This document shows, piece after piece, positions 1 to 28,547 of a stretch of 28,547 nucleotides of DNA. A program made the translations under genes and the position numbers. The notes under the pieces are model-generated. The model saw nothing but the letters and a program-made list of their open reading frames with translations. It was not told the DNA's origin and searched no databases. This stretch comes from a virus. Location of the stretch: IMG/VR virus record IMGVR_UViG_3300030102_000972, positions 1 through 28,547 of that record. One strand, written 5' to 3'. Each line of letters begins with the position of its first letter. The stretch's first letter is position 1.

Positions 1-45
1 CTAGACACTTCAACATATTAATTTTAATATTAATTTGTGGTCATC

Positions 46-79
46 AAGCCTCATCAATTATTGGTGGGGCTTTTTCTTT
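46..79 (+). terminator. Strong intrinsic terminator
   Basis: Bases 46-57 pair with 61-72 in a 12-bp stem (two G-T wobbles) closed by a three-base loop, followed by a T-rich run to 79. This is a textbook rho-independent terminator on the + strand. It should end transcription of whatever highly expressed gene lies to the left, probably capsid or major tail protein. Confidence 0.85.
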
Positions 80-89
80 ACGCTACAAT
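61..89 (+). promoter_or_regulatory. Candidate promoter of the neck/tail operon
   Basis: TTGGTG at 61-66 and TACAAT at 84-89 are separated by exactly 17 bases, fitting a bacterial sigma70-type promoter with a good -10 and a partial -35. The -35 sits inside the 3' arm of the terminator at 46-79. Transcription would start near 96 and the first gene starts at 113. The -10 is convincing; the -35 could be chance. Confidence 0.4.
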
Positions 90-112
90 AAAACTAAATT
101 ACCTTTTGGATC

Positions 113-643
113 GTGGCAGCTACTATAACAGCAACATTATCAAGTGCTACTGCAAATAGCTATGTCACATTGGCAGAAGCTAATACTTATTTTGAAACTG
201 TACCAGATTCAAGCACTTGGACAAATAAAACTGATGATCAAAAAAACAGAGCATTAATAGCTGCTACAAGATGGATTGATACTTTGGTTTATTATGGAGA
301 TAGATGTGACAATGGACAAGCACTTAAGTTTCCTAGAAATAACTATAAAGTTGATGATGTTGAACTAGCTTGTACAAGTATTCCAAATAATATTAAATAT
401 GCACAGTATGAATTAGCTAGGGCTTTAGCAAATGATACTGGTGCTATTACTGGTACTACTGGTAAAGATGGTAATTTTTCTGAAGTTAAACTAGGAGATA
501 TACAGGTCAAATATAATACTGATAGTCAGGGTACTGGTTCTATTAATAATATTTTAGATGTTTACCCATGGTTACAAAGTTATCTTGGAGCATATATGCT
601 AGGTGGAGCAGGAAGTTTTCAAATGAGGGTGGTTAGAGGATAA
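113..643 (+). CDS. Head-tail connector (gp6-like, 'DnaT-like' phage family)
   Basis: This 176-residue protein begins at a GTG just after the promoter region. Its N-terminal part (SYVTLAEANTYF, residues 16-27) followed by a segment with 'KNRALIAATRWID' is typical of the phage family often labelled DnaT-like single-strand-binding protein. By position that family is a head-tail adaptor that docks on the portal ring (HK97 gp6 type). The order here, with a stopper-like, a tail-completion and a tail-terminator gene directly after it, supports the adaptor role. The stop codon overlaps the next start (TAATG), so the genes are translationally coupled. Family recognition is good; the exact structural role is inferred from gene order. 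Confidence 0.7.
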   Translation: MAATITATLSSATANSYVTLAEANTYFETVPDSSTWTNKTDDQKNRALIAATRWIDTLVYYGDRCDNGQALKFPRNNYKVDDVELACTSIPNNIKYAQYELARALANDTGAITGTTGKDGNFSEVKLGDIQVKYNTDSQGTGSINNILDVYPWLQSYLGAYMLGGAGSFQMRVVRG

Positions 644-1026
644 TGGCAGGTCAATTAGATTCAGCATTTAAGCAGATTGCGAAACAGGTTGTAGCTGATC
701 TGGGATCTTCTTTTGATTCTTCCATTGTTTACACAAAAAAAACATCGGGTAGTTATAACACAAGCACAGGAGTATTTACTACAACTGATACGACTTATAG
801 CATAAAAGCACCTGTGGAATTTATCAGATCTACTGAAACTGATGGCAGAGAAAGAAGAGAGGCAAAGATATACATTACACCTGATTTAATAGGAGATAAT
901 CAACCAACTTTTGATGATGAGGTTACAATAACTTATGCTGGATCTACCAGAGTCGGACAGATAATTAATATAGATACAAAACAAGGTGGACAAACCTATT
1001 TGTTTATTTTATTAGTGAGGTTCTAA
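643..1026 (+). CDS. Putative head closure / stopper protein
   Basis: This 127-residue protein lies between the connector and the tail-completion gene and overlaps both by TAATG junctions. It is predicted to be mainly beta-strand, with a central region rich in Thr and Ser (SGSYNTSTGVFTTTDTTYS) and a C-terminal half ending in hydrophobic strands (YLFILLVRF). Small beta-barrel proteins in this slot usually act as head-closure or stopper rings that plug the filled capsid before tail joining. No catalytic motif is seen. The function is assigned by position and size, not by a recognised motif. Confidence 0.55.
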   Translation: MAGQLDSAFKQIAKQVVADLGSSFDSSIVYTKKTSGSYNTSTGVFTTTDTTYSIKAPVEFIRSTETDGRERREAKIYITPDLIGDNQPTFDDEVTITYAGSTRVGQIINIDTKQGGQTYLFILLVRF

Positions 1027-1565
1027 TGGCTAAACCTAGAGATGTTGGTAATGCAGGATCAGATTTAACAGCTAATTTAGAACAAGACTTGAATGATTTT
1101 GTAAGAGCTACGATACTTGAACTTTCATCAGAAGATGATCCAGTAAGTCCTATTGATACTGGTTTTTTTGCTTCTAGTTGGACAGCCAGCACACAAAGAC
1201 CTAGGCCAGACCAAGAAAGAGAAGATTTTGCTCCGTGGAGTAATATTGAACCAACTTATGAAGGTAGACCATCTCCAGGTGCAGTAGTTTTTCCAAGATT
1301 TTTGGATAAAATAAAATTTGATTTTAAAATTTATTCTAAAGTTTATATTGGAAATAGATCACAATATGCTGCCAGTGCTTTAGGTTCAAGAAGAAGTAAA
1401 ATTCCTCAATTTATTCAAGGAGAGTTAAGACCTCTTGTTAATGCAATATTTACTGAAAAAAGACCTAAAATTGATATTGCAAGTAGAAGATTCAAAGGTG
1501 GTCAAGGTGGTATTGGACCATTTGCTGATCCAGAAAGAGAATTTGTTGATTACACTAATCTATGA
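1026..1565 (+). CDS. Tail completion protein (HK97 gp10 / lambda Z-like)
   Basis: This 179-residue protein contains 'PIDTGFFASSW' (about residues 42-52), which matches the 'PVDTGxLRxSW' signature of HK97-gp10-type neck and tail-completion proteins. An N-terminal helical region (DLTANLEQDLNDFVRATILE) precedes it and a basic segment with 'YAASALGSRRSK' follows. Such proteins take part in joining tail to head. The gene begins in a TAATG overlap with the stopper-like gene and ends in an ATGA overlap with the tail terminator gene. The assignment rests on the DTG...SW motif plus gene order. Confidence 0.7.
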   Translation: MAKPRDVGNAGSDLTANLEQDLNDFVRATILELSSEDDPVSPIDTGFFASSWTASTQRPRPDQEREDFAPWSNIEPTYEGRPSPGAVVFPRFLDKIKFDFKIYSKVYIGNRSQYAASALGSRRSKIPQFIQGELRPLVNAIFTEKRPKIDIASRRFKGGQGGIGPFADPEREFVDYTNL

Positions 1566-1990
1566 CTTTAGTTAACACCAGAGCAGCTTTTGAAAAAGCA
1601 GTAACAGATGCGGTTGCAAACGTAGATCCAACTGTAGAAATGATTTATGACAATATGGTTTATAAGACACCTGGTAAAACTAAGAAATATATAATTATGT
1701 CAATAGATTTTGGGCAAGCGACATCTCAAACACAGGGAGCATCTCAAGATTTTTATTCTGGTGTTATTCAATGTAATGTTTATGTTCCGAGAGGAAAAGG
1801 TACTTCTGTATTGTCTACTTTAGGCGAAGCTGTTATTGATGGACTTACTTCTGTTAATGCTTCTAACTATACTGATACATTTAGTTGTAAGCCTAGAGTT
1901 TTAGATATTGTTGGCCCTGCACCTATTGTTTTAGATGATTCTGCACACTTTCTTGGCTTAATATCTTGCCAATTCACAGCAAATGCGTAG
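1562..1990 (+). CDS. Tail terminator protein (lambda U-like)
   Basis: This 142-residue protein resembles the phage minor tail/terminator family that forms the ring capping the tail tube at the head-proximal end. Visible features are a short N-terminal helix, then strands around 'KKYIIMSIDFGQA' and 'SGVIQCNVYVPRGKG', then a helix 'STLGEAVIDGLTS'. The 'Y.G.i.v.VyvP.g.G' pattern is common in this family. It starts in an ATGA overlap with the previous gene. In lambda order the major tail protein V would follow; here the next gene is the tail chaperone instead. Confidence 0.65.
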   Translation: MTLVNTRAAFEKAVTDAVANVDPTVEMIYDNMVYKTPGKTKKYIIMSIDFGQATSQTQGASQDFYSGVIQCNVYVPRGKGTSVLSTLGEAVIDGLTSVNASNYTDTFSCKPRVLDIVGPAPIVLDDSAHFLGLISCQFTANA

Positions 1991-2017
1991 TATAGTAATG
2001 TAATATTACTTTTATAT

Positions 2018-2371
2018 ATGACTAGAGCAGTTGATCTGTTAAGAAACAAGTTTGGTGTTTCTCAACTTTATAAACATGATATTAAACAAGATGATGAAAT
2101 TGTTATTACTGTTTATTGGCATCCATTAACTATTGCTGAAAGAGAATCAATACAGAAAAAAAGCAATTCTGATGATGTAAACGATTATGCTTTGCAAATG
2201 ATGATTGAAAAATCATTAGATAAAGATGGTGGTAGACTTTTTCAAGATGGAGATAAAGCATCACTAAGAAGAGAAGTTGAAGCATCTGTGCTTGAAGAAA
2301 TACAATTAGCAATGGTAAATGCTGGTGCTGATAAGGAGGTAAAAGAGGCTAAAGCCGATTTAAAAAGCTAA
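2018..2371 (+). CDS. Tail assembly chaperone, short form (lambda G-like)
   Basis: This 117-residue protein lies between the tail terminator and the tape-measure gene, the usual slot of the tape-measure chaperone. A beta-rich N-terminus (EIVITVYWHPLTIAERESI, residues 28-46) and an acidic helical C-terminus (EASVLEEIQLAMVNAG) fit the family. The reading frame ends in TAATAA directly after an A-run (2362-2366). A second open frame then continues in +1 without any start codon, so this gene very probably also yields a longer frameshift product. The short form should be the main product. Confidence 0.75.
   Translation: MTRAVDLLRNKFGVSQLYKHDIKQDDEIVITVYWHPLTIAERESIQKKSNSDDVNDYALQMMIEKSLDKDGGRLFQDGDKASLRREVEASVLEEIQLAMVNAGADKEVKEAKADLKS
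2359..2371 (+). other. Probable +1 programmed frameshift site
   Basis: The zero-frame codons are TTA AAA AGC TAA, read across an A-run at 2362-2366. A lysyl-tRNA on AAA (2363-2365) can slide +1 and re-pair perfectly on AAA (2364-2366), after which reading continues with GCT AAT AAA GAT TGG. A canonical -1 heptamer (TTTAAAA) is also present, but the -1 frame stops after 11 codons at 2398-2400. A Shine-Dalgarno-like AAGGAGGT lies at 2333-2340; its 22-base distance is longer than in known stimulators. Confidence 0.6.
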
Positions 2372-2558
2372 TAAAGATTGGCAATTTTTATTTTCTTTAG
2401 CAAAGACATTACATAAAACTGTAGCTGAATTATGTGAGACTTTGACTATTGAAGAGATGATAGGTTGGGCTGCTTATAACGAAATTGAAAATGAAGAATA
2501 TAAAAAACAACAGGAACAAGCACAAAGAGCTAGTGCTTTACGAGGCAAAAGAAGGTAA
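2364..2558 (+). CDS. Tail assembly chaperone C-terminal extension (lambda T-like), frameshift-expressed
   Basis: After a stop at 2361-2363, this frame is open to TAA at 2556-2558 with no ATG, GTG or TTG before the conserved region. It encodes 63 residues after the shift: 'DWQFLFSLAKTLHKTVAELC' then 'TIEEMIGWAAYNEIEN' and a basic tail. The 'TVAEL...T..E...W.AY...E' pattern is typical of the T-like half of tail assembly chaperones. Joined at the A-run, the fusion would be about 179 residues (116 + 63). It lies directly before the tape-measure gene, which the fusion presumably coats before tube assembly. The product depends on recoding, so it would be missed by normal gene calling. Confidence 0.7.
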   Translation, partial: KANKDWQFLFSLAKTLHKTVAELCETLTIEEMIGWAAYNEIENEEYKKQQEQAQRASALRGKRR

Positions 2559-2589
2559 TATGGAGAAAATGTTTTAATTTTTATAGAAA

Positions 2590-5061
2590 GTGGCTAATTA
2601 TAATGTTGATATTGCTGTTGCTATAAAAAACGCTGAAAAGCTAAATAAATTTAATAAACAAATTAAAGATGTTGCAAGTAATATTAAAAGTGCAAATGCT
2701 TTTTTAGAGGCTTTTTCAAAAACAGCAAAATTAGCTTCTGGTGCGTTTGATGGAGCTAATGGATTAGTAAGAAATGTTGATAATTTACAAAAGAATCTTG
2801 GTTTAGCAAAAACTAATTTAAAAAATGTAGCTCTAGGAACAAAAGAAGCAACTATAGCAGCATATCAATTTGTCAAAGCACAGGAACAATTAAATAAAGG
2901 TTTACAGGAAGAATTAGCACTTATAAAAGAAGTAGAGAAAGGCAGACGTTTTACTAGGTTTGCTAAAGCTGGTATTAGAGAAACACCAAATGCTTACTCT
3001 AGTCCTATTGGTCCAGGTCAGGCATCAAGTGTTTTAGGAGGTCAAAGTGTTCCTGTTGCTGGAAAAATAGAAAGAACTTTGGCTTTAAGACGAGATGAGA
3101 TTAGATTACAAGAGGCATTATTAGCTTTAGAATTAAAATCAGCAGAGGCAGAAAATCAAAAATTACAAATAAGAGGTGAACTAAATCGTCAAACCGCAGC
3201 AGCAGTTAACAATGCAAGATTTATAGGGCAATCAAGTCCATTAACATCTCCTGTTTTCCCTGGATATAGTGGGCCAATCGGACCTGGACAGGCATCTGGT
3301 TTATTTTCTGGTGGTGCTTTTAGAGAAAGGCTTATGTCTAATCTAAGTGCAAGTCAAGCATCAAGAGAGGCTTCTGCATTTGGTATTAGACCAGGAACTC
3401 AATATGACAGACCTATAGGACCTGCTTTTAGTGCTGTGATGAAATCACAGTTAAGGCATCAAAAGAAAATTGATAAAAATACAGGTAAAACTGCACAATT
3501 ATTAAGTGCATCAAATAATAGAGCAGTCTTTGGAGATCCAAACCAGTTTGCAACTCCAATAGGTCCACAACCAGCAACACCTTCATTTTTTAATCGAATG
3601 GGGTTTGGAAGAAGAGCTAATCCTCAAGGACCTTTTGCAAATAGTCGAGGCAGAGCAGGAAGAATATCGGGATCTCTTTCTAGTGGTCTTATTGGTGGAG
3701 GTTTCCCTTTACTTTTTGGTCAAGGTGGTTTAGCTGCTGCTGGTGGTGGTATTGGTGGTTTAGCTGGCGGTGCTCTAGGTGGAGGGTTTGGTTTTGGACT
3801 TTCTATTGCTGGTACTGCAATCGCTTCAAGAATACAAGAAACTATTGATTTTAGAAAATCTATTGAAGATTTAAATAGATCAATAGCTGCAACTGGAGGT
3901 CAATCTCGTTTTACAGCAGGACAGGTTAATGAATTTGCTAAATCAATGAAAATGACTAAAGAGGAAGCATTAGAAGCACTTAAAGCATTTGAACAATTTG
4001 GTGCTGCTGCTCGTATTTCTTTAATAAAAGTATTTGGTAATGAAGCTACTTTCAATATGCTTGCCAATTTAAAAGATAATGCTTCGATATTAAATAGAAT
4101 GGATGAAATAACAAAAAGTTTAGGTTTTGAACAGGCAGGACTTGTATTACAAATTCTTGATACACAGGGAGCAAGAGCAGCAGAAAATAAAATTTTAGAA
4201 CTTACTGTAAAAAAGAATAAAGAATTAAATATGCAAATTAAAGAAAGAGTGGGAGCAGAGGGTCGTTTGAGAAAAATAAGAAAAGAACAAAGAGCAGAAG
4301 AAGAGTTAAGAGTTCAACAAGAAATTAATAATGCAAGAACTATTTTAGAATTACAAACAAGAAGATTAGAACAACAAGAAAGACTAGCAATAATAAAAGC
4401 ACCTATTGATGAAATGGAAAAATTATCAGATGTTCTTTTTCAAGTTGATGCTCTTGGTAAAAGTATTGGAAATAGTTTTTCTGAATCATTTAAGGGAATT
4501 GTTAGTGGTTCCATGACAGCACAACAGGCATTAAGAAATCTTTTTCAACGTACAGCAGATCATTTCTTAGATATGGCTGCACAGATGTTAGCTGCACAGA
4601 TAAGATCAGGAATTTTTGGTATATTTAAAAGTTTTATGGGTCTTGGTCCATTAGGAAATCCTTTGTCAAGAGCTACTAATACAAGTGTTGCTGCTACAGG
4701 TATTCCTAGTGGCGATTTATTATTACCAGGATCTTTTGGAATATCTAGTATAGATAGATCAATGCCTAATGTTCGAGGGTCAGGAATGTTTGGTAGAAGA
4801 GCTAATGGTGGGCCTGTAATGAGGGGTGGTAGTTATTTAGTAGGAGAACGAGGGCCTGAGATGTTTAGTCCAGGTGTATCAGGAATGGTTACACCAAATA
4901 ATGCTCTAGGTGGTACAAATGTAGTGGTAAACGTAGATGCCTCTGGTTCTTCTGTTGAAGGTGATGCAGCAGAATCGGAACAACTTGGTCGTGCAATTTC
5001 AGATGCTATACAATTAGAATTAGTTAAGCAACAAAGACCTGGAGGTTTATTATATAGATAA
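2590..5061 (+). CDS. Tape measure protein (lambda H-like)
   Basis: This 823-residue protein starts at GTG. It sets tail length by spanning the tube lumen; at roughly 1.5 angstrom per residue it predicts a tail near 120 nm. The N-terminal third is helical. Four 'PIGP' linkers sit at about residues 139, 229, 275 and 323. A Gly-rich hydrophobic stretch at about 368-412 is the likely membrane-interacting segment. Long charged coiled-coil helices follow (about 530-620), and the C-terminus carries 'SYLVGERGPEMFSPG', a signature of tape-measure C-termini. It follows the chaperone gene and ends in a TAATG overlap with the M-like gene. Confidence 0.92.
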   Translation: MANYNVDIAVAIKNAEKLNKFNKQIKDVASNIKSANAFLEAFSKTAKLASGAFDGANGLVRNVDNLQKNLGLAKTNLKNVALGTKEATIAAYQFVKAQEQLNKGLQEELALIKEVEKGRRFTRFAKAGIRETPNAYSSPIGPGQASSVLGGQSVPVAGKIERTLALRRDEIRLQEALLALELKSAEAENQKLQIRGELNRQTAAAVNNARFIGQSSPLTSPVFPGYSGPIGPGQASGLFSGGAFRERLMSNLSASQASREASAFGIRPGTQYDRPIGPAFSAVMKSQLRHQKKIDKNTGKTAQLLSASNNRAVFGDPNQFATPIGPQPATPSFFNRMGFGRRANPQGPFANSRGRAGRISGSLSSGLIGGGFPLLFGQGGLAAAGGGIGGLAGGALGGGFGFGLSIAGTAIASRIQETIDFRKSIEDLNRSIAATGGQSRFTAGQVNEFAKSMKMTKEEALEALKAFEQFGAAARISLIKVFGNEATFNMLANLKDNASILNRMDEITKSLGFEQAGLVLQILDTQGARAAENKILELTVKKNKELNMQIKERVGAEGRLRKIRKEQRAEEELRVQQEINNARTILELQTRRLEQQERLAIIKAPIDEMEKLSDVLFQVDALGKSIGNSFSESFKGIVSGSMTAQQALRNLFQRTADHFLDMAAQMLAAQIRSGIFGIFKSFMGLGPLGNPLSRATNTSVAATGIPSGDLLLPGSFGISSIDRSMPNVRGSGMFGRRANGGPVMRGGSYLVGERGPEMFSPGVSGMVTPNNALGGTNVVVNVDASGSSVEGDAAESEQLGRAISDAIQLELVKQQRPGGLLYR

Positions 5062-5420
5062 TGAGTCAATCTTTTCCTACAGATTCACAAGGCAATGATT
5101 TTGTGCCAAAATACTCTTTCACCAAAACAAACGCACCAAAAACTCGTGTTGTTTCTTTCGGAGATGGGTTTGAACAGCGTATAACTTTTGGTATAAATCA
5201 AAATCCAAAAACTTTTAATCTAACTTTTGACGTTAATGAAATAGATTCAGATACTATAGAAACATTTTTAGACCTTAGAGCAGTAGACGGAGCAAGCTTT
5301 ACTTACACTGTTCCTGGTGAATCTTCCATGTCTTTCGTTTGTCTTCAATGGAGAAAACAAATACCTTACTTGAATAGATCCACTATTACTGCAACTTTTA
5401 GACAAGTATTTGAACCATAA
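5061..5420 (+). CDS. Minor tail protein M-like
   Basis: This 119-residue protein matches the lambda gpM family. The 'RVVSFGDGFEQRITFGIN' segment (about residues 29-46) with following 'NLTFDVNE' and the C-terminal 'ITATFRQVFEP' are the familiar landmarks. In lambda, gpM acts late in tail-tip assembly after the tape measure. The gene sits directly after the tape-measure gene and before L, exactly as in lambda, with one-base TAATG overlaps on both sides. Confidence 0.88.
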   Translation: MSQSFPTDSQGNDFVPKYSFTKTNAPKTRVVSFGDGFEQRITFGINQNPKTFNLTFDVNEIDSDTIETFLDLRAVDGASFTYTVPGESSMSFVCLQWRKQIPYLNRSTITATFRQVFEP

Positions 5421-6034
5421 TGCCAGTACCAACCTCAGAATTACAGAAGATTAATCCGAGTGCTGTTATTGAGCTGTTTGTATTACAACTTAATTCAAAC
5501 CTACATGGAACAAGTACAGGTATTCCAACAGCTAATAACGAAACTAATATTTTCAGATTTCACAATGGAACTGATGCAGTTACTACAGGCGTAAATGCTT
5601 TTAATGAAATTCATTGGAATGGTAAAGTTTATGCAAGATTGCCAATAGAAGCTACAGGTTTTGAATATACCTCTAAACAAAATCCAAGACCAACACTTAC
5701 AGTTAGTAACTTATTTTCAACTATATCAACAATATTGGCGAGTGTTAATACAACAACACCTGGTAATGATTTAACAGGTGCTACTTTAGTGAGAATAAGA
5801 ACAATGCTGAGATATTTACCAAATGATAATTTTACTGGTAATAATCCATATGGTACACCTGATAATACACAAGAATTTCCAAGAGAAATTTTTACAGTCG
5901 CTAGAAAATCTCTTGAAACTAAAAATGTATGTCAATTTGAATTAGCAAATACAGTTGATCAACAAGGAGTAAAATTACCAAAAAGAAGATTTTTACCTGA
6001 CGAGTTTCCTGGAATTGGAGATTTTTTTGGATAA
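5420..6034 (+). CDS. Minor tail protein L-like, lacking the cysteine-rich C-terminus
   Basis: This 204-residue protein matches lambda gpL: 'NPSAVIELFVLQLNS' near the start, then 'IHWNGKVYARLPIEATGFEY' and 'PRPTLTVSNL'. In lambda, gpL carries a C-terminal domain with four cysteines that binds an Fe-S cluster. Here only one cysteine is present in the whole protein (in 'NVCQFELA') and the chain ends at 'FPGIGDFFG', so that domain appears to be missing. It remains a tail-tip hub protein between M and K, coupled by TAATG overlaps. Confidence 0.87.
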   Translation: MPVPTSELQKINPSAVIELFVLQLNSNLHGTSTGIPTANNETNIFRFHNGTDAVTTGVNAFNEIHWNGKVYARLPIEATGFEYTSKQNPRPTLTVSNLFSTISTILASVNTTTPGNDLTGATLVRIRTMLRYLPNDNFTGNNPYGTPDNTQEFPREIFTVARKSLETKNVCQFELANTVDQQGVKLPKRRFLPDEFPGIGDFFG

Positions 6035-6756
6035 TGTTTTGGCAGGATAAAGCATTACAACACGCTAAAGATCAGTTTCCTAAAGAATCTTGTGGTCTTT
6101 TAGTAAATTACAACGGTAAACAAATATATAAAAAGTGCAAAAATCTATCATTAACTGCAACTGAACAATTTATTTTAGATCCAGTTGATTGGGCAGAAAT
6201 AGAAGATGAATATGGTAAAGAAAATATTATAGGTATAGTGCACTCGCACCCTGATACTGACCCAATACCAAGTGCAGCAGACAATCTAGCAGCAGCAAGA
6301 ACAAACATACGATGGTGGATCGTTAACCCACAGACAGAAGTTTGGTATGATTTTATGCCAAAAGACTATAAAGAAAGCTTAATTGGTAGGCAATGGATTT
6401 GGAATTTAACAGATTGTTGGTCTCTCGTAAGAGAATATTATCAAGCTGAACTAGATATAGTGTTAAAAGATTATGTAAGACCAAAAGATGTTGATGATTT
6501 TATTTATAATCCTTTATTTGAAAAGTATTTTGAAGATTGTGGATTTGTTGAAGTTAAAAATATATTGGATATGAAAAAACATGATGCTATATTAATGAAC
6601 ATTTGCGGTGAAGGGTTAAATCATGTCGGAGTGTATGTTGGTGATAATCAAATTTTACATCATATGCAAGGAAGGCTATCATGTAAGCAAGACTACACAG
6701 GTTGGTTTCGCAAATGCACAGGGAGGATAGTTAGATATGCAAACCTGTATTCGTGA
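6034..6756 (+). CDS. Tail tip protein K-like: JAMM peptidase plus NlpC/P60 domain
   Basis: This 240-residue protein has both lambda gpK domains. The N-terminal JAB/MPN metalloprotease domain shows Glu18 and the full 'HSHPDTDPIPSAAD' motif (His70, His72, Ser80, Asp83), so a zinc site is intact. The C-terminal NlpC/P60 domain shows a catalytic Cys128 in 'TDCWSLVREYY', His197 in 'NHVGVYVGD' and His209/210. NlpC/P60 enzymes cut peptidoglycan peptides, so it probably helps the tail tip cross the cell wall. It sits between L and I as in lambda and overlaps the I-like gene by 20 bases. Confidence 0.93.
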   Translation: MFWQDKALQHAKDQFPKESCGLLVNYNGKQIYKKCKNLSLTATEQFILDPVDWAEIEDEYGKENIIGIVHSHPDTDPIPSAADNLAAARTNIRWWIVNPQTEVWYDFMPKDYKESLIGRQWIWNLTDCWSLVREYYQAELDIVLKDYVRPKDVDDFIYNPLFEKYFEDCGFVEVKNILDMKKHDAILMNICGEGLNHVGVYVGDNQILHHMQGRLSCKQDYTGWFRKCTGRIVRYANLYS

Positions 6757-7351
6757 AATAAAAGTATATGGTGATCTTGCAGATGCTTGTGGCTTTAAAT
6801 CTTTTAAAGCAGATATAAAAACTGCTGCTGATGCAATTAAATTCCTGATAGGTAACAAGCCAGAGTTAGATCCATATATGTCTTCAAGATATTACAAAAT
6901 TATTGTTGAAGATAATCCTATAACATTAGAAGAAATACATTATCCTGCAGGTACAGCTCCGATAAAAATTATACCTGTTGTAAGTGGACAGAAAAGAGGT
7001 TTAGGACAAATATTATTAGGTGCTGCATTAATTGGATTATCTTTCTTTAGTTTTGGTAGTAGTGTTGGACTTGCACAGGTATTAACAGGTGCAGAAACTT
7101 TTGCTGCAGTGGGAGTTTTTCAAAAAGCTGCTTTATATATTGGAGCGAGCTTAGTTTTAAATGGAATTGCAACTATGTTAACTCCCGTTATGGGTGTTAA
7201 TGATTCTGAAGCCGATCCAGAGAATAGTTTTGCTTTTAGTTCACCTGTCAACGTTTCTAGAGCAGGTATTCCGATTCCTTTGATATATGGTCGTAGAGTG
7301 GTTGGATCTGCGGTAATCTCAGCAGGTATAGATATAGTCGAGGTAACATGA
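6737..7351 (+). CDS. Tail assembly protein I-like
   Basis: This 204-residue protein matches the lambda gpI family. The N-terminal half looks like a ubiquitin-fold segment ('REIKVYGDLADACG'). It is followed by a long hydrophobic Gly/Ala-rich stretch (about residues 90-150) and the characteristic end 'PVNVSRAGIPIPLIYG' plus 'VVGSAVISAGI'. gpI is needed for tail-tip assembly together with J but is not kept in the finished tail in lambda. It overlaps K by 20 bases and overlaps the start of J by 4 bases (ATGA). Confidence 0.85.
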   Translation: MQTCIREIKVYGDLADACGFKSFKADIKTAADAIKFLIGNKPELDPYMSSRYYKIIVEDNPITLEEIHYPAGTAPIKIIPVVSGQKRGLGQILLGAALIGLSFFSFGSSVGLAQVLTGAETFAAVGVFQKAALYIGASLVLNGIATMLTPVMGVNDSEADPENSFAFSSPVNVSRAGIPIPLIYGRRVVGSAVISAGIDIVEVT

Positions 7352-10300
7352 GTAATAAGCAAGTAATTATCATTGGAGAAAAAGGTAAAGGTGGTGGTAA
7401 TAGTAGCCCTACAACAGCAGAAGATTCTCTAAATAGTACAGCCAAAGTAAATATATTAGATGCAATTTCAGAAGGCGAGATAGAAGGCTTTGATACTGCT
7501 AGAGAAGAAGGTCATGCACAAGGTAATGCTAATTATCTTAGTGCGATGCAAAAAGATATATTTTTAGATGACACACCAATACTAAGAAAAGAAGCAAATA
7601 GCGTTTCACCAGCAACAACAGATTTTAATTTTCAAGGAATATCATTAGCAGAAAGAAGAGGTACAGCAAGTCAAACTGTAATACCAGGATTTGATTCAAC
7701 CCAGACTGAAACAGCAGTAGGTCATGTTTTCAATCTTAAAGATGAGGTTGCAACTAGAAGTTCTAGTAGTCAAAATGTTGACCAATTAAGAATTACAATT
7801 AATATTCCTCAACTACAGGAATTTGAAGATGATGGTGACATTGTAGGTTCGGAAGTTAAATTTTTAGTATTTGTTGCTTTCGATGGTGCGTCTTTTCCAG
7901 CAGAAACAGAAGCAAATGCAGATTTAAACATAACGATTACAGGTAGAACAGGCGACTTATATCAGAAAGATTTTTTAATTAATATCAACCATATTAACTA
8001 CAGCAGTAGTTTTAGTATAAAAATAAAAAGACTTACAGATACAGCAGAAACGAAGGTTATAAATACTTTTGTATGGTTTTCTTTTACAGAAATAATTTGG
8101 GATAACAATACTTATGACAACACAGCTTTGTTAGGTCTTTCAGCAAATGCCGATAGTTTTAGCAGCATACCTAAACGTACATTTTTTCTTAGGGGTATAA
8201 AAACAAGGATACCTAGTTCTGGTGTTGTAAGTTCTGTTAGTCAAGCTGGAAAAAACGCAGGAAGGATAAATTATAATACAAACTTATGGGACGGATCATT
8301 TCAGGCAGCAACTTGGAATACGTGTCCAGCGTGGGCGTTATACGATTTACTTACAGATGACCGCTATGGGCTAAATATTCCAGAATCAGCTTTAGATAAA
8401 TATTCATTTTTTGCTATTAGCAAATATAACAATGAGTTGGTAAGTGATAGAAGAGTGTCATCAGGCACAATGACAGGTACATGGACGCAAAATGCAAATG
8501 AAAAATTTATAACAGTAACTACTGCATTAGTTCATAATTTACAAACAGATGATTTTATTGACATAACATTTACATCTGGTCAGGTAAATTCAGCACCAAG
8601 TAATCAAGCATACATAGTACAATTTTTATCTACAACAGTTTTTAGATTACTAAATATTAATACAGCACCGACAACAAACATCTCTGGTGCGTGTTCATTT
8701 TTAAGGCAAGGTAATGAAGTTAGATTTGCTCTCAATGCATATATAAACAAATCATATGAAGCATATGACCTAATTAATTTAATATGTTCAAATATGCGTG
8801 TGATGCCTTTTTGGAGTGCAGGGCAACTATTTTTAAGTCAAGATAAACCAACGACACCTAGTTATCTATTTACAAATGCTAATGTAATTGAAGGTAACTT
8901 TACATATGAAGGATCAGATGTAAAAACTAGATCAACATTAGTTATTGTTAAATATTTCGATAATATTCAAAGAAAAATAAGCTATGTACAGGATCCTCCG
9001 AAAGCAAGTGTAGCAAGTGATTCAGCAATACAAAAATATGGAATTGTAGAAAAAAGTATTGAAGGTTTTGGTATTACTTCAGCAGGTCAAGCTTCTCGTT
9101 TAGCTCGTTGGGTAAGATTCTCGGAACAAAATCTTACAGAAACAGTTACCTTTGTTGTTTCATTGGATAGTGGTGTAATTGTTAGGCCAGGACAAGTAAT
9201 AGCAATTAATGACAGTGTAAAAACTGGTGTACGTAGAGGTGGCAGAATTAAGTCTGTGCCTACTAATACAACAAATAAAATAGTCGTAGATGATGCTAGT
9301 GCATCTGATTTACCTGCTAATGGTGTTAGCTATACAAGAACATTGAATGTTTTAATGCCTGACGGCAGTGTTTCTTCAAATACTATTTCTGACATTACAG
9401 GCTCGACAATAACTGTTTCTGGGCAATTTACTATGGCTGGTGTAAATACAGCACCTAACCCAAATTCAGTTTGGATCATAGAAACATCAGGTGGAACTTC
9501 TGCACAAAATATACAAAATTCTCTTTATCGTGTTATATCAGTTACAGAAGAAAATGGTATAAACTACAAAGTTACAGGTCTAACTTACAATGAATCTGCT
9601 TATGCTCATGTAGAGGCTGGTGCTGATGTTCAGTATAGAGATGCAACTAATTTAAACGAGTTACCTACCGCACCAACTAGTGTAACAATTACAGAAAGAT
9701 TATATAAAGAAGTCATAAATCAAAATGGAATAATAAATGCAAACGAAAAAATAACTAATAAGGGTAAGGTAAAAGTGAAACTTATTGTAAATTGGACACA
9801 AGTTAAAGGTGTTGTAAATTACAAAGTTTTATTTAGAAAAGATAATGGAAACTTTCAGAGCGTTGTTGTACAAGGTGTTGATTTTGAAATTCCAGATGTT
9901 CAAGCTGGTAAATTATATGAATTTAAGGTATTTTCATTAAATGGTGCTAATAATGAATCACCAACTTCTGCTAATGCTACAAGAACTACTGTAGGTAAAA
10001 CAGATCCACCTTCTAACGTATCGGGCTTAACTGCAACTGTAGATCCTATAGCTGGTGTAATTCTCTCATGGACAGAAAACGCACCAAATCCTGCTGGATT
10101 CACTGGAACGGACGTAGAATTTAAAGATTTAGATATTGCTTATTATGAAATACATAAAGTGACTGGCGGCGCTGGCACATCTATAACTGATAGTAATTTT
10201 GGCGATTTAGGAGCATCTACTTTTGTAACTAGAGATCAAGCACCTGATACTGTAACTGGTAATTATCCAGCAGCTACAACTTCATATTTTATAAAAGCAA

Positions 10301-13023
10301 GAGATGATGGTGGTCGTTTCAGCACAACAGCAGCTTCAGTAGTAGCAACAATCAATCTTCCCTCTGTTATTCAAAATGTAACTGTCACCCAAGAAAACGG
10401 AATATTACAAATCAGATGGACGAAACCAGCCACACATTCTTTTAACATCAAACACTATAAGATTTCCTACACAACATCTAGTACAACTACTGTTTTTGAA
10501 GATACCACTGAATTTAACATACCTATTACTTTTACTGGTAGCTCAAGGACATTTACAATTCTTGCTGTTGATATAGGAGGCAATGAAGGGACTGCACATA
10601 ATGAAACGGTTACAATACCAATGCCAGCCGCACCACTTAATTTTGATAAAGAATTTACAACAGATTCAGTAAAACTAAAATGGGAAGAAGCTGCACCAGC
10701 AAGTCCACTTACACCACCTGTAATCGGTTATAGAATTTATAGAGGTAATAATGTAACAGATGAGATAGCACAAATAAAAGCTACTGAATTTCTTGTGTTG
10801 GTTAATAATAATAGCTTTCCAAATAGGGTAAGTACTTATCATGTCGCTGCTGTATTTCTTGATCCTGTAAACTCTACAAAGGGACTTGCTTCAACAAATA
10901 GGGCTACAATTACAAATTTAGAAATAATACGTGCACCAGCACCAACAATTACACAATCATTTGAATTAGATTTTCTTATTTTATCTTGGAGTGCTGTTAA
11001 TGGATCTTTACCGACATTAAATTATGGAATATATGACTTGCCGCCTACTAATGTTGATACATTGATAGAGCAAACTGATACAACTACATTTAAAACAAAA
11101 GCTAATTTTCCTATAAATTCATCTAACGGAAAACCAGAAAAACTTTTCAAAATAGCTGGTTTAAGTGCTGCATATCATAATGCTACAGATGCCCTAGTTA
11201 AAGAAGTATTTAAAGGTTTAGTTGGCAGTATTACTGCAAGTGTTTCACTTCCAAGTGTGCCTACTTATGTAGGAGGTTCTCAGACTAATAGTATAAATTT
11301 AGGTTCTGAAGGTGGTCTTGGTTTTGTTACTATTTCTTTTGTTGCTGGCACTGTAGACCCTGCAACACAACTAGGTTTAAAGGATTTTAGAATTGTTAGA
11401 AGTCCATCTTCTACTTTTGCAGGTATAAATTTAAATAATGCAGACACATTAGAAATTTTTACAGATGCTTTAACATTCAAAGAAGAGGTCAGTTGGAGTA
11501 TTCCTGATAATAGTACTGATACATCAATTTCAAGATATTATTATGTTCAGGCAAGAGACCTATTGAACAATATTGGAAGTGCCTTACAAATAGAAGTAAC
11601 AATTAATAGACCTTCTACAGTTCCATCTGAAGGTATAAGTGAAGTGATAGATAATAACGTATTACTTAGATGGGGACAGCCACCCGTTAATGCAAATAAT
11701 CAGTTAAAGATAGATCATTATGAAATAAGAAAACATACTGGAAACAATACAAACTGGTCAACATCAACTGCATTAGGTGGTAGTGGTGAATCTATAACAG
11801 ACTCAAGATTTAGCGTAATTTTTGAAACTGTTGGAGCGCAATATACATATTTGATCAAAGCATATGATGTTGCTGGTAATTCTAGTCTTTTACCATTAAC
11901 AACTTTACTTGAAGTAGCAGAACCGCCTGATTTTGTTCTTAATGCAAATTATAATTCAGCATTTAGAACTGCATTAGGGACATATACACAGTCAGGAAAT
12001 ACTGTAGAAGTTACATTGTCTGAACATAGATTTAAAGTGGGTGATTTAGTTACTCTTTTCCCTACCTCTGGAGGTGCTGTAGGTGATTTACTAAATCAAA
12101 GACCAGTAACATCTGTTTCTAGTGATCCAGCTTCATTAGCACAGCACAATAAATTTACAGTTAATTCTTTTGTATCAAGAAATGTAAGCACTTCTAATAT
12201 TACAGTAAAAACTATTACAGGTCTTACAGAACCAGCAGAGGTTGATTCTGTTGGCTTTACGAATTGTTTAAAAGTATTTGATGAAGCACTAAATAGAAAT
12301 GTAATTTATTTGCCAGTGGTTACAAATTCTGATGGAGTTGGAACACAGACATGGACAGAACATTTTGTAGGTACAGGGTCTAATGCAAGTCCACAGTTTG
12401 CGAATATTACTGCAATAATTAACGCAGGATTAACTGAATATTTAGAACCAGCACCGATTGGAAATGCTGGAAAAGGTATATATGAAGAAGTTTTTGATTA
12501 TGGCACAAACTTAGCATCTACGAAAGTTAACGCATTATCAACAAATTTAGCGGAAGGGACATTGGCTGCATCAGGTCAAAATCCTGTAAATCTGACATCT
12601 AAACTACAGATTGCATCTGGTGATTCAGGAGGTAGTTTTGATACAGGTGTGACAGCCAACGGAAACTCTGTTTCAAGATTTGGTGTTGGTTTGCAAAGAG
12701 TAAAATATACTACTGAGGCTGTATCTACTGCTGGATCTCTTACGAAAATAACAAATGTTCAGTTTAAATTAGACACAAAAATTAAGAATGATACTGGAAC
12801 TGGAACCGCAAATGCAAGTGATAGCGGGGGTACTCAAGTAAACTTTAATGTTAGTTTTATAGATGTACAGGGAATAGCAGTAACTCCAAATACAACATCT
12901 GCTGTAATAGCTGTTGTTGATTTTCTTGATGCTCCTAATCCTACCTCATTTAAGGTTTTACTATATAATACGAGTGGGACGAGAGTTTCAGGCGATTTTA
13001 CTTGGCAATGTAGAGGAACTTAA
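7348..13023 (+). CDS. Central tail tip / host specificity protein J-like, with fibronectin-like repeats
   Basis: This 1891-residue protein is the tail-tip receptor-interacting protein. The N-terminal hub part (residues 1 to about 770) begins with a Gly-rich leader and 'KVNILDAISEGEIEGF', a hallmark of J proteins, and includes 'IKTRIPSSGVVSS' and 'WNTCPAWALYDLLTDDRYG'. About seven fibronectin type III-like repeats follow (starting near 771, 887, 1005, 1091, 1194, 1301 and 1419), each with a Pro-rich start and an 'L.W' strand. The rest (about 1524-1891) is unlike lambda and probably faces the host. Two divergent copies of a small beta module with 'GT(W/Y)TQ...H...TSG' are visible, one inserted in the hub (about 371-455) and one near 1540-1618. 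Confidence 0.9.
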   Translation: MSNKQVIIIGEKGKGGGNSSPTTAEDSLNSTAKVNILDAISEGEIEGFDTAREEGHAQGNANYLSAMQKDIFLDDTPILRKEANSVSPATTDFNFQGISLAERRGTASQTVIPGFDSTQTETAVGHVFNLKDEVATRSSSSQNVDQLRITINIPQLQEFEDDGDIVGSEVKFLVFVAFDGASFPAETEANADLNITITGRTGDLYQKDFLININHINYSSSFSIKIKRLTDTAETKVINTFVWFSFTEIIWDNNTYDNTALLGLSANADSFSSIPKRTFFLRGIKTRIPSSGVVSSVSQAGKNAGRINYNTNLWDGSFQAATWNTCPAWALYDLLTDDRYGLNIPESALDKYSFFAISKYNNELVSDRRVSSGTMTGTWTQNANEKFITVTTALVHNLQTDDFIDITFTSGQVNSAPSNQAYIVQFLSTTVFRLLNINTAPTTNISGACSFLRQGNEVRFALNAYINKSYEAYDLINLICSNMRVMPFWSAGQLFLSQDKPTTPSYLFTNANVIEGNFTYEGSDVKTRSTLVIVKYFDNIQRKISYVQDPPKASVASDSAIQKYGIVEKSIEGFGITSAGQASRLARWVRFSEQNLTETVTFVVSLDSGVIVRPGQVIAINDSVKTGVRRGGRIKSVPTNTTNKIVVDDASASDLPANGVSYTRTLNVLMPDGSVSSNTISDITGSTITVSGQFTMAGVNTAPNPNSVWIIETSGGTSAQNIQNSLYRVISVTEENGINYKVTGLTYNESAYAHVEAGADVQYRDATNLNELPTAPTSVTITERLYKEVINQNGIINANEKITNKGKVKVKLIVNWTQVKGVVNYKVLFRKDNGNFQSVVVQGVDFEIPDVQAGKLYEFKVFSLNGANNESPTSANATRTTVGKTDPPSNVSGLTATVDPIAGVILSWTENAPNPAGFTGTDVEFKDLDIAYYEIHKVTGGAGTSITDSNFGDLGASTFVTRDQAPDTVTGNYPAATTSYFIKARDDGGRFSTTAASVVATINLPSVIQNVTVTQENGILQIRWTKPATHSFNIKHYKISYTTSSTTTVFEDTTEFNIPITFTGSSRTFTILAVDIGGNEGTAHNETVTIPMPAAPLNFDKEFTTDSVKLKWEEAAPASPLTPPVIGYRIYRGNNVTDEIAQIKATEFLVLVNNNSFPNRVSTYHVAAVFLDPVNSTKGLASTNRATITNLEIIRAPAPTITQSFELDFLILSWSAVNGSLPTLNYGIYDLPPTNVDTLIEQTDTTTFKTKANFPINSSNGKPEKLFKIAGLSAAYHNATDALVKEVFKGLVGSITASVSLPSVPTYVGGSQTNSINLGSEGGLGFVTISFVAGTVDPATQLGLKDFRIVRSPSSTFAGINLNNADTLEIFTDALTFKEEVSWSIPDNSTDTSISRYYYVQARDLLNNIGSALQIEVTINRPSTVPSEGISEVIDNNVLLRWGQPPVNANNQLKIDHYEIRKHTGNNTNWSTSTALGGSGESITDSRFSVIFETVGAQYTYLIKAYDVAGNSSLLPLTTLLEVAEPPDFVLNANYNSAFRTALGTYTQSGNTVEVTLSEHRFKVGDLVTLFPTSGGAVGDLLNQRPVTSVSSDPASLAQHNKFTVNSFVSRNVSTSNITVKTITGLTEPAEVDSVGFTNCLKVFDEALNRNVIYLPVVTNSDGVGTQTWTEHFVGTGSNASPQFANITAIINAGLTEYLEPAPIGNAGKGIYEEVFDYGTNLASTKVNALSTNLAEGTLAASGQNPVNLTSKLQIASGDSGGSFDTGVTANGNSVSRFGVGLQRVKYTTEAVSTAGSLTKITNVQFKLDTKIKNDTGTGTANASDSGGTQVNFNVSFIDVQGIAVTPNTTSAVIAVVDFLDAPNPTSFKVLLYNTSGTRVSGDFTWQCRGT

Positions 13024-15614
13024 TGGCTAATTTTGCAAATCCGACTGTTGGCAGTGCATATACATCTTTTCCTACAGAGATAAGAGATGCAGTTACAGCA
13101 GCTTTGCAACAGCTTCACGTAGGAAGCCATACAAATATTCCAACTAATTCTATTAAGTGGGACGCAAGTGATAATAGATGGAAAAAATATAATGGTAGTG
13201 CTTTTGTTGATTTAACTTCTACTTATGCTTTTAATGCACAAATAAGTGCAACTCAGTTAAATCTTGGCGATGCTCAAAAAATAATACTTGGACAACATAA
13301 TGATTTAGAAATAGTACATGATGGGAGTAATTCTGTAATTAGAGAAGTAGGCACAGGAGGTTTATTTTTACAAAGTAATGATTCAATTTTTTTAGGACAA
13401 ACCAATGGAACTACACAATATATAGAAGCATCATCTACTGATGTAGTTTTAAGAGTTGGTGGTGGGGAAAAATTTAGAGTTAATTCTGGCGGTGCAATAC
13501 TTGGTGATAATGTTCCTTTAAGAATTGGTAACGGTGTAGTAAGTGGACAAGGTGATTTAGTTTTACGACATGACACAAATAATTCTTATATTGAAGACAC
13601 TGGAACTGGTGCTTTAATCTTTAAAAGCAACACTTATTCTTTTAGAAATGCAGCAGATAGTGAGCAAATTGCTGTATTTAATGAAGGTGGTCATGTTGCC
13701 TTATATCATGCCAATTCTCCACGTCTTTTCACGCAAAGTTATGGAGTAGCAATAGATGGAGACGCTCTTTTAGTTGCTAATAGCACTGCTAGTGCAAAAC
13801 GTATAGAAATTAGATATGGTACAAACTTTACAGCTAGATTAGAAGCATCTGCCGTAGGTGTATTCCAAATTCAGGCATATTCAGGGACAGCATGGTATCC
13901 AGCAATAGAAGTAAATGCTAATGGAACTGTTGAAATAAATCATTCAAGTAACGCTACAAAAAGATTAGAAACTACTGCATCAGGTGTAAAAGTTACACAA
14001 TTATTTTTAGCAGATTCAACTAACAGTAACGATAATGCTGTTATTTTTGGCGATCAGTCAGATATGAGGATTTACCATGATGGAAATAGTGGTGTTTTAC
14101 AAAATGATACTGGAGCAATAATTTTACAAAATGGAGCTAGTAATGCAAATGGTATTTTTATAAAAGCAAAAGCTGGCGAGCACGGTATCATCGTAAATCA
14201 TAATGGTGGTGTGCTTTTATACTACGATGGCGGCAGTACTCCTAAGTTAGAAACAGTTAATACAGGAGTTACTATAAGAACAAGTAATTCCAATCCTGTT
14301 CTTAGTACTTGGGAAACTACAAGCGGATTAATTTTAGATGGTTCTTTTGCTGCTGGCATAGCGTTTAAAGATGGAACATCTGGCGGTGCAACAATGTTTG
14401 TTCACTCTAGTGGCTTACAATGGGCATTAAGAATGGCTGCTGCTGGCGGAACACCAGAAAATGCAATTACAGCAGACAGAAATGCTGCTGTTAAATTACA
14501 CTTTGATGGTTCTCCTAAATTAGAAACAACTGGTAGTGGCTGTGCAATAGATGGTAATCTACACCTTAATTTTTCAAATAACAAAATAGAATTGAACTCT
14601 AGCGATGGATCTATTGAGATAAGACGTGCTGCTGGTGATCCATTTATTGATTTTAAAATTAATAACGTAGACAATGAAGCCAGACTTGTATTGCTTTCAG
14701 GTCAGAATAATAAAATTGAAAGTACAACAGGTTATTTTGTAGGGGATTATACTGCGGGCAGTAATGTCAAATATTTTTCTGCTGGCAATTCACAAGATTT
14801 GCAGTTGTACCATGACGGTGGCCATAGTGTTATAAAAAACAATACACAGAATTTATACTATGTAACTCAGCACACTCATGTTTTTCAAAATCTTAATGCT
14901 GTTATTAATGCACAATTTGAAAGCAATGGAAGATGTCTTTTAACTCATGCTGGCGCTCATTGTTTTCAAACAACTGCCAAAGGAGTTCTTGTTTTAGGCC
15001 AAAACACAAATCCATTTGGTACCGCTTGGAATACAGATTGTGCTGTAAATATAAATGGTGCACATGGCGGTGGTATATCAATAACTGATGGAACAACTGG
15101 TGGAGTAATACAGGCCGTAACAAATGCAGGTTTAGATTATTATTTAAGGTTTGGTGCTGTTAATGGTACGCCTTTAAATGTTATATACGCAAGGCGTGGT
15201 GGTCGTATCGCGTTTTTCCACACTTTATCTGGTGTTGCTACAGAACAATTTGCTACAAGTCAATTTGGAATACAAGTTAGACACCCTAACGGCACAACAA
15301 CCAATAGAAACCCTGCATATGGTACAGCTTTAATTGATGGTACTCAGTCTAATCCTGTACTAAAATCTTATAATCTTGGTGTTACAGATCATGGCACAGG
15401 AGATTATGAAGTAACTTTTGCAAATCATGGCGGTACTCACACCGTATCTGTATTTGGTAATTCTTTTAACAATTTTATCCCTAATGATGGTCATGGTAAT
15501 ATTTATGTAACCAGTGAGAGTGCAACACAAGTAAGATTTATAATATGTAGAGAGGTTTCATCAGGCCACAGAATGGATAAAACTAGATTATCCGTTGCAA
15601 TTTTTAGTAGTTAA
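13023..15614 (+). CDS. Repeat-built tail fibre / structural protein ('HDG' repeats)
   Basis: This 863-residue protein begins with an attachment-like segment ('SIKWDASDNRWKKYNGSAF'). It is then built from at least two interleaved repeat types. One resembles 'DL.IYHDG.NS.I...GTG.L.L.S' (near residues 90, 180, 350 and 595). The other resembles 'V.LY..GSPKLET...GV.I.G' (near 225, 310, 400 and 495). The last 80 or so residues form a distinct domain. Repeats of the 'IYHDG' type are familiar from marine cyanophage structural proteins. The position after J and the beta-rich repeats suggest a trimeric fibre that contacts the host. It starts in a TAATG overlap with J. Confidence 0.78.
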   Translation: MANFANPTVGSAYTSFPTEIRDAVTAALQQLHVGSHTNIPTNSIKWDASDNRWKKYNGSAFVDLTSTYAFNAQISATQLNLGDAQKIILGQHNDLEIVHDGSNSVIREVGTGGLFLQSNDSIFLGQTNGTTQYIEASSTDVVLRVGGGEKFRVNSGGAILGDNVPLRIGNGVVSGQGDLVLRHDTNNSYIEDTGTGALIFKSNTYSFRNAADSEQIAVFNEGGHVALYHANSPRLFTQSYGVAIDGDALLVANSTASAKRIEIRYGTNFTARLEASAVGVFQIQAYSGTAWYPAIEVNANGTVEINHSSNATKRLETTASGVKVTQLFLADSTNSNDNAVIFGDQSDMRIYHDGNSGVLQNDTGAIILQNGASNANGIFIKAKAGEHGIIVNHNGGVLLYYDGGSTPKLETVNTGVTIRTSNSNPVLSTWETTSGLILDGSFAAGIAFKDGTSGGATMFVHSSGLQWALRMAAAGGTPENAITADRNAAVKLHFDGSPKLETTGSGCAIDGNLHLNFSNNKIELNSSDGSIEIRRAAGDPFIDFKINNVDNEARLVLLSGQNNKIESTTGYFVGDYTAGSNVKYFSAGNSQDLQLYHDGGHSVIKNNTQNLYYVTQHTHVFQNLNAVINAQFESNGRCLLTHAGAHCFQTTAKGVLVLGQNTNPFGTAWNTDCAVNINGAHGGGISITDGTTGGVIQAVTNAGLDYYLRFGAVNGTPLNVIYARRGGRIAFFHTLSGVATEQFATSQFGIQVRHPNGTTTNRNPAYGTALIDGTQSNPVLKSYNLGVTDHGTGDYEVTFANHGGTHTVSVFGNSFNNFIPNDGHGNIYVTSESATQVRFIICREVSSGHRMDKTRLSVAIFSS

Positions 15615-15616
15615 TT

Positions 15617-15799
15617 ATGAAAGTTTTAGTTTACAACAATCCTGAAACAGGACATTTATCAATTATGTATCCAAACGAATGGTTTACAATGGAACAATGC
15701 AAAGAAAGAGTCCCAGATGGTGTTACAAGTTATGAAATTGACAGCTCAGAACTACCAGCAAATAGAAATTTTAGAGATGCTTGGGTATATTCAGAATAA
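15617..15799 (+). CDS. Small conserved fibre-associated protein
   Basis: This 60-residue acidic protein starts three bases after the fibre stop codon. It begins 'MKVLVYNNPETGHLSIMYP' and ends 'NRNFRDAWVYSE'. I recall similar small proteins next to fibre genes in phages, but no function is known to me. A possible role is fibre assembly or a fold-completing subunit, inferred only from position. No membrane segment, signal peptide or cysteine pair for metal binding is seen. Confidence 0.65.
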   Translation: MKVLVYNNPETGHLSIMYPNEWFTMEQCKERVPDGVTSYEIDSSELPANRNFRDAWVYSE

Positions 15800-15802
15800 A
15801 TT

Positions 15803-16063
15803 ATGCCAGTAAACATTGACATGGCGAAAGCCAAAAATATTCACAAAGAACATATTAGGCGTTGTCGTGAAACAAAATTTAAAACTTTAGATGTTGAATT
15901 TAATAAAGCTTTAGAAACTGGTGCGTCAACAACAGATATTGTTGCCAAAAAACAAGCATTGAGAGATGCACCTGCTGATAGTGCTATTGAAGCTGCAAAA
16001 ACTGATGAAGAACTTGCATCTCAATGGAATACTGACTTGTTGGGTTCTTCCCCCTATTCATAA
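15803..16063 (+). CDS. Small helical protein, possible fibre/tail assembly factor
   Basis: This 86-residue protein is predicted to be largely helical: 'MAKAKNIHKEHIRRCRETK', then 'DVEFNKALETG' and 'IVAKKQALRDAPADSAIEAA'. The 'A..IH..HIRR.R...L..LD..F.KALE.G' and 'KQ.LRD.' pattern resembles short proteins found downstream of tail fibre genes in several phages, some labelled tail assembly chaperones. It follows the 60-residue gene after three bases. The function is tentative. Confidence 0.62.
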   Translation: MPVNIDMAKAKNIHKEHIRRCRETKFKTLDVEFNKALETGASTTDIVAKKQALRDAPADSAIEAAKTDEELASQWNTDLLGSSPYS

Positions 16064-16104
16064 AGTAATCCCATGCTACATTAAAGGATAATTAATAATT
16101 TTTT

Positions 16105-16278
16105 ATGGCTGACATCTCACTCACAGATTACGAAGAGTTGCAACACGCAAAAGCAAAACTTCAACAGGAATACTCTGATCTTATGAAGAAAAAAGCCGAA
16201 ATTGAGACAGAAATGATAGAGCTACAAGGACAAGAAAAGTATATGATAAAGAAAGATCCATCATTAAGACCTGAATAA
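16105..16278 (+). CDS. 57-residue coiled-coil protein
   Basis: ATG at 16105 opens a 57-residue frame ending in TAA at 16276-16278, two bases before the next start. The protein is nearly all helix with heptad-like spacing ('YEELQHAKAKLQQEYSDLMK' then 'AEIETEMIELQGQEKY') and ends 'KKDPSLRPE'. It looks like a short coiled coil. An AAGGA lies at 16084-16088, too far away (16 bases) to be an ideal ribosome site. Its fit between two same-strand genes makes it likely real. Confidence 0.6.
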   Translation: MADISLTDYEELQHAKAKLQQEYSDLMKKKAEIETEMIELQGQEKYMIKKDPSLRPE

Positions 16279-16280
16279 TC

Positions 16281-16610
16281 ATGGCAACAACTATTACTTG
16301 GTCCATAGAAGCTCACAAGCATGAAACTTCTGGAAGTAAATATATAAGCAACTGTTCTTACTTATGCACAGCAACCGAAAGTTCTTATCGTGCAGAGGAA
16401 AGAGGCAATGTTGTATTAGACAGACCATCTGATTCGGACATGGTTGCATATGACACTTTTCTTGGATCGGGAGATGCAAACCTAGTATCTGCTGTAAAAG
16501 CTAAATTGGGGGATACAAAAGTAGCTGAAGTGGAAAAAACAGTTACAGATCAATTAGCACTTATAAAAACTCCTACTCATGTATGGACAAGTGGCCCTAC
16601 TGCTAGTTAG
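16281..16610 (+). CDS. Small phage protein of the 'TTITW' type
   Basis: This 109-residue protein begins 'MATTITWSIEAHKHET' and continues with strands ('YLCTATESSYRAEERGNVVL') and a helix ('VSAVKAKLGDTKVAEVEKTV'), ending near 'HVWTSGP'. I recall cyanophage proteins with the same 'MATTITW...L.RP...(V/I)..V...LG...V..IE' plan, often near tail fibre genes. They are usually listed as hypothetical or structural. No enzyme motif is seen. It is the last clear gene of the long structural operon. Confidence 0.65.
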   Translation: MATTITWSIEAHKHETSGSKYISNCSYLCTATESSYRAEERGNVVLDRPSDSDMVAYDTFLGSGDANLVSAVKAKLGDTKVAEVEKTVTDQLALIKTPTHVWTSGPTAS

Positions 16611-16737
16611 CTTTTTCTGTCAGTTGTTTCGTCATTAATCCCGTTATCAAATATAGAGGTGCAATGGTTGGTATTATAAGCAACATAGATATAATGAGAC
16701 TATGACTTATTGCTCGGAGGATAGCTTCTTTCACCAT
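16603..16737 (-). CDS. Possible 44-residue antisense membrane peptide
   Basis: On the - strand an ATG at 16737 opens 44 codons to TAG at 16605-16603. The frame fills the 125-base gap between the flanking + genes. The peptide is amphipathic at its start ('MVKEAILRAISHS') and then has a strong membrane segment ('LIISMLLIIPTIAPLYLITG') before a polar tail ending 'TEKAN'. Its ATG overlaps the ATG of the next + gene head to head in the palindrome CATG. No ribosome site is visible, so this may be chance. Confidence 0.3.
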   Translation of the reverse strand: MVKEAILRAISHSLIISMLLIIPTIAPLYLITGLMTKQLTEKAN

Positions 16738-16954
16738 GTTTCAAAAAATAGCTAATGTTTTATCAATTATCTCATTTTTAATGGTGAGTTCAATGTCTGT
16801 CGGTGCTTTTCTTGCTATTCGTTACATGAGGTCACCTGAATTTGAAAGAACTTTAAAAAATAAACTTATGGGCGATTTAAAAGAAAAAATGGTTGAAGAA
16901 ATACCAAAACAGCTACCCAAATTTACTGGTCCATCTATGCCGATTATAAAATGA
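16736..16954 (+). CDS. 72-residue single-pass membrane protein
   Basis: The protein begins 'MFQKIANVLSIISFLMVSSM' and has one membrane segment at about residues 8-28, then a basic 'RYMRSP' boundary and a helical tail ('MGDLKEKMVEEIPKQLPKF'). Similar small proteins with an 'MFQKIANVL' start occur in marine cyanophages as far as I recall, with unknown function. A GGAGGA lies at 16716-16721, 14 bases before the start, which is long for a ribosome site. The end overlaps the next gene (ATGA). A role in the host membrane is possible; holin activity cannot be shown. Confidence 0.65.
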   Translation: MFQKIANVLSIISFLMVSSMSVGAFLAIRYMRSPEFERTLKNKLMGDLKEKMVEEIPKQLPKFTGPSMPIIK

Positions 16955-17112
16955 ATTGTTACTGGTGCGATACAGAGCTAATTATAGGTGGTGACATTGA
17001 TATTGAAGAAAATATGAATGGTTACCCTGAGTTTTCTGTAATGACTAACTTATCTTGTCCTAAATGCTTTTCAGAAGTAGAAGTATTGAAGAAAAGAGAT
17101 GCCTACGATTAA
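16951..17112 (+). CDS. 53-residue zinc-ribbon protein (WCDTEL type)
   Basis: ATG at 16951 overlaps the preceding stop (ATGA), and the frame ends with TAA at 17110-17112. The 53-residue product has two CxxC knuckles, 'CYWCDTELIIGGD' near the start and 'NLSCPKCFSEVEV' near residue 34, enough to bind one zinc ion. I recall short 'W.C.TELIWGGD...LSCP.C' proteins in T4-like cyanophages. The function is unknown. Tight overlap with both neighbours supports a real gene. Confidence 0.68.
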   Translation: MNCYWCDTELIIGGDIDIEENMNGYPEFSVMTNLSCPKCFSEVEVLKKRDAYD

Positions 17113-17752
17113 TGACTTAAAAATACCTGATATATCTATACCAAAAATAGATATTCCAACAATAAATATACCAATTAGTTCTCCATATCAAGTTTTAAAC
17201 GTACCACTGCCATCATTAAAATTACCTGGTTGTGTTAGGTATCACAGAGATGCTAGTCCGAAAAATACTGCTCTGTATGATGACGACCCAAGGGGTACTA
17301 CTATTTCATGTCCTTATGGTTCGATGCCTACATTCCAGCCATTGTTGTATGACAAAAGAAAAATAACAATTATTGAAGGTAAGAAGGAAGATAAGAAGGT
17401 AAATAATGATGAGCAACCTAAATACGAACAAAAGGAACCAAAATTACCTGAAGAAAAAGATGAAGAGTTTTTTATAAAATGTCCAGGAGACAAAGATCAA
17501 AGAGTGGGAGACTTTCGTAACGATAAAAAACTGGAACGTGTTGTCGGCCATAAACTGTCTGATAATAAGAAAGAGTGCATAACGCTTTATGAAGACACGA
17601 AGTTCATCGACCAGTATCTTCCTTCAGCCAAAGATGCTGCTACTGCTGCTGGCATTGCTTTGGTTGCTGCTACCACTCCACTTTTGCTTAATGCTGTAAA
17701 ACCTTTAGTAAAACAACTGATAAAAAAGCTGACGAAAAAGAGGAATGATTGA
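17099..17752 (+). CDS. Cyanophage-like hypothetical protein with IPxI repeats and a C-terminal membrane segment
   Basis: The 217-residue protein starts 14 bases inside the previous gene. Residues 8-28 form a five-residue repeat with Ile-Pro at the same place each time (KIPDI, SIPKI, DIPTI, NIPIS). A conserved-looking block follows ('VRYHRDASPKNTALYDDDP' and 'SCPYGSMPTFQP'). Next comes a charged low-complexity Lys/Glu region (about 94-125), then 'FIKCPGDKDQRVGDFRNDKK'. A hydrophobic Ala-rich segment (about 180-201) with a very basic tail ends the chain. The middle block resembles a hypothetical protein I know from marine cyanophages. It may be virion- or membrane-associated, which is not shown. 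Confidence 0.65.
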   Translation: MPTINDLKIPDISIPKIDIPTINIPISSPYQVLNVPLPSLKLPGCVRYHRDASPKNTALYDDDPRGTTISCPYGSMPTFQPLLYDKRKITIIEGKKEDKKVNNDEQPKYEQKEPKLPEEKDEEFFIKCPGDKDQRVGDFRNDKKLERVVGHKLSDNKKECITLYEDTKFIDQYLPSAKDAATAAGIALVAATTPLLLNAVKPLVKQLIKKLTKKRND

Positions 17753-17939
17753 AGAATTTATTACTTATAAAGGATTTGTATATAAAAAAGTAGGTGTAAT
17801 GGATTCTATTATTAAACAATGCCCTAACTGCAATAAACAGTTTTTCACGAAAGAACAGAGAAAAAAATATTGCAACAATCTATGTAAAACACAGTATTGG
17901 AGAAAAAATAACATTGTTACGGAACGAAAACAAAGTTAG
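17745..17939 (+). CDS. 64-residue zinc-finger protein
   Basis: The protein contains 'CPNCNKQFFTKEQRKKYC' followed by 'NNLCKTQYWRK', giving a CxxC and a CxxxC pair, the common small treble-clef-like zinc motif seen in many phage and bacterial proteins. The C-terminal part is basic (WRKN, TERKQS), compatible with nucleic-acid binding. It overlaps the previous gene by 8 bases. The target is unknown. The 12-bp palindrome at 17940-17951 follows directly. Confidence 0.62.
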   Translation: MIEEFITYKGFVYKKVGVMDSIIKQCPNCNKQFFTKEQRKKYCNNLCKTQYWRKNNIVTERKQS

Positions 17940-17951
17940 AGTGACGTCACT
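17940..17951. repeat. 12-bp perfect palindrome AGTGACGTCACT, possible operator
   Basis: This perfect inverted repeat lies directly before a -10-like TATGCT (17954-17959), in the 52-base gap upstream of the gene at 17992. A palindrome overlapping the spacer of a promoter is a classic repressor-site position. No good -35 is visible 16-18 bases upstream, so the promoter is uncertain. An obvious binder would be one of the ribbon-helix-helix proteins in the window, but their repeat motif at 27349 is different. Confidence 0.4.
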
Positions 17952-17991
17952 TTTATGCTAGAGTAACAGGGCAATCAATAATTTCATTCTT

Positions 17992-18273
17992 ATGAGACAC
18001 AAATTCCAAAACAGAACTGAAAACACTCTTGAAAAAGATGACAGGATGTATTTTCATTTCGATCAATTTGACAGAGAAATTTCTGTAGATTTTCATTCTA
18101 GAAATGATGTATCAAGTTATTCAATGCCTCTTGATAAATTCATTAGTTCATTACAAATATCTATTGAAGATTTTGATAAAACTGAGCTAGAAGTAATGAA
18201 AACAATTGCCACTGTCTTGTTTGGTCAAATAAAAAAAATCGAGAGCAAAACTGAACAAGAAGTCACTATTTAA
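17992..18273 (+). CDS. Unrecognised 93-residue protein
   Basis: I do not recognise this protein. It has a strand-rich N-terminal half ('DRMYFHFDQFDREISVDFHS') and a helical C-terminal half ('DKTELEVMKTIATVLFGQI'). It is polar and acidic/basic mixed, with no cysteines or membrane segment. It is first in a short + strand group with the DGQHR-type gene two bases downstream and the ribbon-helix-helix gene after that, so it may work with them. Confidence 0.6.
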   Translation: MRHKFQNRTENTLEKDDRMYFHFDQFDREISVDFHSRNDVSSYSMPLDKFISSLQISIEDFDKTELEVMKTIATVLFGQIKKIESKTEQEVTI

Positions 18274-18275
18274 TT

Positions 18276-19232
18276 ATGAAAACAAATTTACTTATTAATA
18301 ATCTGGTTAAAATTGAAAGAAACCAAGATTATTCAGATGTCAAAATTAGTATTGAAACTATAGACAAAAAAAAAGCCTTAGAGTATCTAGATAAGAATTT
18401 TAAATTTAATAGATCAATCACAAGACGATCTATAGAAAATTATGCCAATCAAATGAGAAATGGAGATTGGGTCTTATCTTGGGATGCTATAGCTTTTAAT
18501 ACAAAAGGCGAACTTATCAATGGTCAACATCGTTTAAGTGGCCTTGTTGAGGCTAATGCAAATTGTGAATTTTTTGTTATTAGAGATTTACCTCATAAAA
18601 CAGCACAATATTCTGATAATGGTAGAAAACGAACCCAATCAGAACGTATTACTATTGCTGGCACTCCCATGCACTCAAAATCTTGTAGTGCTATAAAAAA
18701 TGCTTTTACAGATTTTAAAGGTAAAGGATTAGGTCAAGCCTTGTATGCACATACACGATTTGATGCTGATATTTCAAAGATTTATAAAAGGCACAGTAAG
18801 TTTTTTGAACTTTTAGAAGATAGAGGTTATGTAAAAAACAAGCAAGCTACTGTATTTTTAATTTCAGCAGCCTTTAAGATTTTTTTAGAACTTACAACTC
18901 CAGAACACAAACATAGTTGGGAAGAGGCTTTTAATAGGGCTACATTCTTTATGCAACTTGTTTATCATGGTTATTCAGACGAATACATGATAGATAATGA
19001 AACTGACTTATCACCATTAAAGTTAAAAGAATTTTTAGAAACTCGAAAATCTAGAAATCTAAGCACAGCAGATATGAAAACTTTTAAAGCCTATATAATT
19101 ACAGCACATCAATTTATGCTGTATAAGGTCAACAAAGTTTTAAGGGTTGATAGACAACATACTATTGATCCATTTCCATCTGTAGATACTTATAAAGCGA
19201 CAAATGACCTTTGTAAATCTCATACAGATTAA
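18276..19232 (+). CDS. DGQHR/ParB-N-like phage protein
   Basis: This 318-residue protein carries 'GELINGQHRLSGLVEA' (NGQHRL at residues 82-87), preceded by 'WVLSWDAIAFNTKG' and followed by 'FFVIRDLPHKTAQYSDNGRKR'. This is the plan of a ParB-N/DGQHR-type domain common in phages and mobile elements. The true ParB fold binds CTP and DNA; whether this relative does so is unknown. The C-terminal two thirds are helical with no motif I know. It follows the 93-residue gene by two bases and precedes a ribbon-helix-helix gene. It is a DNA-linked regulator or maintenance factor by inference. Confidence 0.65.
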   Translation: MKTNLLINNLVKIERNQDYSDVKISIETIDKKKALEYLDKNFKFNRSITRRSIENYANQMRNGDWVLSWDAIAFNTKGELINGQHRLSGLVEANANCEFFVIRDLPHKTAQYSDNGRKRTQSERITIAGTPMHSKSCSAIKNAFTDFKGKGLGQALYAHTRFDADISKIYKRHSKFFELLEDRGYVKNKQATVFLISAAFKIFLELTTPEHKHSWEEAFNRATFFMQLVYHGYSDEYMIDNETDLSPLKLKEFLETRKSRNLSTADMKTFKAYIITAHQFMLYKVNKVLRVDRQHTIDPFPSVDTYKATNDLCKSHTD

Positions 19233-19266
19233 ATAGCTTTATAATTTAATTAACAACTAATCAACA

Positions 19267-19527
19267 ATGAATCAGAATCTACAACGATTATCAGTGCAGA
19301 TTACAAAACATCAATACAACTTATTGAAGCATCATACTAAACCAGGTACTTCTATCTCTTCTCTCGTAAGAGATGCTCTTGATGATTTTTTTAGTGAAGC
19401 GGACCAAACTCTTGGCGAACAAGCTATTGAAAATGTTAAATATGAAGAGTATGAAAGATACATGGCTGCTCAACAAGCAGCAGGTATTAAAGAACCAGCA
19501 ATAGCTGATGCAAGTTCTATTTTTTGA
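19267..19527 (+). CDS. Ribbon-helix-helix DNA-binding protein
   Basis: This 86-residue protein begins with a short strand ('LQRLSVQIT') followed by two helices ('KHQYNLLKHHTKPGTS' and 'ISSLVRDALDDFFSEAD'), the ribbon-helix-helix (Arc/CopG) fold that works as a dimer and reads DNA through the strand. The remaining acidic helical tail may bind a partner. It is a clear paralogue of the 48-residue protein at 27440: both start M-(N/S)-QNLQR-(L/I)-SV and share 'PG.SI..L.R..(L/I)..F'. It likely acts as a transcriptional regulator. Confidence 0.78.
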   Translation: MNQNLQRLSVQITKHQYNLLKHHTKPGTSISSLVRDALDDFFSEADQTLGEQAIENVKYEEYERYMAAQQAAGIKEPAIADASSIF

Positions 19528-19532
19528 ATTGC

Positions 19533-19541
19533 TGCTATACT
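19533..19541 (+). promoter_or_regulatory. Extended -10 promoter in intergenic space
   Basis: TGC followed by TATACT (19536-19541) is a near-perfect extended -10 element. No good -35 is seen, which extended -10 promoters can tolerate. Transcription would start near 19548 and run into the terminator at 19576-19617, leaving only about 70 bases and no open frame, hence the small RNA candidate. Confidence 0.45.
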
Positions 19542-19547
19542 AAATGT

Positions 19548-19617
19548 GATTCATCCAAGAATCCCATTGCACACTAAAATAGGTAAGATGTTTGGAAAGG
19601 TCTTACCTATTTTTTTT
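19548..19617 (+). ncRNA. Candidate ~70-base small RNA
   Basis: This stretch runs from the predicted start of the extended -10 promoter to the T-tract of a strong hairpin terminator. The 5' part is unstructured to the eye and the 3' half is the terminator stem, the general plan of many bacterial small regulatory RNAs. No known RNA family is recognised. It may instead be just the 3' end of the upstream gene's transcript. Confidence 0.3.
19576..19617. terminator. Bidirectional intrinsic terminator between convergent operons
   Basis: Bases 19576-19588 (AAAATAGGTAAGA) pair perfectly with 19601-19613, a 13-bp stem with a 12-base loop, followed on the + strand by an eight-T run. On the - strand the A-run that starts the stem gives a shorter U-tail, so it can stop both directions. 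It ends the + group 17992-19527 and backs up the - strand terminator at 19628-19666. Confidence 0.88.
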
Positions 19618-19627
19618 GTTTTGTTGT

Positions 19628-19666
19628 AAAATAATAAAACCCTATTCGCTAAGGCAATGGATAGGG
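19628..19666 (-). terminator. Intrinsic terminator of the exported-protein operon
   Basis: Read on the - strand, CCCTATCC (19666-19659) pairs with the complement at 19647-19640 (one G-T pair), followed by a T-rich tract (19639-19628, TTTTATTATTTT). It lies 34 bases after the stop of the last - strand gene at 19700. Confidence 0.7.
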
Positions 19667-19699
19667 CGTCTAGGTAGGCAAGTTAATACCCGTGCTTGT

Positions 19700-20362
19700 C
19701 TACTGCTCTAATTTATGAGTGTGCGGTAATACCTGACCTTTCTTTTCTACAATCTCTATATCTTTGCATAAATTATAGTAAGGACTTGATTTTGAAAATT
19801 GGATTCCAGCAATTTTCTTTTCTCCGCAATGACGTAATCTTGCCATATGCCAATCCAGCTCAAGATTTTTTAGCTTTTGTTTGTTTATATCATTCTGTAC
19901 TTGAGCTGCCTCCTTGCACTGTTTTGTATATTGACGATCTAATGGGATACTAAAATTTAATGTGATTCCTGTACCAAGTGCATAGCTATCTTTGTTTGTA
20001 CCAGAATAATTTAATTGTTCAAAAAGCACGACTCCTGGATTATCTGGCGTACCATCTCCTATAGGGTTTCCGTCATCATCAAAATCTCCAATAATATCTG
20101 TTTCGTCATATACAGGAGTAGTGTAATAATCACGATAGGGTTTGCGATAATTTGAATTAAATGTAGTAAACGGAGTTATGGTCATCATTGCACCTTGACA
20201 AACAACACCGCCTCCGTACTGATTGGTAACAAATGCTCCGTTATTATTAACATTCCAATTTTGATTAGTTACACTTCCAGAATTTGATTGACTTACAGAA
20301 TTAGCTAAAACTCCTGTTGGTAAAAGAGCTATTGAAAGACAGAGGTAGTGGTAACTACGGAT
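19700..20362 (-). CDS. Exported cyanophage-type protein, start codon unclear
   Basis: This - strand frame ends at 19700 and stays open up to an ATG at 20503, but that start would place 175 bases inside the upstream gene and give an unlikely basic leader. The real protein seems to begin near the signal-peptide-like 'LCLSIALLPTGVLA', followed by 'NSVSQSNSGSVTNQNWNVNN' and 'GGGVVCQGAMMTITPF'. No ATG, GTG or TTG lies in frame near there; only ATC (20362) or ATA (20332) could serve. The later part has an acidic 'DFDDDGNPIGDG' loop, four further cysteines and a helical C-terminus. Similar exported proteins with 'VTNQ...GGG..C.G....TPF' are known to me from marine cyanophages, function unknown. Confidence 0.6.
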   Translation of the reverse strand: MRSYHYLCLSIALLPTGVLANSVSQSNSGSVTNQNWNVNNNGAFVTNQYGGGVVCQGAMMTITPFTTFNSNYRKPYRDYYTTPVYDETDIIGDFDDDGNPIGDGTPDNPGVVLFEQLNYSGTNKDSYALGTGITLNFSIPLDRQYTKQCKEAAQVQNDINKQKLKNLELDWHMARLRHCGEKKIAGIQFSKSSPYYNLCKDIEIVEKKGQVLPHTHKLEQ

Positions 20363-20751
20363 TCCGTTTCTATTGTTCGATTTATTGTAGTTACATTTTG
20401 CAATCCTGGGCCTGAATATGTTTCTGTAAATTGAAAGGCATCTCCTGATGTGGGATTTGTAAGAGTCCAGTTTGGTTTGGTTGTCAGATCTGCTCCTGTC
20501 CATGTATAACTTTGCCCTCCTACTGTTCCTGTAACTTGAGTCGCATCGGGTGAAATATCTCCTGATGCACTAATACCTGATCCTGTAACTGTATATTCGT
20601 AACCTGTTTTATAGTCTTTTGAAGTAATGGATTCTGTAATTGATGTTGTTGTATTTGTCGTGCTGGACATCGTACCAGTTGTAAAATTAGGAACGATATT
20701 TGCGTTAGCTGGTAAAGCATATATAAAAAACAATAATAGAAGCTTCCGCAT
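20329..20751 (-). CDS. Exported cyanophage-type Thr/Ser-rich protein
   Basis: This 140-residue protein begins with a clear Sec signal peptide 'MRKLLLLFFIYALPANA' and a likely cut after residue 17. The mature part is Thr/Ser-rich and predicted beta ('VPNFTTGTMSSTTNTTTSI', 'YTVTGSGISASGDISPDATQ'), ending 'VTTTSVFQ'. It resembles a secreted protein conserved in T4-like cyanophages ('VPSFTSGTM...'). It is the middle of three exported proteins. The start is 7 bases after the previous stop. It may coat, modify or shield the host envelope, but the function is not known. Confidence 0.72.
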   Translation of the reverse strand: MRKLLLLFFIYALPANANIVPNFTTGTMSSTTNTTTSITESITSKDYKTGYEYTVTGSGISASGDISPDATQVTGTVGGQSYTWTGADLTTKPNWTLTNPTSGDAFQFTETYSGPGLQNVTTINRTIETESVVTTTSVFQ

Positions 20752-20757
20752 AGCTCA

Positions 20758-21237
20758 TTAGTCTACTGTGAGCGTGGTTACGTATTGTCCTGTAGCAGTT
20801 GTACCTGATCCACCTGCCGTGACTGTTACGACATGATTATCAACTGTACCTGCAAGTGTACTTGCTGTACCTCCCGAAGTGCTAGTCAAATCTCCAAAAG
20901 GTGAAACTTCACCAGTAGTCAAACTTGTTGATATAGTATCGCCTGTTGTGTGTGAAACTGTGAATGTATACGATTCCCCGTCAGTTAATTGACTTGCTGT
21001 GATTGGAGTATAAGCATTTACCCCATTAGTCGCTGCTCCCAAACCTCCAAGACTTCCAGCTGTTGTTCCATCTGTAGTCGTAACTCCTGTTCCAGAAATG
21101 CTATAAGAATTTCCAATACGATCAGCTGTAGTTCCTGGTGCTGCAACTTCTAATTTAACGGAAGAAGTTATTGAAGATGTTATATCAGCATAAGCTGGTG
21201 CGGACACAAGAAAAATGAAAGGTAGTAGTCTTTTCAT
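20758..21237 (-). CDS. Exported cyanophage-type Gly/Thr-rich protein
   Basis: This 159-residue protein starts with signal peptide 'MKRLLPFIFLVSAPAYA'. The mature chain is low in charge and rich in Thr, Ser and Gly ('YSISGTGVTTTDGTTAGSLG', 'GGSGTTATGQYVTTLTVD'), which fits an extended beta structure. I know closely similar exported proteins from marine T4-like cyanophages. The start overlaps the stop of the membrane-protein gene (ATGA at 21237), so the two are coupled. The function is unknown. Confidence 0.72.
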   Translation of the reverse strand: MKRLLPFIFLVSAPAYADITSSITSSVKLEVAAPGTTADRIGNSYSISGTGVTTTDGTTAGSLGGLGAATNGVNAYTPITASQLTDGESYTFTVSHTTGDTISTSLTTGEVSPFGDLTSTSGGTASTLAGTVDNHVVTVTAGGSGTTATGQYVTTLTVD

Positions 21238-21503
21238 TTAATACCTACTTTGTTTTTACTATTATCTATTATTTTAGGACCATTGTTGTTACCTGTGCCA
21301 CTTTTCTTGTTTCCAACTGAGATCCCGTATGAACCGAGTACCCCCGAAACCAGGCCAGCAGTGAAAGCTCCATCAATCCTTACCTTACCCATATATCCAA
21401 GAGTCATCATTGATAAACTCCAAGTCAAAATTAAAAATCTAATAGCGTGACCAAAGATTTCACCCCATTCGATGCCTTCCTTTTCTTCTTTCTCTTCAGC
21501 CAT
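21234..21503 (-). CDS. Two-helix membrane protein, holin-like topology
   Basis: This 89-residue protein has an acidic start ('MAEEKEEKEGIEWGEIFGHA'), membrane segments at about residues 19-38 and 45-64 joined by a short basic turn (GKVRID), and a basic, Asn/Gly-rich tail. Two helices with charged ends on a short protein is the plan of class II holins, but no neighbouring endolysin is seen, so this is only a possibility. It is the first gene of the exported-protein group. Confidence 0.65.
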   Translation of the reverse strand: MAEEKEEKEGIEWGEIFGHAIRFLILTWSLSMMTLGYMGKVRIDGAFTAGLVSGVLGSYGISVGNKKSGTGNNNGPKIIDNSKNKVGIK

Positions 21504-21517
21504 AAGATTAAGGTTTC

Positions 21518-21546
21518 TTGTTTAATACTAACAATTTAGCTATGTT
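21518..21546 (+). promoter_or_regulatory. Candidate promoter in a 61-base divergent gap
   Basis: TTGTTT (21518-21523), 17 bases, then TATGTT (21541-21546) face the + strand gene at 21565. The gap also has to hold the start of the - strand exported-protein operon, for which TAGTAT with a TTTCCA 16 bases upstream is a weak candidate. Matches are partial, so this is tentative. Confidence 0.35.
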
Positions 21547-21564
21547 TGGAAAAACTAACAAACT

Positions 21565-21726
21565 ATGTCTAAGTTTCTAATTAACATATTTATCAGATTT
21601 GGTAAATCTGAATCACTACGCAAAGCTGCTGTAAGTTTACTAAAAGATTTAGCAGACAAGTCTGACAATGATGTTGATGATGCAATCGTCAAGATGATTG
21701 AAGAAAAACTGTTTCCAGTAAAATGA
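21565..21726 (+). CDS. 53-residue helical protein
   Basis: ATG at 21565 opens 53 codons to TGA at 21724-21726, overlapping the next ATG (ATGA). The protein begins 'MSKFLINIFIRFGKSESLRK', then has amphipathic helices ('AAVSLLKDLADKS', 'DVDDAIVKMIEEKLF'). I recall short proteins of the same plan ('FL..F..FGKS...RK...LL.....') in cyanophages. No function is known to me. Confidence 0.6.
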   Translation: MSKFLINIFIRFGKSESLRKAAVSLLKDLADKSDNDVDDAIVKMIEEKLFPVK

Positions 21727-21998
21727 AAATTACTAAATTTCTCAACATTGATATAGAACCAGCACCACCAGAGTTGGAACTAGAAATTGAAATGCAATGC
21801 AGAGAAATTATGAAAAGTAATAATTTGGATAATATAAAAAGATATTGCACTCATCTTGTTAGAAAAAAATTTGACCAAGATATATTTATGGCTTCACTAT
21901 TGAATAGATTGATAGAATTAGAAGCTAATCGTGTTGTAGTAGAGACAAGAAAAAGAAAAGCCACTAATCCTATCAAGAAATTTTTTCGTATTCCTTAA
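21723..21998 (+). CDS. Unrecognised 91-residue helical protein
   Basis: Starts in an ATGA overlap. It has an acidic, Pro-containing beginning ('FLNIDIEPAPPELELEIE'), a helical core ('NNLDNIKRYCTHLVRKKF', 'FMASLLNRLIELEANRVVV') and a very basic end ('KRKATNPIKKFFRIP'). I do not recognise it. Its last 26 bases overlap the end of the converging - strand gene at 21973. Confidence 0.6.
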   Translation: MKITKFLNIDIEPAPPELELEIEMQCREIMKSNNLDNIKRYCTHLVRKKFDQDIFMASLLNRLIELEANRVVVETRKRKATNPIKKFFRIP

Positions 21999-22260
21999 GC
22001 TCTTCATCTGTAAAATCTCTAATTAATAATTTATCTATTTTATCTATTTCATAATTATATTTTAGTATTGCAGTTCTTATATGTTCTGAAACCCAACGAC
22101 CTTCAGTATAGACAACTTGAGCTTTACCATTTTCTTTTATAAAAACATAATGGTCTTGACCTTTCATTTGAATATTTAAAAAATTTTTTTCAAGATTTTT
22201 ACGTCTTATTTCTTTAAGTTTGCGTAATTTTAAGATAGAAGGATTTGGACTTTTACTCAT
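21973..22260 (-). CDS. Unrecognised 95-residue basic protein
   Basis: The last gene of the - strand DNA-metabolism operon. The N-terminal part is very basic ('LKLRKLKEIRRKNLEKNF'), the middle is strand-like ('DHYVFIKENGKAQVVYTEGR') and the C-terminus is an acidic helix ('FTDEELKEYEKIS'). I do not recognise it; nucleic-acid binding is possible from charge only. It starts in an ATGA overlap with the 43-residue gene. Confidence 0.6.
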   Translation of the reverse strand: MSKSPNPSILKLRKLKEIRRKNLEKNFLNIQMKGQDHYVFIKENGKAQVVYTEGRWVSEHIRTAILKYNYEIDKIDKLLIRDFTDEELKEYEKIS

Positions 22261-22388
22261 TTTTGATAATCAGAAGGAGGTGGTGTAAGCCAGTAGCGTA
22301 CACCATTTATTATTTTAAAATGAATATTTAAGTTAGGATCTAATATTAAATATTCGTTTTGCTTATGTTTAGAAGGGTAACTCTTCAT
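22257..22388 (-). CDS. 43-residue protein
   Basis: A small - strand frame: ATG at 22388, TGA at 22259-22257. It overlaps the end of the SSB-like gene by 20 bases and the start of the 95-residue gene by four (ATGA), the same junction style as the rest of this operon, which is the main support. The peptide begins 'MKSYPSKHKQNEYLILDPN' and ends 'YWLTPPPSDYQK'. No known motif. Confidence 0.58.
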   Translation of the reverse strand: MKSYPSKHKQNEYLILDPNLNIHFKIINGVRYWLTPPPSDYQK

Positions 22389-22680
22389 TTACCTCTCGTT
22401 CAAGCTTTTGTGGATTAATATTGCCAAAGACTCCGTACTGCCCATCCATCGCCTTAGAGTAGATTTGTACACATTGAGTTTTAATTTTCTCTTTTTTGTT
22501 GAAGTCATATACTTCACCCTCCTTTGCTTTTTGATCTACTAGGTTTTGTAAATGATCTATGAAATGAGTAACAGAGTCAACAGGAATTGTTAAACTCAAG
22601 ACCTGTTGGCCTTCGTTAAAACGATCATCACCTATAGACCATTTGATAGGTAATGGTAGTGCTGGATTAAAGTCAGCCAT
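22369..22680 (-). CDS. Small protein with an SSB-like C-terminal tip, next to ERF
   Basis: This 103-residue protein begins 'MADFNPALPLPIKWSIGDD' and has a strand/helix mix with 'QQVLSLTIPVDSVTHFIDHL' and 'YGVFGNINPQ'. It ends 'REVNEELPF'. Bacterial single-strand DNA-binding proteins end in an acidic tip of the form DDDLPF/DDDIPF, the docking site for many repair and replication proteins; EELPF matches its shape (acidic residues, then hydrophobic-Pro-Phe). It lies two genes after ERF, where phages often keep an SSB. I recall similar proteins in cyanobacterial phages annotated as hypothetical. An SSB-like role is inferred; no OB-fold motif is proven. Confidence 0.6.
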   Translation of the reverse strand: MADFNPALPLPIKWSIGDDRFNEGQQVLSLTIPVDSVTHFIDHLQNLVDQKAKEGEVYDFNKKEKIKTQCVQIYSKAMDGQYGVFGNINPQKLEREVNEELPF

Positions 22681-22888
22681 AATTAAAAAAATCTTTTAGT
22701 AAATTGTTTAAAAATTGATTAGTAGAGAGATTGTTCGACTTACAATGCTCTCTAAGTAAAGAAGCAAGATCATCATTTGTACGCACCCCAAATACGTTTC
22801 TGTTCCAATCTTTCTTGCGTTCTGATCGTCTTTGTTCAAGTTGTTTCATAACCTGTTGACCTGAGAACTCTGCTTCTTCTGTTGTCAT
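22673..22888 (-). CDS. Short ribbon-helix-helix-like protein
   Basis: This 71-residue protein has a basic helical N-terminus ('QVMKQLEQRRSERKKDWNR') and then 'TNDDLASLLREHCKSNNLST' followed by 'NQFLNNLLKDFF', the two-helix pattern of an Arc/CopG-type domain. It starts in an ATGA overlap with ERF and its end overlaps the SSB-like gene by 8 bases. It may be a regulator or an accessory to the recombination module. Confidence 0.6.
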   Translation of the reverse strand: MTTEEAEFSGQQVMKQLEQRRSERKKDWNRNVFGVRTNDDLASLLREHCKSNNLSTNQFLNNLLKDFFNYG

Positions 22889-23607
22889 TTGTTGTCATCT
22901 ATCTTTGATATAGCATGACTTAGAAACTCACCATGTCTAGCTTCTGTAATGAATCCTGTAACTCTGGGAACTTTAAACTCCTTGATGAAAGAAGCAGCAA
23001 TTTCTTTTGCCTTATCAGGATTAGTTTCATTCAACTTTTTAAGTTCAACTTGTATAAGATTCCTAGCTTCAGTTGTGATTGGGGGATTCTTGATAGCTTG
23101 CTCTGATACAGGTCCAAGCTTTTGATTAGCTTTAGTAGGTGTTCTACCAGTACCAGGTTCTTTGGGAGGTGCTTGATTTAATGACATAGCATCATCATCG
23201 AGTTCAGAACCTATACCATAAGCAGCACCAAGAGCATATCTTCTGGTATATGTAATTGATATACCAAGATCGTGCATAACATTATAACCTTTAAGTTCTT
23301 TCAAAGGTAATTTACTTTCAAGTTTTTCATCCTTGAAATATAAGGTGGTGGTCATAACTGTAAGCAACTGATCTGGCCCTAAAGGTACATAATCAAAAGT
23401 TTGAGTATGCGAAATACCCAATTCTGCTGCTGGTTGAAGTGCTTTCAAAACATCTTCAAGAGTCGAGTACTTACGTTCAGTAGTTACTCCTTTTCTTGTC
23501 TCTTTGGCTACCCCTGTTCTATCAGCAGATTTAACTTTAGATTGAAAGATAGCAAGAGCTTCAGATAAAGTCTGTGGCTTTATCGGTGGTTTTTCTTTTG
23601 TGGTCAT
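22885..23607 (-). CDS. erf: ERF family single-strand annealing protein
   Basis: This 240-residue protein has the ERF signature: 'YSTLEDVLKALQPAAELG' (about 48-65) and 'MHDLGISITYTRRYALGAAY' followed by 'GIGSELDDDA' (about 111-140). ERF proteins form rings on single-stranded DNA and anneal complementary strands in phage recombination and genome circularisation. A Pro/Lys-rich linker (about 145-175) leads to a helical C-terminal segment. Its likely partners are the Cas4/RecB-like nuclease at 25953 and the SSB-like protein at 22369. A candidate promoter lies just upstream. Confidence 0.9.
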   Translation of the reverse strand: MTTKEKPPIKPQTLSEALAIFQSKVKSADRTGVAKETRKGVTTERKYSTLEDVLKALQPAAELGISHTQTFDYVPLGPDQLLTVMTTTLYFKDEKLESKLPLKELKGYNVMHDLGISITYTRRYALGAAYGIGSELDDDAMSLNQAPPKEPGTGRTPTKANQKLGPVSEQAIKNPPITTEARNLIQVELKKLNETNPDKAKEIAASFIKEFKVPRVTGFITEARHGEFLSHAISKIDDNK

Positions 23608-23633
23608 TAGTAAAAATAGTTTACTGTTCTAAT

Positions 23634-23662
23634 ATATTACACATATATATTGTTTACGACAA
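23634..23662 (-). promoter_or_regulatory. Candidate internal promoter for ERF
   Basis: On the - strand TTGTCG (23662-23657) and TAATAT (23639-23634) are spaced by 17 bases, each with four of six consensus positions. The 46-base gap before ERF is the largest in this otherwise overlapped operon, which supports a separate start here. Confidence 0.4.
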
Positions 23663-23986
23663 GGCTGCCTGTAATAATGTGTTGAATTGTTCTGGTGTTA
23701 ACACAACTCTCCATTCTCCTCCTCTAAACCTGACCATGCTCGCAACAAAGTCTACACCTGCATTTTTTCTTTGTGTCTCAACCTCTCTAGGCTTAACAAG
23801 ACAGGCTCTATTTTTATCCTTGTAGTCACACACCTGCACTACGCAGTTTGGTATGCCATATATATCTCCAACATCATCTGGTATTCCTGCTGCTAAATTT
23901 CTTTTACACTCAAATCCTGTTACCTTAGTCAACACTTCTGCTGCCTCTCTCTCTGCCTTATCTCCTTTTCTTTTATTTGGATTCAT
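23654..23986 (-). CDS. PD-(D/E)XK nuclease, Holliday-junction-resolvase-like
   Basis: This 110-residue protein begins 'KGDKAEREAAEVLTKVTG' with an acidic residue pair in the first helix (Glu12/Glu14), then 'AAGIPDDVGDIYGIPN' with Asp41 and 'VVQVCDYK' with Asp54-Tyr-Lys56. That is the E...GD...(D/E)xK pattern of small phage nucleases often called Holliday-junction-resolvase-like. It would resolve or trim recombination intermediates made with ERF. The usual 'ExK' is DYK here. It starts next to the methyltransferase stop (1-base overlap). Confidence 0.68.
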   Translation of the reverse strand: MNPNKRKGDKAEREAAEVLTKVTGFECKRNLAAGIPDDVGDIYGIPNCVVQVCDYKDKNRACLVKPREVETQRKNAGVDFVASMVRFRGGEWRVVLTPEQFNTLLQAALS

Positions 23987-24669
23987 CAGACTATATTTAA
24001 TTGATAAGTTGGAGCAAATAATTCTTGTTGAGATTTATTAGTATCTAATCTATTTTTCACATAATTAAAATATTCTTTATTTAATTCAATACCAGTTGCA
24101 TTTATATTTAGATCTTTACATACATCAATTACTACTCCTGATCCCATAAATGGATCTATAACAGAACTAGGTTGAAACCACTCAATAAGATTTTTAATTA
24201 ATTTATATGGTTTTGTCCACGCACCTAGTTTACTGTTCATGTTTCTTGGATATATCAATACACTATTTAATTGCTTTCTTTGCTTTGGCCTGTAAGTTCT
24301 CTGTCCTAACTTATCACTGCCAATACAACCATTACCTTTTTTAACAGCTTTAGTATCCTGATATTCCCCAACACTTGCAGATTTTGGCTGACCATATATA
24401 TAAATATAATCATGTGTAATTCTGGGAAGATCATTACTTACCCATCTACCATCAGCAAAATGCCATATTAATTCTGATCTGGGCTTACCCAATAAATTTT
24501 CTACCTGATGTCTGGATTTATGATTACAAAAAGCAATTATGTTTTTTGATAGTTTAAAATTTATTTTATCCCAATCTTGAAAAGGAGGATCAAGTAATGT
24601 CAGATCAAATTCACCTAATGAATCAACCATTTCATAACAATCATTATTGTAGATATTTATATTATTCAT
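23986..24669 (-). CDS. DNA amino-methyltransferase (N6-adenine or N4-cytosine, beta-like order)
   Basis: This 227-residue protein has motif IV DPPF at residues 27-30 near the N-terminus and the SAM-binding motif 'VIDPFMGSGVVIDVC' near 170-184 at the C-terminal side, with Glu195 in 'GIEL'. 'WTKPYKLIKNLIEW' precedes it, as in this family. The order IV before I marks a beta-type enzyme. No restriction enzyme partner is seen, so it may protect phage DNA against host enzymes or regulate expression. It overlaps the small gene upstream by four bases (ATGA). Confidence 0.85.
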   Translation of the reverse strand: MNNINIYNNDCYEMVDSLGEFDLTLLDPPFQDWDKINFKLSKNIIAFCNHKSRHQVENLLGKPRSELIWHFADGRWVSNDLPRITHDYIYIYGQPKSASVGEYQDTKAVKKGNGCIGSDKLGQRTYRPKQRKQLNSVLIYPRNMNSKLGAWTKPYKLIKNLIEWFQPSSVIDPFMGSGVVIDVCKDLNINATGIELNKEYFNYVKNRLDTNKSQQELFAPTYQLNIV

Positions 24670-24836
24670 CCCTGTAAATCTGCAATACGTTTATCTAATT
24701 CCTGTATTCGTAAACAATATTGCTCATCAGTTATTTCATGTCTAAACCAGCTATCTCCAAGAGCAGCCACCTCATTATGAATTTTGGTAATTAAATACTT
24801 TTTTCTGCGATCAAGTTCCCTGTAAAAACATTTCAT
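24666..24836 (-). CDS. 56-residue helical protein
   Basis: I place the start at the second Met (24836), because that ATG overlaps the preceding stop (ATGA), the rule in this operon; a longer start at 24851 adds five residues. The protein is charged and helical ('YRELDRRKKYLITKIHNEV', 'YCLRIQELDKRIADLQG'), like a short coiled coil. It is unrecognised and lies directly before the amino-methyltransferase. Confidence 0.55.
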   Translation of the reverse strand: MKCFYRELDRRKKYLITKIHNEVAALGDSWFRHEITDEQYCLRIQELDKRIADLQG

Positions 24837-25039
24837 CTGAACATACCCCATCTTTTTTTTACTTTAGATTTAAGTTGTTCTTTTTTCTGTCTTGTTACAG
24901 ATAGAAAACAATCGTCAAGCTCATCAATCAAACCATCAAATTCAGCCACATCTGATATTGCAAGTGACCTTTGAAAGTTAACAATAGATGCTCTAATTAG
25001 TTTTAGGTCTCTGCCTGAGACATCAAGAATGTATCTCAT
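24833..25039 (-). CDS. 68-residue helical protein
   Basis: This protein is predicted helical ('GRDLKLIRASIVNFQRSLA', 'AEFDGLIDELDDCFLSV') with a very basic end ('KKEQLKSKVKKRWGMFR'). I do not recognise it. It starts two bases after the stop of the cytosine methyltransferase-like gene, and its end overlaps the next small gene. It is probably an accessory of the same operon. Confidence 0.57.
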   Translation of the reverse strand: MRYILDVSGRDLKLIRASIVNFQRSLAISDVAEFDGLIDELDDCFLSVTRQKKEQLKSKVKKRWGMFR

Positions 25040-25041
25040 AA

Positions 25042-25677
25042 TTAAAAAATAGATAATTGTTCTACAGGAACAGGAAGTTTAGCCTCATCTCCCCATTGAT
25101 CTGCCATAGCTGATGCAATACCAGTAAAAAATTTACTTCTTTTTTTCTGGACAATAGCTCTATCAACTTTGCCATCTCCCATCCACCATGTTTTTTGTTT
25201 TTCTTTTAATGGAAGGTTTTTTGTTTCTTCATAAACATTGTCTGTAGCTTTAAGTAAGGGTAAATTTTTAAGCCATAAACAAGTTCTTTTATATTCTTTA
25301 TGACCAAATTCATAAGGATGAATCATTTGATCTGCTTCTCTTATATGTGATGAGATAACTGAGACAGGATTCTCAATACATATTCTTTCTATTGGAGCAG
25401 CCATTAGTGTTCTTACAAAAGAAAGTGCCTCTGTTCTTAGATGTAAAGGTTTCTTACCTTCAACAAACCAACGAGCAGATGTAGTTGCCAAGTGAGTACA
25501 GGGAGGATGTGCAATCATCATTTGCCAACCTTTATTAAGGTGTTCAAGAACATCACCTTTGATATGTTGACCTTTAGATTCTGTATCTAGAATGTCGCAA
25601 GACCAAGCATCATGTCCTTTAGCAGCAAAAGCATCTCTGACAATGCCAGAATATTCACAGGCAACCAAAACTTTCAC
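25042..25677 (-). CDS. Cytosine-C5-type DNA methyltransferase, short phage form
   Basis: This 211-residue protein has 'VLVACEYSGIVRDAF' (motif I-like), 'WSCDIL' (motif II-like), 'MIAHPPCTHLA' with the catalytic Cys60 after Pro-Pro, and 'CIENPVSVISS' (motif VI, ENP in place of ENV, 102-104). Typical bacterial m5C enzymes are over 300 residues with a target-recognition domain; this one is much shorter, as in other phage members. Activity is likely but specificity cannot be guessed. It pairs with the amino-methyltransferase in the same operon. Confidence 0.8.
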   Translation of the reverse strand: MKVLVACEYSGIVRDAFAAKGHDAWSCDILDTESKGQHIKGDVLEHLNKGWQMMIAHPPCTHLATTSARWFVEGKKPLHLRTEALSFVRTLMAAPIERICIENPVSVISSHIREADQMIHPYEFGHKEYKRTCLWLKNLPLLKATDNVYEETKNLPLKEKQKTWWMGDGKVDRAIVQKKRSKFFTGIASAMADQWGDEAKLPVPVEQLSIF

Positions 25678-25952
25678 TGCTTAAGCTCTTCCATAAGTTC
25701 AGCTATGCTTTCTTCGGTATAACCAAACTCATCTATGAGTTTTTTATATGAAAAGTATTTAACCTTTCCATTTTTAGAAAATAAACCATTCACTAATTCA
25801 CTTTCATAACTGGGCACAACCCATTTTGGTTTTATTTTTAATTTTTTACAAAAATAATCATCCTCTCTGGGAACAAAATATTCATAGATAGTATCAGAGT
25901 CAGGATCATAAAAGATCTGACCTTTGTATGGATTTTTTGGAAAATCTGGCAT
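25674..25952 (-). CDS. Unrecognised 92-residue protein
   Basis: The protein has a Tyr/Asp-rich N-terminal half ('GQIFYDPDSDTIYEYFVP'), a central 'KLKIKPKWVVPSYESELV' and an acidic C-terminal helix ('YTEESIAELMEELKQ'). No motif I know. It sits between the Cas4/RecB-like nuclease (start next to its stop) and the cytosine methyltransferase (ATGA overlap). Confidence 0.6.
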   Translation of the reverse strand: MPDFPKNPYKGQIFYDPDSDTIYEYFVPREDDYFCKKLKIKPKWVVPSYESELVNGLFSKNGKVKYFSYKKLIDEFGYTEESIAELMEELKQ

Positions 25953-26645
25953 TTAAAATAACTCCTGTTTTGATTCAAACTTTTCCCATGCTTCTTGCCA
26001 TGCAGCAAGACATCTTTCAGTAGGCTGTTCATTATTTAAAATACACCTACCTTCATAAGCCCAAATCGTATTGCATACATCTGGGATTATCCCATAGTTT
26101 AGTTTCAACATTTCAATGTAACAACCTAACTGTTTATCAGTTAGATAAGGTTCTTTCCAATACATATCAATATCTTCAAGATGAATCATGCCATCTTTAC
26201 CACGTTTCCTGATGTCATACTTTGAATTACCTTTGGTTTTTAAATCAATTAGTCTGATCTTCTTGGCCTTAGTATCGTATCCAAGTAAATCAAGCTGACC
26301 GCCAACTGATTTATCTGGTATAGACATCATAAGTTCCACAGCCATTGGTTCAAAATGTGTGAACAGTTCATGTTCAAGCAATGGACCAACCCATGCTTCA
26401 TAATCACCTGCATCAATCTCTCCACTGCCGAGCATTGTTTCCTGTAGACATTCATGCACCTTAACTCCTCTAGGCTCCCAGATATACCTGTAAGCTTCAA
26501 TGTTTTCTTTTGCTTCTTCTGTTAGCTCATTACAGACTTCTGTTGTAGAAAAAGCAAGCCATCTTTGATGTGTCTCATCAAAATATTTATGAGTCTCCTG
26601 ATCTCTGAAGATAGCGAGTGGTTTTAATAATTCGATAGTTTTCAT
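25953..26645 (-). CDS. Cas4/RecB-like PD-(D/E)XK exonuclease
   Basis: This 230-residue protein shows the RecB-type nuclease signature: His64 in 'KVHECLQ', 'GGQLDLLGYD' with Asp119, 'IRLIDLKTKG' with Asp134-Leu-Lys136, and 'KQLGCYIEML' giving QxxxY (Gln172, Tyr176). Such enzymes resect DNA ends with metal ions. In phages they commonly pair with a single-strand annealing protein, here ERF in the same operon. It starts in an ATGA overlap with the ribbon-helix-helix/replication-like gene. Confidence 0.82.
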   Translation of the reverse strand: MKTIELLKPLAIFRDQETHKYFDETHQRWLAFSTTEVCNELTEEAKENIEAYRYIWEPRGVKVHECLQETMLGSGEIDAGDYEAWVGPLLEHELFTHFEPMAVELMMSIPDKSVGGQLDLLGYDTKAKKIRLIDLKTKGNSKYDIRKRGKDGMIHLEDIDMYWKEPYLTDKQLGCYIEMLKLNYGIIPDVCNTIWAYEGRCILNNEQPTERCLAAWQEAWEKFESKQELF

Positions 26646-27169
26646 AATTGACCTTCCATAAGTTCTTTAGCAGTTTTACCCATTTCAGCAAGTGTTGGTG
26701 GTAAATCATTATCACTGGCCTTAAAATATCTGGGCTTAAATTCTGGCTCTTCTGGTTTATAGGATTGCTTCAATGGAAATAAATCCTTCCAGCCACCTGC
26801 TATAGCGTTCTCAAGAGCTTGTTTTCTATCTTGTGTAGGAAATGACCTTAACTTCTTAAAAATGCGTTCAGCAACGCTTGTAGTGCATGATCCACCTTTT
26901 TTCTTTCTGATAGGCCACCATTCAATTAAAAGATCAGCATATTCTTTTAAATCATCAGGTATCTGATTGGTGGTAATTGTAGAAGATGAAAATGGGTCTA
27001 GTTCTGTTGAAAATGGATTCTTCTTAGCTTTTCTTCTGGATTCGACATTCATCTTGTCTCTTATCAAGTTTCTGACAACAGCAGATACTTTCAGTTCTGG
27101 ATTTGTTTTGGAATCAAGCCAAGCAATTTGTTCATGCTCCAAATACAACGTAAGTTTTTCTTTTGGCAT
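26642..27169 (-). CDS. Ribbon-helix-helix protein with a replication-organiser-like C-terminal domain
   Basis: Residues 1-41 look like a ribbon-helix-helix domain ('KLTLYLEHEQIAWLDSKTN' then 'VSAVVRNLIRDKMN'). After a linker (about 45-70), a second domain has 'LLIEWWPIRKKKGG', 'AERIFKKLRSFPTQDRKQAL' and 'AIAGGWKDLFPL'. This recalls the 'W..YP.K..K..A...F..L......ILEA....W' pattern seen at the C-terminus of phage replication initiators and helicase loaders. It is first in the operon, facing the AT-rich control region. A role in replication start or in operon control is inferred. Confidence 0.6.
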   Translation of the reverse strand: MPKEKLTLYLEHEQIAWLDSKTNPELKVSAVVRNLIRDKMNVESRRKAKKNPFSTELDPFSSSTITTNQIPDDLKEYADLLIEWWPIRKKKGGSCTTSVAERIFKKLRSFPTQDRKQALENAIAGGWKDLFPLKQSYKPEEPEFKPRYFKASDNDLPPTLAEMGKTAKELMEGQL

Positions 27170-27190
27170 AAGTTTATGTCTTTGTATGTA

Positions 27191-27219
27191 AGTGTATTAA
27201 TGATTATTTATCTTGTCAA
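27191..27219 (-). promoter_or_regulatory. Strong sigma70-type promoter of the DNA-metabolism operon
   Basis: On the - strand TTGACA (27219-27214, exact consensus) and TACACT (27196-27191) are spaced by exactly 17 bases. The start would be near 27184, leaving a short leader of about 15 bases to the ATG at 27169. No Shine-Dalgarno is obvious in that leader. It is the best promoter in the window and probably an early one. Confidence 0.75.
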
Positions 27220-27235
27220 CTAAAAATTCTTTTCC

Positions 27236-27345
27236 TTATACATACATATATGTATTTATATTATATATATTATTATATATATTAATAATAAATATATTTA
27301 TATATTATATATTCTTTTTCTTTTGGTTCTTTTCTTTTTCTTAAA
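27236..27345. other. Extreme AT tract with palindrome, tandem 12-mer and pyrimidine run (possible origin/unwinding element)
   Basis: Bases 27253-27313 are 61 consecutive A/T bases. Just before lies a 14-bp perfect palindrome ATACATATATGTAT (27242-27255). Inside are two head-to-tail copies of TTATATATATTA (27261-27272 and 27273-27284). Bases 27312-27342 are almost pure T/C. The tract is flanked by a strong promoter on one side and phased direct repeats on the other. It could be a DNA-unwinding element of a replication origin or an AT-rich divergent control region. Confidence 0.5.
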
Positions 27346-27348
27346 ATC

Positions 27349-27440
27349 GCCATTCAAGATAGAAAAAAGCCATTCAAGGATCAAAAAAAGCCATTCAAGG
27401 ATAATGTGATATTATGTTGATATATAAATGCCATTCATTA
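27349..27440 (+). repeat. Phased direct repeats GCCATTCAAGGAT upstream of a ribbon-helix-helix gene
   Basis: Copies start at 27349 (GCCATTCAAGAT), 27369 and 27390 (both GCCATTCAAGGAT) and 27430 (GCCATTCATTA). The spacings are 20, 21 and 40 bases, that is two and four helical turns, so all copies face the same side of the helix. The last ends at the first base of the ATG at 27440. The place where a fourth phased copy would lie is taken by a -10-like TGATATTAT. This fits an autoregulatory operator array or iterons. Confidence 0.75.
27407..27415 (+). promoter_or_regulatory. Candidate extended -10 promoter within the repeat array
   Basis: TGA followed by TATTAT (27410-27415) is an extended -10 in the gap between the third and fourth repeats. 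The start would be near 27422, about 18 bases before the ATG. TATAAA at 27423-27428 is an alternative that would give a nearly leaderless message. Confidence 0.4.
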
Positions 27441-27586
27441 TGAGCCAGAACTTGCAAAGAATTAGTGTCAGTGTTGACAAAGAAGAATACGAAAATTTAA
27501 AAAAATTAGTCAGACCTGGTATTTCTATAGGATTTTTAATAAGAGAATCAATACATCAATTTTTAGAAAAAACTAAAAAAAATTAA
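27440..27586 (+). CDS. 48-residue ribbon-helix-helix regulator
   Basis: ATG at 27440 opens 48 codons to TAA at 27584-27586. The protein is little more than a ribbon-helix-helix domain: strand 'LQRISVSVD', helix A 'KEEYENLKKLV', turn 'RPGIS', helix B 'IGFLIRESIHQFLEK'. It is a paralogue of the protein at 19267 (shared QNLQR start and PG.SI turn). The direct repeats run right up to its start codon, so it probably binds them and represses itself. Its stop overlaps the stop of the converging - strand gene in the shared TTAA. Confidence 0.75.
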   Translation: MSQNLQRISVSVDKEEYENLKKLVRPGISIGFLIRESIHQFLEKTKKN

Positions 27587-27777
27587 GTTTTAGAATATTT
27601 ACCTTTTTCTATAAACCACTCAAATTTATTAATCATCTTTTTACAATTTTGGCAACCTAAAGCTGACCATGATAAATGATATATCCGACCTAAAGAATTA
27701 CACTCAGGGCATTTAATTAATGCACCTGAGTATCTTTTACATCTTGAGTATCTTGTTATTGGTACAAAATTAGTCAT
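27583..27777 (-). CDS. 64-residue zinc-ribbon protein, cyanophage type
   Basis: I choose the Met at 27777 because GAGGAAG stands about 9 bases upstream; a start at 27792 would add five residues. The protein reads 'VPITRYSRCKRYSGALIKCP' with CPEC, then 'GRIYHLSWSALGCQNCKKMI'. Two CxxC pairs give a zinc ribbon. I recall near-identical plans ('VPITKYSR.KRYSGALIKCP.C') in marine cyanophages and cyanobacteria. The function is unknown. Confidence 0.68.
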   Translation of the reverse strand: MTNFVPITRYSRCKRYSGALIKCPECNSLGRIYHLSWSALGCQNCKKMINKFEWFIEKGKYSKT

Positions 27778-27913
27778 AATTTTCTTCCTCATAAGGAAAG
27801 TCTTTTTCTTCTACTTCTTCTTCATCATCTTCTGGAAATAACCAATTAATTTCTGCTTCTTCTCTTTGACTATCTAGTGAAGCCTGATGTTTATACATAA
27901 ATGAATCACTCAT
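27770..27913 (-). CDS. 47-residue highly acidic protein
   Basis: I place the start at the last of three Met codons in a row (27913); AGGA lies shortly upstream of them, and this start overlaps the preceding stop by 8 bases. The C-terminal half is strongly acidic ('PEDDEEEVEEKDFPYEEEN'), which can mimic DNA or bind basic proteins, but no family is recognised. Confidence 0.5.
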   Translation of the reverse strand: MSDSFMYKHQASLDSQREEAEINWLFPEDDEEEVEEKDFPYEEENYD

Positions 27914-28040
27914 CATCATTATTCCTATAAAATTTATAAGTTGAAGAATCATTATCAACATCTAACCTTATCCAACTATTTGGACATTTAGATAACCACT
28001 CATGAAATTCTTCTTCCATTAAACTTGGTTCATAATTCAT
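27906..28040 (-). CDS. 44-residue acidic protein
   Basis: ATG at 28040 (stop TGA two codons upstream in frame) to TGA at 27908-27906. It begins 'MNYEPSLMEEEFHEWLSKCP' and ends 'TYKFYRNNDDE'. It overlaps the 54-residue gene by one base (TAATG) and the acidic gene by eight, which is the main evidence that it is real. No motif known. Confidence 0.5.
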   Translation of the reverse strand: MNYEPSLMEEEFHEWLSKCPNSWIRLDVDNDSSTYKFYRNNDDE

Positions 28041-28204
28041 TATTCATGCTCCATAATCTCAGTAATCTCAGAGTCAGATAACTCAATGTTATGTTCCTCT
28101 AAATACTGGTTTTTTAATAACTTAATATATTCTTCTTTAGAATCAGCATAACGGTTATTGTATGCAAATTCTAAGCAAATAATTGATGTATAATATCTAC
28201 CCAT
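28040..28204 (-). CDS. 54-residue acidic helical protein
   Basis: ATG at 28204 to TAA at 28042-28040. The product begins 'MGRYYTSIICLEFAYNNRYA' and continues with acidic helices ('DSKEEYIKLLKNQYLEEHN', 'SDSEITEIMEHE'). It overlaps the 73-residue gene by 8 bases and the next by one. It is unrecognised and its overlaps support it. Confidence 0.52.
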   Translation of the reverse strand: MGRYYTSIICLEFAYNNRYADSKEEYIKLLKNQYLEEHNIELSDSEITEIMEHE

Positions 28205-28418
28205 TACTTTCTCCTATCATTGAATTTCTGTCCTCTATAGATAGTTGATCTAAAAATAAATCAATCATAGTATTGGACATTTTATGAATGTATTTATGTT
28301 CCCCATATTTATCAGAAAATGTTTGTTGTATTGATAAAAGAAAAGTAATCATATTTCTAATATCATTTAAAGATAGTTTTATAAATCTATCCTCAGGTTG
28401 TGGTAATGAATCTTTCAT
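28197..28418 (-). CDS. 73-residue helical protein
   Basis: The first gene of the small-gene cluster. It begins 'MKDSLPQPEDRFIKLSLND' and is then helical ('IRNMITFLLSIQQTFSDKYG', 'SNTMIDLFLDQLSIEDRN'). I do not recognise it. The 129 bases upstream are intergenic and must hold its promoter; no clear -35/-10 pair with good spacing is seen there. Confidence 0.57.
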   Translation of the reverse strand: MKDSLPQPEDRFIKLSLNDIRNMITFLLSIQQTFSDKYGEHKYIHKMSNTMIDLFLDQLSIEDRNSMIGESNG

Positions 28419-28524
28419 TTAATTCTTGTAATTGGAAAGTACTGGACTTACATAAACAATTAGCTACCTTGTAAAACAATCGTTACCCTATCATTTAATG
28501 CCAGTTAATTAATTAGTGATTATC

Positions 28525-28539
28525 ATGAGAATTTCTCAT
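28525..28539. repeat. 15-base inverted repeat ATGAGAATTTCTCAT
   Basis: Seven-base arms around one central base, in the intergenic sequence upstream of the small-gene cluster and close to the window end. It could be an operator half-pair. A T-run follows on the + strand, but the hairpin is too short (five safe pairs) to call a terminator. Confidence 0.3.
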
Positions 28540-28547
28540 AGCTTTTT

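Follow-up and report, generated by a model that had tools for sequence, protein, structure and literature searches.

The virus record IMGVR_UViG_3300030102_000972, which is classed as linear, was analysed over its entire length of 28,547 bases, referred to here as the window. Its tail protein is most similar to those of the Prochlorococcus siphoviruses MED4-184 and MED4-117. The host type is assigned, by sequence similarity, to Prochlorococcus, because in the single-cell genome Prochlorococcus sp. AG-418-M08 a contig of 41,291 bases carries a relative of the window's O-like gene, at 59% identity. The region under study lies between this O-like gene, which heads a leftward operon continuing into exonuclease, methyltransferase and ERF annealing genes, and a small rightward gene encoding a ribbon-helix-helix (RHH) protein; the likely start codons are ATG 27169 and ATG 27440, respectively. 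The features of the region are as follows.

26642..27169, minus strand: O-like replication initiator of 175 amino acids, first gene of the leftward early operon, with a phrog_678 match
27191..27219, minus strand: promoter of the O operon, TTGACA-17-TACACT
27227..27239, plus strand: block TTCTTTTCCTTAT, of moderate conservation, on the left side of the A/T tract; relatives show AAAATTCTTYTCYTTAT or AAATTCTTCTCTATATCC (read from intergenic sequences)
27242..27255: 14-bp palindrome ATACATATATGTAT
27253..27313, no strand: 61-base A/T tract, candidate DNA unwinding element, where A/T content per 100 bp peaks in the record
27312..27342, plus strand: homopyrimidine mirror repeat, an H-DNA-type motif, with arms at 27312-27324 and 27330-27342 and the loop GGTTC at 27325-27329
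27349..27356, plus strand: GCCATTCA site 1; most relatives have this site 8-10 nt to the right of the mirror repeat
27369..27376, plus strand: GCCATTCA site 2
27390..27397, plus strand: GCCATTCA site 3, where the -35 element of the RHH promoter would be expected
27407..27415, plus strand: TGATATTAT, read from the sequence as a putative extended -10 for the RHH gene
27430..27437, plus strand: GCCATTCA site 4, directly 5' of the RHH start codon
27440..27586, plus strand: 48-amino acid RHH protein (CopG/Arc type, Pfam RHH_1), a probable autorepressor

Related loci were chosen only by similarity to the O-like protein and were made non-redundant, with one phage record included; 68 of them possess enough DNA upstream of the O-like gene. 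In all 68, the TTGACA promoter is followed by the A/T tract and then by the mirror repeat. An initial annotation of this DNA had reported a near-consensus promoter on the minus strand, and both hexamers are indeed present in the window (TTGACA at 27219-27214, a spacing of 17, TACACT at 27196-27191). Promoter-like matches are no more frequent in the window than chance would produce (9 observed, 14.7 expected), so the case for this promoter stands on conservation: an exact TTGACA with a spacing of 17-18 nt is found in 68 of 68 relatives. Sequence and conservation together show the leftward O-like operon to be under a strong promoter. The palindrome, likewise reported initially, is present and is not obviously retained in distant relatives.

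The initial annotation also described 61 consecutive A/T bases, and this run was confirmed. The next longest A/T run in the window is 22 bases, and the longest obtained across 300 dinucleotide shuffles is 32. The 70 bp to the left of the mirror repeat average 95% A/T among the relatives, yet are only 49% identical between loci, indicating that composition is kept rather than sequence. In five long genomes (28-41 kb), no other 100 bp is as rich in A/T as the tract. In this phage group, many IMG/VR contigs have one of their ends at or near the tract, at most ~100 bp from the O-like start (L124, L125, L126, L127, L128, L131 and L140), which suggests that assemblies break there.

What had been called a pyrimidine tract proved to be more than that. 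Positions 27312-27342 read TTCTTTTTCTTTT-GGTTC-TTTTCTTTTTCTT, a perfect mirror repeat of 31 bases with 13-base arms. It is the sole homopyrimidine or homopurine mirror repeat in the window with arms of at least 11 bases, and 40 shuffles produced no homopyrimidine example of that arm length. Among the 68 homology-selected loci the inner T runs of the two arms are T4/T4 in 63, T5/T5 in four and T6/T6 in one; thus, in the five loci with a longer run, the left and right arms are lengthened equally, and no asymmetric arm variant occurs in the set. Substitutions are confined to the loop, which reads GGTTC, GCTTC or GTTTC. Loci fetched by pattern scans are biased towards symmetry, and among the matches listed for a looser pattern, in which each T run was free to vary, there was likewise no asymmetric member, the single exception, in the unrelated record L291, being a spurious overlap. 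Had the left arm and the right arm each changed in five loci independently of one another, the chance of their falling in the same loci would be 1 in 10 million, a figure that treats the loci without regard to kinship. With kinship thus ignored, the pattern in the 68 loci indicates that mirror symmetry is under selection. No other part of the region is as well conserved as the mirror repeat with its two covarying arms, and the initial annotation overlooked it.

It is barely credible that chance, slippage on pyrimidines or a biased composition produced the repeat and the A/T run as functionless, low-complexity artefacts. The motif is rich in T and of low complexity, and pattern searches of millions of contigs also yield unrelated polypyrimidine stretches. 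This explanation is, however, already contradicted by the fact that every one of the 68 homology-selected loci carries the mirror repeat, even where the adjacent A/T tract is so divergent; moreover, slippage would alter the arms independently, and the shuffles gave no such repeat. Two other assignments were rejected: the repeat forms no hairpin and sits between divergent promoters, unlike an intrinsic terminator, and the reading frames across it are not conserved, as they would be in coding sequence.

The definition of H-DNA motifs in PMC11879447 demands mirror arms of at least 10, a spacer below 8, more than 90% pyrimidine and less than 80% A/T. The window element, a homopyrimidine mirror repeat with arms of 13, a spacer of 5, 94% C/T and 77% A/T, fits this definition and resembles the motifs surveyed in prokaryotes (PMC4060949, PMC4666352). 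In the papers searched such motifs are treated by genome statistics or in eukaryotes; unlike in those surveys, a single element is here fixed at one site within a phage clade, and its arms covary. We found mirror repeats at phage origins described in no paper. The two arms change together as would be expected if the repeat folds into triple-stranded DNA. Counting against the triplex reading, the 13-bp arms are short. C+.G-C triads disfavour a triplex at neutral pH, and each arm would contribute two to three of them. Whether intramolecular triplexes serve any function in the living cell has long been debated, mostly on the strength of genome statistics. In this case phages of a cyanobacterium that is abundant in the ocean have a 31-bp element fixed at a single defined site, and its natural variants alter both arms together, so that symmetric and asymmetric mutants can be compared directly.

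To the right of the mirror repeat, the initial annotation had listed four direct repeats, and these were confirmed: exact copies of GCCATTCA start at 27349, 27369, 27390 and 27430, with no other exact copy in the window, and in 40 shuffles no 8-mer with at least three G/C bases reached four copies within 90 bp. The helical phasing claimed for them holds for the window, where the spacings are 20, 21 and 40 bp; it does not carry over to the relatives, in which the dominant spacing is 49-52 bp (34 of 55), or ~4.8 turns. Nor is the number of copies conserved, as it ranges from 0 to 4. In 40 of the 50 RHH-bearing relatives the last site of this type lies 8 nt before the RHH ATG, and another lies ~50 bp upstream, so that most of the 50 have sites at 8 and ~58 nt before the start codon, as operator repeats would. 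At the position of the putative RHH -10, relatives carry TATTAT, TATATT or TATACT. The 48-residue protein itself scores 23.7 bits against PF01402 (cut-off 20.5), placing it among RHH domains. The proposal of a regulatory switch involving this gene is thereby strengthened, in that the positions of the repeats point to likely operators at its own start.

The initial annotation had also raised the possibility that the GCCATTCA copies are iterons of a replication origin. An iteron-type origin, with the repeats bound by the initiator and aligned along one face of the helix, is unlikely here. The repeats do adjoin the A/T tract near an initiator gene, and most relatives, including some with other right-side genes, have one GCCATTCA-like site 8-10 nt from the mirror repeat. 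The sequence comparison nevertheless suggests that the copies fit autorepressor operators better than iterons, because they vary in number, with a dominant spacing of ~50 bp, because they bracket the RHH promoter, and because the right-side DNA covaries with the RHH gene and not with the initiator head. As in small phage autorepressors of the Arc/CopG type, the promoter and start codon of a small RHH gene are surrounded by operator-like repeats; in contrast to those systems, the putative operators here are direct 8-bp repeats, ~50 bp apart in most relatives. When viral contigs were scanned for the pattern GCCATTCA-N-GCCATTCA, the matches listed were mostly unrelated. A second RHH-type protein, of 86 amino acids, is encoded at the end of a rightward operon (window 19267-19527, plus strand), and its N-terminal part is 40% identical to the 48-residue protein. 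Elsewhere in the window, the non-coding right end (28440-28547) contains a hairpin-plus-T stretch (ATGAGAATTTCTCATAGCTTTTT), possibly a terminator.

The leftward gene product belongs with the O-family initiators found at lambda-type origins: phrog_678, annotated as 'replication initiation O-like', matched 15 of 15 aligned homologues, in the C-terminal part only. The product of the gene at 26642..27169 probably begins with an RHH head (residues 4-50), and its C-terminal region (residues 64-142) is helical and O-like. Predicted helices at residues 12-21 and 28-50 precede a helical bundle, and alignment of the head with the 48-residue RHH family covers 41 columns with an hhalign E-value of 0.0022 and a probability of only 13. 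Because that probability is low and Pfam does not call an RHH domain in the head, we hold the RHH pattern with moderate confidence. Pfam also finds no helix-turn-helix head in the O-like protein of the window or in its 14 homologues. A search with the predicted structure gave no significant PDB match, and in BFVD one close homologue (91% identity) and nothing informative; comparison of the head with solved structures led to AvtR at an E-value of 0.28, which is not significant. The Synechococcus phage KBS-S-2A shares the C-terminal part of the initiator (42% identity), and MED4-184 and MED4-117 have a similar tail gene. The initiators of MED4-184 and, weakly, of KBS-S-2A differ in having a helix-turn-helix head according to Pfam, and all three genomes differ in that none has a mirror repeat with 11-base arms. 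Among the records found, the phage group considered here has no cultured member.

The most A/T-rich DNA of a genome, when it lies beside an initiator gene, is typical of origins. Part of the origin suggested initially, the unwinding element, gained support, since the A/T tract next to the O-like replication gene is kept in all relatives. A minimum of GC skew, the other sign looked for, lies ~5 kb away where gene direction switches, since skew in this genome follows gene direction. An iteron array is likewise missing in or next to the O gene, where one 12-nt pair is the only repeat family in 26642-27220. A packaging site was considered for the region and set aside; in one relative (G003) the terminase gene is ~5.9 kb away.

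The closest working parallel is the origin of phage lambda, and of Stx phages, which uses an O initiator, requires an A/T region for unwinding, and unwinds only when supercoiled (PMC7466680). Both systems have an A/T-rich region with an O-family gene alongside in an early operon. Lambda, however, carries its iterons, 4-6 copies of a 19-bp inverted repeat, inside gene O (PMC7466680), whereas here the O gene has none, the A/T tract lies outside the gene, the O head looks like an RHH domain, and a homopyrimidine mirror repeat is added. The present region, with an adjacent A/T-rich unwinding candidate but neither iterons in gene O nor a helix-turn-helix head, is therefore not of lambda type by membership.

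We give about as much credence as doubt to the reading that, in a group of Prochlorococcus siphoviruses, this strictly conserved region serves early control and probably also as the replication origin, an H-DNA-type element lying next to the unwinding tract; both origin function and triplex formation are what we infer from the comparisons above. Under this model, the 48-residue RHH protein would bind GCCATTCA and repress its own gene. The O-like protein, its RHH head replacing the helix-turn-helix head, would bind the promoter-proximal DNA that covaries with the head and would recruit the replicative helicase. Under negative supercoiling, fed into the same stretch by transcription from the O promoter, the A/T tract would melt and the mirror repeat would flip into an intramolecular triplex; the triplex would absorb supercoils and leave the purine strand single, allowing the helicase to load beside it. 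More tentatively, the mirror repeat could be a natural H-DNA element kept by selection at a phage origin, opened together with the A/T tract and serving O-type initiators with RHH heads. For this phage group, the region supplies a candidate origin that is open to experiment, together with an initiator whose DNA-binding head has apparently been exchanged.

A possible, if somewhat doubtful, alternative is that the region serves transcription control alone, with divergent promoters and RHH operators, while replication starts elsewhere; the A/T tract and mirror repeat would then be a bent or supercoil-absorbing spacer, whether H-DNA or not, or the site of a DNA-binding protein of host or phage by which the two promoters are insulated. 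The element does lie between two divergent promoters, and the lack of iterons and of a skew minimum agrees with this explanation, as does the occurrence of the core outside the group. The same 31-base core is present in unrelated viruses that have no O-like gene, once within an exonuclease-like coding frame and intergenic in several others, in part between divergent genes; the motif is thus not origin-specific. On the other hand, a single asymmetric protein site would not call for a mirror-symmetric sequence whose two arms change length by the same amount, and the A/T-richest DNA of the genome beside the initiator gene speaks for an origin.

The two sides of the region behave as modules. In the 46 loci having both O-like and RHH genes, similarity of the O heads correlates with that of the O-side DNA (partial r 0.80) and RHH protein similarity with that of the right-side DNA (partial r 0.46), the cross terms being low (0.03 and 0.19); the O-head correlation may be mere linkage of neighbours. 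Across these loci the tract and the mirror repeat remain, and the flanking sides are exchanged. It could be argued that the mirror repeat is itself a recombination junction, kept as a landing sequence around which a left cassette (O head and promoter) and a right cassette (RHH or RNA gene and operators) swap. The different combinations of O-head types and right cassettes across loci, and the same core in unrelated viruses, agree with such a role, which we nonetheless regard as very improbable, since a crossover sequence needs neither mirror symmetry nor joint arm change and the A/T tract is left unexplained.

In some relatives, a conserved non-coding RNA-like element of 200-250 nt with an intrinsic terminator replaces the RHH gene to the right of the mirror repeat (L144:3503-3713, minus strand; L211:6653-6873, minus strand; L286:5442-5658, plus strand; and 29 more relatives, the window not among them). 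Its 53 predicted pairs include 16 with compensatory changes, 99.5% of cells are paired, and none of 500 shuffles was as good. The element has no Rfam match, and on these comparative grounds looks like a new structured RNA family; Rfam gave no match in the window or in four relatives either.

An unrelated phage (L382, record G005) holds two copies of the core, at 5771-5805 and 10660-10700, with mirror arms extended to 15 and 18 bases; one falls within an exonuclease-like frame, the other shortly before a start codon, and the core may be mobile or have been selected more than once. Longer homopyrimidine mirror repeats of 44-62 nt, with loops ACCT, ACTC or GTCC and T-run lengths matched between the arms, were found among the matches listed (L187, L205, L208, L210, L216, L269, L277, L278, L200, L247 and others). 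The device thus extends beyond this origin and may have a general role, as a supercoil sink or in transcription or replication control, and homopyrimidine mirror repeats heading early or recombination gene blocks may be a recurrent phage device. In the loci whose gene content around the longer repeats was read, several of these repeats separate the lysis genes of other phages from NinG/ERF/SSB genes.
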